Source: Maribellus sediminis (lineage in GTDB: Bacteria; Bacteroidota; Bacteroidia; Bacteroidales; Prolixibacteraceae). From it: DNA of 64,000 bases. Below the pieces are notes generated by a model. It was not told where the DNA came from, ran no database searches, and saw nothing but the letters and a program-made list of their open reading frames with translations. The stretch is taken from NCBI RefSeq assembly GCF_011799805.1, contig NZ_WXUB01000001.1, positions 868,001 to 932,000 of the forward strand. Direction: 5' to 3'. Of the stretch, positions 1-64,000 are shown in pieces. Position numbers and translations under genes: made by a program. Within the stretch, counting starts at the first letter, position 1; every line of letters starts with the position of its first letter.

Positions 1-49
1 CAGCCACAGCAACGATCAGTGCAAAAGGTTTAAAGTTGATCCTTTTCAT
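1..49 (-). CDS. 5' end of an exported protein (partial)
   Basis: Only the first 16 codons are inside the window, reading leftward off the edge. The start is the ATG at 47-49 on the minus strand. The visible peptide begins MKRINFKPFALIVAVA, a basic N-terminus followed by a hydrophobic stretch, which looks like the beginning of a Sec signal peptide. Nothing can be said about the mature protein. Confidence 0.5.
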   Translation of the reverse strand, partial: MKRINFKPFALIVAVA

Positions 50-146
50 AACAGACTAAAAATTAATAAGAGTTTAAAATTCTACGAAATCAGTCCACAA
101 AAATATAAAGCTTTTTAAGATATGAAAGCTGCTAAGCAGGTTTTTA

Positions 147-776
147 TCACAATATTAGACGGTTTATCCCCAATTCATATTTTTGGTCGAAAATGGCCGT
201 TTTAAGAAGCTGATATTCATCATGATTTTGCACAAAATCGATGTTGTTGATATCGATGATCAGCACCGGGAACGGGTGTTTCTGTTTCAAAAAACTGAAA
301 TAACCTTTTTCTATTTTCGAAAGGTATTCTGATGTAATGTGCTTTTCGTAATCGCGACCTCTGCTTGCGATGTTTTTCATCAGGCGGTTCACATCGGCAT
401 GGAGGTAAACATAGAGGTCGGGTTTGGGCATCGACTCCGAAACCATATCGAAAATTTGCCGAAACAAATGGTACTCATTGCCCTGCAGAGTGTTCTGAGC
501 AAAAATGGCAGTTTTCGAGAAGTAGTAATCCGATATCAAAAAAGAATGAAAAAGGTCGAGGTTCAGAATCTCTTTTTTGATCTGTCTGTACCGGTCGGCC
601 AGAAAAGATAATTCAAGTGGGAAAGAGTAGCGTTCCTGGTTTTCGTAAAACTTCGGAAGAAAAGGATTGTCGGCAAATTGTTCCAACACCAACTTGGCAT
701 TGAATTCCTCAGCCACCATTCCCGACAAGGTCGTTTTCCCGGCTCCAATATTTCCTTCGATTACCAAAAATTGCAT
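147..776 (-). CDS. Deoxynucleoside kinase (dAK/dGK family)
   Basis: Cytosolic kinase of 209 residues that phosphorylates deoxynucleosides in nucleotide salvage. The P-loop GNIGAGKTT sits at residues 8-16, followed by the DRYRQ segment near 61-65 and an arginine-rich lid (RGRDYE, about 139-144), in the order typical of the dNK/thymidine kinase 2 family. Length is normal for bacterial deoxyadenosine/deoxyguanosine kinases. It stands alone; the next gene upstream is about 300 bases away. Which deoxynucleoside it prefers cannot be read from sequence. Confidence 0.88.
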   Translation of the reverse strand: MQFLVIEGNIGAGKTTLSGMVAEEFNAKLVLEQFADNPFLPKFYENQERYSFPLELSFLADRYRQIKKEILNLDLFHSFLISDYYFSKTAIFAQNTLQGNEYHLFRQIFDMVSESMPKPDLYVYLHADVNRLMKNIASRGRDYEKHITSEYLSKIEKGYFSFLKQKHPFPVLIIDINNIDFVQNHDEYQLLKTAIFDQKYELGINRLIL

Positions 777-871
777 GTGTTCTTTGCGTTTTCTTAAAGA
801 ATTAAGTTATTAAATGCAAATACGTTAACTAGCTGTCTGATATAGAATAATAACGTTTGATATATATGAAA

Positions 872-978
872 ATACATGTCACTTTGCTTTGAATACTCAC
901 CCTGATCGTGTCTTCGACACAATCGTCCCTCTCTTCATGCAGAGAGGGAGAAGAGGGAGAGTCAAAGAATATACATGT
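872..978. repeat. Cloverleaf inverted-repeat element flanked by 8-bp direct repeats
   Basis: The intergenic stretch 777-1072 has no gene but contains a structured element. An outer stem pairs 887-903 with 954-967 (CTTTG...ACTCaCCCT with AGGGaGAGTCAAAG). Inside are two hairpins: 904-912 with 916-924, and 926-933 with 942-949. The element is bounded by identical 8-mers ATACATGT at 872-879 and 971-978, which could be a target-site duplication of a small non-autonomous mobile element or part of the symmetry. A second element with the same architecture lies at 18695-18758. Confidence 0.6.
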
Positions 979-1072
979 ATAAATAATCTATCAAATTTTA
1001 AATTTAGCTTCTGACAGTTTGAATTTCAAAAATAACGGCTTTTAGCGATTCATCCCCGAAATGTTGAAAACT

Positions 1073-1555
1073 CTACATCAGTTTATTGTCGTTTCTTACT
1101 TTTTTGTCTTTAAAATTTCCTGCGAAGTAGGCGACGACTAATCCGATAGAAATTCCGATAGCAAACATTTCGAGCTTGTGCAGCGGTTGAAGTTTCATGA
1201 AAAGTAAACCGAGTGCTGTACCTGCAATGGCTCCGTATAAGGCGTAAATATAACTGTAATAATATGGGGCATAAAAACCATGCTCTTTTCGCATATGGCT
1301 CGAAAGGCGGCTAATCAGACGATCGTATTCGCGGCGCTTTCTACCGGGAACATCCACTGCCACATCAATGCTTTCAACCACCTCGGCAATGTCGATCATT
1401 TCTTTTTTACAGGAGGGACAGGAAGTTGAAAATTCATCAACGCGCTCTATGTTTCGCTTAAATTCTTTTATTCTGAAAAAGATGATGTCTTTATCGCGTG
1501 CGCTTTCCAGTTTGCTGTCAATTTTTGCAGTAATTTCTTCCGACCAGTTTCCCAT
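1073..1555 (-). CDS. Hypothetical membrane protein with one CxxC motif
   Basis: 160 residues, family not recognised. The N-terminal half is charged and helical and carries a single CPSCKKE motif near residue 46, which could be half of a zinc or redox site. Two hydrophobic helices separated by a short loop lie near residues 105-150 (YALYGAIAGTALGLLFM, then MFAIGISIGLVVAYFAG), followed by a basic tail. No signal peptide. It is probably a small inner-membrane protein with a cytosolic N-terminal domain. It is monocistronic, with repeat-rich DNA upstream. Confidence 0.6.
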   Translation of the reverse strand: MGNWSEEITAKIDSKLESARDKDIIFFRIKEFKRNIERVDEFSTSCPSCKKEMIDIAEVVESIDVAVDVPGRKRREYDRLISRLSSHMRKEHGFYAPYYYSYIYALYGAIAGTALGLLFMKLQPLHKLEMFAIGISIGLVVAYFAGNFKDKKVRNDNKLM

Positions 1556-1599
1556 GATTGCAATTTTGATGCGAAGTTAATGAAAGGAGAGAAATGAGT

Positions 1600-1905
1600 T
1601 TAAAGTTTAGGGTTTAAAGTTCAGAGTAGTCTCAGTTTTCAGTCGCAGTCGGCAGTCACAGTTTTCAGTCTCAGTCTCAGTGAGCAGATATGATTATTGA
1701 ACTACAATTTTTCAATTCAACAATTTTTCAATTTAGCAGTTTAACATTGAAGCATTCCCGCATTTAAGCAATAAAGCATTTCCTTTAGCCCTTCAATCCA
1801 TCAGTCCTTCAATGTTCAAGTAGGCAATTGGCATTATACAGTTGGCAGTCTCAGTGAACAGTTTTGTTTGTTAAACTACAATTTTTCAATTTAACAATCT
1901 TCCAA
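1600..1905. repeat. Low-complexity intergenic repeat tract (CAGTC / TTCAA words)
   Basis: This gene-free stretch is built from degenerate short words. 1600-1690 repeats CAGTCTCAGT / CAGTTTTCAGTC-like units and 1690-1905 repeats CAATTTTTCAATTTAACA and CCTTCAATCC-like units. The 17-mer at 1634-1650 (AGTTTTCAGTCGCAGTC) recurs exactly at 63063-63079 in a similar tract. No ORF or promoter is evident. Confidence 0.7.
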
Positions 1906-1913
1906 TTCTTCCA

Positions 1914-1946
1914 TAAAAAACGCCCCACCAACTGGCAGAGCGTTTT
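1914..1946 (-). terminator. Rho-independent terminator of pnp
   Basis: AAAACGC at 1917-1923 pairs with GCGTTTT at 1940-1946, with a short inner GCC/GGC stem. On the minus strand the hairpin is followed by a T run, 25 bases after the pnp stop codon. Confidence 0.75.
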
Positions 1947-1970
1947 ATATGTTTTTGAAAATCAATTCAA

Positions 1971-4271
1971 TTAATCGTTGTCGCGACGCGGACGGAAGTC
2001 CCTGCTTTCGCCCCCACGGCTGTCTCTGCGGTCGCCCCCACGGTTATCGCGACGGTCGCCACCACGGAAATCTCTGCGATCTCCACCACGACGATCACCT
2101 CCACGGTCGCCACGGTTTTCTCTTGGCGGACGTTCTACATAACCTTCAGGTTTTGGCAGCAATACTTTGCGTGAAAGTTTCAGTTTACCGGTTTTTTCGT
2201 CAACACCGATCAGCTTCACTTCCATTTCTTCGCCTTCTTTGGTAAATCCTTCGGCTGATTCTACACGGGCCCAATCCATTTCAGACACGTGCAGCAAGCC
2301 TTCTTTACCCGGCATAATTTCGATGAAAGCACCAAACGATACTACCGATTTAACTTTTCCTTTGTAAACTTCGCCAACTTCAGGAAGTGCGGTAATGGCT
2401 TTGATTTTAGCTTTTGCAGCTTCAATCGGCTCTAATCCGGCACCTGAAATCTGTACATAACCAAGATCGTCTTTTTCTTCGATTACGATTACGGTTTGAG
2501 TTTCTTCCTGGATAGCCTGAATAACTTTTCCACCAGGTCCGATCACCGCACCAATCATATCTTTCGGAATCTGAATGGTTTCGATACGTGGCACGTTTGG
2601 TTTGTAATCCTCACGTGGTTCCGAAATCGTTTCCATCATTTTACCCAGAATGTGCATACGGCCTTCTTTGGCTTGTTGCAAGGCTTGCGACAGTACTTCG
2701 TAAGAAAGACCGTCAACTTTGATGTCCATTTGAGTAGCAGTGATACCGTCAGCAGTTCCGGTTACTTTAAAGTCCATGTCACCCAGGTGGTCTTCGTCAC
2801 CCAGAATGTCAGACAGTACAGCAAATTTATCCGAACCTTTGTCGGTGATCAATCCCATGGCGATACCCGATACCGGTTTTTTAATTTTGATACCGGAATC
2901 CATCATGGCCATTGTACCTGAACATACTGTTGCCATCGATGAAGAACCATTTGACTCAAGTATGTCGGTAACAATACGTACTACATATGGGAATTCATCA
3001 GGAATCATATTTTTTAATGCACGAAGAGCAAGGTTACCGTGACCAATTTCACGACGACCCACTCCGCGAGGTGTTTTAGGCTCGCCAACACTGAAAGGAG
3101 GGAAGTTGTAGTGTAAGAGGAAACGCTCTTTTCCCTGGACGGTAACACCATCGATGATTTTTTCATCCATTTTGGTTCCCATGGTCACTGATGTAAGTGC
3201 CTGGGTTTCACCACGGGTGAAAATTGATGAACCGTGTGCTCCCGGAAGGTAATCTACTTCACCCCAAATTGGGCGGATTTCGTGAGTCTTTCTACCATCC
3301 AAACGTATGCCTTCGTCCAGAATCATCCGGCGCATGGCTTCTTTTTCTACATCGTGGTAGTATCTTTTAATCAGATTAACTTTTTTGTCAAGCTCTTCGT
3401 CTTCAGCATTTTCTGCTTTAAACTTTTCGATCCACTCATCGCGAAGGGTTTCGAAAGCTCCGTAACGTTCACTTTTGTTAGTGATCTGCTGTGTTGCAAT
3501 TGCAAAACACTGTTCGTATAGCTCAGTTTTTACACGTTCGCGTAGTTCTTCGTCATTGTTTTCGTGCGAGTATTCGCGTTTAACAACTCCGAGTTCCGCA
3601 GCAAGTTCTTCCTGTACTTTACAATGTTTTTTAATTTCTTCGTGTGCCACTTTAATGGCTTCGAGCATAACATCTTCTGTTACCTCTTTCATTTCACCTT
3701 CCACCATCATAATGTTGTCGTGCGAAGCACCAACCATAATGTCGAGGTCGGCTTCAGCCAACTGCGTGTAAGTAGGGTTGATAATGAATTCGCCGTTTAC
3801 GCGAACCACACGAACTTCTGAGATAGGGGTTGTAAAAGGTACATCAGAAACTGCAATTGCAGCTGATGCAGCAAGTCCTGCCAGTTGGTCAGGCATTTCG
3901 TCGATTCCTGAAGAGATTAGTGAGATCATCACTGCAGTTTCAGCGTGATAATCATCGGGGAAAAGCGGGCGTAGTGCACGGTCAACTAAACGTGCTACCA
4001 GAATTTCATCGTCGCTCGGACGGGCTTCTCTTTTCATGAATCCACCGGGGAAACGGCCCGCGGCAGAAAATTTTTCGCGGTAATCAACCGATACCGGCAT
4101 AAAATCTACATCTTCTTTGGCTTCTTTGGCTGAAACAACCGTAGCCAGCAACATGGTGTCACCCATACGTACCACTACCGAGCCATCGGCTTGTTTTGCC
4201 AATTTGCCGGTTTCAATGGTAATCGACCTGCCATCTGCAAGTTCGATTGTCTTAACTGTTGCGTTTACCAT
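1971..4271 (-). CDS. pnp: Polynucleotide phosphorylase with RGG-rich tail
   Basis: 3'-5' phosphorolytic exoribonuclease of RNA turnover. The first RNase PH domain follows the start [11 protein letters not shown], the second lies mid-protein ([11 protein letters not shown]), and then come a KH domain ([12 protein letters not shown]) and an S1 domain ([17 protein letters not shown]). The in-frame ATG at 4271 gives 766 residues and is preferred to an upstream extension to 4346 that would run into the terminator hairpin after rpsO. The last ~50 residues are a string of [12 protein letters not shown] units, an RGG-type RNA-binding tail beyond the standard S1 end. It follows rpsO in the classical rpsO-pnp order. 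Confidence 0.96.
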
Positions 4272-4330
4272 AATTTCAAATAAATCTTTAAAGTTTAAAT
4301 TACAACGGGTGGTGAGGTTTTGCAATTTAC

Positions 4331-4365
4331 AAAAAAAGAAAGGCAATACCTATGCATTGCCTTTC
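4331..4365 (-). terminator. rpsO terminator between rpsO and pnp
   Basis: Perfect 10-bp stem: GAAAGGCAAT at 4338-4347 with ATTGCCTTTC at 4356-4365, 8-base loop. On the minus strand it is followed by seven T (4331-4337). It lies directly after the rpsO stop, so pnp is reached by read-through or by a promoter inside this gap. Confidence 0.9.
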
Positions 4366-4373
4366 AATATAAT

Positions 4374-4643
4374 TTACTTACGTAAGTTCAATTCTTTGAT
4401 GATCGCACGGTAACGTTCGATATCCTTCTTGATGAGGTAGTCGAGCAAGCTTCTGCGCTTTCCTACCAGTTTAATCAATGCACGACGGGTGCTGTGGTCT
4501 TTTTTGTTTTTCTTCAGGTGTTCTGTCAGGTGATTGATTCTGAATGTGAACAATGCAATCTGACCTTCTGCACTACCTGTGTTCTTAGCATCTTTGCCAT
4601 GTTGGGCAAAAAGCTCCTGTTTTTTTTCGCTTGTTAAATACAT
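4374..4643 (-). CDS. rpsO: 30S ribosomal protein S15
   Basis: 89 residues, the normal length for S15, beginning MYLTSEKKQELFAQHGKD and containing the conserved RINHLTEHLK and DHSTRRALIKLVGKRRSLLDYL segments that bind the central domain of 16S rRNA. The start at 4643 was chosen over an extension to 4724 because S15 homologues begin here and because the promoter at 4722-4752 would lie at or above the longer start. Transcribed from its own promoter with a structured leader of roughly 70 bases. Confidence 0.97.
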   Translation of the reverse strand: MYLTSEKKQELFAQHGKDAKNTGSAEGQIALFTFRINHLTEHLKKNKKDHSTRRALIKLVGKRRSLLDYLIKKDIERYRAIIKELNLRK

Positions 4644-4670
4644 TTTAAAAGAACTTTGTGTTATACAATG

Positions 4671-4709
4671 TTTAAGCCGTAGCATCGCGTTAAATAACAA
4701 CAGCTTAAA
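4671..4709 (-). promoter_or_regulatory. Hairpin in the rpsO leader, candidate S15 autoregulatory site
   Basis: In the untranslated leader TTTAAGC (4671-4677) pairs with GCTTAAA (4703-4709) around a 25-base loop. S15 represses its own translation through leader RNA structures in several phyla; this leader does not resemble a known one closely, so the role is inferred from position. Confidence 0.35.
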
Positions 4710-4721
4710 ATTAATTCGGCG

Positions 4722-4752
4722 CAAAAGTATATAAAAGATTTTGATTTACAAA
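4722..4752 (-). promoter_or_regulatory. Bacteroidota-type promoter of rpsO
   Basis: On the minus strand TTTG (4749-4752) and TACTTTTG (4722-4729) are separated by exactly 19 bases, matching the -33/-7 consensus TTTG / TAnnTTTG. Transcription should start near 4716. Confidence 0.75.
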
Positions 4753-5179
4753 TAGATAATGCAAAGATATCAACATTGTTTTTAGCGGCAAGAACAAACG
4801 AAAATAAAGGAAAACAGGTGTTCATAACTATCGTACCAGACCCGGAGAACGCCCTGAATTTTCCTTATTCACTTTAAGTTGTTAATAACTAGCACTTTGA
4901 AAATCGCTAATTTTTTTAATGGTTTTGTAATATTGTAGTACCCTTATTTTTTATCATTAATTACAGTTGAGGGGGTGGTCAGAGGGCTACCCTTTTCTTT
5001 TTGTATATACTGGTTTTATCGGACATGTGAAACCCCACACGGACAAGCCAGAAAAGATTGATTATAGATTGAAAACAGATTGAAGTAGATTAATTCAATC
5101 CCATCAATCTCATCAATCCTTCAATCTTAATCCGGTTGAAAATATATTGCCGGATAGTACACGAGCTATATTGATGGTC
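4753..5179. other. Gene-free stretch, possible small RNA at 4934-5002
   Basis: No ORF is convincing. On the plus strand TTTG at 4896-4899 and TGGTTTTG at 4920-4927 (20-base spacer) form an imperfect promoter. About 45 bases later GGGTGG (4973-4978) pairs with CTACCC (4987-4992), and TTTTCTTTTT follows, a terminator-like hairpin without an upstream gene. 5055-5135 holds degenerate CATCAATC/TTCAATC words like those at 1780-1820. Confidence 0.35.
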
Positions 5180-5929
5180 CTATAATTCCAGGGTGGAATT
5201 AAAATTCACCGTGGCTCCCTGCTGCTCTAAAATGCTGGTCCACAGTTGTTCCGAAAGGTTGATCTTTTCGTCGTTTTCCGGATTTCGGGTAACCACAACA
5301 AAAATCTCAAACTCGCTTAAGTCGGGTAAAGCCGGACCATTTTTTGCCAGTTGGTCCAGGGTAAGCTCCGGATCTTCAGCCAGCTTTTCTATTTGTTGCT
5401 TCCAGTTCAATCCGTAAAAACTAAACAACTTGCTATTCTCTAGCATATCAGAATAAATGATCAGGTACTTTCGGTCAGCCTCATTTCTTTTCATTTTTAG
5501 CAGTTCGCGACTTACCTTTTGGTAGATCTTCGATGCGTCGGTTCCCCAGTCGGCATTTTCCAGAATTGTTGTAAACGATTCCTTTAGTTCGGTGCTGAAA
5601 CGCTGCACTTCATCGCGCCGGTTAAGGGGATTTTCGCCCAGCATTCCGGTTTCAGCCGTGGCGATTTTTATGGTTTTCGATTTCGAATCAGAAACTTCGT
5701 TAATCAAGGAAAGTTTGATCTCGCCTCCCGAGAAGCCGTCACTTTCCTGGTCGAGCTTCATCAATTTCAGAAATTTAGGCAGGTTTTCGGTAACGAAATT
5801 GTCGTCTCTGAATTTTTCGTCGGTTACGTCGATCAGAACACAGACCTGTGTGTACTGTACTTCCTGTTTTTTACAGGATGAAAAAATCAAAACAAGAAGA
5901 AGTGCAATTATGGAATATTTAATCTTCAT
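5180..5929 (-). CDS. Lipoprotein with a vWA-like fold, function unknown
   Basis: 249 residues with a lipobox ending at Cys19 (IFSSCKK), so membrane-anchored and probably periplasmic. After the anchor comes VCVLIDVTDEKF, a beta strand with an acidic Asp-x-Thr/Ser-like turn reminiscent of a metal-binding vWA site. A later strand, RKYLIIYSDMLENS, also fits a vWA/Rossmann sheet. No catalytic motif was recognised. It lies 61 bases downstream of the coiled-coil membrane protein at 5991-7295 on the same strand, so the two are probably one operon and may form a complex. Confidence 0.55.
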   Translation of the reverse strand: MKIKYSIIALLLVLIFSSCKKQEVQYTQVCVLIDVTDEKFRDDNFVTENLPKFLKLMKLDQESDGFSGGEIKLSLINEVSDSKSKTIKIATAETGMLGENPLNRRDEVQRFSTELKESFTTILENADWGTDASKIYQKVSRELLKMKRNEADRKYLIIYSDMLENSKLFSFYGLNWKQQIEKLAEDPELTLDQLAKNGPALPDLSEFEIFVVVTRNPENDEKINLSEQLWTSILEQQGATVNFNSTLEL

Positions 5930-5990
5930 TTTGCCGGTATAAATTAGAAGTTCGTTCTACACAAATCAAAGGGTATCTTCGGGAAGTGGA

Positions 5991-7295
5991 TTAGACGTCC
6001 TCTTTCCCAATTTCAATTGGCGATCTTTCGCTGAATTTTGAAAAATGTCCCTGAAGATCAGGAACGATTTCGCCCCACGATTTAGGCTGTTTATGGTTGT
6101 TTCGGAAGGTCAGGTTGGTATCGCGGTAGTTAAAGATCACCTCTTTGTAATGCGAGTTGATCTTGCGCTCCATTCCCTGGCAAAATGCAAGTATCTTATT
6201 ATAGTTCCCCTCGATCTCTGTTTTTTGGGTTTTTAAAGCTTGCAGCTTGTTTTTCAGACTTTCAACTTTATCCGAAAATTCTTTCTGAATTCGTTTTCGC
6301 TCCGCATCATAATGCTCTTTTTCTGTTGACCGTTTATCGCTTACTTCTTTTTGAAACTTCAGAAACTGCTCTTCTTCCCGGTGGTATTTTTTATAAACGG
6401 TGGCAAATTCGTGGCTGCTGTCGTGAGCAAAAAATGACGCCATGGTTCCAACCATGAACAGGATAACTCCGATGGTAAAAAAGGTCCACTGATCAAGAAA
6501 AAGCTGACTTTCCTGTACTCCGAGTTCAGAAAGATAATTCGTTCGCAGAAGTGCCGTGAAGTAACTGATGGTTCCCACAGTTAAGAACAAGGCGATAAAC
6601 ACAAAGGGATAAATGCTGCGTTCTTTGGCTTGTTTTAAAACTTTACCCGCAGCGTGTGCCAGAAAGGGGAGTGTGATCACCAAAACGCCGGCCATGATCA
6701 AGGTGAGCAACGGAGTTTCGCGGAAGGAAATAAATACCTGGTTATTCAAGGGAAATTCGGCAATGCCAATACCAAACAACAGTAAAATATATGCCCAGTA
6801 TGGTCGGAGCTGAATGTTCAGTTCCTGTCGATTGTGCTTCTCAGTAATCTGTTCCCAGCGGGCTTTTATTTTTTCGAAACGTTTTTTCCCATCCTGATAA
6901 TGCGGTGAATTTTCAATGTCCTTCACTGTATCCAGATGATTCGTGTTTAATTCATTCAATTGTTTATTTTTTGCTGATTCAGCTTCATTAATCAGGACTT
7001 CAATTTTATCGGAGTCAAGTTCTCCGAGTTCCTGTTCAACCGATTTCAGCTTTTTTTTGCTTAAATCATTTAAAGCTTGTTGACCGGTCTGGTACAAAGC
7101 TTCCACTTCGGCCTGGTACTTGCTCCGGATCTCGTGTTCTACCGGCGTGGTAAAATCATCATCAACGGCGGGCAGGTTACGTTTACCGTCTTCTTCGCCT
7201 TTTTCTTTGATTTTATGCAACTGCTGGCGGTGGTTTTCGGCCAGTTTACTTTCGAGGGTTGACTGGTATTCTATTAAAAAATTATCTGCTTCCAT
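5991..7295 (-). CDS. Four-helix membrane protein with long N- and C-terminal coiled coils
   Basis: 434 residues, not recognised. Residues 1-160 are highly charged heptad-like helix; four hydrophobic helices follow at about 166-185, 196-216, 228-250 and 268-290; a second charged coiled coil spans about 300-385 (EEEQFLKFQKEVSDKRS), and the tail is polar. No signal peptide, so both coiled coils are probably cytosolic. First gene of a likely two-gene operon with the vWA-like lipoprotein, which suggests an envelope-spanning pair sensing or scaffolding something across the inner membrane (inference). Confidence 0.6.
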   Translation of the reverse strand: MEADNFLIEYQSTLESKLAENHRQQLHKIKEKGEEDGKRNLPAVDDDFTTPVEHEIRSKYQAEVEALYQTGQQALNDLSKKKLKSVEQELGELDSDKIEVLINEAESAKNKQLNELNTNHLDTVKDIENSPHYQDGKKRFEKIKARWEQITEKHNRQELNIQLRPYWAYILLLFGIGIAEFPLNNQVFISFRETPLLTLIMAGVLVITLPFLAHAAGKVLKQAKERSIYPFVFIALFLTVGTISYFTALLRTNYLSELGVQESQLFLDQWTFFTIGVILFMVGTMASFFAHDSSHEFATVYKKYHREEEQFLKFQKEVSDKRSTEKEHYDAERKRIQKEFSDKVESLKNKLQALKTQKTEIEGNYNKILAFCQGMERKINSHYKEVIFNYRDTNLTFRNNHKQPKSWGEIVPDLQGHFSKFSERSPIEIGKEDV

Positions 7296-7532
7296 GGCTT
7301 TATGGTTTTAGATGCGTACTGATTAAAACGATTATCCCAAGTTTAAAGTATTCAAATGCAGTGAAATACACGAGTTATTTCGTTTAACCATTTTAAAACA
7401 TCGATGAAATGATACGGTACTTCGACAAAATTGTTGAGGAAAACCTGTGGAGGACAATTTCAGTACAAATGAAATGAGGCAGACATTAAACTTTTAAGGC
7501 ATAAGTAGGTCAAACAGAAATACACGTGAATT

Positions 7533-7964
7533 ATGGCAGCTGATTCTCTTTTTTCAAAACTAATAACCTGGCTGAAATCACCTGAAGTTTTTGGGAGTAT
7601 TACGAAAAAAATACCCGGTGAGTGGCGCCTGTATGAATATTATATTGATTTGGAGGAAAGCCTGATCAATCTGAAAGAAGAGGATTTGAAGATCAACAAG
7701 GAATCTTTGTTGATAGCTTTCGACGAGGAAGAACAGTTCTTTTTAGAGGCTAGTCTTCCACTGTCGCTTTTCAAAAATCTTGGTAAAGGAAGTTGGAGCG
7801 TTCAACGGAACTATATTACACTTATCGATCCTGAGAACTTTAGAAACAATCTTGAATTTCAGTTTGCATTTGAAAAGGGCAACCTGAAATTGCTAAAAAA
7901 GGATAAGGCTGGGAAGATTGAGTTTTTTGGATTCTTTCGTTCCGCCCAAAAAACGCCTAAGTAA
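7533..7964 (+). CDS. Conserved-looking hypothetical protein, 143 aa
   Basis: Soluble protein without signal peptide or transmembrane helix. Alternating strand-like segments (EWRLYEYYIDLEESLINL, QFFLEASLPLSLF, GSWSVQRNYITLI, NLKLLKKDKAGKIEFFGFF) suggest a small beta-barrel or lipocalin-like fold; this is only a pattern impression. Its 3' end overlaps the 3' end of kynU on the other strand by 8 bases, so the two are convergent. Confidence 0.5.
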   Translation: MAADSLFSKLITWLKSPEVFGSITKKIPGEWRLYEYYIDLEESLINLKEEDLKINKESLLIAFDEEEQFFLEASLPLSLFKNLGKGSWSVQRNYITLIDPENFRNNLEFQFAFEKGNLKLLKKDKAGKIEFFGFFRSAQKTPK

Positions 7965-9237
7965 CATCCGACCTTTTGGCAGAATATTCCTCGAATTCAC
8001 TGTTTTCAACAATTTCCTGCATGCGTTGCACGGTTTGCCACACTTCGGTGAAAGTGGTATACAGGGGTGTAAATCCGAAACGAAGGTTGTCCGGTTCGCG
8101 AAAATCAGGAATCACCTTTATTGCTGAAGATCTTGGATGTATCAGCGCCTGGCAGATCCGGTAAGCCTCGGGATGCTTTAGTGCGATGTGCGATCCTCTG
8201 TTGCCGGGATCTGTCGGAGATCCTAATTCAAAACCAATTTGGCTGAGCTGCGATTCTACAAGTGACAGGAAGAAATCTGAAAGTTGAATGCTTTTTTTGT
8301 GTATGTTTTTTATTCCTGCCTCGTTGATTATATCAAGACCCGGTTCTATGGCCATCAGGTTGAGTACCGGCGGGGTGCCCGAAAGGAACCTTCGAATGCC
8401 GGGAGCCGGACGGTAATTCAGATCGAATTCAAAAGGTTGGGCATCGCCAAACCATCCCTGTATGGGTGAATGGAGTTTCTCCTGCAGATCGTGACGAACA
8501 AATAAAAAAGCAGGCGAGCCCGGACCGCCATTCAGGTATTTGTAGGTGCAGCCCACTGCCAAATCAACATTGTTTTGGTTGAGTTTGATTTCAACGGCAC
8601 CTGCAGCATGACTAAGATCCAGTAGCACAAGCGCACCCATTTTATGAGCGTACTCTGTAATTTCATCGAGCTGATACATAAAAGCGCTTTTGAATGCTAC
8701 CAGCGACAATACTACCAATGCAGTGTTTTCAGTAATTTTCGATTTTATCTCGTCTGTTACAATGCTTATGTTGTCGTTTGATCCGGCAAGCCCGAGTGTG
8801 TATTTTGGCCCAAATTCCCTGATCAGTCCCTGCAAAATATACAGGTCGGTTGGGAAATTAAGGACATCACTTACAATAGTTGTTTTCTCTTTTTGATATT
8901 TCAGGGCGGCATGTGCCAGTTTGTAGATGTTTAGCGAAGTGCTGTCGGAAACGATAACTTCACCCTTTGTAGCGCCGATTATAGGAGCGATCTTGTCGCC
9001 CAAATGAATCGCCTTTTGGTACCAGTGGCGGTTCCAGCTTTCTATCAGTTCGCGGCCCCATTGATTTTCCACTACATCAGAAATTAAGGCTTTGCTTTTT
9101 AGCGGAAGGCGGCCCAGCGAGTTTCCATCCAAATAAATTGTGCTCTCAGAATCAATATAAAACCGTTTTCTGAAGTGATATAAAGGATCCTCCTTGTCGA
9201 GTTTTTCAGCTATGGTTTTGCTTTGGTTCGTGGTCAT
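7957..9237 (-). CDS. kynU: Kynureninase
   Basis: PLP enzyme hydrolysing L-kynurenine (or 3-hydroxykynurenine) to anthranilate (or 3-hydroxyanthranilate) and alanine. 426 residues, normal length. Family features are YLDGNSLGRLP at the N-terminus, the cofactor-binding DLSHAAGA (Asp and His contacting PLP) and the Schiff-base lysine in CTYKYLNGGPGSPAF. Also typical are IQGWFGDAQPF and FLSGTPPVL. No other tryptophan or NAD pathway gene is nearby. Its start codon directly abuts the stop of the SGNH hydrolase gene upstream, so the two are co-transcribed. Confidence 0.93.
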   Translation of the reverse strand: MTTNQSKTIAEKLDKEDPLYHFRKRFYIDSESTIYLDGNSLGRLPLKSKALISDVVENQWGRELIESWNRHWYQKAIHLGDKIAPIIGATKGEVIVSDSTSLNIYKLAHAALKYQKEKTTIVSDVLNFPTDLYILQGLIREFGPKYTLGLAGSNDNISIVTDEIKSKITENTALVVLSLVAFKSAFMYQLDEITEYAHKMGALVLLDLSHAAGAVEIKLNQNNVDLAVGCTYKYLNGGPGSPAFLFVRHDLQEKLHSPIQGWFGDAQPFEFDLNYRPAPGIRRFLSGTPPVLNLMAIEPGLDIINEAGIKNIHKKSIQLSDFFLSLVESQLSQIGFELGSPTDPGNRGSHIALKHPEAYRICQALIHPRSSAIKVIPDFREPDNLRFGFTPLYTTFTEVWQTVQRMQEIVENSEFEEYSAKRSDVT

Positions 9238-9966
9238 CTATTTTTGGTTTTCCAGTATTTCGATGGCTCCAGTTAGTATTTTTTCAACCCAGCGCCGGTA
9301 CATTTCTCCTGATGGGTGCAGACCATCACTTGCCACAAGAGTTTCATCGTTTAATGCTTCGCGCGATATGGCTGTTATTCCGACATAGCGAACATTGGCC
9401 TGCTTTGACTCCTCCATGTTGATCGCATTGAATTGATCGATTTCTTTTGCAATCTTATCAGAATCTCTCATTTTCCCGAATGGTGTAACTCCGTAGTCGG
9501 GGATAGAGATGACAATAACATGTTGTGGCTGCTGGTTTGCCAATTCAACAGCGGTTTTCAGAAGGTCTCTGAATTCGCCTCGGTATTCATCTGCACTTCT
9601 GCCGCGGTATTGATTATTTACTCCAATCAACAAGGTTACCAGGTTATATGATTTTTCTAAAGATTCATTTTGGATGGCTTCTGCAAGTTTATCGGTTGTC
9701 CAGCCAGTGCGTGCCACAATCTTTGCAGGTTTTATACGAAATCCCTTGCCTTTTAATTGCTCTGTCAATTGAACCGGAAAACGTTCATTCTCGGTAACAC
9801 TTTCACCGATAGTGTATGAATCTCCCAAGGCGAGATAAGACAAGGTTGAATCAACATTTTCAGTAGTAAAATCTGGCTTCGGTTGCTCAATCATTAGTAA
9901 ACAATTTTCTGAATTGGAACAGGCCAGTCCTGCAAAAAACAAAAGAATAAAAAGTATCCGGTCCAT
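9238..9966 (-). CDS. Exported SGNH/GDSL-family hydrolase
   Basis: 242 residues with a hydrophobic leader followed by CSNSENC (Cys16 is a weak lipobox; it could be a lipoprotein or a cleaved secreted protein). Block I is GDSYTIGE with the catalytic Ser, block III is LLIGVNNQY, and block V is DGLHPSG with the catalytic Asp and His. This points to an esterase or deacetylase on lipids or carbohydrates; the substrate is unknown. The stop codon at 9238-9240 abuts the kynU ATG, which implies translational coupling, although no metabolic link is obvious. Confidence 0.8.
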   Translation of the reverse strand: MDRILFILLFFAGLACSNSENCLLMIEQPKPDFTTENVDSTLSYLALGDSYTIGESVTENERFPVQLTEQLKGKGFRIKPAKIVARTGWTTDKLAEAIQNESLEKSYNLVTLLIGVNNQYRGRSADEYRGEFRDLLKTAVELANQQPQHVIVISIPDYGVTPFGKMRDSDKIAKEIDQFNAINMEESKQANVRYVGITAISREALNDETLVASDGLHPSGEMYRRWVEKILTGAIEILENQK

Positions 9967-10017
9967 GTATTAAAATGTTTTACGTGCTTAACACCATGTT
10001 TCGGTTTAAAGTTGAAG

Positions 10018-10045
10018 AAAGCCCCCGTAAATATACGGAGGCTTT
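10018..10045 (-). terminator. Terminator of the BNR/VPS10 protein gene
   Basis: AAAGCCCCCGTA (10018-10029) pairs with TACGGAGGCTTT (10034-10045) with one mismatch and a 4-base loop, 27 bases after the stop codon at 10072. Confidence 0.7.
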
Positions 10046-10071
10046 ACTATATTTTCTGCTGTTGTATCAGC

Positions 10072-13000
10072 TTAATCGAGTTCCAGTGGTTTGTATTCCT
10101 TAAACAGGGATATTTGTGTTTCTTCCACTTTAGTTCTAAATCCGGGCCATGTATTTTCATAGAAAGCATTGATGGCATCTACTCCTTCCCTGATTTTGAG
10201 CTTAGCAAATTCGGTCAATCTTTCCTCGGTTGCTGTTGGCATTCCGGGACGTGAAGTGATCTGTCGGATGGCCATAAAAACTTTGCCATTTACATACTTA
10301 TCGTAATCACGTGAAGTGATTCCCTGTGCATTCAGGTCCTGTTTGCCAAAAATCATATCCTGTATTGCAGCAATGGAATCCTGAACCGCTTTTACCTCTT
10401 TTTGCAGTGCTTTAATTTCATCACCCTCCAATCCTTTTAGCTGCGTAGAGATTTTATCAGTGACGCTTTTGCTTTCAATAAGGCGTTCAGTTCCGTTGTA
10501 AAGCACTTCAAGGTTTTTGGTCAATTCATCCACCATGGCATTTTGGGCCAGCATTACTTCATCCGATTTCGGAACTCTTGGATCCATAACAACTTTTAAT
10601 TCGGTTGAATCTTTTAAGTCCTTGTATTCTGCCACAAGTTTGTAAGTTCCCGGAAGGACTGTTTTAGAGCTTCTGCTTCTACGCATGTACCTGCTCAATT
10701 CTCCTTCCTGTCCACCTCTGCGTGGCATCTTCAGATCTCCGCTATCCAATCTCCAGCGAACAATGTTCAGTCCGTTTTCCGGAATCATATCAACTGTTTT
10801 AACCAGGGTGTTTTCTGCATCGTAAACGTAAACTTTTAGCGAATCGGCTTTTGCTCCGCCGCGACGACCTCTGCTCTCACTATCCGATTCTTTTTCTTCC
10901 TTCTCTTCTTTTGCAACCAGCACTTTTATTTGCGCTCCGGTTGGCTTGTTCTCGCCCGAGAAAATAGCATCAGCAGGGAAATGTGATCCCATATTTGATA
11001 GTTCTCCATTCACGATTATGGCATTATTTGGTTCGAAAATTGCCAATTTTTGATCCAGGATTTCCCCGGAAGTAGCTGCTGTTTTTCGTAAAGGACGAAT
11101 ATCGTCGAGGATGTATATTGAACGGCCAAAGGTTGCAATGACAAGGTCAGCTTCTCTCTCCTGAATTGCAAGATCCATTGTTGAAACGGCAGGAAAACCG
11201 TGACTCCATCTTGTCCAGCTTTCGCCTTTATCAATACTTACCCACAAACCATGCTCTGTTCCCATGAAAACCAGGTTTGGTTCAACCGGATCCTGCAGAA
11301 TTGTTAGTGTGTACCCAAAAACTTTATCATCGTTTACAATTCGTTTCCATGTTTTTCCGAAATCGTTAGTTAAGTATGCGTAAGCGGTAAAATCACCACG
11401 GCGATAATTATTGGCAACAACCCAGGCTGTTCCGGCGTCGTATGTTGAAGCGCGAACCTGGGGAATCCAGCTTGCTTCCGGAAGACCCGGCAGTTTGTTT
11501 ACGTTGGCCCAGGTTTTGCCGCCGTCGCGTGTTACTTGCAGGTTTCCGTCATCAGTACCCACCCAGATCACATTTTTATCCAATTTACTGGGGGCGATGG
11601 TCAGAATGCACGTGTGATTTTCTGCTCCGGTAACATCAAAAGTTAATCCTCCACTTTCGCTAAACTTTTGTTTGGTGGTATCGTTGGTAGTCAGGTCGGG
11701 TGAAATGATTTCCCAGGTCAAACCCTTGTCGGTACTTTTGTGAACGAATTGCGAACCAAAGTATATGGTGTTGTTATCATTTGGATCCTGAGCCATGGCG
11801 GCATTCCAGTGGAACCGTAGCTGGGTGTCCATTTCGGGAGCAACCGGTTTGATGGAATAGGTGTTCCCGGTTTTTGAGTCGTATCTTCCAACATTGCCCT
11901 GTTGCGACATAGCGTATCCCCACCTGGCATCATCAGGGTCCGGAATAACATCAAAGCCATCACCAAACATTACTTCCAGCCACATCTGGTTAAGAATACC
12001 TCCGGTTTGATAAATATAACCCGGGCCTTTCCACGATCCGTTATCCTGCATTCCTCCGTAAACGTGGTAAGGCAGTTCGTTGTCAACATTAATATGGTAA
12101 AACTGACCAACAGGCAGATTCTCTACAAAACGCCAGGTTTTTCCATAATCGTACGAAATATTCATCCCTCCATCGTTGCCCTCTATCAGATGTGCCGGAT
12201 TTTCGGGATTGATCCACATAGCGTGGTGGTCGGAGTGTGTCCCGCCTTCAATGGAAGTGAAGCTGCGTCCGCCATCTTCACTCATAGTAATTCCGGTGTG
12301 CAGGCTGTACAAGCGGTTGTGATCTTTAGGATCGGCATAAATTTCACAATAGTAGAACGGCCGGTTGCCGATTTCACTCTTGTCGTTTATTTTTTTGAAA
12401 TTTTTTCCTCCGTCGGTTGATTTATAAAGGGCATTCTTTTTCGATTCAATAAGCGCATAAACCACATTCGGATTGCTGGGGGCAATGGCCAGTCCCATTC
12501 TACCCAGATCACCATCCGGAATGCCATTGTCTTTCGAAGTCAGTTTGGTCCAGTTTTTTCCTCCGTCCTGAGTCACGTACAAACCGGAACCCGGTCCACC
12601 TGATGTGAAGAACCACGGCCAGCGGTGATGTTCCCACATGTTCACAAAAAGTTTGTTCGGATTGGTAGGATCCATGATCATTTCACCAACTCCGGTTTTT
12701 TCATCCACGTACAGGATCTTTTCAAAAGTATCACCTCCGTCAGTTGTTTTGTACAAGCCGCGTTCGGAATGTTCGGCATAAGGATTTCCGATTACTCCGA
12801 TATAAGCTACATTTTCGTCACGTGGATCAAGCAAAATACGGTGGATATTTTTTGTTTTTTCGAGACCCAGCAATTTCCAGGTTTTTCCGGCATCCATCGA
12901 TTTGTACAAACCTCCACCTATATTAATCGAGTTTCGGGGATTGCCTTCTCCGGTTCCTACCCAGATAATATCGGGATTTGACTGACAGATTTTGATTGCC

Positions 13001-13293
13001 CCGATATTGATAAGCTTTTCATCATCGAAAATGGGATTCCAGGTTATTCCTCCGTCTTCCGATTTCCAAACGCCACCTGAGGCAGCTCCGGCATAAATAA
13101 TGTCGGGATTGGTAACAACGGCATCAATTGCAACAATCCGGCCACTCATTCCTGCTGGACCGATACTTCTGGCTTCCATACTTTCCAGCTTATCGATATC
13201 AAGCTTTTGTGCTGACAGCGAAAATCCAAAAAGCGTACAAAGGATGATCAAAGAAGTAAACTTACTTCTTACATTAAACAGCAATTTTTTCAT
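10072..13293 (-). CDS. Large secreted BNR-repeat / VPS10-type beta-propeller protein
   Basis: 1073 residues with a Sec signal peptide (basic N-terminus, then SLIILCTLFGFSLSAQ). The first ~700 residues hold repeated Asp-box/BNR units such as SEDGGITW, SMDAGKTW, TTDGGDTF, TQDGGKNW, STDGGKNF and SIDKGESW, the hallmark of sortilin/VPS10-like ten-bladed propellers. The C-terminal third contains a strand-rich domain with an Arg/Gly-rich insert (ESRGRRGGAKAD) and a helical region. Such proteins are common in Bacteroidota and Acidobacteriota; they are often called glycosyl hydrolases, but no catalytic sialidase residues are evident. Monocistronic, with a terminator. Confidence 0.85.
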   Translation of the reverse strand: MKKLLFNVRSKFTSLIILCTLFGFSLSAQKLDIDKLESMEARSIGPAGMSGRIVAIDAVVTNPDIIYAGAASGGVWKSEDGGITWNPIFDDEKLINIGAIKICQSNPDIIWVGTGEGNPRNSINIGGGLYKSMDAGKTWKLLGLEKTKNIHRILLDPRDENVAYIGVIGNPYAEHSERGLYKTTDGGDTFEKILYVDEKTGVGEMIMDPTNPNKLFVNMWEHHRWPWFFTSGGPGSGLYVTQDGGKNWTKLTSKDNGIPDGDLGRMGLAIAPSNPNVVYALIESKKNALYKSTDGGKNFKKINDKSEIGNRPFYYCEIYADPKDHNRLYSLHTGITMSEDGGRSFTSIEGGTHSDHHAMWINPENPAHLIEGNDGGMNISYDYGKTWRFVENLPVGQFYHINVDNELPYHVYGGMQDNGSWKGPGYIYQTGGILNQMWLEVMFGDGFDVIPDPDDARWGYAMSQQGNVGRYDSKTGNTYSIKPVAPEMDTQLRFHWNAAMAQDPNDNNTIYFGSQFVHKSTDKGLTWEIISPDLTTNDTTKQKFSESGGLTFDVTGAENHTCILTIAPSKLDKNVIWVGTDDGNLQVTRDGGKTWANVNKLPGLPEASWIPQVRASTYDAGTAWVVANNYRRGDFTAYAYLTNDFGKTWKRIVNDDKVFGYTLTILQDPVEPNLVFMGTEHGLWVSIDKGESWTRWSHGFPAVSTMDLAIQEREADLVIATFGRSIYILDDIRPLRKTAATSGEILDQKLAIFEPNNAIIVNGELSNMGSHFPADAIFSGENKPTGAQIKVLVAKEEKEEKESDSESRGRRGGAKADSLKVYVYDAENTLVKTVDMIPENGLNIVRWRLDSGDLKMPRRGGQEGELSRYMRRSRSSKTVLPGTYKLVAEYKDLKDSTELKVVMDPRVPKSDEVMLAQNAMVDELTKNLEVLYNGTERLIESKSVTDKISTQLKGLEGDEIKALQKEVKAVQDSIAAIQDMIFGKQDLNAQGITSRDYDKYVNGKVFMAIRQITSRPGMPTATEERLTEFAKLKIREGVDAINAFYENTWPGFRTKVEETQISLFKEYKPLELD

Positions 13294-13362
13294 TTTAAAG
13301 GTAATTAATTGTGGTTTTGCAATTCTTTCCCTAAAAATAGCAATGTTTTTCTAAAAGCATAA

Positions 13363-13395
13363 AAGCCAAAACACGAAGTTGTGTTCCGGCTTAAA
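13363..13395 (-). terminator. Possible hydF terminator
   Basis: AAGCC...AACAC pairs with GTGTT...GGCTT across a 2x2 internal mismatch, just after the hydF stop. On the minus strand it is followed by a T-rich stretch. The hairpin is imperfect. Confidence 0.45.
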
Positions 13396-13422
13396 TTTGT
13401 AGCAAATTGCAATAAGTGCTGA

Positions 13423-14658
13423 TTAATGCATTGGTTGGTTAGCAGCTTTGTAAACTTCCAAAGCAGCAGGAAAAGGTTGAAGGGCACGTTCAAAAATTCC
13501 AAGCGAGTAGGCAATAGTGAGGCCGTAGTTGGTAATTGGAACCTTGGCTTGTCGCGCTTTCATAATGCGACTCAGCATTTCTCGGCGGTTCCACATGCAG
13601 GCACCGCAGTGAATGATCAGTTTGTAGTCGGAAATATTGGCCGGGAAATCGTGTCCGCGAATACTGTCTATCTCCAGTTTGCCGCCAACATACTGTGTTA
13701 ACCAGCGTGGTATTTTTACGGTTCCAATGTCTTCGCCGATAGGATGGTGTGAACAGGCTTCGGCAATCAGCACCTTGTCGCCGGTTTTGAGTTTATCTAT
13801 GGCCATCGCGCCTTTCACCATTTCGAGCAGGTCGCCCTGGAAGCGCGCAAATAATATTGAGAACGAAGTCATTGGGATTTCGTGTGGAGTATCGGCAGCA
13901 ACTTTTAAGAATGCCTGCGAGTCGGTAACTACCAGCTTGGGTGGAGTGTTAAAACGTGAAATCGCTTCACGCAGTTCCCGCTCTTTTACTACAAGCGTGA
14001 AAGCATCGTTGTCGAGCAAGTCGCGTATGCTTTGTACCTGCGGTAGAATCAGCCTCCCTTTTGGAGCTTCTTTATCGATAGGTACCACCAGAACAGCCAG
14101 TTCGCCTGCTCCAACCAGGTCGGCAAGAATAGTTGGGCGTTCAATAAATTCTGCCGGTGCCGAACGCAATAACAATTGTCGGAGATCGGAAATTCCGGTT
14201 CCTTTCAGTACAGAAGTTTGAACGTATTTAATTTTAACGGAATCAAGTGTTGAAGCAATCGAAAGATCTTCGGAATGAATATCGGTTTTATTAAATACGA
14301 TGATGAAAGGGATGTTCCGGTCTTTGAGCTCGCCCATAAGCCTTTCTTCGTATTTGCCCCAGTCCTGGAAATTAGATACAATTACACCCAGATCGGTTCG
14401 GTCGAAAACAGCCAGTGTTTTGGCTACTCGTTTTTCGCCGAGATCGCCTACATCGTCAATCCCTGCTGTGTCGATAAATAGCACGGGGCCGAGAGGAAGC
14501 AGCTCCATTGGCTTTTCAACCGGATCGGTTGTTGTGCCGGCCACCTCGGAAACAATCGAGACATCCTGTTGCGTAAGTGCATTCAAGATACTTGATTTGC
14601 CGGCATTTCTGCGGCCAAAAATCCCAATATGTAAACGAAATGTTTTTGGTGCTCTCAT
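13423..14658 (-). CDS. hydF: [FeFe]-hydrogenase maturation GTPase HydF
   Basis: Scaffold protein that carries the 2Fe subcluster precursor and hands it to apo-hydrogenase. GTPase motifs are G1 GRRNAGKSS, G3 DTAG and G4 NKTD. The C-terminal cluster site is complete: Cys-Ser-His in EACSHHPIGED, then about 50 residues later HCGAC, which fits the HydF pattern CxH...HCxxC. The ATG at 14658 (MRAPKTFRLHIG) is preferred over an upstream start at 14694, giving 411 residues. It lies in the same strand cluster as hydG and aspA but behind a terminator, so it may have its own promoter. Confidence 0.95.
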   Translation of the reverse strand: MRAPKTFRLHIGIFGRRNAGKSSILNALTQQDVSIVSEVAGTTTDPVEKPMELLPLGPVLFIDTAGIDDVGDLGEKRVAKTLAVFDRTDLGVIVSNFQDWGKYEERLMGELKDRNIPFIIVFNKTDIHSEDLSIASTLDSVKIKYVQTSVLKGTGISDLRQLLLRSAPAEFIERPTILADLVGAGELAVLVVPIDKEAPKGRLILPQVQSIRDLLDNDAFTLVVKERELREAISRFNTPPKLVVTDSQAFLKVAADTPHEIPMTSFSILFARFQGDLLEMVKGAMAIDKLKTGDKVLIAEACSHHPIGEDIGTVKIPRWLTQYVGGKLEIDSIRGHDFPANISDYKLIIHCGACMWNRREMLSRIMKARQAKVPITNYGLTIAYSLGIFERALQPFPAALEVYKAANQPMH

Positions 14659-14716
14659 GTCTTCCTGTTTTCCGTGGTGAAAGTAAGCAATCAAAGTATT
14701 TCAAGCAACGAAAAAC

Positions 14717-14742
14717 AAAAAAAGGGTGCAAAAGCACCCTTT
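14717..14742 (-). terminator. Terminator after the first Cys-rich miniprotein gene
   Basis: AAAGGGTGC (14721-14729) pairs perfectly with GCACCCTTT (14734-14742) over a 4-base loop; on the minus strand a seven-T run follows. It separates this gene from hydF. Confidence 0.85.
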
Positions 14743-14763
14743 AATATCTTAATTAGATGGCTG

Positions 14764-15090
14764 TTAATTCCCTCCGCCACAACATTTTTTTGTAGTGGTA
14801 GCCTTCTTTTCTTCGCCACAAGTTTTTCCACTGGCTGCGCAGCTTTTCTTTTGTGCCTCGCTGCAACCGGTAGATTTTTTAGCATCGGTAGCTTTTTCTG
14901 CACTTTCTGCTTTCTTTTCGGTTTTTTTCTTTTTCTCTTTATCTTCTTCAGAAAATGCAATTTGGCTGTTGTCGTCAGCAACAATGCTCACTTTGGTCTT
15001 TTCAGTAACGATTGTTTTTGCTGAAGTGTTAGCCATTGATACTCCGTAAGCTACAATCAGAGCAAGTACAAGTAGGATCTTTTTCATCAT
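14764..15090 (-). CDS. Exported Lys/Glu-rich, Cys-containing miniprotein (paralogue 1)
   Basis: 108 residues, not recognised. The signal peptide KKILLVLALIVAYGVSMA is followed by a short strand-like part (KTKVSIVADDN), a highly charged KKKKTEKKAES linker and a C-terminal Cys region (GCSEAQKKSCAASGKTC, ending KKCCGGGN). It shares leader, VADD motif and composition with the protein at 15281-15604, so the two are paralogues. Position between hydF and aspA suggests a link to hydrogenase maturation or metal handling, but this rests only on neighbourhood. The closing CCGGG could bind metal. Confidence 0.6.
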   Translation of the reverse strand: MMKKILLVLALIVAYGVSMANTSAKTIVTEKTKVSIVADDNSQIAFSEEDKEKKKKTEKKAESAEKATDAKKSTGCSEAQKKSCAASGKTCGEEKKATTTKKCCGGGN

Positions 15091-15219
15091 TTTAAATGTT
15101 AAAGGTTAATATGAAATTATTAATAACTATTGTTCAGTATTAAATAAAATATTGATTTTTAGCCGATTGAAAGATAAGATTTTTTCAATTAAAATGACAA
15201 CTCAAAAGTACATAAACGA

Positions 15220-15254
15220 AAAAACCGTTTGTCAGTTTATGACAAACGGTTTTT
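15220..15254 (-). terminator. Strong terminator after the second Cys-rich miniprotein gene
   Basis: A 15-bp perfect stem (AAAAACCGTTTGTCA with TGACAAACGGTTTTT) around a 5-base loop. Because it is A/T-flanked on both sides it can act in both directions. Confidence 0.88.
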
Positions 15255-15280
15255 GTATATAATCAAGGATATTCGTATCC

Positions 15281-15604
15281 TTATTTTCCTCCGCAACCAC
15301 CGCCGCTTTTAGCTTCAGCAGTTTTTTTAGTGTCGCAACCTTCACCTTTAGCTGCTGATTTTTCGCCAGCACATCCTTCTGATTTGGCAGCTTTTTCACC
15401 ACCACAACCTTTAGCTTCAGATTTTGCCTCAGCTTTGGCTTCGCTTTTCGCAGCTTTTTTCTCTTTTTCTTTTTCTACTTCGCTTTTCGCATCATCGGCA
15501 ACAATTGTTACATTATCATTAATTGCAACAACAGGAGCTTGTGTCATTGCCATTGATACTCCGTAAACTGCAACCAGGGCTAATACAAATAGTACTTTCT
15601 TCAT
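15281..15604 (-). CDS. Exported Lys/Ala/Glu-rich, Cys-containing miniprotein (paralogue 2)
   Basis: 107 residues with signal peptide KKVLFVLALVAVYGVSMA, a VTIVADDAK segment matching its neighbour, then KAEAKSEAKGCGGEKAAKSE-type low-complexity repeats with single Cys residues in GCGGE, GCAGE, GCDTK and the final GGCGGK. The regular spacing of Gly-Cys motifs suggests metal or thiol chemistry in the periplasm, or disulfide crosslinking; no family was recognised. Located between aspA and paralogue 1 in the hydrogenase maturation cluster. Confidence 0.6.
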   Translation of the reverse strand: MKKVLFVLALVAVYGVSMAMTQAPVVAINDNVTIVADDAKSEVEKEKEKKAAKSEAKAEAKSEAKGCGGEKAAKSEGCAGEKSAAKGEGCDTKKTAEAKSGGGCGGK

Positions 15605-15792
15605 GATTTTAATTTTAAAGTTATAAAATAATTATATAGCTATTTATCTTAATTTGCAACAAGATAGAAAATCTCGATCATAAAATCCAAATAAATATTA
15701 AGATATTTTAATCTGAAAAATCAAATATTTCATAAAATACTGATTATCAGAGGTAGTGTGATTGTTAATGGCTTGTTAATAGAAGGGATTAT

Positions 15793-17187
15793 TTAGTTTC
15801 CCAGTCGGCAAACCTGTTCAGGAGTGATCAGTTCTTCGAATTCTGAAGCAGTCATAATCTTTAATAGAAGAACTGATTCTCTGATTGTTATCTTTTTAGA
15901 TTTGGAGAGAGCCGCAACTTCGCTGGCTTTTTTGTATCCTATTTTTGGAATAAGCGCTGTAATTGAGGCCGTTGAATTTTCAACCTGTTGTTTACATATT
16001 TCTTCATTCGCAATTAGCCCGGAAACACACTTTTCGCTAAATATCTTGCTGGCGTTCGATAACAAAGTTAGTGATTCGAGAAGCGAGTCGGCAATCAGCG
16101 GCATGAATTGATTCAGTTCCAGGTTGCCTGCACTGCAAGCCTGTGCAATAGCCTGATCGTTGGCCATCACTTTTATGGCAGCCTGCGCAACTGCTTCGGG
16201 AATTACCGGATTCACTTTCCCCGGCATAATCGACGAACCGGCCTGCATTTCAGGCAGTGAGATTTCACCCAGACCTGCGTCGGGGCCACTCGACATGAAA
16301 CGTAAATCGTTACTTATTTTAAGAAGATTGGTCGCACAGGCTTTTAGAATGCCTGAGACTTCCACAAAAACATCGGCGTTCTGCGTGTTGTCGATCAGGT
16401 TTTCACTACGGGCGAGACCGATATTTGTATTTTCGCGGAGTTTGTCAACTACCTGAAAGATAAATTTCTTAGGTGCGCCCAAGCCGGTACCGATGGCTGT
16501 TCCACCAAGATTAACCACCCGTAGTCTTTCTTCGCATTTGTAAATTCGCCATCGGTCGCGGTTAAAAGCTTCGGCATAAGCACTCATTTCTCTTCCAAGC
16601 GTTGTTAACACAGCATCCTGCAACTGAGTACGGCCGATTTTTACAATGTGGGCAAATTCTTTTTCCTTTTGCTGAAAGGCTTCCTGAAGCGCCAAAACTT
16701 GCTGCTCCAGTTCGCGAAGCAAGCGGATGGCTGCAACTTTAAACGCGGTGGGGTAGGTGTCGTTGGTACTTTGGTGAAGGTTGATATCATCAAGCGGAGA
16801 AATGAGGTCGTAATTTCCCGGTTCTTCACCTAAGATTTGTAATGCCCGGTTTGCGATTACCTCGTTCACGTTCATGTTGGTAGACGTGCCTGCACCGCCT
16901 TGTAAGGCATCAACAACGATGTATTCTTTCAAGAGCCCCTGCGCCAATTCGGAACAAGCCTGCCCGATGGCAGAAGTCTTTTCAGGATCTTTCCAATACG
17001 CAAGTTGCGAATTGGTTTGTGCACAGGCCAGTTTTACTTCGCCGTAAGCTTTAATTAATTCATGATTTATTTTCTGATTGCTGATCGGAAAGTTCTCAAC
17101 CGCACGGGCAGTATGGATTCCCCACAACATGTCTGCCGGAATTTGTTTGGTGCCTAGTAGATCTTTTTCTTCCCTCGTTTTGACCAT
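15793..17187 (-). CDS. aspA: Aspartate ammonia-lyase
   Basis: Reversible deamination of L-aspartate to fumarate and ammonia. 464 residues from the ATG at 17187 (MVKTREEKDLLG), preferred over an extension to 17235. The fumarase/aspartase signature GSSIMPGKVNP is present, as are HQSTNDTYPT and GRTQLQDAV. The gene lies 69 bases after hydG on the same strand. An aspA-like gene in hydrogenase maturation clusters recurs in several anaerobes; a role in supplying fumarate as electron acceptor, or ammonia for the azadithiolate bridge, is a hypothesis. Confidence 0.94.
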   Translation of the reverse strand: MVKTREEKDLLGTKQIPADMLWGIHTARAVENFPISNQKINHELIKAYGEVKLACAQTNSQLAYWKDPEKTSAIGQACSELAQGLLKEYIVVDALQGGAGTSTNMNVNEVIANRALQILGEEPGNYDLISPLDDINLHQSTNDTYPTAFKVAAIRLLRELEQQVLALQEAFQQKEKEFAHIVKIGRTQLQDAVLTTLGREMSAYAEAFNRDRWRIYKCEERLRVVNLGGTAIGTGLGAPKKFIFQVVDKLRENTNIGLARSENLIDNTQNADVFVEVSGILKACATNLLKISNDLRFMSSGPDAGLGEISLPEMQAGSSIMPGKVNPVIPEAVAQAAIKVMANDQAIAQACSAGNLELNQFMPLIADSLLESLTLLSNASKIFSEKCVSGLIANEEICKQQVENSTASITALIPKIGYKKASEVAALSKSKKITIRESVLLLKIMTASEFEELITPEQVCRLGN

Positions 17188-17256
17188 GATTAACTTGATT
17201 TTGGGATTACATGATTTTGTTGAATTCTTGCTCAATGCTCAAAGCACAAGGCCATA

Positions 17257-18648
17257 TTAACAGTACACATCATCTCTTCCGGCTTCTACTCGCTTCACCA
17301 GTTTTTCGGCTCGTTGACGTGCAATGCCATTCATTTCTGCAATGTTTTTCTGAATAAATTCATCACCTACAGCTACCGTATTAGGGCTGGCAAAGTTCTG
17401 CAGGTATTCCTTAAACGAACTTAAAGCGTTAGGAGCACAGTGCAGTTTGATGTCGCCGGGTTTTGCCAGGTCCATAAAATCTTGACCGGTTCTTCCCATC
17501 CGGTAGCAGGCTGTACAAAACGACGGTACATAACCCATCGAAGCGACGTCACGAATAACTTCGTCGAGTGGGCGGTGATCGCCTAGGCTGAACTGCCCTG
17601 AAATTGCATCATCTTCTTCATAACCTCCCGGATTGGTTTTGCTTCCGGCGGAAATCTGACTAACTCCCAGCGCAAAAGTTTCGCGGCGCATTTTGGCTGT
17701 TTCGCGGGTCGACATGATAATGCCGGTGTAAGGAACTGCCAGACGCAGAATAGCTACAATTTTTCTAAAGTCGATATCGGAAACAGGGAAAGGCGGATGC
17801 GAAGCCATATCGCTGTTTGTCGCAGGTTCCATTCGCGGAACGCTGATGGTATGCGGCCCAACACCAAACTTTTCTTCCAGTTCGTTAATGTGTTGCATCA
17901 TGGCCAGCATTTCGAAACGGTAATCAAAAAGTCCGAAAAGAACTCCGATTCCTACATCGTCGATGCCGGCTTCCATTGCCCGGTGCAAGGACCAGACGCG
18001 CCAGTTGTAATCACGTTTTTTGCCGCCAACGTGAACCTTTGCGTAGGTTTCGCGGTGATAGGTTTCCTGGAAGATCTGATAAGTTCCAATATTCTCCGCC
18101 TTTAATTGTTTAAACTCATCAACGCTTAACGGAGCTACATTTACATTTACACGACGAATTTCGCCATGCTCCGATTTTACGCCATATACGGTACGTACCG
18201 AATCCAACACGTATTGAAGTCCTTCTTTGGGGTACGACTCACCGGCAACCAGCAAAATTCGTTTATGCCCCTGCTTGATCAGTACTTCCACTTCGCGTGC
18301 AATGTGCTCCTGCGACAATGCATGCCGGTCAATTTCCTTGTTCGTGGCCCTAAAAGCACAGTAAAGGCATTCGTTGGCGCAAAGGTTCGAAATGTATAAG
18401 GGAGCGAACAGAACCAGACGCTTTCCGTAAATGGTTTCCTTAACGTGATTGGCTGTGTTGAACAATTCAGCCAGCATTTCCGGATCGCTAATACAGGTCA
18501 GCACGGCAACATCTTCGAGGCTGAGCCCCTTCATTTCTTTCGCTTTTTCAAGCACTTCCCTGATTTTGGCAGCATCCGGATTTTTATTGCTTTCCAGCGT
18601 TTCCCAAATTTTTTGTTCGTTGATATAATCGGCTTCTATTTTGTACAT
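17257..18648 (-). CDS. hydG: [FeFe]-hydrogenase maturase HydG (tyrosine lyase, radical SAM)
   Basis: Cleaves tyrosine to p-cresol, CO and cyanide and delivers an Fe(CO)2CN synthon. 463 residues. The radical-SAM cluster site is C90xxxC94xxC97 (CANECLYC). The second, HydG-specific cluster site is intact: CTAC followed 22 residues later by Cys (CX2CX22C). Operon partners are the TM1266-type regulator upstream and aspA downstream. A cloverleaf repeat sits in the gap between the regulator and hydG. Confidence 0.97.
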   Translation of the reverse strand: MYKIEADYINEQKIWETLESNKNPDAAKIREVLEKAKEMKGLSLEDVAVLTCISDPEMLAELFNTANHVKETIYGKRLVLFAPLYISNLCANECLYCAFRATNKEIDRHALSQEHIAREVEVLIKQGHKRILLVAGESYPKEGLQYVLDSVRTVYGVKSEHGEIRRVNVNVAPLSVDEFKQLKAENIGTYQIFQETYHRETYAKVHVGGKKRDYNWRVWSLHRAMEAGIDDVGIGVLFGLFDYRFEMLAMMQHINELEEKFGVGPHTISVPRMEPATNSDMASHPPFPVSDIDFRKIVAILRLAVPYTGIIMSTRETAKMRRETFALGVSQISAGSKTNPGGYEEDDAISGQFSLGDHRPLDEVIRDVASMGYVPSFCTACYRMGRTGQDFMDLAKPGDIKLHCAPNALSSFKEYLQNFASPNTVAVGDEFIQKNIAEMNGIARQRAEKLVKRVEAGRDDVYC

Positions 18649-18694
18649 GGTAGTTGAAAATTTTAAAGTTAATCGTTCGAGGCTCTGTGAAATT

Positions 18695-18758
18695 TCATCC
18701 CCCTAATCCCCCTTCAAAGGGGGAAGCGATCCGTCATTTGACGGAGAGCGGGGGATGA
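18695..18758. repeat. Cloverleaf inverted-repeat element inside the hyd operon
   Basis: Outer stem TCATCCCCC (18695-18703) with GGGGGATGA (18750-18758), 9 bp perfect. Inner hairpin 1 pairs 18707-18713 with 18718-18724 (TCCCCCT with AGGGGGA). Inner hairpin 2 pairs 18730-18736 with 18739-18745 (TCCGTCA with TGACGGA). Same outer-stem-plus-two-hairpins design as the element at 887-967 but a different sequence. It would be part of the transcript if the regulator and hydG are co-transcribed. Confidence 0.7.
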
Positions 18759-18791
18759 TTGAATACTTTTTCATATCTGTTTTGTTTATCG

Positions 18792-19037
18792 CTATTTTTT
18801 TGCTAATCCTGATTTTACCGAAACCCCTGGAATCGATCCCAGTTTCCCGGTCAGTTTTCCAAGTTCGTCGGTGGTTGAATCGATCACCAGTGTGATTACT
18901 GAAGTATTTTCTTTAATGTGGGGTAGTCCGGTGCGGGCCAGAATGAGGTCAGAAAAGTCGCTTAACACCGTATTTACAATACCGGCGCATTTTTCACGAT
19001 CTTCAATAATAATTCCCACAAAACCTAATCGTTTCAT
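18792..19037 (-). CDS. TM1266-family iron-only hydrogenase system regulator
   Basis: 81 residues, a single small domain resembling the C-terminal ligand-binding domain of NikR / ACT-like proteins: MKRLGFVGIIIEDREK, VNTVLSDFSDLILARTGLP, and the strand VITLVIDSTTDELGKL. This family is repeatedly found beside hydEFG and is named a putative regulator of the iron-only hydrogenase system; it lacks a DNA-binding domain, so how it regulates is unknown. Likely first gene of the operon running into hydG and aspA. Confidence 0.88.
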   Translation of the reverse strand: MKRLGFVGIIIEDREKCAGIVNTVLSDFSDLILARTGLPHIKENTSVITLVIDSTTDELGKLTGKLGSIPGVSVKSGLAKK

Positions 19038-19275
19038 TTATTTGAGTACTGAGATTTCAGTTCTGAGTATTCAGACTAAAAATCGGTTCATAAATAATTT
19101 CTGCGGGAATAGTGGAGATACAGGAATAAAAAGACTTTTGCCTTTTTACCTCATACATCTTGTGTTGTTCCCCCTAAAGTCAGCTATTGCCTTCCCGCAG
19201 GATTCGGGCGTAAAGGTAAGTTAAAGAGCCTCAATTTTATATGAGAATTATCTTTAAATGCTATGTTGTTTAATA

Positions 19276-21534
19276 TTAATTTGAAATGATAATGTTTTTT
19301 GAACTTACTGATTTGCCATCGATAATTAACGCCACCCGATAAATTCCGTTTGGCAGAGCACCTAAATCGCTTCGGGCAAGACTAACTTTTATAAATTCAT
19401 CAACAATGTTATTTATTTCTACGGTTTTAAGAAGATGCCCATTCATGTCGAAGAAATACAGTTTTTTATTAAAGAGTAAATCTTCTGTATCGATATGCAA
19501 CCACACTTTAAAGTCTAGCTTAGCCGGATTTGGATAAATCCTGTTGATATTCGATCTTGACTGTTCAGCTTCCGACTCTTTGAAAGACATGGCATCAGCC
19601 GAGTACAAGCCGGTTGCGTAGTTTCCTCCAACTGCCAAATCGCCAACTCCTTCGGGCAGGGGTAAAGGCTGTGTTACCGTTGTAACTGAATCTCCCGTAT
19701 TCCTTATCAACGAATCGATTGCGATAAATGAAGTGTATCGTGTCAATAGATTGTATTTCAATCCGAGTTCTGTGATTATCGCTTTAAGCTCTTCATTATT
19801 ACTATTGCTTACGCCACTGTAATCGTCGAGTCGTTGAATAAGGTATCGTGCCCATAAATATTTAAGTGCTTCGTTTTCCGGATCCGGGGAGTAGTCGGTA
19901 ATATTAAGGCGCTGGAAAAAGTTACTGGTTCCCGTTTGTCCGGAAATTTCAACGTAGCCTGTCGGATTTCCCGTCCATTTACCAAAAGTAATGATCGGAC
20001 GTGCGGCAAACACATCAGGAATCGTTAAGGGTTCAACATCGTATACATTAAAATTATTGTAATTGATCTCAATATTGGTAAGAACTGGTGTCTGTATGTA
20101 CTGTCGGAACTTCTCCGATTGCACCAGCGCTTCATCTTCATTCAAAATAACAAAAGGTTCGCCCATCCCAACATGTGCAATTCCTTCAATGAGGTAGCGG
20201 TTTACCGAGCTGCCTATTCCAAATGCAAAAAAATTGGCTTCCGAAAGGTTATTTCGAATCAGGTCGAATGCTTCCTGCTCTACACTCACATAACCATCAG
20301 TGACTATAACGAAAGTTCTCGAAAAATCTTCAGTGCCAGGTAAGGCCAATGCTTTCTGAAGGGCAAGTAACATGTTGGTACCGCCACTCCCGTCCTTATT
20401 GTTAATTACATCAAGGGCTTTGTCTATATTTTCCTGAGTGGCGTCCAGTGAATGATCTGCAAGTGTTTGTGTGCCACCTGCAAAACAAATAACATTGAAT
20501 TTATCCCCGGGACTTAAATTTGAAATCAGGTCGGTTAAAAGAATTTTGGAAATATTTATAGGAAAACCATTCATCGATCCGGAAACGTCCATGATAAATA
20601 CATATTCGCGAGGTGGAATATCTCCTGCAGTTGGTGATTTCGGAGGTTGAATCATGGTCAGGAAGAAATTTTCATCTTCACCTTCGTAAAGCAACATCCC
20701 TGAACTCAGGCCTTCACCCGAAAGTACATACCGTAACACAAAATCTTTGTTTCCCGACTTCTTTTCACTTTCGGGAAGCCGGCACCGGGCGCTGTTATCC
20801 GATAAATAATCGATTTCAAGGTTTGAGTGTGAAGGTGAGCTGATTTCCTGAATTGGCATTCCGGCATTTATTGTTGTGCTAATGTCGAAGTCATATGTTG
20901 GAGCTTCTCCCTCATGTGTATAGGGGATTTCAATCCACGAACTGTCTCCTTCGTGCGAAAGTTCTGCATACCGGGGACCTACAACGGTTGGATAAACAAA
21001 TTCGTAAACACCTTCAAGCGGCGTCAGTAGTTCAGTATATCGCATTTCAATGTTGATGGTATCTCCGGGAAGTATGTTCGCTACATTCATCTGAAAAACA
21101 TTTGGGCGTTGTTGTTCAAGAAGCGTGGTTGTTTTACCTTCTTCTTTTGCCTCTTCATACTCTTCTCTGGCTTGTTCTTTTTCGCGTATTTCTGCTTTTA
21201 ATATTCTGCCACCCAACTCCATCTGCATAAAATAAACGGCTGCTTTGGTCGATGCCGGGAAAATATAGATAGCCTCAAGCGGCTTTTCGCCAACGTTGCA
21301 ATAAGTTTGTTTTACGGTAACATCGGCAATTACTCCACTTATTATGACATCGGCAGAGGTCGCTTTTAACGGAAGCTGGTCAACAGTTCCATCATCGGAT
21401 TTTACAAAAAAGAAGGGTGAGGACGTTTGATCGGTGACGGAATCTTGCTCTTGTGCTTTGAGTTGAACAGTAAGCGTTACGAAAAGAAGAGCGAGTAAGG
21501 TTGGGATAGACCTTGTTAACATTAATGTTTTCAT
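19276..21534 (-). CDS. Secreted VIT + von Willebrand A protein with T9SS sorting domain
   Basis: 752 residues. After a signal peptide (LLALLFVTLTVQLKAQ) comes a VIT domain (about 45-180, with the YEEAKEEGKTTTLLEQ stretch typical of the family). A vWA domain follows, with a MIDAS-type DVSGSM motif and later FVIVTDGYVS. A linker leads to a C-terminal T9SS type A sorting domain (NRIYPNPAKLDFKVW ... NGIYRVALIIDGKSVSSKNI). The architecture resembles inter-alpha-trypsin inhibitor heavy chains. The product should reach the cell surface through type IX secretion and bind a protein or polymer; the ligand is unknown. Confidence 0.9.
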   Translation of the reverse strand: MKTLMLTRSIPTLLALLFVTLTVQLKAQEQDSVTDQTSSPFFFVKSDDGTVDQLPLKATSADVIISGVIADVTVKQTYCNVGEKPLEAIYIFPASTKAAVYFMQMELGGRILKAEIREKEQAREEYEEAKEEGKTTTLLEQQRPNVFQMNVANILPGDTINIEMRYTELLTPLEGVYEFVYPTVVGPRYAELSHEGDSSWIEIPYTHEGEAPTYDFDISTTINAGMPIQEISSPSHSNLEIDYLSDNSARCRLPESEKKSGNKDFVLRYVLSGEGLSSGMLLYEGEDENFFLTMIQPPKSPTAGDIPPREYVFIMDVSGSMNGFPINISKILLTDLISNLSPGDKFNVICFAGGTQTLADHSLDATQENIDKALDVINNKDGSGGTNMLLALQKALALPGTEDFSRTFVIVTDGYVSVEQEAFDLIRNNLSEANFFAFGIGSSVNRYLIEGIAHVGMGEPFVILNEDEALVQSEKFRQYIQTPVLTNIEINYNNFNVYDVEPLTIPDVFAARPIITFGKWTGNPTGYVEISGQTGTSNFFQRLNITDYSPDPENEALKYLWARYLIQRLDDYSGVSNSNNEELKAIITELGLKYNLLTRYTSFIAIDSLIRNTGDSVTTVTQPLPLPEGVGDLAVGGNYATGLYSADAMSFKESEAEQSRSNINRIYPNPAKLDFKVWLHIDTEDLLFNKKLYFFDMNGHLLKTVEINNIVDEFIKVSLARSDLGALPNGIYRVALIIDGKSVSSKNIIISN

Positions 21535-21812
21535 TTTTATTGGTTTAAAAGGTATTTGAAAGAAAGATGCAAGAACGTGATAAATGGTTGCGTATTCGCT
21601 TTTTGTCGTTTAAAACGAACATTTGACCAATAAAGATATTTAAAACATTTTAAACTGAATTGGAATCTTATCTTTTTATAATCGCATTGTCGATTACTAG
21701 CTGAAGAGTCAGAAAATGAATGAGATCAAACAGGTAGTTACGATTTCAGGCGAAGTACGAATCGAACTTATAAATCTCCGCAGAAAGTTCAAATAACAAC
21801 AACATCTTTTTG

Positions 21813-22247
21813 CTACAAAATTGCTTTGTAAAAACAAACAGCCGATGAAGGACAAAGTGCAGAATATTCAGATGTCGATTGAATTTCCGAAGGGCATAAA
21901 TCACGCGAAATCTCCTGATAATTTAATTGGCTGAAAAATGATTCCGCGGTAGTTGTTAACAGGTACAGTCTCTGAATATTAAGTTCTTTAGCCTTGTTCT
22001 CGAGAAAGGTGATAATCTGTTTTCCAAGGCCCTTTTTTTGATGATCGGGATGAACGGCTACAGACCTCAGCAAAGCCACCGGCTTAATAATTTCCAATGC
22101 GCCAATGGCGATTAACTGTTCGTCTTTCGTTATCCCGTAAAAAACTACCGGTGCTGTTTCCAGGTCAGAAACCGGCAAATTATGCGATTCTAACAGGGTT
22201 GCTATTGAGGTTCGGTCGCTGTTGTTTAATTTCAGAATCTCATCCAT
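21813..22247 (-). CDS. arsN2: Arsenic-associated GNAT acetyltransferase (ArsN2-like)
   Basis: 144 residues, GNAT fold: the acetyl-CoA loop is HPDHQKKGLGKQI and the core strand is LLRSVAVHP. The C-terminal signature LLTTTAESFFSQLNY, a later Pro-Ser-Glu-Ile and LCPSSAVCFYKAIL match the ArsN2 branch (family knowledge). The ATG overlaps the arsM stop (TAATG), so translation is coupled. The substrate of ArsN2 is not settled; ArsN1 acetylates phosphinothricin-like arsenicals. Confidence 0.82.
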   Translation of the reverse strand: MDEILKLNNSDRTSIATLLESHNLPVSDLETAPVVFYGITKDEQLIAIGALEIIKPVALLRSVAVHPDHQKKGLGKQIITFLENKAKELNIQRLYLLTTTAESFFSQLNYQEISRDLCPSEIQSTSEYSALCPSSAVCFYKAIL

Positions 22248-23020
22248 TAGCTTAATGGTTTTGTCGCTTCTATGTAAGCCGAAACAATCCGCTCATTCAA
22301 ATTATTGTTTTGAGGAGTAATTTTAATATTTACGAATCCCGAATTTTCCAGCATGTTCGTTAGGCTATCAATTGAAGATGCTCCAGATATACAGGAACAG
22401 TAAAGATCCATGTTACGTTTGTCTTCTTCAGCAATCTCGCCAAGGCTTACCGGATCGGAAATGGCGAGTCGCCCACCGGATTTTAAAACGCGGAAAGCTT
22501 CGTTGAAAACCTGTTGTTTCTCCGGAGAAAGATTGATCACGCAATTCGATATGATTACATCTGCAAAATCATTGCCAACCGGAAGGTGTTCTATTTCTCC
22601 CAGGCGGAATTCAACATTGTTTGATTCGATTTTAGTCGCATTTTTTCGTGCTTTGGCAATCATGGCCTGAGTCATATCAACTCCAATTGCTTTTCCTTTT
22701 TTACCCACTTTCCCGGATGCAAGAAACACATCGAATCCAGCTCCGCTTCCCAGATCAACTACTGTTTCCCCTTCTTGCAGGTTTGCAATCGCAATTGGAT
22801 TTCCGCTACCCAGGCCGAGATTTGAATTTTCAGGAACTGCTCTAATATCATCCTCAGTATATCCAATTCTTAATGATTGGAGATCAATATTGTCGTGGGT
22901 AATGCAGCAAGGTTCGCTTTCGCTGGTTGTGCAACATCCGTTTTGCAATTCAACACTTGAATTAGCTATTCTGCTGTATGCTTTTTGTACAGTTTCCCTG
23001 ATTTCATTTTCATTTTTCAT
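22247..23020 (-). CDS. arsM: Arsenite S-adenosylmethionine methyltransferase
   Basis: Methylates As(III) using SAM. From MKNENEIRETVQKAYSRIA the protein has 257 residues; two nearby in-frame ATGs (23029, 23041) and a longer upstream reading overlapping sigZ are possible, but homologues begin here. SAM-binding motif VVDLGSGAGFDVFLA. Arsenite-binding cysteines are visible in SNCVINLSPEK and LYCSCISGAS, with further Cys pairs near the N-terminus (NGCCTTSESEPCC). Lies between sigZ and arsN2 in one operon. Confidence 0.93.
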   Translation of the reverse strand: MKNENEIRETVQKAYSRIANSSVELQNGCCTTSESEPCCITHDNIDLQSLRIGYTEDDIRAVPENSNLGLGSGNPIAIANLQEGETVVDLGSGAGFDVFLASGKVGKKGKAIGVDMTQAMIAKARKNATKIESNNVEFRLGEIEHLPVGNDFADVIISNCVINLSPEKQQVFNEAFRVLKSGGRLAISDPVSLGEIAEEDKRNMDLYCSCISGASSIDSLTNMLENSGFVNIKITPQNNNLNERIVSAYIEATKPLS

Positions 23021-23087
23021 GATCTTCATTTTTTTATTCATATGGTAGACGGGGAAAAATGAAATCGGACACAGGTTGAAGCTACTT

Positions 23088-23642
23088 TTAGCATTTTTTA
23101 CAAACCGGGGCATTACGATGATAGTCGATAATGTTGCCGTAAACGTCCACATGAAAGGTACAGCAATCAGTAAGACTTTTCTTCAACGCTTGTCGTCCAC
23201 GGTGAACACGGGCCCGTGCGTTGGTGTAACTGATGTTTAGTTTTTCTGCAACTTCACCAATCGACAATCCGTTTAATTCCGATAATACCACGGCCTCTTT
23301 ATAATTCTCAGGCAGCCCATCGATGTACAATCCAATCCAGCTTTCAGCTTCCTTCATCGATGAATTGTCTTCAGGTTCATCTTCCTCTGATGTAACATAA
23401 TGAATTTGTTTGTCTTCCTTTTTCTGTAAACGGAAATGATCGATAATGGTGTTACGTGCAATTTGATACATCCAGCTTTTAAGCTTTTCAGAATCTTTCA
23501 AAGAATCTATCTTATCCAATATCTTCAGAAAGACTTCCTGCAAAATATCCTCCGCCTCAATCGGATCTTTTGTTCTTTTTCGAATAAAGTCAAGCAGTTG
23601 GTCGTGATGTTCTTTCCAGATATGGTTGATTTCGTCGTTCAT
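23088..23642 (-). CDS. sigZ: ECF-type RNA polymerase sigma factor, SigZ-like, with C-terminal Cys motif
   Basis: 184 residues: sigma-2 (AEDILQEVFLKILD), a linker, sigma-4 with a helix-turn-helix (SIGEVAEKLNISYTNARARVHRGRQ), then a short tail with Cys160-Cys161 (TDCCTFHVDVYGNIIDY) and Cys181/Cys184 (CKKC). The tail with CC and Tyr-Gly-Asn is characteristic of SigZ. No anti-sigma factor is adjacent. Sitting directly before arsM and arsN2, it probably drives them and perhaps itself; the four cysteines could sense arsenite or other soft metals directly (inference). Confidence 0.85.
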   Translation of the reverse strand: MNDEINHIWKEHHDQLLDFIRKRTKDPIEAEDILQEVFLKILDKIDSLKDSEKLKSWMYQIARNTIIDHFRLQKKEDKQIHYVTSEEDEPEDNSSMKEAESWIGLYIDGLPENYKEAVVLSELNGLSIGEVAEKLNISYTNARARVHRGRQALKKSLTDCCTFHVDVYGNIIDYHRNAPVCKKC

Positions 23643-23784
23643 AATAATCCATATAAAATTAGAATATTTAATTTGCTTTAGATGCTAATAGCAAACGCTA
23701 TCTATTTCTGTTGACGGAAAAGTGATGTTTTGGATACACCAAAATTAGAAACTAAGTAATAAAAATGTTAATGGCGAAACATAT

Positions 23785-23818
23785 TTTGAAAGTAACACAT
23801 GGTAAATTTCTATCTTCG
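23785..23818 (+). promoter_or_regulatory. Candidate hydE promoter overlapping its 5' end
   Basis: TTTG at 23785-23788 and TATCTTCG at 23811-23818, 22-base spacer, close to the Bacteroidota consensus. Transcription would begin near 23825, beside the in-frame GTG at 23823. This would make the ATG at 23799 untranslated. Confidence 0.45.
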
Positions 23819-24914
23819 CAGCGTGAATAATTTTCAGGAAATATTAAAGCGAAAGACCTTTTCAAAGGAAGAGCTGATTGTTTTAATCCGATCAAAAGGC
23901 GAGGAGCGAATCCAACTTTTAAAACGGTCGCAGGAGGTTAAAAACCGCGAGGTAGGCAACAAGGTCTATTTTCGTGGACTGATTGAATTTTCGAATATCT
24001 GCTCGAAAGATTGTTTGTACTGTGGCATTCGTAAAGGCAACGAAAAAGTGCTGCGCTACCATGCAAAAGACGAGGAGATTCTGGACGCCTGCCGCTTTGC
24101 CTGGAAAAACGGATTTGCTTCGGTGGTGCTGCAATCGGGCGAATTGTCGACACCGGCATTTGTCGACCGCGTGGATAAGCTGCTGAAAAAGATTAAGCAA
24201 CTTTCGAATAACGAGCTTGGCATCACTTTAAGCTGCGGTGAGCAAACGCTGGAAACGTACAAGCGTTGGTTCGAAAGTGGGGCACATCGTTATTTGTTGC
24301 GCATCGAATCGAGCAACCGTGAGCTTTATTATAAAATTCATCCCAAAAACGACGATCATTCGTTTGAGAAACGAATTGAAGCGCTTGGATTTTTAAAGGA
24401 AGCCGGTTACCAGGTGGGCACAGGAGTTATGATCGGACTGCCTTTTCAAACCTATGAAGACCTGGCTAATGATCTCTTGTTTATGAAAAAACTCGACATC
24501 GACATGTGTGGAATGGGGCCTTACCTCGAGCATGAAGATACGCCGCTTTACCAATACCGGAATATGTTGATGAGCAAACAGGAACGGTTTAACCTGGCAC
24601 TAAACATGGTTGCTGTACTGCGTTTACTGATGCCCGATATTAATATAGCTGCAGCAACCGCTTTGCAGGCCATCGATCCGGCCGGGCGTGAAAAAGCACT
24701 GGCTGTTGGTGCCAATGTGATCATGCCTAATCTGACTCCCTGCGAATACCGCGAAGAATACCAGTTATACGAGAACAAGCCTTGTTTGGATGAAGACGCA
24801 GAATTATGTCGTAATTGTCTGGAAGCCCGGATTGAACTGGCAGGCGCTGAAATTGGTTACAACGAGTGGGGCGATTCCAGGCATTTTATAAAGCGAATGC
24901 AAACCGGCAAATAA
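23799..24914 (+). CDS. hydE: [FeFe]-hydrogenase maturase HydE (radical SAM)
   Basis: Processes the HydG product towards the 2Fe subcluster. 371 residues from the ATG, or 363 from the GTG at 23823 that fits the likely promoter better. Radical-SAM site C68xxxC72xxC75 (CSKDCLYC), then VVLQSGE and GVMIGLPFQTYEDLAND, typical of the HydE/biotin-synthase group. A C-terminal pair, CRNCLEARIEL, could hold a second cluster as in some HydE. Opposite strand to hydF and hydG, about 5 kb away, divergent from sigZ-arsM-arsN2. Confidence 0.95.
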   Translation: MVNFYLRSVNNFQEILKRKTFSKEELIVLIRSKGEERIQLLKRSQEVKNREVGNKVYFRGLIEFSNICSKDCLYCGIRKGNEKVLRYHAKDEEILDACRFAWKNGFASVVLQSGELSTPAFVDRVDKLLKKIKQLSNNELGITLSCGEQTLETYKRWFESGAHRYLLRIESSNRELYYKIHPKNDDHSFEKRIEALGFLKEAGYQVGTGVMIGLPFQTYEDLANDLLFMKKLDIDMCGMGPYLEHEDTPLYQYRNMLMSKQERFNLALNMVAVLRLLMPDINIAAATALQAIDPAGREKALAVGANVIMPNLTPCEYREEYQLYENKPCLDEDAELCRNCLEARIELAGAEIGYNEWGDSRHFIKRMQTGK

Positions 24915-24943
24915 TTGTCGAATTAGTCCAAGCTCGATTACAA

Positions 24944-26146
24944 TCAGTGAATCCGGATTCCTGCATTTACGCCAATCCAGAACCGAAGGTTGGTATTGCC
25001 ATTAGTTTTACTCCAGATTGAATAAGGCGGAAAATCGGAACCAATCTTGCCATTTTTATTCACATAATCCGAAACCATCAGGTTAAACGTTGGTCCGGCG
25101 TAAAACTGAACGTGCTCGTTCTGGCCTCCGGCAAAAGTCAACTTTAATTGTTGTAGCCCATTGTAGGCGTCAGTCCACTCCGTACCCTCGTTTATCTGGT
25201 ACGAAATGGCTTCGAGATTTACCTTGAAATCAGTATTTTTCACAAGGTGAGTCCCGATTCCGTAACCCACACCCCAGCGAAAATCGTTGAGAAACTGCGT
25301 GCCAATTGCAAAAATATTGTAGAACCGGTCGACCCCGAGTTTTAACGATGCAGTGGTATTCAGACCTTCGCTAAATCCAATTTCAAATTCATGAAATCCA
25401 TTTCGAACTATACTTAAAACACCTATCGGAACTCCGCTAACCACACTGTCGGCAACATTTAAAACCGATAATTGAAGTCCTTCTACTTTTTGCGCAACGT
25501 TTAGTATTCCGGCAATTTGAGCTCCATGCACATATTTTGTTGCATTAACAATCCCGGCTGCCTGAAGTCCGCGAACACTTTTCCCGGCGTTGACAATTCC
25601 CGCCAGCTGTGCACCGTTCACATCGCGAAGGGCAAAGTTTACAATACCGGCAAACTGCGCACCGTTTAACTCCTCGGCATAATTTACGATTCCGGCTGCC
25701 TGGATCAGGTTTGAACTACCCATGGTATAATTAACAATTCCGGCTCCCTGGAAAATTTGAGAACTGCCAATATTAACATTGCTTATTCCTGCAAACTGAA
25801 AAGCATTTGCATTGCCCAGGTTAACATTTGAAATACCTGCCCACTGAAAACCGGTTACATCAGCACCGGTATAATTGGCGATACCTGCCCATTGAAAGCC
25901 GTTCACAAAATCGCGGTTCAGGTTGGCAATACCTCCAAATTCGAATCCCCTGACAGCGGAATGATATCCGGCCAGAATGTTGAATGAAACCGTATTAATG
26001 GTATTGATTGAATTGGTCCCGTTTGTTCCAATCGGCGTGATCAGTGTAATTTGGAGCTTGGCTTCTTTTAAGGTTCCGGTACTTTGAGCTCTGCCCTGAA
26101 CAACGAGAAGTGCCGTAAGCAGGAGTATGAGGATAGAAATTTTCAT
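24944..26146 (-). CDS. Outer-surface repeat protein (LA_2272/2273-like repeats)
   Basis: 400 residues with a Sec signal peptide (SILILLLTALLVVQGRAQ). Residues ~65-245 consist of about ten 18-21-residue repeats with the core GFQWAGIANY / FQFAGISNVN / IQAAGIVNYA, i.e. hydrophobic-x-x-AGI-x-N, as in LA_2272-type surface repeats. This probably forms a beta-solenoid or stacked sheet. The C-terminal part has alternating strands (VQFYAGPTFNLMVSDYV, RFWIGVNAGIRIH) ending in an aromatic-rich strand like an outer-membrane protein. Function unknown. Monocistronic. Confidence 0.75.
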   Translation of the reverse strand: MKISILILLLTALLVVQGRAQSTGTLKEAKLQITLITPIGTNGTNSINTINTVSFNILAGYHSAVRGFEFGGIANLNRDFVNGFQWAGIANYTGADVTGFQWAGISNVNLGNANAFQFAGISNVNIGSSQIFQGAGIVNYTMGSSNLIQAAGIVNYAEELNGAQFAGIVNFALRDVNGAQLAGIVNAGKSVRGLQAAGIVNATKYVHGAQIAGILNVAQKVEGLQLSVLNVADSVVSGVPIGVLSIVRNGFHEFEIGFSEGLNTTASLKLGVDRFYNIFAIGTQFLNDFRWGVGYGIGTHLVKNTDFKVNLEAISYQINEGTEWTDAYNGLQQLKLTFAGGQNEHVQFYAGPTFNLMVSDYVNKNGKIGSDFPPYSIWSKTNGNTNLRFWIGVNAGIRIH

Positions 26147-26337
26147 AACGATGGTTAAGTTGTAAATTTACGCAAACTGATTCATTTATAGTTTATTAAT
26201 TGATGCAATACATTAATTACATCAAGTTCTATCCTAAAAGACAAGGCAATAAACAAGAGGTTGCATTTTGAAGGGATTAATTATCAGATTTTTTGTGAGG
26301 AACAGGCTATTTAGAATTCCAGCCTGTCGTAACCGGA

Positions 26338-27933
26338 CTAGTTAAATGGTGTGCTGCTCTTATTCACAATCCGGTTGTAGTTGTCGATGGCTACAAAATA
26401 GTTGGGGTCTTCCAGTACATTCACATCGCAAATTTTTTCAGCCCGTTTCACCAGTTTGATACAATCCTTGCTGAGGTGGCGTAAATGGATGGTTTTACCA
26501 ACTTTCTGGTAACGCTCGGCCAGTTTGTTGATCGCTTCAATGGCCGACTGATCCATAATACGCGATTCCTTAAAATCTACGATTACTTCGTCCGGATCGT
26601 TTTGAACATCAAATTTAGATTGGAATAAGGTAGTAGATCCGAAAAACAAGGGGCCAAAAATTTCGTAATGTTTAATGCCGTGTTCGTCAACGCTTTTGCG
26701 GGCCCGAATGCGTTTGGCGTTTTCCCACGAGAAAACCAAAGCTGATACAATTACACCGGCCAAAACTGCAATGGCCAGATCGAAAATAACCGTAAGCCCG
26801 GTTACCAAAACAATCACAATTAAATCGGACAAAGGAATTTTATTGATGATGTTGAAAGTACTCCAGGCAAAAGTTCCGATTACTACCATGAACATCACAC
26901 CAACAAGTGCCGCAATCGGGATCATTTCAATATAGCTTGATGCGAACAGGATAAACATAAGCAACATAACAGCTGCAAAAATTCCTGACAAGCGACCGCG
27001 CCCACCGGATTTAATGTTGATAATACTTTGCCCGATCATGGCACAACCACCCATACCGCCAAAAAATCCGTTAACAATGTTGGCAGTTCCCTGCGCTACA
27101 CACTCGCGGTTTCCACTTCCGCGTGTTTCAGTGAGTTCATCTACAAGGTTCAGTGTCATCAGCGACTCGATCAAACCAACTGCGGCAAGAATCAGCGAGT
27201 AGGGAAGAATCAGTTTCAGTGTTTCAATATTGAATGGAATTACAGGCACATTGAAAGTGGGGAGACCTGCTTTAATGCCTTCTCCTCCGCCCGACTGTAT
27301 AAATGATTTAACGGTTTCAGTTTCAATATTTCCAAAAATAACGATGGCCGAAACAACCAATATTCCGACCAGGGCTGCAGGAATGGCTTTGCTCAATTTG
27401 GGGAGGAAATACATAATTGCCATTGTTAATGCTACCAGCCCGAGCATTGTGTACAGCGGGGTTCCGCTTAACCATTCGCCTCCTGCCTTAAACATGTTCA
27501 GTTGCGACAGAAAGATTACAATTGCCAGACCATTCACAAAACCCATCATTACCGAATGAGGAACCAAACGAATAAACTTTCCGAGCTTGAAAACACCAAA
27601 CAGGCTTTGTATTGTTCCGGCAAGAATGAGGGCTGCAAAAAGATACTGCAAGCCTTGCATATCGCCCATTGCGTTTCCTTTTTGTACCAGGCTAACCATC
27701 ACCACTGCCATGGCTCCGGTTGCCCCGGAAATCATACCCGGGCGGCCACCAAAAATAGAAGTCACCAGGCCCATCATAAATGCACCGTACAAACCAACAA
27801 TGGGCGAAACACCTGCTACAAAAGCAAATGCTACTGCTTCGGGTACCAACGCCAGCGACACGGTTAATCCTGAAAGGATATCATCTTTAATGGTTCCTTG
27901 TTTTTTATCTATAAACTGAAATTGAAACTTCAT
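26338..27933 (-). CDS. SulP-family anion transporter with STAS domain
   Basis: 531 residues in the SLC26/SulP family, inner membrane, moving sulfate, bicarbonate or another anion. The N-terminal part starts DDILSGLTVSLALVPEAVAFA, the conserved SulP opening, and about 10-14 hydrophobic helices follow to near residue 400. The cytosolic C-terminal STAS domain is clear (FFGSTTLFQSKF, then VIVDFKESRIMDQSAIEAI with the STAS Asp-x-Ser loop). No carbonic anhydrase or sulfate assimilation gene adjacent, so the ion is not decided. Confidence 0.9.
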   Translation of the reverse strand: MKFQFQFIDKKQGTIKDDILSGLTVSLALVPEAVAFAFVAGVSPIVGLYGAFMMGLVTSIFGGRPGMISGATGAMAVVMVSLVQKGNAMGDMQGLQYLFAALILAGTIQSLFGVFKLGKFIRLVPHSVMMGFVNGLAIVIFLSQLNMFKAGGEWLSGTPLYTMLGLVALTMAIMYFLPKLSKAIPAALVGILVVSAIVIFGNIETETVKSFIQSGGGEGIKAGLPTFNVPVIPFNIETLKLILPYSLILAAVGLIESLMTLNLVDELTETRGSGNRECVAQGTANIVNGFFGGMGGCAMIGQSIINIKSGGRGRLSGIFAAVMLLMFILFASSYIEMIPIAALVGVMFMVVIGTFAWSTFNIINKIPLSDLIVIVLVTGLTVIFDLAIAVLAGVIVSALVFSWENAKRIRARKSVDEHGIKHYEIFGPLFFGSTTLFQSKFDVQNDPDEVIVDFKESRIMDQSAIEAINKLAERYQKVGKTIHLRHLSKDCIKLVKRAEKICDVNVLEDPNYFVAIDNYNRIVNKSSTPFN

Positions 27934-28131
27934 GGTAACTTATTTTTTCGGGAGAATTCTTGCTTATTCGTATTTGGTCTAAATAATTCTCTGAATGAGC
28001 GCGCGAAAATAGGGCATAATCCCGGAATAGAGTTCTGCAGCGCTATTATTTCAGGATTGTTAATATTGAGGTAAACTGGTGTTCAGTGCTAATGCATTGT
28101 AATTAAGCATGTAGAATGGTTTAAACTGATG

Positions 28132-28159
28132 TTTGGATTACAGTATTTTTTTATCTTTG
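28132..28159 (+). promoter_or_regulatory. Promoter of the TPR histidine kinase
   Basis: TATCTTTG at 28152-28159 is a perfect -7 box; TTTG at 28132-28135 gives a 16-base spacer, shorter than usual. It places the start codon at 28180 rather than 28129. Confidence 0.6.
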
Positions 28160-28179
28160 GCGCAAATCCGATTAAGTTT

Positions 28180-30141
28180 ATGGGCCAATTACGGGTATAT
28201 TTCTTAGTAATCGTTATGTGTTTTTTTGTTCCGAAAGTAAAAAGTCAGGACGAACAGACGGTATCAATTGCGGCATTGGATTCGCTACCTGCAATCGAAC
28301 AGGTTCATCTGCTTTCTGAACTATGCTGGAAGAACCGTGAGAAGCATTCGGATAAAGCCATAGAATATGGACTGAAAGGAATTGAAATAGCAAAACGTAA
28401 GGGATTTACAAAAGAGCTGGGAGTACTTTATAATTACGTAGGTGTGGTTTACCAGCACTACAAAGACGATGTTCATAAGGCCATTTACTATTATAACCTG
28501 GGATTGCCAATTATTCTGGAGGTGGACGATGCTGTTGAACTGGCCTATGTTTACAATAATTTGGGTGACGCATTTTATCGGATCGGAAATGTTTCGCTGG
28601 CCCAGGAATATGCAGAACGTTCGGGTGAATTATTTCAAAAATTGAAAGATAAGAAGGGTATCGCATACAGTTTCATAAACCTGGGATACCTCAATCGCTT
28701 GAACGAGGATTATGATGCGGCTCTTAATTACTTTAACAAAGCAATTGCCTTACGTGAAACCTTTAATGATACTGTAGGGATCGCTTCGGCAAAACTGGAA
28801 ATTGCCCAGACTTTATTTTTGATGGGACAGACCGATGAGGCTATGAAGAATTTCAGGGAATCGCTTCAAAGCCATCTCCGACTCGACAATAAAAGCTATA
28901 TGGCCTATGCGTTGGAAGGGCTGGGCGATGTTTATTTTAAAAAGAATGAGCTGGATTCGGCATATGTTTACTACATAAAAGCTTTGGCGCTTTTTAAGGA
29001 GCGGGAAAACAGGACAGGGCAAACAGAGTGCCAATTGGGGATTGCCAATGTGCTGGCGAAAAAAGGCGAATATGCCGCTTGCGAAAAAGTTTTGAATGAG
29101 GCTTTGCTTGTGGCGGGCGAATCAAAGCTTACTGGCAATATTTTGAAAGTTTATAAGGCAAAAGGCGAATTTTATTTCGATCAACACGAATATAAAACAG
29201 CTTCAGAGTTTTATCAGACGTATTTGGCTGTTTACGACTCATTGTTTTCAGCTGTTCAGTTTCAAAATTTATCTCAGATTAAAGATCGTTTTAGCATTAC
29301 AGAGCAACTATATACGGTTCACATGAATCTCAAAAATAAGCAACGAATGCAGGGATTTGCTTTTGCTTTTATAGTGATGCTGCTATCGTTTCTGATAATT
29401 TTGGTTTATCGCAATAAGAAGATTTCGAAACTAAGTGCTGAACTGGCTGAATCGAATGACGCAAAGGATAAGATCTTTTCCATTATTTCGCACGACCTGG
29501 TGAGCCCTTTTCACGTGTTACTCGGGGGAAGCGAATTGCTGGTTGAAAGTCTGGAAGAGAAAGATCTGGAAAATGCTAAAACCAGCGCTTCACTTATTCA
29601 GCAAACTTCAGAAGAAGCCTATCGCTTTATTTCAAACTTGCTGGCCTGGTCGCGTTCGCAACGCAAAAAAATCAAACTCTACCGTGAAGATTTTCCTGTT
29701 GGAAATCTGACTTCCAAAGTGCGGGATATGAGCATTAATCAGGCCAAGCTGAAAGGCATTGATATTACACTGAATCAGGACGAACAACTCACGATTAATG
29801 CAGATATGAACCTGTTGCAAATTGTTTTGATCAACCTGGTTAACAATGCCATCAAATTTACTCCGAAAAACGGATCTATCGAAATTGGAGTGAAAGAAGA
29901 TATGGAGAACATTCGAATTGCGGTGAAGGATTCCGGTATCGGGATTCCGGCAGATCGTTTAAAGTTGCTTTTCTCGGAAGGCAGTATTGAGAGTACACAC
30001 GGAACAAACAACGAAAAAGGAACGGGCCTAGGCTTGTTGCTTTGTAAGGAATTTGTTGAGCTGCACGGCGGGAAAATAGGTGTGCGAAGCGAAGAAGGAA
30101 AAGGTTCTGAGTTTTGGTTTACGATTCCGGCAGGTTTATAG
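28180..30141 (+). CDS. TPR sensor histidine kinase
   Basis: 653 residues from the ATG at 28180, which gives a clean signal peptide (VYFLVIVMCFFVPKVKSQ) and lies downstream of the promoter. The periplasmic part is a tetratricopeptide array (about 40-400, units such as AYVYNNLGDAFYRIGNVSLAQEY). One membrane helix follows (FAFAFIVMLLSFLIILVY), then HisKA with phosphor-acceptor His in FSIISHDLVSPF and an HATPase domain (N box VLINLVNNAIKFT, G1 DSGIGIP, G2 GTGLGL). No response regulator gene is adjacent, so its partner is elsewhere. Confidence 0.92.
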   Translation: MGQLRVYFLVIVMCFFVPKVKSQDEQTVSIAALDSLPAIEQVHLLSELCWKNREKHSDKAIEYGLKGIEIAKRKGFTKELGVLYNYVGVVYQHYKDDVHKAIYYYNLGLPIILEVDDAVELAYVYNNLGDAFYRIGNVSLAQEYAERSGELFQKLKDKKGIAYSFINLGYLNRLNEDYDAALNYFNKAIALRETFNDTVGIASAKLEIAQTLFLMGQTDEAMKNFRESLQSHLRLDNKSYMAYALEGLGDVYFKKNELDSAYVYYIKALALFKERENRTGQTECQLGIANVLAKKGEYAACEKVLNEALLVAGESKLTGNILKVYKAKGEFYFDQHEYKTASEFYQTYLAVYDSLFSAVQFQNLSQIKDRFSITEQLYTVHMNLKNKQRMQGFAFAFIVMLLSFLIILVYRNKKISKLSAELAESNDAKDKIFSIISHDLVSPFHVLLGGSELLVESLEEKDLENAKTSASLIQQTSEEAYRFISNLLAWSRSQRKKIKLYREDFPVGNLTSKVRDMSINQAKLKGIDITLNQDEQLTINADMNLLQIVLINLVNNAIKFTPKNGSIEIGVKEDMENIRIAVKDSGIGIPADRLKLLFSEGSIESTHGTNNEKGTGLGLLLCKEFVELHGGKIGVRSEEGKGSEFWFTIPAGL

Positions 30142-30156
30142 CTGTATTGATTGTTT

Positions 30157-31353
30157 TTATTCAACAGTAAAGGGTTGATGCCAACGACTCCAGTCTGACC
30201 AAATATTGTTGTAATTTTTTTGTCGTACCCGGCAAAAATATGTTTCTCCCGAAGTCAATTTAGATTTCTTTTGCAGCATGCCCGAAAAGGTTCCGTTCTC
30301 ACTTGCTATTTTTATGGCTTCCTGTGGTCGTATTTCTTTTGATTGAAATACAATGCTGTTTCCGGAATAGTCCGTTGCAAGTTCTATTTCCCACGCCGAT
30401 AATGAGTCTCGGCCGTGGTAAGGGGTCTTATGGATTACCGGATTTGCCGGACACACAACCGGCCCAATCGCCTGGGTAGAAATCACAAAATTGTCAAACC
30501 AACGATTTTCTGTTTTTATGGCTCCGTCGTTCCAGTAAGCTTCCAGAAAAACTGCATTTATGCCGTGTTCGGTGTAAGTACCTCTCAGGTTCAGGTTGGT
30601 ACGCTCGGCTTCCAGTCGCCCATCAATCCATAGTCGATTCAGCCCGTCGTTTTTCCCCGGTGTGTTAAGCCGTACCATCGATTCTACTAAAACCCAGTAA
30701 CCTGATTCCTCGGTTGAAGATATCTGAAACTCGGAACACGGACTATTCCCCAGCCAATGAAAATTCTTAAAATCGTTATAATGCTGTGTTTTTACTTTTG
30801 CACTTTGTTCATCAACTCCCCGCACAGGATCAAGTGTCAGCGAATTTCCTTCTCCACTCCAAACATGGGCAATCATTGCTTGTCGCCATGATCTGGCTGA
30901 TACGATACTTGTTGCCCGCGACATTTTTGCAGGTGCACCTTCCCAGCCGTATTCGTGTTTCACATATATGCGCCAATAAATTTCATCGAAATGTTCTCCT
31001 GCTCTGAGTACATTTCTGTTTGAGGGAAAATCGCCAAATGCAACTTTGCGATTTCCTTTCCCCTCAATCATGTCTTTTTCAAATCCGGCTTCCATCGATC
31101 CACCGGTAATTCCAAACTTTACTTCGTAATCGATTTTTCCTGAAGACTCCAGGTACGCTTTTTCGAGTCTAAAATCATCATACCAAATAACATCAGGATT
31201 TGATTCGTGAGGCTGCACAGCCGACATCTCAATGAAATCGATATGCGGAGTTTCCACAACGGTTGATACGCCGGATAGTGGTTGATTATTGTCCGCAACG
31301 TGAATGGTTATTAAAGTGATTATCAGTAAGAAAGTATTTGTGCTAATTGGCAT
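30157..31353 (-). CDS. Secreted polysaccharide-lyase-like protein with C-terminal Ig/FnIII-like domain
   Basis: 398 residues with a short hydrophobic leader. The middle (about 60-290) looks like a concanavalin-type jelly roll of the kind seen in secreted lyases and lectins: IYWRIYVKHEYGWEGAPAKMSRATS, MIAHVWSGEGNSLTL, GYWVLVESMVRLNTPGKNDG, NRLWIDGRLEAE. The C-terminal ~90 residues form an Ig- or fibronectin-like module (VCPANPVIH, TYFCRVRQKNYNNIWSDWSRW). No enzyme family was assigned with confidence. Its 3' end faces the kinase gene (15-base gap, convergent). Confidence 0.5.
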   Translation of the reverse strand: MPISTNTFLLIITLITIHVADNNQPLSGVSTVVETPHIDFIEMSAVQPHESNPDVIWYDDFRLEKAYLESSGKIDYEVKFGITGGSMEAGFEKDMIEGKGNRKVAFGDFPSNRNVLRAGEHFDEIYWRIYVKHEYGWEGAPAKMSRATSIVSARSWRQAMIAHVWSGEGNSLTLDPVRGVDEQSAKVKTQHYNDFKNFHWLGNSPCSEFQISSTEESGYWVLVESMVRLNTPGKNDGLNRLWIDGRLEAERTNLNLRGTYTEHGINAVFLEAYWNDGAIKTENRWFDNFVISTQAIGPVVCPANPVIHKTPYHGRDSLSAWEIELATDYSGNSIVFQSKEIRPQEAIKIASENGTFSGMLQKKSKLTSGETYFCRVRQKNYNNIWSDWSRWHQPFTVE

Positions 31354-31411
31354 AAGTGGTATTTTTGGCGATTTTAAAGTTATTTAAATTTAGTAACTCG
31401 CAATAAAAAAA

Positions 31412-31438
31412 GAGCCATTCGTTAGAAACGAATGGCTC
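31412..31438 (-). terminator. Terminator of the fucosidase operon
   Basis: 12-bp perfect stem GAGCCATTCGTT / AACGAATGGCTC with a 3-base loop, followed on the minus strand by a T run; 26 bases after the fucosidase stop codon. Confidence 0.9.
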
Positions 31439-31464
31439 TCAAACATTGAAATTTATCTATGAAT

Positions 31465-32943
31465 TTATTCTACTTCCGAAATTTTAACTGCCCAGGCTAA
31501 ACCGCAAGGCAGGTTCTTCCTGATGTTTTCAGGAACGCTGATTTCGATTCCTTCAGCTGTATTTTTCCATTTCAGACTGCCTTTGGCGCCAAGCATGCTC
31601 AATTTCGCATTTTTAGCAGCTTTAATACCATTTACTGTAAACGATTTTGGAATACCAGATCCGTCTTCCTGCTCCAGGTAGATGGCATAAACCGCTTTCG
31701 TATCCTTTTGCTGAGTCAAACAAACGTTCTCGGTTTTATAAGGTGCAATGGCGCGGGTTGAGTAGATGGCTTCGCCGTTAACATCAATCCATTTTCCCAT
31801 GGCATCAAGCAGTTCGTATGCTTCTTTGTGCCAGCTTCCGTCAGGTCCCGGCGCGATGTTGTACAATAAGTTTCCGCCTTTTGCCACAATGTCAACTAAC
31901 ATGTGAATGGCTTGTTTTGGGCTCATGTATTTTGCATCGGGCACCCACGACCAGCCACCGCCGGCAATTATACACGACTCCCATGGATAAGGAAGTTGGG
32001 TGTCGGGAACACGGTTTTCCGGAGTGAGGTAATTCTGGTTAGGTCCCGGAACGGCACGGTCGACCACAATAAGTCCGGGTTGTTTTTCGCGTGCTTTAGC
32101 TGCCAGTTCACTCATTCGAATATCCTGGTCTACAACGCGGTTTTTAATAAATCCACCCGGCGCCTGTGCTGAACGACTTTCGTAAAAAGCTTTCATCGCC
32201 TCATCCGACTTTTTACTGACCCAACCGCCATCGAGCCACAGGATGTCAATTTTACCGTAGTCTTCCATCAGTTCCATAACCTGGTTGTGCGTAAATTCTA
32301 CAAATTTCTCCCATTTTTCAGGATAAAGATGTGGATCGTAATTTACGTTTCTGTCGAACGGAGGAAATTTAGGATCCCAGTAATATTCATTATTCCAGTC
32401 AGGTTTCGAGAAATAAGCTCCTGCCCACATTCCTTCTTCGCGAAATGCATCAAAAACTTCCTTGGCAACATTGGCTTTTTCATTTTTGCCGAAAGCGCAT
32501 TCATCCGAAGTGATCTTATAATCGGTGTATTTCGAATCGAACATACAGAAACCATCGTGGTGTTTGGTTGTAAAAACCACATATTTCATCCCTGCATTTG
32601 AAGCAGCAGCTGCCCATTTTTCAGGATTGAAATTTATGGGGTTGAATGTTAGTTTCAGGTTTTCGTATTCTTTTTTATACGTGAAATAGTCGTCAGGATT
32701 ACTTCCTTTTTTACGCTCGCACCAACCTTCATCTTCGGGGCAAAGCGACCATGATTCAACAACACCCCACTGACTGTAGGCTCCCCAGTGCATTAACAAG
32801 CCAAATTTCAGGTCTTGCCAATCTTCAAGTTTTTGTAATAATTGCTCGTCTTCCGGCCAAACGTAGCCGGTAACTTCATGCTCGTATTGCGCATGGGCCG
32901 CAAATACAAACAGAAAAGGTAAAATGAATATCAGTTTTCTCAT
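31465..32943 (-). CDS. Alpha-L-fucosidase, glycoside hydrolase family 29
   Basis: 492 residues, exported (RKLIFILPFLFVFAAHAQ). Retaining exo-fucosidase features are MHWGAYSQWG, KYVVFTTKHHDGFCMFDS and the nucleophile aspartate in IDILWLDGGWV; the C-terminal ~90 residues are a beta-sandwich. Releases fucose from glycans or fucoidan-like polymers in the periplasm. Downstream of cutC with a 37-base gap, so co-transcribed, ending at a strong terminator. No transporter pair is adjacent. Confidence 0.93.
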   Translation of the reverse strand: MRKLIFILPFLFVFAAHAQYEHEVTGYVWPEDEQLLQKLEDWQDLKFGLLMHWGAYSQWGVVESWSLCPEDEGWCERKKGSNPDDYFTYKKEYENLKLTFNPINFNPEKWAAAASNAGMKYVVFTTKHHDGFCMFDSKYTDYKITSDECAFGKNEKANVAKEVFDAFREEGMWAGAYFSKPDWNNEYYWDPKFPPFDRNVNYDPHLYPEKWEKFVEFTHNQVMELMEDYGKIDILWLDGGWVSKKSDEAMKAFYESRSAQAPGGFIKNRVVDQDIRMSELAAKAREKQPGLIVVDRAVPGPNQNYLTPENRVPDTQLPYPWESCIIAGGGWSWVPDAKYMSPKQAIHMLVDIVAKGGNLLYNIAPGPDGSWHKEAYELLDAMGKWIDVNGEAIYSTRAIAPYKTENVCLTQQKDTKAVYAIYLEQEDGSGIPKSFTVNGIKAAKNAKLSMLGAKGSLKWKNTAEGIEISVPENIRKNLPCGLAWAVKISEVE

Positions 32944-32980
32944 CGTGATAAAGTTTATTGAATTTTCATACTAATTGATT

Positions 32981-33604
32981 TCATTGTAAGTCGCCGACAA
33001 TTCTTCTGCCGTGAAGTTCCGCTGCCCCGGTCTTATCGCTTACTTCGTCAACATTCGAATCAAGCACCTTACCGGCTACCAGAATAATGATCTGCTCGCC
33101 TGCTATCTGAATCATTTCCCGAATGGTTTCCTGGCCTTCCATAGCAGTGGCTTTTCCGCCGGAGGTAAGGATACGTTTAATTCCCGGAATTTGTTTTAAA
33201 ATCCGAACGCCTTCAACCGGATCATCAAGTTCGTCGATGGCCTTGTGGAAAGTAACCGGAAGTGGTTGAGCATATTCTGCCAGAAGTCGTGTGTTGGGCT
33301 CGTCGATTTGGTTGTCAGGAGTTAAAAGACCAAAAACTACACCCGCAGCATTCGCAGCCTTGGCACGATCAATTGCGGCTTTCATTTCTTCTATTTCAGA
33401 CTGGGTGTGTACGAAATTTCCGGCTCGTGGCCGAATCATTACCATCACCGGAATGTTCAACTCAGTACAGGCTTTTTGCATTAATTCGTCCGAAGGAGTA
33501 AGCCCGTCGTTAGCCAGATCGGAGCATAGCTCAATGCGACTGGCGCCACGTTCCTGTGCTTTGGCAGCTTCTTCAAAAGTCTCAACACAAGCTTCTTTGA
33601 TCAT
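32981..33604 (-). CDS. cutC: CutC family protein
   Basis: 207 residues, single TIM barrel: EACVETFEEAAKAQERGASRIELCSDL, VMVMIRPRAGNFVH, ITFHKAID-like segment VTFHKAIDEL and RILTSGGKATA, all diagnostic. Historically called copper homeostasis protein; the biochemical function is unsettled and a sugar or metabolite role has been suggested by frequent pairing with carbohydrate genes. Here it precedes the fucosidase in one operon, which fits that view. Confidence 0.9.
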   Translation of the reverse strand: MIKEACVETFEEAAKAQERGASRIELCSDLANDGLTPSDELMQKACTELNIPVMVMIRPRAGNFVHTQSEIEEMKAAIDRAKAANAAGVVFGLLTPDNQIDEPNTRLLAEYAQPLPVTFHKAIDELDDPVEGVRILKQIPGIKRILTSGGKATAMEGQETIREMIQIAGEQIIILVAGKVLDSNVDEVSDKTGAAELHGRRIVGDLQ

Positions 33605-33772
33605 GATATTTACAGTTAAAAACGGACTTCAAATATAAGTCAATTTGCATTTATTTTAAAAAATATGAGAAAATACTTAAAAATTTTAAAAAGTATTAAT
33701 CCGGGTTTTAATCCGGAAAAACACGGAAGAAGACATGATTTATTGCTTATTTTGCAGAAAAATTGATCGGCT

Positions 33773-34690
33773 TTGAAATACAATCTGCTTACCATACTCG
33801 GACCCACAGCAACAGGAAAGACCGGACTGGCTGCACATGTTGCGGCTAAAATAAATGGCGAAGTTATTTCAGCCGATTCACGCCAGGTCTATCGCGGAAT
33901 GGATTTAGGGACCGGAAAAGATTACGGGGATTATTTTGTCGATGGTGTTGAAGTTCCGTCGCACCTGGTTGATATTGAGGCTGCCGGTGTTCATTACAAT
34001 GTTTACCGCTTTCAAACCGACTTTATTAATGTTTTTGGAGAAATACAGGGCCGGAACAAATTCCCGGTTCTGTGTGGCGGAAGCGGATTGTACCTGGAAG
34101 CCGTGCTGAAAAATTACAGGTTGATTGAGGTGCCGCCAAACAAAGAACTTCGAAAAGAACTGGAAGGTAAATCGCTGGAAGAACTCACCGAAATTCTGAA
34201 AGCAATGAAACCGGAATTGCACAACGACACCGATGTTGAAACCGACCGGCGAGCAATTCGTGCCATAGAAATTGAAAAATATTACGCCGAACATCCTCAG
34301 GAAGATTCGGAGATGCCCAATATTCAAAGTCTGAATATTGGTATTGATTTCGATAGGAACATACGTCGCGAAAGAATTACTAAGCGGTTGAAACAACGAT
34401 TGGACGAAGGAATGCTCGATGAGGTTCAGCGGCTGCTTGATTCGGGACTCACACCCGAGCAGTTGATTTATTACGGACTTGAATACAAATTCCTGACTTT
34501 ACACTTGATTGGCGAATTAAGTTTCGACGAAATGTTCTCGAAACTCGAGATTGCCATCCACCAATTTGCTAAACGTCAGATGACCTGGTTCCGCGGCATG
34601 GAAAAACGTGGTACTAAAATTCACTGGGTGAACGGCCACTTGCCAATGGAAGAAAAAGTGGAGGAGGTTATTCGTTTATTAAAATCATAA
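33773..34690 (+). CDS. miaA: tRNA dimethylallyltransferase
   Basis: Adds dimethylallyl to A37 of tRNAs reading UNN codons. 305 residues. P-loop GPTATGKTGLA, SADSRQVYRGMDLGTGK, and the DTDVETDRRAIRAIEI region are present, and so is the late FAKRQMTWFRG motif. The start is a TTG at 33773 (peptide MKYNLLTILGPTA); no ATG or GTG lies close enough upstream in frame to explain the N-terminus. Convergent with the GH97 gene. Confidence 0.92.
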   Translation: MKYNLLTILGPTATGKTGLAAHVAAKINGEVISADSRQVYRGMDLGTGKDYGDYFVDGVEVPSHLVDIEAAGVHYNVYRFQTDFINVFGEIQGRNKFPVLCGGSGLYLEAVLKNYRLIEVPPNKELRKELEGKSLEELTEILKAMKPELHNDTDVETDRRAIRAIEIEKYYAEHPQEDSEMPNIQSLNIGIDFDRNIRRERITKRLKQRLDEGMLDEVQRLLDSGLTPEQLIYYGLEYKFLTLHLIGELSFDEMFSKLEIAIHQFAKRQMTWFRGMEKRGTKIHWVNGHLPMEEKVEEVIRLLKS

Positions 34691-34744
34691 AGATCCGGTC
34701 TTTATCAGTTCAAACTAACAAAAACCAGATCTTTAAATTATCCT
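34689..34744. terminator. Bidirectional terminator-like hairpin between miaA and GH97
   Basis: AAAGATCCGGT (34689-34699) pairs with ACCAGATCTTT (34734-34744) with one mismatch and a long A/T-rich loop. It overlaps the miaA stop region and sits just before the GH97 stop, so it could serve both convergent genes. Confidence 0.5.
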
Positions 34745-34746
34745 GA

Positions 34747-36894
<2,148 letters not shown>

Positions 36895-36992
36895 TTATTG
36901 GCCTGAATGCGATACGTGAAACTTCAGTTTAAGTTTTAGCTCAACCTGAAATAGTTTACGAATGATTACAGGCAAATGGTTGTGTAAATAAT

Positions 36993-37038
36993 TTAAGATA
37001 AGACATTTGAGAAAATGCAAACGTTTGAAACCGTTTCA
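36993..37038 (-). promoter_or_regulatory. GH97 promoter with overlapping palindromic operator
   Basis: On the minus strand TTTG (37018-37021) and TATCTTAA (36993-37000) form a promoter with a 17-base spacer. The -33 box overlaps AAACGTTT (37019-37026) and abuts the 13-base palindrome TGAAACCGTTTCA (37026-37038). The palindrome resembles LacI-family operators. Repression by occlusion of the -33 box is likely; the regulator is not in the window. Confidence 0.55.
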
Positions 37039-37117
37039 TTTTTTTTATGTTCTGTAAATTATTTGCCTTATGAGTAGTGTTGCAAATAGTCTTTGTTCAC
37101 GAAGTGCTTAATGCAGT

Positions 37118-37852
37118 TTATTTACGAGAATCCCAAACCAAACGGGCCCTGATCAGATCGGCCCCATCGCTTTCGCGAACAACGCTGCAAATATGGTTAT
37201 TTTTATCGAAGATCTGTTTTTTTATTGAAAGATTGTCTTCAGGCACACCTTCCTTTACAAAATTGATCTCCAGTTCTTTTAGTTCAAATGCTTCATGAAA
37301 TGCGAAATCGTAACTATCGATAATGCGTTCGAGGTAGCGGCCTGAATTAAAATGCTGGTTTACATCAATCTCGTTAAAAAGAACGGGGGAGAATACCGAA
37401 ATTTCATCTGATTTTGCAGGTTGAACTTTGCCGGCAAATCCTTCAAAAACACGTTCATCATGAAAAGGAAAATCCCTGAAATCCTCGAAGCGCAAAATAC
37501 GCTTGGTTTTCATGTCGAGGATCAGCCAGCTGGTGGTAGCCTTAATGATTTGTTCGCCTTTTTCATCGATAAAACGAATGTCGCGGTGTGCCAGAAAACC
37601 ATCCGACCCTGCCGGCCAGGTTTCTATTGTAAATTTTTCGCCCCAAACCGGTCGGCGGTCAATTTTAATAAGCATGCGCGAAAGCACCCAAAATTGTTCA
37701 TCTTTCTTCAGGTTATCGAAACCAACACCCAGCATCTCGGCGTGTTCCCATGCGATGTCCTGAATTTGCCAAAAAAGGTACGAGGTTGAAAGTTTGCCAA
37801 AGCGATTAACGAAATACGATTTTGTAGTGAGTTCCTGGCGATGTATATTCAT
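37118..37852 (-). CDS. Acyl-ACP thioesterase
   Basis: 244 residues made of two hotdog domains, as in the plant FatA/FatB-like bacterial family. It hydrolyses acyl-ACP to free fatty acids. N-terminal domain: SYFVNRFGKLSTSYLFWQIQD, WEHAEMLGVGF, WVLSRMLIKIDRRPVWGEK. The second domain begins with DVNQHFNSGRYLERIIDS, carrying the catalytic Asn and His. Cytosolic. Stands alone, about 235 bases upstream of GH97 on the same strand but separated by the GH97 promoter. Confidence 0.9.
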   Translation of the reverse strand: MNIHRQELTTKSYFVNRFGKLSTSYLFWQIQDIAWEHAEMLGVGFDNLKKDEQFWVLSRMLIKIDRRPVWGEKFTIETWPAGSDGFLAHRDIRFIDEKGEQIIKATTSWLILDMKTKRILRFEDFRDFPFHDERVFEGFAGKVQPAKSDEISVFSPVLFNEIDVNQHFNSGRYLERIIDSYDFAFHEAFELKELEINFVKEGVPEDNLSIKKQIFDKNNHICSVVRESDGADLIRARLVWDSRK

Positions 37853-38011
37853 TTTCCTGATGCTTGAAATTAGATACTTGTTTGTGGATGTTGCATTTTC
37901 TTCGTGCTTCCAACTTCACACTTCCAGCTTTTTTAAACTTTTTAGCAAATTTATTGTTCGGTTTTGAAAATCGCTCACAAATGTTCAATTTTGCGCGAAG
38001 AATTAAAGTTT

Positions 38012-38791
38012 ATGGGAAAGATTGTAATTAAAACACCGGAACAGATCGACGGAATCAGAAAAAGTTCGAAACTGGCTGCGCAGGCACTCGATTTTGCTGA
38101 ACAGTTTGTGCGCCCGGGTGTAAATACTGAATTTATCGACGACAAAATTGATGAATTTGTTCGTTCCCATGGAGCCATTTCGGCAACCAAAGGTTACAAC
38201 GGTTATCCAAAATCGAGCTGTATTTCGCTTAACGACGTAATTTGCCACGGTATTCCTTCTAAAACTACTGTTTTAAAAGAAGGCGATATTTTGAATATCG
38301 ATGTAACAACGATACTTGATGGTTATTATGGCGATACTTCGCGAATGTTTACGGTAGGAGAGATTACCGAAGAGGCAGATCGCCTGATAGAAACCACCTT
38401 GCATTGTCTCGACCTTGGTATTGAGCAGGTAAAACCGGGCAACCGATTCGGAAATATTGGATTTGTAATTAACCGCTATGCCAAAGCGAAAGGTTATAGC
38501 GTTGTCTATGAATTTTGCGGACATGGTGTAGGGGTTGATTTTCACGAAGAACCCCAGGTGGATCATGCCTCACGCAGGAATTCAGGCCCCGAGATGCGTC
38601 CGGGAATGATTTTTACCATCGAACCCATGATCAACCAGGGAAAACCAAAAGCAGTGATCGACAGAAATGATGGCTGGACAGCCAGAACAATCGATAAACG
38701 GCTTTCTGCGCAGTTTGAACATACTATCCTGGTAACTCAAACGGGTTACGAAGTACTTACCGACATACACAACGACTACCCGATCACCTAA
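38012..38791 (+). CDS. map: Methionine aminopeptidase type I
   Basis: Removes N-terminal methionine. 259 residues from the ATG at 38012 (MGKIVIKTPEQIDGIRKSS), preferred over an upstream start at 37964 because homologues begin here. Metal ligands are visible: two Asp in NIDVTTILDGYYGDTSRMF, His in FCGHGVGVDFHEEP, Glu in FTIEPM and Glu in QFEHTILV. Length and spacing are normal for type Ia. Monocistronic here rather than within the ribosomal protein operon. Confidence 0.95.
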   Translation: MGKIVIKTPEQIDGIRKSSKLAAQALDFAEQFVRPGVNTEFIDDKIDEFVRSHGAISATKGYNGYPKSSCISLNDVICHGIPSKTTVLKEGDILNIDVTTILDGYYGDTSRMFTVGEITEEADRLIETTLHCLDLGIEQVKPGNRFGNIGFVINRYAKAKGYSVVYEFCGHGVGVDFHEEPQVDHASRRNSGPEMRPGMIFTIEPMINQGKPKAVIDRNDGWTARTIDKRLSAQFEHTILVTQTGYEVLTDIHNDYPIT

Positions 38792-38818
38792 AAATTCTGA
38801 TCAGATTTTTACAAAGAA

Positions 38819-38853
38819 AAACCGCCACCCATCCAACGGACGAGTAGCGGCTT
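38819..38853 (-). terminator. Terminator of the acidic repeat protein gene
   Basis: AAGCCGC and GCGGTTT pair (with G-T wobble, plus an AC/GT extension) on the minus strand, followed by TTTTTC. It lies 22 bases after the stop codon at 38875 and could also serve map on the plus strand. Confidence 0.6.
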
Positions 38854-38874
38854 TAACATAGGATATTATTCGTC

Positions 38875-39393
38875 TTAAATTCTCCAGGTTTTTGAACTGG
38901 TCATCCAGGTATCCAATTGAAGTGCGGCTTCATGTTCGATTTCAACTTCAACGGTGCGAACTCCAAAGTAGTTAGTATTGGTCATCCAGTCTTCGAGTTC
39001 GAGTGCGGCTTCGGTTTCTACATTTAATCCTGTTAATCCGGTGAAAAGATTTTCATTTACCATCCAATCTTCCAATTCCAGACTATTTTCAGTTTCGGTT
39101 TCATAGTTTAAACCTGTCCCAAAGTAGTTTTCGTTTACCATCCAGTCTTCAACATTAAGCGCTTCATCAGCTTCTTCTTCGTAGTAAAAGGTAGCTTCTG
39201 TTGTTGCAGGTGCAACATCCATTTCAACACTGGCTTCGTCAACCATGGCCATTGCAATTTGGTGGAAGCTATTGTTTTTCAATACGCTTTTCCAAAATTC
39301 CTGGGCCTGAACTGTGATGCTGATAAGAACTAAACTGATGATTACTGCGAATGCTTTTGTGATTGTTTTCTGAACATTGTTTTTTGTTTTCAT
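38875..39393 (-). CDS. Exported acidic protein with four W-containing repeats
   Basis: 172 residues, not recognised. Signal peptide FAVIISLVLISITVQAQ. The mature part is strongly acidic and ends in four repeats of about 26 residues with core VEDWMVNENYFG, LEDWMVNENLFTG, LEDWMTNTNYFG and a degenerate LDTWMTSSKTW, separated by ETE-rich stretches. The Trp-Met/Asn-Phe pattern suggests an adhesive or stacking repeat. It has a very unusual 5' leader (39396-39488) with a strong Shine-Dalgarno sequence. Monocistronic, with a terminator. Confidence 0.65.
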   Translation of the reverse strand: MKTKNNVQKTITKAFAVIISLVLISITVQAQEFWKSVLKNNSFHQIAMAMVDEASVEMDVAPATTEATFYYEEEADEALNVEDWMVNENYFGTGLNYETETENSLELEDWMVNENLFTGLTGLNVETEAALELEDWMTNTNYFGVRTVEVEIEHEAALQLDTWMTSSKTWRI

Positions 39394-39395
39394 GA

Positions 39396-39488
39396 CTTTT
39401 GCCTCCCGTTTCTTGTTTTTGTTTTTGCTTGCTTGTTTTCTTGCTTTTTGTTTGTTTTCTCGTTTGCTTGTTTTTTGTTTCTGTCTTT
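39396..39488 (-). promoter_or_regulatory. U-free 93-nt leader with strong Shine-Dalgarno
   Basis: The plus strand has no A from 39396 to 39488, so the minus-strand RNA has no U over 93 bases; it is made of AAACAAGCA-like words. It contains GGGAGG (complement of 39402-39407), 8 bases before the ATG. Shine-Dalgarno sequences are generally weak in Bacteroidota, so this is distinctive. The rest of the gap to 39748 is A/T-rich with no gene; it holds the groES-like promoter at its right end. Confidence 0.7.
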
Positions 39489-39695
39489 AAGACGATCGAT
39501 TTTTTAATTCGTTACAAATTTTTAGAACTTTTTTTTAGATATTACTTTATTTAGCCTTGAACATTGTATTGCAAATATATGAATAAAAACTAATACCATG
39601 CAATACATAGTAGTGTATTTTTTGAAATTATTTTTCGAAAAATTAGATAAAATACTGTAAATGAGATAAGAAGAAAATGTGATTAGAATGGAATA

Positions 39696-39728
39696 TTTTT
39701 AAACTTTATATCTAAAATTCTATATTTG
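39696..39728 (+). promoter_or_regulatory. Promoter of the GroES-like gene
   Basis: TATATTTG at 39721-39728 is a perfect -7 box, preceded by TTTTT at 39696-39700 with a 20-base spacer. A purine-rich AGAGGAAAAT lies directly before the ATG at 39749. Confidence 0.6.
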
Positions 39729-39748
39729 CAGCATTAACAGAGGAAAAT

Positions 39749-40132
39749 ATGTCGTTAGTAATTGAAGAAAAAGATCTGGAGAAGTTCATAATGGTTGGCG
39801 ATCGGGTATTAGTGAAGCCAAAAAATCCGAGCGGAAAAACAAAATCGGGCCTGTACCTTCCGCCAACCGTTCAGGAAAATGAAATGATTCAAAGCGGTTA
39901 CATCGTAAAAGTCGGACCGGGTTATCCAATTCCGGCCGTAAGCGATGAGGAAGAGGTGTGGAAGGAAAAGAAAGATGAAGTGAAATATGTGCCTTTACAA
40001 ACACACATTGGCGACCTGGCCATTTATCTTAATAAAAGTGGTCACGAAATCGAATTCAATAACGAAAAATACATCATTTTGCCACACTCGGCTATTCTGA
40101 TGATCATTCGCGACGAAAATTTATTTGATTAA
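39749..40132 (+). CDS. GroES-like co-chaperone, divergent, without adjacent groEL
   Basis: 127 residues against ~95 for standard GroES. The chaperonin-10 core is visible: VGDRVLVKPKNP, SGLYLPPTVQENEM, GYIVKVGPGYPIP and a final KYIILPHSAILMII. The mobile-loop region reads NPSGKTKSGLYLP, shorter and unlike the canonical loop, and an acidic insert (SDEEEVWKEKKDE) is added. No groEL follows. It may be an accessory or stress variant of GroES; whether it engages GroEL is open. Confidence 0.82.
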   Translation: MSLVIEEKDLEKFIMVGDRVLVKPKNPSGKTKSGLYLPPTVQENEMIQSGYIVKVGPGYPIPAVSDEEEVWKEKKDEVKYVPLQTHIGDLAIYLNKSGHEIEFNNEKYIILPHSAILMIIRDENLFD

Positions 40133-40165
40133 AAGCTGAAGATTATGAAAATGCCGGTAGCTATT

Positions 40166-40936
40166 TCATGAAATTGAGATAGCTTTCTTTTTGAAAACGT
40201 CCATGGTGTTTTTGTAACCAAGTTCGTACAACTCATCGGCATGTTTTCGCATTAATATGTCATACTTGTCAATTCCTTTCGGCTCGATATAATAGGTAGC
40301 CAGTTCTTTTACCCGTTCACTTTTCACATTCACACTCATATACACTGTCCGGGTGGCAATTTGCACCAGGTTTTTCAGATTCGCTTTCGGATTGATCGGG
40401 CTGATATTTGATACAATCAGGTTTTCACAATCTTTTTGAATCGGTTCCACGGGAATATTATCCATGAGTCCGCCATCGACATATAAATAGCGCCCGAGCG
40501 AAACAGGAGCGAATATAATAGGTATAGAAGCAGAAGCCAGTACCGTATCTCCCAATGGGCCTTTATTCTTATATTCAGCTGTACCTTTATTTAAGTTTGA
40601 CACACATATATGAAAAGGAATTTTCAGGTCTTCAATTTTTTTGATCGCAATTTCTTTTTCAATAATTTCTTTAACACCATCTAATTTCAGCAGGCCGTCA
40701 ACCGGCAAATGAATTTTGGTATACTGGAAAAACCAACCTTTTTTGAAGATGTTAAGCACATCGTGTGGCGAAATTCCTGCGGCTATAAATGCACCAACAA
40801 TAGCACCGGCACTAACTCCGGAGATCACATCGGGCTGGATGCCTAACTCCTGCAGTGCCGAAATAACACCAAGGTGGGCAAATCCACGCGTGCCACCTCC
40901 ACTTAAAACAAGTCCGTATTTATACTTGTGTGTCAT
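40166..40936 (-). CDS. Patatin-like phospholipase
   Basis: 256 residues from the ATG at 40936 (MTHKYKYGLVLSGGG). Oxyanion-hole motif GGGTRGFAHLG, nucleophile elbow GVSAG with the catalytic Ser, and the partner Asp in DGGLMDN: a complete Ser-Asp dyad. The short single-domain form resembles bacterial RssA-type esterases. A TAACTTTG box sits only 6 bases upstream of the ATG, so the mRNA may be nearly leaderless. The longer start at 40975 was rejected. Confidence 0.9.
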   Translation of the reverse strand: MTHKYKYGLVLSGGGTRGFAHLGVISALQELGIQPDVISGVSAGAIVGAFIAAGISPHDVLNIFKKGWFFQYTKIHLPVDGLLKLDGVKEIIEKEIAIKKIEDLKIPFHICVSNLNKGTAEYKNKGPLGDTVLASASIPIIFAPVSLGRYLYVDGGLMDNIPVEPIQKDCENLIVSNISPINPKANLKNLVQIATRTVYMSVNVKSERVKELATYYIEPKGIDKYDILMRKHADELYELGYKNTMDVFKKKAISIS

Positions 40937-41026
40937 GCGAGCAAAGTTAATGTTCGCAGATAAAGATACGAACATTCGGGGCTAATAAATAATGCTCAGT
41001 GCAATGTCAGAATGTTATCTGTTCTG

Positions 41027-42496
41027 TTAGTCCAGGCTAAACCATTTTTGCATAAGATCGTTGTCGCTTCCTTGTTTTTTATGCTGGAAATCGTTTTTAC
41101 GCATTACATGTTCGTAATCTTCGCGGTACACATCAATGTTGGCAACAATATCATTTAGTGCCTCAATCATCAGGTCAACCTCTGCATCAGTCATGGTAGG
41201 GTGGAGTGACCAACGCACCCAACCCGGTTTTTCCGACAAATCGCCAAGGTTGATCATATTGGTTATTTCCTCCGATTGCTCATACGATACTTCCAGCAGA
41301 AAATGGCCATAAGTTCCGGCACAGGCACAACCGCCACGTGTTTGGATACCGTATTTGTCGTTCAGCAAACGCACCAGAAGATTGTAATGTATACCTTCAA
41401 CATAAAAAGAAATTACCCCCAAACGGTCGCGAACATTATCGGCCAGAATATTCAGTCCCGATATTTTATCCAGCCCAGCAAAGGCGCGCTCCAGCAATTC
41501 TTCTTCGCGTTTACGAATGTTTTCTATCCCCATTTGGTCTTTTAACTCAAAGCAAAGTGCAGTTCTTATCGATTGCATGAATCCGGGAGTACCTCCATCT
41601 TCGCGGGCTTCAATATCGTCAACATATTTGTATTTTCCCCAGGGATTGGTCCAGTCAACGGTACCACCGCCCGGTTGATCAGGAACTTCGTTTTTATACA
41701 TCGAAGCATCGAAAACGATCACACCCGAAGAACCCGGGCCACCTAAAAACTTGTGTGGTGAAAACATTACGGCGTCCAGTTTTTCCATCGGATCTTCAGG
41801 ATGCATGTCAATTTCGTCGTAAGGAGCCGAAGCTGCAAAATCAATAAAACAAACACCACCGTATTCGTGCATTATTTTGGCCATTTCGCGATAAGGCGTG
41901 CGCACTCCGGTTACATTTGAGCAAGCCGTGAAAGATCCTATTTTGAATGGTCGGTCCTTGTATTCCTCCAGCGCTTTTCTGAGGTTGTAAGTGTTAATCA
42001 GCAACCCTTCACCGGGTTCAATAACCACTACATCGGCGCTTGTTTCGTACCACGAAGTCTGGTTCGAGTGGTGTTCCATGTGGGTAATAAAAACAACAGG
42101 GCGTTCGCGTTCGGCAATACAGTTTTTCCCCGAAACTTTACCGCAGTACTTCAGTCCGAGAATACGCTGGAATTTATTTATCACCGCAGTCATACCAAAA
42201 CCTGCTGTAATAATCACGTCGTTTGGCCCGGCATTTACATGTTCTTTTATCAGCTGATGTGAACGGTGATAAGCATGTGTCATTCGTATCCCTGTTTCGC
42301 TGGTTTCGGTATGTGTATTTCCAACAAACGGGCCTATGTCGTCGCTTAAGCGTTTTTCAATCGGGCCATATAAACGACCGCTGGCAATCCAGTCGCCGTA
42401 TACGATCTTTTTTGTGCCGAAGGGAGTTTCAAACTCCTGATCGATACCAACAATGTTATTCCTGAATTTCTCGAAGTACTTTTCCAGACTACTCAT
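41027..42496 (-). CDS. Class V aminotransferase (cysteine desulfurase-like fold)
   Basis: 489 residues, cytosolic PLP enzyme. The cofactor lysine is in FSPHKFLGGPGSSGV; FIDFAASAPYDEIDMHP supplies the PLP-binding Asp. Also present are ITAGFGMTAVINKFQ and a Cys-rich loop, TRGGCACAGTYGHFLLE. It is about 80 residues longer than SufS/IscS and lacks their usual active-site loop, so a desulfurase role is unproven; a kynureninase- or isopenicillin-epimerase-like activity is possible. Not in a suf or isc operon. Confidence 0.8.
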   Translation of the reverse strand: MSSLEKYFEKFRNNIVGIDQEFETPFGTKKIVYGDWIASGRLYGPIEKRLSDDIGPFVGNTHTETSETGIRMTHAYHRSHQLIKEHVNAGPNDVIITAGFGMTAVINKFQRILGLKYCGKVSGKNCIAERERPVVFITHMEHHSNQTSWYETSADVVVIEPGEGLLINTYNLRKALEEYKDRPFKIGSFTACSNVTGVRTPYREMAKIMHEYGGVCFIDFAASAPYDEIDMHPEDPMEKLDAVMFSPHKFLGGPGSSGVIVFDASMYKNEVPDQPGGGTVDWTNPWGKYKYVDDIEAREDGGTPGFMQSIRTALCFELKDQMGIENIRKREEELLERAFAGLDKISGLNILADNVRDRLGVISFYVEGIHYNLLVRLLNDKYGIQTRGGCACAGTYGHFLLEVSYEQSEEITNMINLGDLSEKPGWVRWSLHPTMTDAEVDLMIEALNDIVANIDVYREDYEHVMRKNDFQHKKQGSDNDLMQKWFSLD

Positions 42497-42635
42497 TCTC
42501 TTTTATCTTGAAGACGCAAATTAAGTGACTTTGGGTGAGTTGAAAAAGGGGTAATGTCATAAAAAGACCGTGACTAAGGTTACATTCACTTTCCAGGAAA
42601 AATATTTACAGCGGTTAATTCTGAGGGAATCTGTT

Positions 42636-42941
42636 CTATTTCTTATTTAACTTGGCTGGATTTTGCCTGTTGTCGAACAAGGTAATGATTCTGATTTCGT
42701 AATGCTCAATTCTGTAAAATAGGCTCGTTTGCTTCGTTATTACAGATTTCTTTAATCCCTTCGAATGAATTGATTCAGCAAAAATAAAGGGATTGGATTC
42801 TATTAAATTAAGTTTCTTATCAAGCAGTCGTGCGAATTTCCGAATTTCTCTTTATGTCCAATTGAGCTCAAGATATTCAAGAATATGTTTTAAGTTTTGA
42901 ATTGCTTCGTTGGACCAGATCAGTTTATAGGTATTTTTCAT
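42636..42941 (-). pseudogene. RelE/ParE-family toxin interrupted by a nonsense codon
   Basis: Reading from the ATG at 42941 the frame is 102 codons and translates as a ParE-like toxin (MKNTYKLIWSNEAIQN, then KLNLIESNPFIFAESI, FYRIEHYEIRIITLFDNRQN). The single break is an in-frame TAA at 42852-42854 (codon 30, after NWT). The final stop is at 42636. The frame is otherwise intact, so this is a recent single-base inactivation or a sequencing error. It overlaps the antitoxin gene by 17 bases. Confidence 0.8.
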
Positions 42942-43158
42942 AGAGTTGACGGGCAGTTTGGTCGGATTGAGTTTGTCCTTCTTCAAAATCTTTTAATCCC
43001 CGTTCAATCGAATCTAACTCTTCTTGTTTCAATTCATTCCACCAATCGTTCGTTGATGTGTAATCATCCCTCAATTTTAGTAGTTTATCGATTACCGACG
43101 TATCTTTCAGGGTAGATATCCACTCAATTAAACTTAACTTTTCAGCCTGAATATTCAT
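42925..43158 (-). CDS. Antitoxin of a type II RelE/ParE module
   Basis: 77 residues from the ATG at 43158 (MNIQAEKLSLIEWISTLKDTS); alternative in-frame ATGs at 43164 and 43173 are possible. All-helical, acidic C-terminal half (WWNELKQEELDSIERGLKDFEEG), a composition usual for short ParD/RelB-like antitoxins found beside ParE toxins in Bacteroidota. It overlaps the broken toxin gene by 17 bases, the typical operon arrangement. Reading frames extending up to 43377 are not believed because they would run into htpG. Confidence 0.75.
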   Translation of the reverse strand: MNIQAEKLSLIEWISTLKDTSVIDKLLKLRDDYTSTNDWWNELKQEELDSIERGLKDFEEGQTQSDQTARQLYEKYL

Positions 43159-43331
43159 AACCATTGTTTTCATCAAAATTATAACAAAAAGCGGAATAAG
43201 AAAAATCAGAACAGACCATTCTGTCGGAGTACAAAGTTGTCCTGCTGTCAAATCGTCATTAAAACCAAATGGCACACGGTTTGATTTTATGCCCCGCGTA
43301 AAATTGAGTTGAAAATTAAAATCATAAAACA

Positions 43332-45386
43332 ATGCAGACAGGAAAAATTGGAGTAAGCAGTGAGAATCTTTTTCCAATCATCAAAAAGTTTCTCTATTCT
43401 GACCACGACATTTTTTTAAGAGAGATTGTATCAAACGCTGTTGATGCTACACAAAAATTAAAAACACTGGCTTCGAAAGGCGAGTATAAAGGCGAAGTTG
43501 GCGATGCCAAGGTTACCGTGAAACTTGATAAGGATGCCGGTACCATCACCGTTTCTGATAACGGTATCGGTATGACAGCCGAAGAGGTTGAAAAATACAT
43601 TAACCAGATTGCCTTTTCAGGTGCCAACGAGTTCCTCGATAAATATAAGGATGATGCCAACGCCATTATCGGTCATTTCGGACTTGGTTTCTACAGTTCG
43701 TTCATGGTTTCCAACAGGGTTGAAGTCATCACCAAATCGTATAAAGAAGATGCAAAAGCAGTAAAATGGAGCTGCGACGGTAGTCCTGAATTTACGCTCG
43801 ATGAGGTTGAAAAAGAAGACGTTGGTACCGATATCGTAATGCACGTGATGGAAGAAGAAAAGGGTTTTCTGGAAGATGCCCGCATTTCTGAAATCCTGAA
43901 TAAATATTGTAAATTCCTTCCTGTTCCGGTTATTTACGGAAAGAAAAAAGAATGGAAAGATGGCCAGCAAGTTGACACTGCTGAGGACAACCAGATAAAC
44001 GATGTTGCACCGGCCTGGACAAAAACTCCGGCCGATCTGAAGGATGAAGATTACAAGAACTTCTACCGTCAGTTGTACCCGATGTCAGATGAGCCACTGT
44101 TCAACATTCACCTGAATGTGGACTATCCGTTCAATCTAACCGGTATTTTGTACTTCCCGAAAATCAAGAACAATTTCGAAGTTCAGAAAAATAAAATCCA
44201 GTTATACAGCAATCAGGTTTTTGTAACCGATTCAGTTGAAGGTATCGTTCCTGAATTTTTGACATTGCTGCACGGTGTGATCGATTCGCCTGATATTCCG
44301 CTGAACGTTTCACGTTCGTACCTGCAAAGCGATTCGAATGTGAAGAAGATCAGCAGCCACATCAATAAAAAAGTGGCCGACCGTTTAAGCCAGATCTTTA
44401 AGGATAACCGCGAAGATTTCGAAAGTAAATGGGACGATCTGAAGATCTTCATCGAGTACGGAATGCTTACAGAGGATAAATTCTACGATCGCGCCATGAG
44501 TTTCTTCCTATTGAAAAATACGGAAGGAAAATATTTTACCTGGGAAGAATACGAAAAGCTGGTTAAAGACAACCAGACTGACAAGGATAAGAACACGATT
44601 TATCTGTACACCACAAATGTTGAAGAGCAATTTACCTTTGTGGAAGAAGCCAAAAACAAAGGCTACGATGTGTTGATCCTTGACGATGTACTCGCCCCTC
44701 ACCTGATTAACAAGTTCGAGCAGAAATATACCGACAAGCGTTTTGTGCGTGTGGACTCTGATGTGGTTGAAAACCTGATTAAAAAGGAGGACAACCAAAA
44801 AGAAGAATGGAGCTGGGAGCAAAAACAGGAATTGTCGCCGGTTTTCCAGGCTGTTTGTCCTGAAAATAAAGACCTTCAGTTTATTGTTGATTTCCAGGAC
44901 CTGGGTGAAACGGGTTCGCCGATGGTAATCACCCGCAACGAATTTATGCGACGCATGAAAGATATGAGTGCTGCACAGGGAGGCATGAATATTTATGGCG
45001 ATCTGCCCGAATCGTTAAACCTGGTCGTGAACACATCGCACCCCCTGGTGAAGAAAGTGTTGGATGCAAAAGATAAGAAACTGGGTAAAAAACTGGAAGA
45101 AGTAGGTACACAGTTACAGGTAAAAAAAGATGAGATTGCAGCGCTTGAAAAAGCAAAAGAGGGTAAAAAAGACGAGGAAATTCCACAAGCCGACAAAGAA
45201 AAACTTGATGGATTAAATTCGGAGTTGGCTAAACTGGAAGAGGCTAAACGCGAAAAGTTGACCGATTTTGGTAAATCGAATAAACTGGCCAAACAAATGG
45301 TTGACCTGGCATTACTGGCTAACGGCATGCTTAAAGGAGCCGACCTCGACAAGTTTGTAAAAAGAAGCGTTGAGCTGATAAAATAA
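43332..45386 (+). CDS. htpG: Molecular chaperone HtpG (Hsp90)
   Basis: ATP-dependent cytosolic chaperone of 684 residues. N-terminal GHKL ATPase: FLREIVSNAVDA, VSDNGIGM and IIGHFGLGFYSSFMV. The middle domain carries LPLNVSRSYL-like IPLNVSRSYLQ and the catalytic-loop Arg, and the C-terminal dimerisation domain follows. A charged, Lys/Glu-rich insertion lies at about 575-645 (KDEIAALEKAKEGKKDEE), longer than in E. coli HtpG and common in Bacteroidota. Followed by a strong terminator; divergent from the toxin-antitoxin module. Confidence 0.96.
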   Translation: MQTGKIGVSSENLFPIIKKFLYSDHDIFLREIVSNAVDATQKLKTLASKGEYKGEVGDAKVTVKLDKDAGTITVSDNGIGMTAEEVEKYINQIAFSGANEFLDKYKDDANAIIGHFGLGFYSSFMVSNRVEVITKSYKEDAKAVKWSCDGSPEFTLDEVEKEDVGTDIVMHVMEEEKGFLEDARISEILNKYCKFLPVPVIYGKKKEWKDGQQVDTAEDNQINDVAPAWTKTPADLKDEDYKNFYRQLYPMSDEPLFNIHLNVDYPFNLTGILYFPKIKNNFEVQKNKIQLYSNQVFVTDSVEGIVPEFLTLLHGVIDSPDIPLNVSRSYLQSDSNVKKISSHINKKVADRLSQIFKDNREDFESKWDDLKIFIEYGMLTEDKFYDRAMSFFLLKNTEGKYFTWEEYEKLVKDNQTDKDKNTIYLYTTNVEEQFTFVEEAKNKGYDVLILDDVLAPHLINKFEQKYTDKRFVRVDSDVVENLIKKEDNQKEEWSWEQKQELSPVFQAVCPENKDLQFIVDFQDLGETGSPMVITRNEFMRRMKDMSAAQGGMNIYGDLPESLNLVVNTSHPLVKKVLDAKDKKLGKKLEEVGTQLQVKKDEIAALEKAKEGKKDEEIPQADKEKLDGLNSELAKLEEAKREKLTDFGKSNKLAKQMVDLALLANGMLKGADLDKFVKRSVELIK

Positions 45387-45428
45387 AAAATCGTGTAACA
45401 CGATTAGTGGTCAAGGGAAAATGATTGT

Positions 45429-45467
45429 AACGCCGGCCTGTCGATTGACAGATCGGCGTTCTTTTTT
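45429..45467 (+). terminator. htpG terminator
   Basis: AACGCCG (45429-45435) pairs with CGGCGTT (45454-45460), with an inner CTGTC / GACAG stem, then CTTTTTTG. Confidence 0.88.
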
Positions 45468-45538
45468 GCCTGAATTTTTGGCTTAGTTTTTTTTCTTGTT
45501 TTATTCCTTTTATAATTTTTTCGTAATAAATTTACTTT

Positions 45539-46174
45539 ATGAAAATAACAAAATTGCTAGCAATCGCTGTCCTAATCGCTTTAATGTCGTGTTCGCCAAC
45601 AATGACAAAGATCTGGACAAAAGAGAATTATAAGGGGAAAGCATTTGAAAAGATTTTGGTAGTTGCCATCACCAAACACAATACAAAGGCAGGACAGGTT
45701 TTTGAAGATGCCGTTGTACAGGAACTAAAGAAGAAAGGAATTACGGCAACCAACAGTACAAACGTGCTTCCTGAATCTTTAAGAAACGGGAATTTAAGCG
45801 ACGAGCAGATTGAAGAAAACGTTAGAAAAGAAAATTACGATGGTATTTTAGTTGCCTGGCTCGCAGATGTGCAAACCAAACAGATTACTCTTAGTAACCC
45901 CGATGGATATCGCTCCGAAGTAAGCAATTACAGAAGCTATATAAATAACGGTATTCAGTTTGATTATGCTCCCGATGATGTGCGGGTAGAGACAACTTAT
46001 GTTTTGGAAACCAAATTGTTTGATGCCAAAATTTCAGGAGCAGCAGAAGCTGCTTTATGGTCGGGCCAGTCAACACTCACCGAGCCCGAATCGTTTTATG
46101 CAGGCGCCAAAGAATATGCCTCTTTATTGGTGAAAACACTCACGAATACAGGAATAATCAAAGCCCCTAAGTAA
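45539..46174 (+). CDS. Small lipoprotein, DUF4136-like
   Basis: 211 residues, lipobox ending at Cys18 (LIALMSCSP). The mature domain has alternating strands and helices: KILVVAITKHNTKAGQVFEDAVVQELKKKGI, YDGILVAWLADVQTKQITL and YVLETKLFDAKISGAAEAALWSGQS. This pattern matches envelope lipoproteins of the DUF4136 type (moderate recognition). No enzymatic motif. It lies downstream of the htpG terminator with its own A/T-rich promoter region; 3' end convergent with the dehydrogenase gene. Confidence 0.6.
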   Translation: MKITKLLAIAVLIALMSCSPTMTKIWTKENYKGKAFEKILVVAITKHNTKAGQVFEDAVVQELKKKGITATNSTNVLPESLRNGNLSDEQIEENVRKENYDGILVAWLADVQTKQITLSNPDGYRSEVSNYRSYINNGIQFDYAPDDVRVETTYVLETKLFDAKISGAAEAALWSGQSTLTEPESFYAGAKEYASLLVKTLTNTGIIKAPK

Positions 46175-46230
46175 CTTTTATTGCATAAAAGCTCGAGGTA
46201 TTCAGGCAGACAAGGCTTCAGTTGAGTCTG

Positions 46231-47439
46231 TTATTTTCCGTCAGCAAAATCCTGTAAATAAGCAAAGCGCTCGGTTAGTTTGCCGGCTTTTGTAATACTT
46301 GCCCGTTCAATAACTGCATCGCTGTCTTCGATAAACAAGCTAGGGAAAACCTTTTCGATCAGGTTTCGGCCAAAATCAAGTGAGGCATCTTTTGGTAGCT
46401 CGCACGGTAGGTTATCCACCGCCTGAACCGAAAGGTTATTTGGATTTGAAAAAGCTTCTTCCAATTCTCCGGTCTGCAGGTTGTAGTCGTAAAACGGATC
46501 GTCGATAGTAGAAGCCTTTTTTGTGGATGGAATCGAACCTTCAATATCGCAGGTAATGTCCGAAATTACACTGATCCTGAAATCCGGATCCTTCATTTCT
46601 TCAGCAGTGAACAATACCGGTGCTTTCGGATCCCAGTATGCTGAGGCAATCAACAAATCAGTGGCTTTTGCGAAAGGCTGAAATGCATTCTCATACATTT
46701 CCGGATGATTAAAAAAGTGCATCAAATCGAAGGCTTCTCCATCACTTCTTTTGGCGTAATTGTTGGGTAGCAGCTGGACATAAATTGGTGACTCCGGTTC
46801 TACTTCATTCAGAAAACCTTCGGGGGTCACCCGCATAATATTCATGTGTTTCAGAATTTCGAGTACACCACCTGCTACACGTCCGTCGCCTGTAACAGCT
46901 ATTTTTACGGGTGGCAGGTTAGTTTTCTTAAGGTGTCCCAGCATTTCAGCGAGATCGGCACACTGATGTGCCGGTTTCAATTCGAAAAGTTCGTTTTTCA
47001 GCCCAAAAGCCCGAAGTCCGTTATAAGCGCCTACCAATCCGGCAAATCGCCCAAAACCAATTATCCGGAATCCTTCCTTGTTTGTAAGCACTTCGTAATC
47101 GACCAGTTGAATGTTTTTAGCCAAAACCGTTTGTAGTAGCTTACGGTTGTATTCCTGTTTTTTTATGGTATGCGAGAAAAAGAAATATATTTTCCCGGGG
47201 ATAAAGTCTTCAATCCGAACCTCTTTAACACCAAGCAATACGTCACAATCACTAAGATCTTCCTGAAGTGTGATTCCAAGTTCAGCATATTCGCTGTCTT
47301 TAAAACTTCGTATCGGGCTGGGTTGAACAACGACCTTCACTCCCGGAAACGTTCGCATAACCTCAAGGCATTGTTCGGGTGTTAAGGGCACGCGCTTGTC
47401 AGGAGGGGTCTTTCCTTCTCTCAGAATACCTATCTTCAT
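46231..47439 (-). CDS. Saccharopine dehydrogenase / alanine dehydrogenase-like oxidoreductase
   Basis: 402 residues, cytosolic. The start MKIGILREGKTPPDKRVPLTPEQC is typical of the AlaDH/PNT and LYS1 group, and the nucleotide-binding turn is VKIAVTGDGRVAGGVLEIL. The middle and end (VISDITCDIEGSIPSTKKASTIDDPFY, QAVDNLPCELPKDAS) are closer to saccharopine dehydrogenase (lysine-forming) than to alanine dehydrogenase. It oxidises or reduces an amino-acid-derived substrate with NAD(P); which one is not decidable. No lysine pathway gene nearby. Confidence 0.8.
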   Translation of the reverse strand: MKIGILREGKTPPDKRVPLTPEQCLEVMRTFPGVKVVVQPSPIRSFKDSEYAELGITLQEDLSDCDVLLGVKEVRIEDFIPGKIYFFFSHTIKKQEYNRKLLQTVLAKNIQLVDYEVLTNKEGFRIIGFGRFAGLVGAYNGLRAFGLKNELFELKPAHQCADLAEMLGHLKKTNLPPVKIAVTGDGRVAGGVLEILKHMNIMRVTPEGFLNEVEPESPIYVQLLPNNYAKRSDGEAFDLMHFFNHPEMYENAFQPFAKATDLLIASAYWDPKAPVLFTAEEMKDPDFRISVISDITCDIEGSIPSTKKASTIDDPFYDYNLQTGELEEAFSNPNNLSVQAVDNLPCELPKDASLDFGRNLIEKVFPSLFIEDSDAVIERASITKAGKLTERFAYLQDFADGK

Positions 47440-47612
47440 TTTAACTTTATGTTTAAAACTGTCTGTTGATGTGAATTCCGTGCATAAGTTATTTCCACGG
47501 ATAAAATATTTCTGCTAATTTACACAATATTATTTGGCCAGCCATTTACTCGCGACAGCGAAATTTGTACCGGGTTAAATGAGAGCATTTATAAACCTAA
47601 AACTAAACTAAA

Positions 47613-49526
47613 ATGATAAATCGAATTCCGCTGCAGTCAAAGCGTACCAGTTTCATTATCCTTCTTTTTTTGATTGCATTTATAAATCCTTCATGCAAAA
47701 CAGAGTCGGGCAAACCAACAGACAAACCAAACATTTTAATGATTACTTCGGAAGATAACAGCGCTTATTTTTTGGGCTGCTACGGAAACGAAATGGCAAC
47801 TACGCCCAACCTTGATAAACTGGCCGCCGAGGGATTTATGTACACCCGGGCTTTTGCTAATTGTCCGGTTTGTGCTCCCGCGCGTAACACAATTTTAACC
47901 GGTGTTTATGCCGCTTCAAACGGGAGCGAACAAATGCGTAGTAAGTACGCCAAGTCAGAGATTGTTAAAACCTACCCCGAATATTTTCGTGAAGCCGGTT
48001 ACTACTGCACCAACAACGTAAAAACCGACTACAATTATGCCGGCGACTGGAATGCCATTTGGGACGAATGCAGCCGGACCGCCACCTATAACAACCGGCA
48101 ACCTGGCCAACCTTTTTTTGCGGTATTCAGCAACTTTACAACACACGAAAGTCAGATACACAAGCAGATTCCAACAGCTGAACTGAAACACGATCCGGCG
48201 AAAGTTGAGATTGCTCCTTACCATCCCGATCTGCCTGAAATTCGACACGATTGGGCGCAGTATTACGATCGGAACGAACAAATGGATGCCGAGATCGGAC
48301 AAATACTGAAGGAACTGGAAGAAAGCGGCGAAGCAGAAAACACCATTGTGATTTATTATGGCGATCATGGCGGGGTTTTGGCGCGAAGCAAACGTTACGT
48401 ATACGAAACCGGAACCCGCGTGCCTTTCATAATTCGAATTCCTGAGAAGTACCAGAAGTTATTCCCGGCTAAAAATCCGGGAGAACCGGTTGAGCGCATT
48501 GTCAGTTTTGTCGATCTGCTGCCAACTTTTTTGAGTATTATAGGTGTTGAAACTCCTGATCACCTTCAGGGAAATGCTTTTCTGGGAGAACAGAAAACCA
48601 AAAATCCTGAATATGCTTTTATGACCCGGCAACGGATGGATGAACGTTTTGATATGGTGCGGGCCGTCAGGGATAACAAGTACCGGTATATTCGGAATTA
48701 CATGCCGTTTCGAATTACGATGCAGCATCTCGATTACCTTTTCAGAGCTTCCTCGGCGCAAGCCTGGGAAGATGCATTTAAAGCCGGCAAAACCAATCAG
48801 ATTCAGAGCCTCGCTTTTCTGGAAAAGCCACTTGAAGAATTGTACGATACAGAGAATGATCCCTGGGAAATCAATAACCTGGCAGAAAATCCTGAGTATG
48901 CCGAAGTATTGGAACGCATGCGAAAGGCTGAAACAGAATGGATGCGTGAAACCCGCGATGTTGGATTGATTCCGGAAATGGATTACCAGTATTTTGCCGG
49001 GCAAGGTGCGCTTTACGATTACATGCGATCGGAAGATTGCCCGTTTGAGGAATTGCTTGAGGCGGCTCAGCAGGCAACAATTCCTGATACGGACATCGAA
49101 TATTTTATTCGGAATTTGCAAAACGAAAACCGCGCAATTCGCTATTGGGGAGCTGTCGGTCTGTTGATTCACCGCGACAAAGCTGCTTCGGCCGTAAATG
49201 CTTTAAAAGTGGCTGTAACTGATTCATCAAGTGCGGTAGCCACTCTTGCAGCGGAAACACTGTTCCGGATGAATTATCAGGATCTGGCCATTTCGAGCTA
49301 CGAACGAATATTGGCCGACACGATAACCTACTCCTCCCTCGACCGATGTTTTGCATTAAACAGTGTTGATGCAGTAAATGCATCTTCACCTTTTCTGAAA
49401 AGTCAGGTTGAAAAAGTGTATTTCATGAAACCGGATCAGCAGGCGACAATGGTTGAAAATTACGACCAAAGAATTGCAAAAACACTGCTATTAAAGTGGG
49501 ATATGCTTGCTGATGAGACAAATTGA
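47613..49526 (+). CDS. Sulfatase family S1 (formylglycine type) with C-terminal helical repeats
   Basis: 637 residues, probable lipoprotein (Cys28, INPSCKT). N-terminal alkaline-phosphatase fold with metal site NILMITSEDNS. The formylglycine motif is C87-A-P-A-R91 (NCPVCAPARNTILTG), and DHGG follows in YYGDHGGVLARSKRYVYETG. After residue ~500 come HEAT-like helices (AIRYWGAVGLLIHRD, SSAVATLAAETLFRM). It removes sulfate esters from glycans, consistent with marine polysaccharides. The maturase needed to make formylglycine must be encoded elsewhere. The cytochrome gene follows about 100 bases later. Confidence 0.9.
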   Translation: MINRIPLQSKRTSFIILLFLIAFINPSCKTESGKPTDKPNILMITSEDNSAYFLGCYGNEMATTPNLDKLAAEGFMYTRAFANCPVCAPARNTILTGVYAASNGSEQMRSKYAKSEIVKTYPEYFREAGYYCTNNVKTDYNYAGDWNAIWDECSRTATYNNRQPGQPFFAVFSNFTTHESQIHKQIPTAELKHDPAKVEIAPYHPDLPEIRHDWAQYYDRNEQMDAEIGQILKELEESGEAENTIVIYYGDHGGVLARSKRYVYETGTRVPFIIRIPEKYQKLFPAKNPGEPVERIVSFVDLLPTFLSIIGVETPDHLQGNAFLGEQKTKNPEYAFMTRQRMDERFDMVRAVRDNKYRYIRNYMPFRITMQHLDYLFRASSAQAWEDAFKAGKTNQIQSLAFLEKPLEELYDTENDPWEINNLAENPEYAEVLERMRKAETEWMRETRDVGLIPEMDYQYFAGQGALYDYMRSEDCPFEELLEAAQQATIPDTDIEYFIRNLQNENRAIRYWGAVGLLIHRDKAASAVNALKVAVTDSSSAVATLAAETLFRMNYQDLAISSYERILADTITYSSLDRCFALNSVDAVNASSPFLKSQVEKVYFMKPDQQATMVENYDQRIAKTLLLKWDMLADETN

Positions 49527-49622
49527 GATGCTAAGATGGCGAACAATGAAAACGGGTGGGGCTAAAATAGATTTATTCTTATTCAATATTTTGCAATCTT
49601 TGTTCCATTAAATCAATAAGCT

Positions 49623-51989
49623 GTGAGGAAATTGAATTCAATAAAATGGGTATTGGTGCTGGGAATCATTGCGAGTTTATTCTCGTGTAAGCAACGGAGT
49701 AACAACACAATGGCCGACTCCGATTTTATGGGGTCGCAAAGTTGTATTGAATGCCACCAACGTTTCTACGACTTGTGGTCGCCATCGTATCATGCACAGG
49801 CCATGATGCCCGTTAATGCTGAATTCATGGCAAAGCATCAACTGCCGGATAGCAAGCCGATTTATGTTGAAGGAAATATGTTTCAGGTTGAATTTAAAGA
49901 TTCAACCATGGTGATGTATGAACGAAACGGCGATGATTTAGTCGCAACTTACGAAGTGATCTGGGCTATGGGCGGACACAACGTCTATTGTTTTCTAACG
50001 CCTTTCGAAAAAGGGCGGCTCCAGAATATTCCGCTGGCCTACGATGCCAACGCGAAAAAGTGGTTCAATTATCCCGAGGCCGGTGTGCGTCATTTTGGAA
50101 CCGAATATCCCGACGATGAGGCCTTGCCCTGGAAAGATGACCAGTTCGCTTTTAATACCGGATGTTACAGCTGTCACATCAGCCAGTTGAGCACCAACTT
50201 CGATTTGGAAACCGATACCTACCACACTACCTGGAAAGAGCCGGGGATTAATTGCGAAACCTGTCACGGGCCGGCCGGTGAACACGTACGGATTTATAAG
50301 AATCTGAAGGAAGGAGAGAAAGCTCCGAAGCTGGGATTGATTAGCACTTCGGTGTTTACGCAGCAACAAGATAACGATGCCTGTTCAACCTGTCATTCAA
50401 AAATGCAGCCGATTACACCTAGTTACATGCCCGGCGATAAGTTTTTTGATAATTATAACCTGACTACCCTCGAGGATCGCGATTTTTATCCCGACGGACG
50501 AGATTTGGGAGAAAATTATACGCTCACAGGCTGGATGTTAAATGCCTGTGCCGAAAACAGCGAATTGCATTGTGTTTCCTGCCATACTTCCAGCGGTCGC
50601 GATCGTTTTAAGGACGATCCAAACCAAGCCTGTTTGAAATGCCATGGTAAACGCAATGATGATTTGGCAGAACATACCGGGCATCCGGCTTCAGCAGGAT
50701 TAACCTGTTTGAGTTGCCACATGCCAAAGCGCGAATTTGTAGGGCATTTCCTGCGAAGTGATCACTCTTTTCGACCGCCAATGCCTGAGGCCACCATTAA
50801 ATTTGGTTCGCCTAATGCCTGCAATCAATGCCACAAAGATAAATCGCCCGAGTGGGCCAATAAAATCGTTAAAGCGCGTCCTAATGGCAACTACCAGGAA
50901 GAAACATTGAGATGGGCGCAACTCATCAAAGAAGCCCGTGAATCGGAATGGAAGAATGTAGATAAAATGTTCGCGCTTGTTCGTAATCCGGAAACCGACG
51001 ACGTGGTGGCAAACTCTATGATTCGCCTGCTGAATAATTATCCCGATGCATCGAAAGCGGAGGTGTTGATTGATGCACTGAACAACAAATCGGAACTGGT
51101 GCGCTCGTCGGCAGCTTATGCTTTAGGTGGAATTCTAACGGACACGGTAAAAGAAGCCCTTTTAAAGGCTTGCCAGGATGATATTCGTTTGGTACGCATA
51201 CAGGCAGCAAATGCTATTTTAACCTTTCCGGAAGATGATTTTACCGCCGAGCAGAAAACCATTATTGCAGGTGCCGAGAAGGAATATGTAACTTCGATGA
51301 CATCGCGGCCGGATAACTGGAGCAACCATTATAACCTGGGACTTTACCATCAGAATAAAGGTGATGCACAGGCTGCGTTGGGTGCCTATGAAACTGCCGC
51401 CCGACTGTATCCCGAATCAGTGTTGCCGCTGATAAACAGCAGTGTGTTGTATTCGTATATTGGTAACCCTGAAAAAGCAGAGGAAAACCTGAAAAAAGTG
51501 TTGGATTATGAACCTGGTAATGAAGCCGCTAATTTGAACCTGGGACTTTTGCTGGCCGAGCAGGGAAGAATGAATGAGGCGGAAAAAGCTTTGAAAGCCG
51601 CACTCGAAGCTAATCCTGATGATCAGCCGGTAGCCGCGAAAAACTTAAGTGTTATTGTGGGTCAGAAAGGTGATTTTGCAGGTGCCGTAAAATATGCCGA
51701 GCTGGCGCTAAAAGCCCGCCCCGACAATCCGGAATATGCGTATACACTTGCTTTTTACCAGGTGCAAAACGGACAAAAAACAAAGGCCATCAACACCCTT
51801 AACAAGGTTATTGATTCGCATCCGCTTTATCTGGATGCCCGGCAGTTTTTGGCCGATATTTATCTGCGCGACGGAAACCGGAACATGGCCCTCAAATTGT
51901 ATCAGGATGCTTTAAAACTTGAAGGAATTGGCGAGCAGAATAAAGCCGCTTTGCAACAGGTAATTACAGCGCTCCAACAAAGTATGTAA
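49623..51989 (+). CDS. Octaheme c-type cytochrome lipoprotein with HEAT and TPR domains
   Basis: 788 residues, GTG start giving a lipoprotein leader (LGIIASLFSCKQ, Cys22). Eight CxxCH haem sites: CIECH (41-45), CYSCH, CETCH, CSTCH, CVSCH, CLKCH, CLSCH and CNQCH, all in the N-terminal ~400 residues. There follow HEAT-like repeats (LVRSSAAYALGGILTDTVKE) and then TPRs (NHYNLGLYHQNKGDAQAALGAYETA). The haem domain resembles the cytochrome c554/multihaem nitrite-reductase-like families. The redox substrate is unknown. Located between sulfatase and GH36 genes on the same strand. Confidence 0.9.
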   Translation: MRKLNSIKWVLVLGIIASLFSCKQRSNNTMADSDFMGSQSCIECHQRFYDLWSPSYHAQAMMPVNAEFMAKHQLPDSKPIYVEGNMFQVEFKDSTMVMYERNGDDLVATYEVIWAMGGHNVYCFLTPFEKGRLQNIPLAYDANAKKWFNYPEAGVRHFGTEYPDDEALPWKDDQFAFNTGCYSCHISQLSTNFDLETDTYHTTWKEPGINCETCHGPAGEHVRIYKNLKEGEKAPKLGLISTSVFTQQQDNDACSTCHSKMQPITPSYMPGDKFFDNYNLTTLEDRDFYPDGRDLGENYTLTGWMLNACAENSELHCVSCHTSSGRDRFKDDPNQACLKCHGKRNDDLAEHTGHPASAGLTCLSCHMPKREFVGHFLRSDHSFRPPMPEATIKFGSPNACNQCHKDKSPEWANKIVKARPNGNYQEETLRWAQLIKEARESEWKNVDKMFALVRNPETDDVVANSMIRLLNNYPDASKAEVLIDALNNKSELVRSSAAYALGGILTDTVKEALLKACQDDIRLVRIQAANAILTFPEDDFTAEQKTIIAGAEKEYVTSMTSRPDNWSNHYNLGLYHQNKGDAQAALGAYETAARLYPESVLPLINSSVLYSYIGNPEKAEENLKKVLDYEPGNEAANLNLGLLLAEQGRMNEAEKALKAALEANPDDQPVAAKNLSVIVGQKGDFAGAVKYAELALKARPDNPEYAYTLAFYQVQNGQKTKAINTLNKVIDSHPLYLDARQFLADIYLRDGNRNMALKLYQDALKLEGIGEQNKAALQQVITALQQSM

Positions 51990-52073
51990 TCAACATGTTT
52001 TCGATAGTTAAGAATTGCATTATCAATTCTTCTTTTAGTAGTTAGTATGCTTTTTAATAGAGGCATTCTTTGC

Positions 52074-52081
52074 TATCTTCG
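52074..52081 (+). promoter_or_regulatory. -7 box of the GH36 gene
   Basis: TATCTTCG, the same variant as at hydE, 29 bases before the ATG at 52110; a T-rich -33 region lies at about 52051-52055. It supports the start at 52110 over one at 52047. Confidence 0.5.
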
Positions 52082-52109
52082 TGTATCAGAAACTAACAAA
52101 TCTAATACT

Positions 52110-54308
52110 ATGAAGAGATTATTGCTCATGCTGGTCTGCGCACTTTTTTTTGCAGGCCTGCAAGCCCAGGATGTAATCATCCCGATTTCCACAAAAGATA
52201 ACCTGATGTTGCTTCAAACATCGCGTGAAGGACGCCTGAATACGGTGTATTTTGGCGAACCGCTTCAGAACGAGGCTGAATACAAGGAAGTAGCTGATCG
52301 CTTTAATTTCCGGGATAACAATGCCGGAATTTACAACGCCACCTACACCACATCCGGAACATGGAACCTGGTTGAACCGGCCATTGAGGTAGTGCAATCT
52401 GATGGAAATACGTCGCTCGAATTGAAATATGTGAGTCATACGCAGGAAAAGACCGATGACAATGCAACGCTTACGGTGATCAACCTTGAAGACGCGCAAT
52501 ATCATTTCAACGTAAAGCTTTTTTACAAAGCATGGACGGCTGAGAATGTGATTGAGCAGTGGACCGAAATTGAGCACAACCAGAAGAAGGCAGTTGTTCT
52601 GAAAAAATTTGCCTCGGCCAACCTGTTTTTTACCGGAAACGATTTTTACCTGACCACCTATGGAAACGAGTGGGCGAAGGAAATGCAACGGAACGAGGAG
52701 AATCTCACCCGCGGGATCAAATCGATCGATAGCAAACTCGGGACACGCGCTCACCTTTTGCAATCGCCCAACTTTATTCTTTCGTTTGATAGCAAAGCAG
52801 CCGAAAATACAGGAACTGTTGTTTTGGGACAGTTGGCCTGGAGTTCCAATTTTCGTTACGATTTTGAGATCGATTCGCACGATAACCTGCGTTTTAATGC
52901 CGGTATAAATCCATTCGCATCGGAATATACTTTACAGCCCGGAGAAAGCTTTAAAACGCCTTCGCTGGTGTATGTGGTTTCGCACAAGGGAACGGGTGAA
53001 GCCAGCCGTAACCTGCACAGTTGGGCAAGAGATTACCGTGTACTGGATGGCAACGGCGAACGTTTGACTTTGCTGAATAACTGGGAAGCTACTTATTTCG
53101 ATTTTGATGAAAATAAGATCACCGCTCTTTTTAAAGATGCCAAGAGTTTGGGTGTTGATCTGTTTCTGCTCGACGACGGCTGGTTTGCCAATAAATATCC
53201 GCGAAATTCTGATCGCGCCGGCTTGGGTGACTGGCAGGAAAACAAAGCTAAGCTTCCGAACGGTATCGGTCATTTGGTATCAGAGGCAACAAAAGAAGGG
53301 ATCAAGTTCGGCATCTGGATTGAGCCTGAAATGGTGAATCCGAAAAGTGAATTGTACGAGAATCATATTGACTGGGTGATTCGTCAACCCGAACGCCCCG
53401 AGAAATATTTCAGAAACCAGCTGGTGCTCGATCTGTCGAATCCCGAAGTACAGGATTTTGTATTCGGCATCGTCGACAAGTTGTTTACCGATAGTCCGGA
53501 ACTGGCGTTTATTAAGTGGGATTGCAACTCGGTGATCTACAATGCGCATTCTGCCTATCTCGAAAAGAAAAATATTCCGCAAACGCATTTGTACATCGAA
53601 TATACCAAAGGCTTGTACAAAGTGATGGAACGTGTTCGGGAGAAATATCCCGATGTTCCGATCATGATGTGTTCGGGTGGCGGTGGCCGTGGCGATTACG
53701 AGCTCTTTAAATATTTCACCGAGTTTTGGCCAAGCGACGACACCGATCCGCTGGAACGCGTGTTTATGCAGTGGAATTATTCCTATTTCTTTCCGTCGAT
53801 TGTTACCGATTGCCACGTTACCGACTGGAGCAACCTTCCGCTAAAATACCGTGTGGATGTAGCCAGCATGGGCAAGCTTGGTTTTGATATTGTGGCGCAC
53901 GAACTCAGTGAAAAAGACCTGCAGTTTGCACAGGAAGCTGTTCAGAATTACAATTCGTTTAAAAACATAGTTTGGCACGGCGACCTGTTCCGATTGGTAA
54001 ATCCATATGAAAATAATTTTGCAGCACTGATGTATGTCAACAACGATAAAAGCCGTGCAGTGGTGTTCAACTACCTGGTGAACTTTCGCTACATGCAAAC
54101 CGCATCGATGTTGCCTGTTAAATTTGCAGGCCTCGACGCAACTAAAAAATACACGGTAAAAGAGCTGAATGTTTATCCCGGAAACAGATCGCGGATTGAT
54201 TCAGAAAAAACCTATTCGGGAGATTTCCTGATGAAAGTGGGTTTTAATCCGAACATCAATAAATGGAATATGAGTGTAGTTCTGGAAGTGAACGAAGTAG
54301 AAGATTAA
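52110..54308 (+). CDS. Alpha-galactosidase, glycoside hydrolase family 36
   Basis: 732 residues from the ATG at 52110, which gives a signal peptide (LLLMLVCALFFAGLQAQ). N-terminal beta-supersandwich, then the catalytic barrel with LFLLDDGWFANKYP, GIWIEPEMVNPKSELY, the nucleophile Asp in FIKWDCNSV and the acid/base Asp in WPSDDTDPLERV, and a C-terminal sheet. It cleaves alpha-1,6 galactosides such as raffinose-type sugars or galactomannan side chains. Exported to the periplasm. Followed by a terminator. Confidence 0.94.
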   Translation: MKRLLLMLVCALFFAGLQAQDVIIPISTKDNLMLLQTSREGRLNTVYFGEPLQNEAEYKEVADRFNFRDNNAGIYNATYTTSGTWNLVEPAIEVVQSDGNTSLELKYVSHTQEKTDDNATLTVINLEDAQYHFNVKLFYKAWTAENVIEQWTEIEHNQKKAVVLKKFASANLFFTGNDFYLTTYGNEWAKEMQRNEENLTRGIKSIDSKLGTRAHLLQSPNFILSFDSKAAENTGTVVLGQLAWSSNFRYDFEIDSHDNLRFNAGINPFASEYTLQPGESFKTPSLVYVVSHKGTGEASRNLHSWARDYRVLDGNGERLTLLNNWEATYFDFDENKITALFKDAKSLGVDLFLLDDGWFANKYPRNSDRAGLGDWQENKAKLPNGIGHLVSEATKEGIKFGIWIEPEMVNPKSELYENHIDWVIRQPERPEKYFRNQLVLDLSNPEVQDFVFGIVDKLFTDSPELAFIKWDCNSVIYNAHSAYLEKKNIPQTHLYIEYTKGLYKVMERVREKYPDVPIMMCSGGGGRGDYELFKYFTEFWPSDDTDPLERVFMQWNYSYFFPSIVTDCHVTDWSNLPLKYRVDVASMGKLGFDIVAHELSEKDLQFAQEAVQNYNSFKNIVWHGDLFRLVNPYENNFAALMYVNNDKSRAVVFNYLVNFRYMQTASMLPVKFAGLDATKKYTVKELNVYPGNRSRIDSEKTYSGDFLMKVGFNPNINKWNMSVVLEVNEVED

Positions 54309-54362
54309 TACCCGATTATTAAGTCTGTTTAATATTGATAATTACAATTCTGTTTGAATAAT

Positions 54363-54404
54363 AAAGGCTTAAGTTGTTTTTTTTGACAAGCAGCTTCAGC
54401 CTTT
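54363..54404 (+). terminator. GH36 terminator
   Basis: AAAGGCT-t-AAG (54363-54373) pairs with CTT-c-AGCCTTT (54394-54404) and is followed by a T-rich run. Confidence 0.7.
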
Positions 54405-54562
54405 TTCTTTTTTAAAAGATTGGCGTACCTTCTGCTTTTCAGTCGGCAAGACATCTGTTCGGATGAATGCTTTTTTACTTTTAAGTAATTTGAAGTATGT
54501 AGGCAAATTTGATCTTCCCGTATTAAATTAAAGTCCTAAGTGTCTTGTTTCTGGCGAGTTAG

Positions 54563-54593
54563 TTTGCCCGATTGGTGGAATACATTATTTTTG
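54563..54593 (+). promoter_or_regulatory. Promoter of STAS-like gene 1
   Basis: Perfect consensus: TTTG 54563-54566, 19-base spacer, TATTTTTG 54586-54593. CCTAAGTGTCTT lies just upstream and is shared with the second copy. Confidence 0.8.
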
Positions 54594-54633
54594 CGGACAA
54601 TACAGAAGGAAGAAGACACAACATTCGGATTTA

Positions 54634-55029
54634 ATGAAGGAAACAGAGGTTACCAAATATCAGGTTGGTGGCGACACGATGTATATTCGTGAAGGCAATG
54701 TTATACATGTTGTCGTCGTAGGGTACCAGAGCCATGAATTTGCGTTGAAGGTGAAGGAGAAATGCAGTGAGCTCGCTAATCAAATTGAAGGGATGCACCA
54801 TTACCTGATCGATTTAAATAAGTGCGGAAAAAATGATGCCGCTGCAAGGAAAGTTTGGAAAGAACTTAGTCGTGATGTCAGAACAAATAAGGTGGCAACT
54901 TTTGGAATGAACCCGGTTTCAAGGGTGATTGCGAATTTTGTAATTGGTACATACGAAGGAAAAAATATTCGCTTTTTTAAACATGAAAAAGATGCCTTAA
55001 AGTGGTTGAAGGAAGAAGATAAGGATTAA
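54634..55029 (+). CDS. STAS/SpoIIAA-like protein 1
   Basis: 131 residues, cytosolic. Strand/helix order resembles a STAS or SpoIIAA-like domain: YIREGNVIHVVVVGYQSHEF, HHYLIDLNKCGKND, KVATFGMNPVSRVIANFVIG, and the C-terminal EKDALKWLKEE helix that is typical of SpoIIAA-like proteins. Shares with its neighbour the near-invariant blocks CGKNDxAAR, TNKVATFGMNP and RVIANFVIGTY. Such domains usually act by binding a kinase or partner. It probably has a separate transcript, because the second copy has its own promoter. Confidence 0.7.
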   Translation: MKETEVTKYQVGGDTMYIREGNVIHVVVVGYQSHEFALKVKEKCSELANQIEGMHHYLIDLNKCGKNDAAARKVWKELSRDVRTNKVATFGMNPVSRVIANFVIGTYEGKNIRFFKHEKDALKWLKEEDKD

Positions 55030-55323
55030 TTAGAGGCAGGTGCAACGAATATTTTAAACCCGCGCATTACGGGATAACTATATAAATTTAAGATCGGTTT
55101 TAACCTGTTTGTATTGGTAAAATTTCCTTGTAATCGCCACTAAAAATTTTTTAAAATCCACGTAATGATTGCTTGAACTGCGCTCTTTTAATTTTAATGT
55201 GACTTCATTTCTATTCCATATTTTCTTAATGATAACTCAAGTTAAAAGGTTTGAAGAAGCTTATCAGGTTTGAATTTTAAATATTAAATTAAACACCTAA
55301 GTGTCTTATTCTGGTTGGGTTAG

Positions 55324-55354
55324 TTTGGTGAAATGAGGGAATAAATTATTTTTG
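55324..55354 (+). promoter_or_regulatory. Promoter of STAS-like gene 2 and the hybrid kinase
   Basis: Perfect consensus: TTTG 55324-55327, 19-base spacer, TATTTTTG 55347-55354; preceded by CCTAAGTGTCTT as in copy 1. Confidence 0.8.
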
Positions 55355-55398
55355 CTGTCAATACAGAAGGAAAAGGACGAGACATTCGAGATTTTATT

Positions 55399-55791
55399 AT
55401 GAATAGAGAAATTTCTCAATATCATATAGGTAACAATACCTATACGATTCGTGAGGGCAATATTATACATATTGTCACGCATGGAGATTTTCCCGTTGAA
55501 TTGGCGTTGGAAATAAAGAATTTCTGCCTCGCACAAGCCGGTAAAATGGATGGGAAATGCAGTTACCTGGTAGATTTAACCAACTGCGGAAAAAACGATC
55601 CTGCTGCCAGAGAGATTTGGAAGGAAATTAGCAACGATGCAAGTACAAATAAGGTTGCAACTTTCGGAATGAATCCGGTTGCAAGGGTGATTGCAAATTT
55701 TGTGATTGGCACTTACGGCGGGGTAAATATGCGTTTGTTTAGAAATGAGAAGGATGCACTTGCTTGGATATTAGAAGGAGAAGATCAGTAA
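55399..55791 (+). CDS. STAS/SpoIIAA-like protein 2
   Basis: 130 residues, paralogue of the preceding protein with roughly half its residues identical. Conserved blocks: CGKNDPAAREIWKEI, TNKVATFGMNPVARVIANF and EKDALAWI; the N-terminal strand is YTIREGNIIHIV. The stop codon is 3 bases before the hybrid kinase ATG, so the two are translationally linked. It is likely the direct partner or input module of that kinase (inference from coupling). Confidence 0.72.
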   Translation: MNREISQYHIGNNTYTIREGNIIHIVTHGDFPVELALEIKNFCLAQAGKMDGKCSYLVDLTNCGKNDPAAREIWKEISNDASTNKVATFGMNPVARVIANFVIGTYGGVNMRLFRNEKDALAWILEGEDQ

Positions 55792-55794
55792 TTA

Positions 55795-57210
55795 ATGACG
55801 AACAAAATTAACCAGGATAGGATAGAAGCAATAACTGAGGCGATCATTAAAGTTGCACGTGGCGATTTTTCTGTGCAGGTCCCGGTTACGGATAAATATG
55901 ATCATATTGATGCCCTGGCCATGGGGATTAATATGATGATCGACGACCTGAAACTGAAGGAAGAAACAGATAAGGAAAACGAGCAAATTAAACTCTTAAA
56001 CAAAGAACTCGAGGAAGCAAAATTAAAGGCCGAAGAAAGCGAGCGCCTGAAAATGGCATTTCTGGCAAATATGAGCCACGAGATACGCACCCCGATGAAC
56101 GGGATTCTTGGTTTTGCCGATCTCCTGAAAAGTCATGTCCTGCCTGAAGAAAAGAAGTTGGAGTTTATCGGGCTCATCGAAAAGAGCGGAAATCGTATGC
56201 TGGATATTATTAACGACATTGTTGATATTTCGAGGATCGAATCGAAGCTTGTTACAAAAAATATCAGCACGGTTAACATTAACGATTTACTGGAACAACA
56301 ATACAAATTTTTTAAACCCCGTGCTAAACAAAAAGAACTAAAGCTTTCTCTGCACAAAGGTTTACCGGATGAGAATTCGGTATTGGAAACCGATGGTCAG
56401 AAGTTAAATGCAGTGCTTATTAACCTAGTAAATAACGCGATTAAATATACCAAAACAGGACAGGTTGAGTTTGGCTATGCTATCAGGCAAAACGATGGCC
56501 AAACGAAATTAGAATTCTATGTCCGCGATACCGGTATTGGTATTTCAAAAGAGGATCAGGCACTAATTTTTGATCGCTTTACGAGAAGCAAAAAAGCCGA
56601 TATGGATGCCATTGAAGGTACCGGTCTTGGCCTGGCAATCAGTAAAGCTTATGTTGAAATTCTTGACGGAAAAATCTGGGTGGAAAGTGTCGAAGGAGAA
56701 GGTTCTGTTTTCTATTTCGATGTGCCTGTGACTGAAGATAGCAAAATGTATCAGGCAGTTAGACAGGTAGATAAAACTGACGTTGCAACTATTGATTGTG
56801 CCGGCAAAAAGATCCTTGTCGTTGAAGATGATCCCGTTTCGGGATACTTCCTGAAAATCGCACTACAGGGGCTGTCGAATAATATTCTTGTTGCGCGCGA
56901 CGGGCAGGAAGCTGTAGATATGTTTATGGATAATCCGGATCTCTGCCTTATTCTAATGGACATTTCTCTGCCGAGAATGCGTGGAGATGAAGCCGTTAAA
57001 ATTATCCGGAAAACAAATACAGAAATACCCATTATTGCCCAAACGGCCTATTGCATGGAAGGAGATAAAGAGCACCTTAAAGCAATTGGTTGTAATGATT
57101 ACCTGGGAAAGCCCGTTAAAATGGATTTATTACTGAAAACGGTGCAGAATTATATGGAAAGAGGTTGCACACGGTGTTTAAAATACAAGAGCTCTAACGT
57201 TGAGAAATAG
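55795..57210 (+). CDS. Soluble HAMP-containing hybrid histidine kinase
   Basis: 471 residues with no transmembrane helix. N-terminal ~60 residues resemble a HAMP domain (VARGDFSVQVPVTDKYDHIDAL, then INMMIDDLK) running into a coiled coil. HisKA follows with the acceptor His in ANMSHEIRTPMNGILGF, HATPase (N box VLINLVNNAIKYT, DTGIGIS, GTGLGL), and a C-terminal receiver domain (VVEDDPVSG, phospho-Asp in LILMDISLPRMRG, Lys in GKPVKM). Because no sensor domain is present, the co-transcribed STAS-like protein may supply the signal. No DNA-binding output is linked. Confidence 0.88.
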   Translation: MTNKINQDRIEAITEAIIKVARGDFSVQVPVTDKYDHIDALAMGINMMIDDLKLKEETDKENEQIKLLNKELEEAKLKAEESERLKMAFLANMSHEIRTPMNGILGFADLLKSHVLPEEKKLEFIGLIEKSGNRMLDIINDIVDISRIESKLVTKNISTVNINDLLEQQYKFFKPRAKQKELKLSLHKGLPDENSVLETDGQKLNAVLINLVNNAIKYTKTGQVEFGYAIRQNDGQTKLEFYVRDTGIGISKEDQALIFDRFTRSKKADMDAIEGTGLGLAISKAYVEILDGKIWVESVEGEGSVFYFDVPVTEDSKMYQAVRQVDKTDVATIDCAGKKILVVEDDPVSGYFLKIALQGLSNNILVARDGQEAVDMFMDNPDLCLILMDISLPRMRGDEAVKIIRKTNTEIPIIAQTAYCMEGDKEHLKAIGCNDYLGKPVKMDLLLKTVQNYMERGCTRCLKYKSSNVEK

Positions 57211-57468
57211 CAAAGTTGATACACATAGTTTCATCATTATTTGTTCAATTTTATCGCTTAGCACAATGGTCAGAAAAAATGAAGTTTCAAATTCATTTTA
57301 ACTGGTTGTTCTGATGATAATCCAGGATGCCAGCCTTTTTGGGGTTTAAATAATTTCACTGTTCTGGATTCAGGAAAATCCCTTTTCCTGTTAAGCATAA
57401 ACCTTTAATCATCGAATTTCTTTTATCTTTAACAAGCTTATCAAAATAAGTAAGATAATACAGACTTT

Positions 57469-58290
57469 ATGCATAGTTTTTTCGAGAAATTTCTGGATTA
57501 TAACCCTATTATTTTGGCGCTCTTTGCCACACTATTTACCTGGTTTTTGACCGCATTGGGTGCAGGCATGGTTTTCTTTTTTAAATCGATTAAGAAGAAG
57601 GTGTTGAATTCAATGCTGGGTTTTGCTTCAGGAGTGATGATCGCAGCCAGTTTCTGGTCGTTATTGAATCCTGCCATCGAAATGGCGGAAGGCGGACCAG
57701 TTCCTTCTTGGGTGCCGGCCGTGGTTGGATTCCTGGCAGGCGGTGCATTCTTACTCATTGTCGATAAAACGCTTCCTCACCTTCACCTGGGATTGCCCAG
57801 AGATCAGGCTGAAGGAATCTCCACATCCTGGAAACGAAGTGTATTGCTGGTGCTGGCCATTACCTTGCACAACATCCCCGAAGGTTTGGCGGTTGGTGTG
57901 GCTTTCGGAGCCCTGGCCAATAATCCCGATCCGGCGATGTTAGCCGGAGCTGTGGCATTGGCAATGGGTATAGGTTTACAGAACTTTCCTGAAGGTGCTG
58001 CCGTTTCTATTCCGTTGCGTCGCGAGGGCTTTTCCCGCCTTAAAGCTTTTAACTACGGACAGTTGTCGGGTGTTGTAGAACCGATTGCAGGAGTTCTTGG
58101 TGCTTACCTGGTATTAACCATGGAGCCTTTATTACCATATGCACTTTCTTTTGCTGCCGGAGCCATGATATTTGTGGTGGTAGAAGAACTGATTCCGGAG
58201 TCGCAGTCGGGCAACGAAACCGATCTTTCAACCATTGGTGCAATTTTGGGTTTTGCTACAATGATGCTGCTCGATGTTGCTTTGGGGTAA
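57469..58290 (+). CDS. ZIP-family divalent metal transporter
   Basis: 273 residues, about eight membrane helices, GufA-like ZIP transporter that imports zinc or other divalent cations. Signature helix IV is LHNIPEGLAVGVAFG and helix V is LQNFPEGAAVSIP, both with the metal-binding His/Asn-Glu residues; a His-rich loop (LPHLHLGLP) precedes. The opening IILALFATLFTWFLTALGAG is typical. A TATCTTTA box at 57424-57431 may be its promoter. No metal regulator adjacent. Confidence 0.9.
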   Translation: MHSFFEKFLDYNPIILALFATLFTWFLTALGAGMVFFFKSIKKKVLNSMLGFASGVMIAASFWSLLNPAIEMAEGGPVPSWVPAVVGFLAGGAFLLIVDKTLPHLHLGLPRDQAEGISTSWKRSVLLVLAITLHNIPEGLAVGVAFGALANNPDPAMLAGAVALAMGIGLQNFPEGAAVSIPLRREGFSRLKAFNYGQLSGVVEPIAGVLGAYLVLTMEPLLPYALSFAAGAMIFVVVEELIPESQSGNETDLSTIGAILGFATMMLLDVALG

Positions 58291-58377
58291 TTCTTCTTCA
58301 AAAGTAAAAAGTTAAGGTTTTCGACAACCAAATTTAATCCCGAACGTTGTATTCATGAAACTAAAAATTAAATAATC

Positions 58378-58773
58378 ATGAGTTATTATATTGGAACAAA
58401 AGTTCAGAACAAAAATTTTGATGAAGCCATTGAGTTAGTAACAGCTGAATTGAAAAATGAAGGATTTGGGGTAATTACTGAAGTAGATGTAACAAATACC
58501 TTAAAAAACAAAATTGATGTTGATTTCAAAAAATACCGCATTCTTGGAGCCTGCAATCCAAATTTTGCTTATCAGGCCCTATCTGCAGAAGATAAAATCG
58601 GGATTTTACTCCCATGTAATGTAGTGGTGGAAGAGCACGAAAACGGCGAGGTTGAAGTTTCAGCTGTAGATCCGATCGTGTCAATGAGTTCGGTTGAAAA
58701 TGAAAAACTTGTTGGTTTGGCTACCGAAGTAAAAGAACGACTTACACGGGTGATTGAAAATCTGAAAGCTTAA
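58378..58773 (+). CDS. DUF302 domain protein
   Basis: 131 residues, one DUF302 domain covering the whole protein: FDEAIELVTAELKNEGFGVITEVDVTNTLK, then YRILGACNPNFAYQAL, IGILLPCNVVVEEHENGEVEVS, and a helical end. The central Cys in GACNP and in LPCNV are typical. The function of DUF302 proteins is unknown; links to heme, metals or stress have been proposed. It lies 18 bases upstream of yaaA on the same strand, so they form an operon, possibly related to peroxide or iron stress. Confidence 0.9.
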   Translation: MSYYIGTKVQNKNFDEAIELVTAELKNEGFGVITEVDVTNTLKNKIDVDFKKYRILGACNPNFAYQALSAEDKIGILLPCNVVVEEHENGEVEVSAVDPIVSMSSVENEKLVGLATEVKERLTRVIENLKA

Positions 58774-58791
58774 CCGGATATATTTTATTGT

Positions 58792-59565
58792 ATGTTAATT
58801 GTAATTTCTCCGGCCAAATCGCTGGATTTTGATAGCCCCGCAAAAACGGCTGAGTTTACCATGCCCGAGATGCTGGAAGAATCGGAAAAGCTGATTGCCC
58901 GCCTGAAGAAAATGAGCCCTAAAAAGTTGTCGGAGCTGATGAGTATTTCGGCAACTTTGGGACAATTAAATTACGAACGTTATCAAACCTGGCATCAGCC
59001 GTTCACTCCTGAAAATGCAAAGCAGGCAGTACTTGCTTTCAATGGCGATGTTTACCAGGGACTGGATGCAAGTTGGCTTTCAGGGGAACAATTACATCGG
59101 TTGCAGTCGAAACTGCGTATACTTTCGGGATTATACGGCGTATTAAAGCCGCTTGATCTGATTCAGCCCTATCGCCTCGAAATGGGTACACGATTGAAGT
59201 ACCAACGTTCGGCCGATCTGTATGCTTTCTGGAAAAACAAAATTACACCAAAAGTTAAGCAGGCACTTGCTGAATCAGGTAGTAATGTTCTTATTAACCT
59301 GGCATCAAATGAGTACTTTAAAAGTATAGATATAAAGAAATTGGGCGCTGAAATTGTAACGCCTGAATTCAAGGACCTGAAAAACGGTGAGTACAAAATG
59401 ATTTCGTTTTTTGCAAAAAAGGCGAGGGGATTGATGACTCGTTTTATCCTTGAAAACAACATTGAAAAAGTGGAGGAATTGCAGGCTTTCGATTCGGAAG
59501 GTTATGTGTTTAATCCGCGTCTTTCAAAACCCGGGAAACCGGTATTTACGCGCGACAATTATTAA
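58792..59565 (+). CDS. yaaA: Peroxide stress protein YaaA
   Basis: 257 residues (PF03883). Reduces free intracellular iron during peroxide stress and binds DNA. Diagnostic segments: MLIVISPAKSLDFDSPAK, FNGDVYQGLDASWLSGEQL, LRILSGLYGVLKPLDLIQPYRLEMGTRL-like region, INLASNEYFKSID and AKKARGLMTRFI. Length is normal. Downstream of the DUF302 gene, ending in a terminator. Confidence 0.94.
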   Translation: MLIVISPAKSLDFDSPAKTAEFTMPEMLEESEKLIARLKKMSPKKLSELMSISATLGQLNYERYQTWHQPFTPENAKQAVLAFNGDVYQGLDASWLSGEQLHRLQSKLRILSGLYGVLKPLDLIQPYRLEMGTRLKYQRSADLYAFWKNKITPKVKQALAESGSNVLINLASNEYFKSIDIKKLGAEIVTPEFKDLKNGEYKMISFFAKKARGLMTRFILENNIEKVEELQAFDSEGYVFNPRLSKPGKPVFTRDNY

Positions 59566-59588
59566 GATTAGAGGTCAATAAAAATAGA

Positions 59589-59627
59589 GAAGCCGGAGAT
59601 ACATCACGTATTCCCAGCTTCTTTTTT
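59589..59627 (+). terminator. yaaA terminator
   Basis: GAAGC...GG...ATAC pairs with GTAT...CC...GCTTC (59589-59621), followed by six T at 59622-59627. Confidence 0.75.
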
Positions 59628-59659
59628 ATAAGAATTTTTAGTCGCTTTGCTTATACGAA

Positions 59660-60031
59660 CTAGAACGGCAGATCGTTTGCACCATCTCCTTCCGGTTCCG
59701 GCGGAATATCATCCATTCTAAACTCAGGAGGAGGTTCTGGCATGTTGTTATCCTGGCTCACTCGATCAATTTTCCAGGCATTGACATTGGTAAACCAGCG
59801 GCCGTTGTATTCGCGCGATTCGATGTTAAAAGAAACTTCAACTTCCTGACCCTGACCTACACTGCTGATCATGTCAACTTTGTCGCCAAAAAGTGTAAAG
59901 CAAACTTTCCGGGGAAACTGCTCATCGGTCTCCAGAATAAATTCCTGTTTTTTCCACTCTTTACCGGCCCGGCTAACACCCGACTCCATTTTCAATATTT
60001 GTTCAACTTTTCCTTTTACACTTAATGCCAT
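59660..60031 (-). CDS. DUF3127 single-stranded-DNA-binding-like protein
   Basis: 123 residues. Residues 1-95 look like an OB fold (ALSVKGKVEQILKMESGVSRAG, KQEFILETDEQFPRKVCFTLFGDK, VEVSFNIESREYNGRWFTNVNAW). An acidic, proline-rich tail follows and ends ANDLPF, closely resembling the SSB C-terminal tip that recruits partner proteins. Named DUF3127 (family knowledge). It is probably a nucleic-acid-binding protein specific to Bacteroidota; function unproven. Behind the terminator of the FKBP genes, so separately transcribed. Confidence 0.85.
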   Translation of the reverse strand: MALSVKGKVEQILKMESGVSRAGKEWKKQEFILETDEQFPRKVCFTLFGDKVDMISSVGQGQEVEVSFNIESREYNGRWFTNVNAWKIDRVSQDNNMPEPPPEFRMDDIPPEPEGDGANDLPF

Positions 60032-60062
60032 TCCTGTTTTTTGTTTGAATTTCTGCCAAAAG

Positions 60063-60105
60063 TAAAAAAAAGAAACCCTTTGCCTGAATGAGACAAAGGG
60101 TTTTT
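60063..60105 (-). terminator. Terminator of the FKBP gene pair
   Basis: AAACCCTTTG (60073-60082) and CAAAGGGTTT (60094-60103) form a 10-bp perfect stem; on the minus strand it runs into a T-rich tail. Confidence 0.88.
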
Positions 60106-60149
60106 ATTAACAAGAACAAACAAGCTTTTGCTGTTCTTAGTTATTTGAT

Positions 60150-60860
60150 TTACTTGTCGCCTTTTACAATTTCGAGCAATTCAACTTCGAAAATAAGTGT
60201 TTCGTTCGGGCCGATATCGCCACCGGCACCACGTGGTCCGTAAGCCAGGTTAGAAGGAACATAAACTTTCCATTTCGAACCAACAGGCATTAACTGTAAT
60301 GCTTCAGTCCAACCTGGGATAACACGATTTACACCGAAAACTGCAGGTTCTCCACCTTCAACAGAACTGTCGAAAACTGTTCCATCGATTAAAGTACCAT
60401 GATAATGTACACGAACCTGGTCGGTTGCACTTGGTTTCTCACCGTCGCCTTCTACAAGAATTTCATATTGCAGACCGCTTTCAGTAGTATGTACACCTTC
60501 GCGTGCTTTATTCTCTTCCAGGAATTTATTGCCTTCTTCAAGGTTGCCTTGCGCTTCTTTTTCACTGGCTTCAGTAAAGAATTTCTGGATCAACGCATTA
60601 GCCTCTTCCGGAGTCATTTCGGTTTCTTCGCCCAATGAGGTTTTACGAAAGGCTGCTGCCATCACCTCAATGTTCATTTTATCGTCACCCGGAACGTTCT
60701 CGAGTTGTTGGTTATTATTTGTACCCACCAAAACTCCAATGGCGTAACTTACCGAATCGATTGGAGTTTCAACTTTCACATTCGATGTTCCGCCTTGTTG
60801 ACAAGAAGCTGCAACGATCATAAGTCCAGCTACCACAAGATAAAGAAAACTGTTTTTCAT
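60150..60860 (-). CDS. FKBP-type peptidyl-prolyl isomerase, lipoprotein
   Basis: 236 residues with a lipobox ending at Cys20 (IVAASCQQ). Helical FKBP_N dimerisation part (about 40-120), then the FKBP domain: VRVHYHGTLIDGTVFDSS, AVFGVNRVIPGWTEALQLMPVGSKW and LAYGPRGAGGDIGPNETLIFEVELLEI. Active-site aromatics and Asp are present. Envelope-located prolyl isomerase helping protein folding. Second gene of a pair with the cytosolic paralogue at 60906-61517, about 45 bases apart, which suggests tandem duplication followed by addition or loss of a signal peptide. Confidence 0.93.
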   Translation of the reverse strand: MKNSFLYLVVAGLMIVAASCQQGGTSNVKVETPIDSVSYAIGVLVGTNNNQQLENVPGDDKMNIEVMAAAFRKTSLGEETEMTPEEANALIQKFFTEASEKEAQGNLEEGNKFLEENKAREGVHTTESGLQYEILVEGDGEKPSATDQVRVHYHGTLIDGTVFDSSVEGGEPAVFGVNRVIPGWTEALQLMPVGSKWKVYVPSNLAYGPRGAGGDIGPNETLIFEVELLEIVKGDK

Positions 60861-60905
60861 CTTACTAATTTTTTTGATAACACTTAAGTGATAATTATTA
60901 ATGTT

Positions 60906-61517
60906 TTATAGGATTTCCAATAATTCAACATCGAAAATAAGGGTTGTATTCGGGCCGATAGCACCACCGGCACCACGACTTCCATAAGCCAGGTCAGAAG
61001 GAATATAAAGTCTCCATTTCGAACCTTCCGACATCAATTGCAGTGCTTCTACCCATCCCTGAATAACTCCGTTTACCGGAAACACAGCAGGCTCTCCACG
61101 CTGAACCGAGCTATCGAAAACAGTTCCGTCGATTAAAGTACCGTGGTAGTGGCATTTCACCTGGTTGTTGGCAGTTGGAATGTCGCCGTCACCTTCTTTT
61201 AATACTTCGTATTGTAATCCACTGGGCAACTCAATTACTTCGCTTTTTTTAGCATTCTCAGTTAAAAATGCCAGACCTTCTTCAAGGTTTTTTGCGGCGT
61301 CGCCTTCCTGGCTTTTTGCCATAAATGATTCCAATATCTGGTTAGCGTCTTCCGGGGCTATTTGTGGTTGCTCTCCTGCAAAAACATCTCGCAATGCCGA
61401 AATAAATGCTTCAGGATGAACCTGTTTTACTCCGGATTGAATGAGGTTGGCTGAAATGCTTAAACCGAGTGCGTAACTAAATTTCTCTAACTCGTTATTC
61501 AAATTTATTTGTGCCAT
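60906..61517 (-). CDS. FKBP-type peptidyl-prolyl isomerase, no signal peptide
   Basis: 203 residues, the same two-domain layout as its neighbour (FKBP_N helices, then VKCHYHGTLIDGTVFDSS, VFPVNGVIQGWVEALQLMSEGSKW, LAYGSRGAGGAIGPNTTLIFDVELLEI) but starting MAQINLNNELEKFSYALGLS without an export signal, so cytosolic. First gene of the pair, probably co-transcribed. Confidence 0.92.
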   Translation of the reverse strand: MAQINLNNELEKFSYALGLSISANLIQSGVKQVHPEAFISALRDVFAGEQPQIAPEDANQILESFMAKSQEGDAAKNLEEGLAFLTENAKKSEVIELPSGLQYEVLKEGDGDIPTANNQVKCHYHGTLIDGTVFDSSVQRGEPAVFPVNGVIQGWVEALQLMSEGSKWRLYIPSDLAYGSRGAGGAIGPNTTLIFDVELLEIL

Positions 61518-61770
61518 ATCTTTTTTTAAGATTAGGTGTGCGAAGATAAAGTAATTTTTTAGTAATTAATCGCTTAACACTTTATAATTTGGTGAAGCTT
61601 AGTAATAGATGGCTCTGCCAGCGTTTGAGCGTAATTAATTTGGTTGAGAATATACTTATTACTTCATAAGGCTGTCCGAAGTATTTTACGCTGCGGAAAC
61701 ATTTATATTAAATTGATAGCCGGGCAGCGGAAAGATTCTTATTTTTAGACTTAAAACTATATCACTATCC

Positions 61771-63015
61771 ATGTCGCAGACAACTCTTTTTGCCGAAAAT
61801 GTAAGGATTGCGATGGTTTCGATAAGGAGCAACCTGCTGCGAACCATCTTAACCGTAATGATTATAGCGATTGGAATAACCGCCCTGGTCGGTATTTTAA
61901 CTGCAATCGATTCGATAAAACATTCTATAACCAGCGAGTTGGCTTTTATGGGAGCCAATACATTTTCAATTTCAAGTGGTGGGCTGCGTGTACAGGGAAA
62001 CATACGTTACCGGACCAAAAACCACGCTTATATTTCCTATTATCAGGCAAAAGAGTTTAAAGAAGAATTTGATTTTCCCGTATTAACTTCAATATCCGTA
62101 AACTGTACCAGTACTGCCACATTAAAATGCGGTTCCGAAAAAACCAATCCAAATATTACGGTTCGCGGAATCGACGACAATTACCTTACAACTTCAGGTT
62201 ACGAGATTGAACAGGGGAGAAGTATTGGTATTCACGATATTGAAGGAGGTAGAAATGTTACTTTGATCGGAAGTGCCATTGCCAAACGTCTTTTTAAACA
62301 AGGCGAGAATCCTGTCGATAAGATTATTAGTATTGGTGGTGGAAAATATAAAGTGGTCGGTGTGCTTGCATCAAAGGGAAGTGGTTTCGGGATGAATAAT
62401 GATATGATCTGTTTTATTCCGTACTCCAATGCACGAACTTACTTTTCACGACCGAATATGAATTTCGGAATCCAGGTAAAAGTCGAACAGCCTGAACTAA
62501 TGGATGCGGCCACCGGGCAGGCAGAGGCTGTATTCCGAAATGTCAGAAATTTGCAACCGCTCGATGAAACGGATTTCAATATTGAGAAAAGTGATAACCT
62601 GGCAAAGCTACTTATTGACAACATAAAAAACATTACAATGGTGGCTACAATTATCGGGTTGATTACTTTGTTTGGGGCTGCAGTTGGATTGATGAATATT
62701 ATGTTGGTTTCGGTAACCGAGCGGACCCGGGAGATTGGGGTGCGAAAAGCCATTGGCGCAAAAGGAAAAACCGTGAGGCAACAATTTCTGGTAGAGGCGA
62801 TTGTGGTAGGGCAGATTGGTGGGTTTGTTGGAATTATTATGGGTATACTGATCGGAAACCTGGTATCTACATTAATCAATTCTGCTTTTATCATTCCATG
62901 GGCATGGATTATTTTGGGGGTAATTTTATGTTTTGTGGTTGGTATCATTTCCGGCTACTATCCCGCGCAAAAAGCTGCGAAACTCGATGCAATTGAATCG
63001 TTGCGGTACGAGTAG
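61771..63015 (+). CDS. MacB-like ABC transporter permease
   Basis: 414 residues. Transmembrane helix 1 follows the N-terminal [20 protein letters not shown]; a large extracytoplasmic MacB_PCD domain spans about 45-270. The FtsX permease core has three more helices ([61 protein letters not shown]), with the coupling motif [22 protein letters not shown] and the terminal [19 protein letters not shown]. It is a mechanotransducer-type exporter of lipoproteins, peptides or toxins. No ABC ATPase or membrane-fusion gene is next to it. Confidence 0.92.
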
Positions 63016-63190
63016 TTCAAAGTTCAGTGTTCAAAGTTCAGTGTTCAAAGTTCAAAGTTCGTAGTTTTCAGTCGCAGTCACAGTTTACAGTGCAGGCGAG
63101 TAATTTATTGTAATTGGGTAATTGGGAATTTCCAATCGCAGTGAACAGTTTAATTTTTGTAGTATACAATTTGGCAATTTTACAATTTTG
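63016..63190. repeat. Low-complexity intergenic repeat tract, second copy
   Basis: Starts with four TTCAAAGTTCAGTG-like units (63016-63060), then the 17-mer at 63063-63079 identical to 1634-1650, then A/T-rich CAATTTTACAATTTTGCA words. The rest of the gap to 63423 has no gene apart from the gap terminator. Confidence 0.7.
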
Positions 63191-63377
63191 CATTTTCACC
63201 GCTATCCATTTTCCGATTTAAGCTTATCAGCTTCCAGCTATCGATCTTTGTCTCCTTTCTCAAACATGGCCCAACCCCACCTAAATCTTAAATCGTTAAT
63301 CGAAATTCACAGTTCAAATTTCTGAGTACGTGAGGATGTAATAAAACATTCAGTATCCGAAACTTTGAGAAAGAAAA

Positions 63378-63401
63378 AAAGGGAACCTTTCGATTCCCTT
63401 T
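63378..63401 (-). terminator. gapA terminator
   Basis: AAAGGGAA (63378-63385) pairs with TTCCCTTT (63394-63401) over an 8-base loop; on the minus strand a T run follows. It lies 22 bases after the gapA stop codon. Confidence 0.8.
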
Positions 63402-63423
63402 TATACATTATATATAATGTAAA

Positions 63424-64000
<577 letters not shown>

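Follow-up and report, generated by a model that had tools for sequence, protein, structure and literature searches.

Tandem STAS-fold proteins beside a soluble HAMP kinase suggest a recurrent two-protein signal input unit

Small STAS-fold proteins of the DUF7793/SpoIIAA-like kind (hereafter S) are encoded just upstream of cytosolic HAMP-bearing proteins in distant microbes. The outputs of these pairs differ widely, and their recurrence suggests a plug-in unit for signal input that has so far gone undescribed. The case analysed here lies in the genome of Maribellus sediminis, in a stretch of 64,000 nucleotides (hereafter the window), where two tandem S genes, S1 and S2, precede a hybrid histidine kinase. 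We predict, and consider it rather probable, that the two S proteins and the kinase work as a single signalling unit, with S standing in for the membrane sensor and determining the state of the HAMP domain. No description of an S-HAMP pairing was among the matches listed in the open-licence literature, which leaves most subscription journals outside, and the term DUF7793 appears in no paper of the open-licence literature searched.

Results

All three genes lie on the plus strand, and three bases separate the S2 stop codon from the kinase ATG. A preliminary description of this DNA had placed two STAS-like paralogues in tandem, the second of them 3 bases from a soluble HAMP-HisKA-HATPase-REC kinase, and this arrangement is borne out by the coordinates, by Pfam and by structural models. 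The features are as follows.

54634-55029, plus strand: S1 gene, STAS-fold DUF7793 protein of 131 aa (PF25056, 34.1 bits)
54835-54837, plus strand: codon for S1 Asp68, at the position equivalent to SpoIIAA Ser58 (alignment)
55399-55791, plus strand: S2 gene, STAS-fold DUF7793 protein of 130 aa (PF25056, 28.5 bits; AlphaFold2 model and Foldseek)
55597-55599, plus strand: codon for S2 Asp67
55795-57210, plus strand: soluble hybrid histidine kinase, HAMP-HisKA-HATPase_c-REC, 471 aa (Pfam; no membrane helix)
55819-55950, plus strand: N-terminal HAMP domain, residues 9-52 (sub-threshold in Pfam at 21.4 bits, cut-off 25; model matches Af1503 HAMP)
56053-56244, plus strand: HisKA domain, phospho-acceptor His95 in SHEIRTP (Pfam and alignment)
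56392-56733, plus strand: HATPase_c domain (Pfam)
56812-57144, plus strand: receiver domain, invariant Asp389 (Pfam and alignment)
54521-54995, plus strand: copy 1 of a duplication, promoter and most of S1 (blastn self-comparison, 72% identity to 55282-55757)
55282-55757, plus strand: copy 2 of the duplication, promoter and most of S2 (blastn self-comparison)
54563-54593, plus strand: S1 promoter, TTTG-N19-TATTTTTG (pattern search)
55324-55354, plus strand: S2 promoter, probably the kinase promoter too, TTTG-N19-TATTTTTG (pattern search; TATTTTTG kept in the related loci L013 and L014)

Both S proteins match PF25056 (DUF7793) above its cut-off of 26 bits, and the SpoIIAA-like family PF11964 matches S2 at 23.7 bits, just under its cut-off of 25. 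Foldseek matched the AlphaFold2 model of S2 (pLDDT 89.4, pTM 0.83) to PDB structures of SpoIIAA-like proteins, SpoIIAA and RsbS with a probability of 1.00 and a best E value of 7.7e-6, and the STAS assignment is therefore correct: as modelled, S2 has a STAS fold. Ten matches had E values of 0.001 or lower, among them 2q3l, which ranked first, complexes of SpoIIAB with SpoIIAA, and RsbS; by sequence profile, 3bl4 is a near solved relative of S (E 1.7e-9). S1 and S2 group together as sisters (tree support 95/91). Two scans of IMG/VR for a viral origin confirmed no relative.

In the kinase, HisKA, HATPase_c and Response_reg all score well over their Pfam cut-offs, and the phospho-acceptor His and receiver Asp are invariant in nine aligned kinases, the window kinase included. 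The protein carries every part of a HAMP hybrid histidine kinase (HAMP, HisKA His, HATPase_c and receiver Asp), with the HAMP alone under its cut-off. When residues 1-82 were modelled (pLDDT 90, pTM 0.65), the best matches were Af1503 HAMP structures, with probability 1.00 and a weak E value of 0.049, none reaching 0.001; Aer2 HAMPs were also among the matches. In the usual view, a HAMP domain passes on the signal of a sensor that lies in the membrane or in its own chain. Here the HAMP begins at residue 9 with no transmembrane sensor before it, and no membrane helix was found in the kinase (maximum 19-residue Kyte-Doolittle mean 1.03).

The upstream word CCTAAGTGTCTT lies at 54535 and 55296, and TTTG-N19-TATTTTTG, which we take to be a Bacteroidota-type promoter, at 54563 and 55324 with a third match at 31337 (three matches in the window vs 0.07 expected from shuffles). 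The preliminary description was right that the two S genes have matching upstream words and promoters; as a sign of a shared regulator, however, the match did not stand, because a tandem duplication of about 475 bp copied one promoter together with the gene. A shared regulator acting through CCTAAGTGTCTT was ruled out, since the 5.6-Mb genome contains just two copies of the word, both within the duplicated segment. In L013 and L014, the 140 bases preceding the S gene lack it. Both of these nearest-relative S genes keep the TATTTTTG -7 box, and L013 has the same promoter spacing. The two window promoters are a single promoter copied, ordinary and inherited, and give no independent evidence of special shared control.

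We then consider how S and HAMP are distributed. Searching the 140 family genomes with S2 identified S in 10, and a profile of the S-linked HAMP N-terminus matched 18 at E 1e-4. Ten of these HAMP matches score 114-134 bits and come from exactly the 10 genomes with S, the remainder scoring at most 31 bits, and in all 10 genomes the S and HAMP genes are adjacent. The surroundings vary. The GH36 gene and yaaA that neighbour the window locus are also found at the S loci of its nearest relatives, G037 and G066 (BLAST), the S locus of G030 adjoins gas-vesicle genes, and two further gene contexts, judged by eye, occur in G131/G127/G128 and in G040/G036. These observations support S with a soluble HAMP kinase as a conserved unit.

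For a wider sample, 51 distinct S sites, with repeats removed, were gathered from S-only searches made without using HAMP: 10 from the family, eight from the phylum and order, 14 from a named genome collection and 19 from Pfam DUF7793 matches in the phylum. The S search itself found 3 of 395 phylum genomes and 7 of 295 order genomes. An alignment-based search of the named collection gave 20 loci, six of them repeats of G030, G040, G127, G098, G789 and G545, and a single-sequence S search of that collection gave no confirmed match. Pfam DUF7793 was found in 19 of 395 phylum genomes, at 24 places. A HAMP-like gene, called with the HAMP profile, lies downstream at 43 of the 51 sites, at one of them (L077) across an assembly gap. 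That profile was built only from family loci, and the other loci are therefore independent of it. At the other eight sites (L074, G261, G277, G184 twice, G172, G259 and G393) there is no HAMP-like gene in the stretch read, which was about 1.5 kb on each side, or about 5-6 kb for L074. The preliminary description had linked the STAS-like proteins to the kinase and had named as its opposite a finding that their homologues never co-occur with it; co-occurrence this wide clearly contradicts that.

The distance from S to the HAMP gene ranges from -16 to 100 bases, with a median of 15, over 39 sites, a set that leaves out the first G207 site, L071, L072 and L077, where the partner start or the S end is uncertain. 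About a third of these gaps, 15 of 39, keep the reading frame, which gives no hint of split fusions, and none of the S sites examined holds a true S-HAMP gene fusion. L077 was rejected as an S-HAMP-SpoIIE fusion, as its frame crosses the assembly gap (X) and its second part has a membrane helix. In the converse direction, the HAMP profile matched 9 of 295 order genomes at E 1e-7. All six matches of at least 56 bits have an S gene upstream, including three (G661, G547 and G756) that are absent from the profile, and the three weaker ones (37-40 bits) are soluble HAMP kinases without S upstream. No membrane helix was found in 34 of the 35 HAMP partners tested, out of 43 in all. It should be noted that the labels Methanosarcina and Thermoplasmatota are those of metagenome bins and may reflect mis-binning.

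What stands behind the HAMP differs greatly from site to site. There are hybrid kinases (the window, L060 and L073), kinases with PAS or with PAS and GAF (L036, L038, L068, L069 and L078), a kinase with two receivers and an Hpt (L039), short kinases (L070, L079 and L089) and a PAS protein without a kinase (L033). At the sites of group f7, the three partners scanned with Pfam carry an AraC-type HTH with a PAS-like middle, and the HAMP profile finds a HAMP at 10 of 10 f7 sites at E 1e-6 or better. In L020 a coiled coil alone follows the HAMP, between two S genes, and the SpoIIE-HATPase_c_2 output of L077 appears only across the assembly gap, with a membrane helix. In L034 and L035 the S gene is followed by genes for an RsbR-like STAS protein, RsbS, RsbT, a SpoIIE-type phosphatase with HATPase, and a hybrid kinase; the L035 RsbS matches B. 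subtilis RsbS (6jhk) at 2.3e-30. The HAMP profile gives E values of 6e-6 and 9e-7 for the two RsbR-like partners, in a small set, and a HAMP was reported on neither by Pfam or by the order-wide HAMP-profile scan. S and HAMP are the constant part and the output is exchangeable, with the HAMP usually at the very N-terminus of the partner; in L068 about 150 other residues precede it. That S and HAMP stay constant while the enzymatic output is swapped completely is the chief argument for S as the input rather than the output.

The part of the structural description of SpoIIAA-like proteins that we draw on (PMC2954212) equates the phospho-serine of SpoIIAA, Ser58, with Asp66 in 2ook and Ser66 in 2q3l, and reports Glu or Asp at this position in most family members, with a possible loss of SpoIIAA function. 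Counting a one-residue offset for a tag residue, the profile alignment puts the equivalent position at S2 residue 67. Of the 29 aligned S proteins, 24 have Ser in this column, one Thr, two Asp, one His and one Pro, and the two with Asp are S1 and S2. The nearest relatives, G037 and G066, lie outside that set and carry Glu. By this assignment, which depends on the portion of PMC2954212 used here, S1 and S2 have no phosphorylatable Ser or Thr at the start of helix 2, and Asp stands in its place. Judged from sequence, the window clade has lost the hydroxyl, and the acidic residue may be either a fixed phospho-mimic or a helix-2 cap residue only. In the S2 model helix 2 begins at residue 68. The hhalign comparison of S with RsbS is weak (probability 1.2), and its register differs by one residue from that based on structure.

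Ten neighbouring proteins at 49.6-64 kb were scanned with Pfam: a TPR/cytochrome protein, GH36, ZIP, DUF302, YaaA, DUF3127, two FKBPs, an FtsX permease and a GAPDH piece. None has a Ser kinase (HATPase_c_2), PP2C or SpoIIE domain, and none is RsbR, RsbS, RsbT or RsbX. HATPase_c_2 was matched in all 12 genomes tested, including that of the window, where it lies outside the locus. PF13581 was, however, matched in 12 of 14 control genomes as well, and the presence of HATPase_c_2 therefore says little.

Discussion

We propose that, within the kinase dimer, the STAS-like protein would bind the HAMP domain or the free helix at its N-terminus, taking the place of a transmembrane sensor. The state of the STAS-like protein would be passed to the HAMP conformation, which in turn would decide how kinase and phosphatase activities are balanced. 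From His95, phosphate would then move to Asp389 and from there to an unlinked Hpt or response regulator. Sensing by the STAS-like protein may lie at the N-terminus of helix 2, at the site of the SpoIIAA phospho-Ser, or on a surface for a nonpolar ligand or membrane. In the part of PMC2954212 used here, SpoIIAA-like proteins were proposed to open up with exposure of helices 2 and 3, to associate with lipid or membrane, and to carry nonpolar molecules; on that proposal, the signal for S could be a membrane or nonpolar-ligand state.

Classical partner switching offers a different account, in which an RsbW- or RsbT-like kinase acting in trans and a PP2C phosphatase would act on the helix-2 Ser of S, one form of S would engage the HAMP protein, and the window clade would be a fixed acidic mimic. 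The Ser and Thr that fill 25 of 29 positions in column 67, the HATPase_c_2 matches in every genome tested and the two S loci within rsbRST operons all agree with it. However, both window copies have Asp, and G037 and G066 Glu, the neighbours scanned lack a Ser kinase and a PP2C domain, most of the control genomes share PF13581, and the weak RsbS alignment is one residue out of register. The position also borders the beginning of the modelled helix 2, where Ser, Thr and Asp are ordinary caps. An acidic residue here was moreover read as a possible loss of SpoIIAA function, in the portion of PMC2954212 considered. We regard partner switching as unlikely. The preliminary description had suggested a partner-switching or stressosome-like input; its stressosome link is found in the relatives L034 and L035, where rsbRST stands beside S, but partner switching did not hold up in the window itself, with Asp at the switch position and neither enzyme among the ten neighbours.

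S might instead assemble with other STAS proteins into a scaffold of the stressosome type, on which the HAMP kinase docks as one of several readers. In L034 and L035 the S gene stands ahead of those for the RsbR-like protein, RsbS and RsbT, which would fit, as would the sites with two or more S genes, but no RsbR- or RsbS-type STAS partner is found among the ten window neighbours, and L034 and L035 already have an RsbS beside S, which makes such a scaffold distinctly improbable. It is also conceivable that S is an output of the pathway, an anti-anti-sigma-like target or a carrier protein, and merely shares the operon. STAS proteins are often phosphatase outputs, which counts for this reading, as does the nonpolar-carrier proposal in the part of PMC2954212 used. 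Against it, S and HAMP stay constant while the enzymatic output changes completely, and we consider S as an output very improbable. We thus favour S as a detached sensor for the HAMP.

Among known systems, Aer2 likewise has HAMP within a cytosolic protein. The sensor of Aer2 is part of the same polypeptide, whereas the sole candidate sensor of the window kinase is a separate small protein. The SpoIIAA/RsbV antagonists have the same STAS fold as the window S, but the window has an adjacent HAMP kinase, no adjacent anti-sigma kinase, and Asp for the phospho-Ser. The nearest solved relatives of S by profile and fold are 2q3l, 2ook and 3bl4, and 2ook likewise has Asp at the Ser58 position; for 2q3l and 2ook, however, the portion of PMC2954212 considered mentions no HAMP partner and proposes membrane association and nonpolar cargo. 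In Vibrio-type stressosomes, RsbR-RsbS-RsbT(-X) modules are linked to two-component systems, according to the part of PMC9237108 drawn on here. STAS-fold proteins are thus tied to two-component outputs in both, and the S gene of L034 and L035 precedes RsbR-like, RsbS and RsbT genes. Unlike that system, as far as this part of PMC9237108 describes it, the STAS-like protein of the window pairs directly with a HAMP kinase, with no RsbR, RsbS, RsbT or RsbX among the neighbours scanned, and the window S is DUF7793/SpoIIAA-like, not RsbS. By analogy, S with HAMP appears somewhat like the link of stressosome STAS proteins to two-component outputs, and we assign it provisionally to STAS-based signalling.

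Whether the pairing of a DUF7793/SpoIIAA-like STAS protein with a soluble HAMP is a general two-protein input module, with a detached cytosolic sensor driving HAMP in trans, is to us an evenly balanced question. Such a module would sit on histidine kinases, stressosome RsbR-like proteins and AraC-type regulators, and perhaps on PP2C phosphatases, in Bacteroidota, Spirochaetota and archaea-binned contigs. If true, HAMP could be driven in trans by a separate partner protein, DUF7793 would gain a testable role, and one input unit would be swapped among two-component, stressosome and transcription-factor outputs.

In that general module, tandem sensor copies would compete for one HAMP, and in the window the duplicated S copies might feed one kinase with alternative or with mixed signals. 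At 9 of the 43 HAMP-linked sites there are at least two S genes (the window, G098, L061, L068, L070, L073, L078, G299 and G382), and in the tree the window pair stands as its own duplication. Their arrangement varies: G098 has S on both flanks of the HAMP gene, L078 has four S genes, and in G382 a second S-like gene, with 33% identity to the detected S, lies between that S and the HAMP kinase.

Variation in the neighbourhoods of S genes

The small STAS-fold (DUF7793/SpoIIAA-like) S genes are also found in arrays and on either side of a partner gene. At locus L078 (4734-8107), a single HAMP-PAS kinase is preceded by four consecutive S paralogues, with lone receiver domains flanking on both sides. 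A second SpoIIAA-like protein lies downstream of the kinase in L017 (3720-4112; a weak PF11964 match, 19.3 bits) and again after the kinase in L019 (8061-8453), the resemblance between the two being judged by eye; STAS-like proteins can therefore bracket kinase genes. In L020, two S genes enclose a 147-residue HAMP and coiled-coil protein (3517-3957) that has no output domain.

Other partners are regulators. Downstream of a canonical DUF7793 gene, L083 (1459-2768) encodes a HAMP-PAS-AraC type regulator, and nine sites resemble this layout (group L080-L087, L099 and L100), the architecture having been checked with Pfam on three regulators of the group. By eye, two further genes keep turning up beside them, one for a small membrane protein and one divergent.

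In the family genome G030, gas-vesicle genes immediately precede an S-HAMP kinase pair (L015, 4003-11969; one contig with L062), which may control buoyancy. The gas-vesicle set comprises:

four GvpF/L genes
a GvpO-like gene, scoring below the cut-off
an AAA ATPase gene

Beyond the pair lie a lone receiver and then another kinase.

On a contig binned as Methanosarcina (L061), which may be mis-binned or transferred, a HAMP kinase with two S genes shares about 48% identity with the kinase of the window.

Within the window, a pattern search returned a third perfect match to the promoter TTTG-N19-TATTTTTG at 31337-31367, away from the two tandem S genes.
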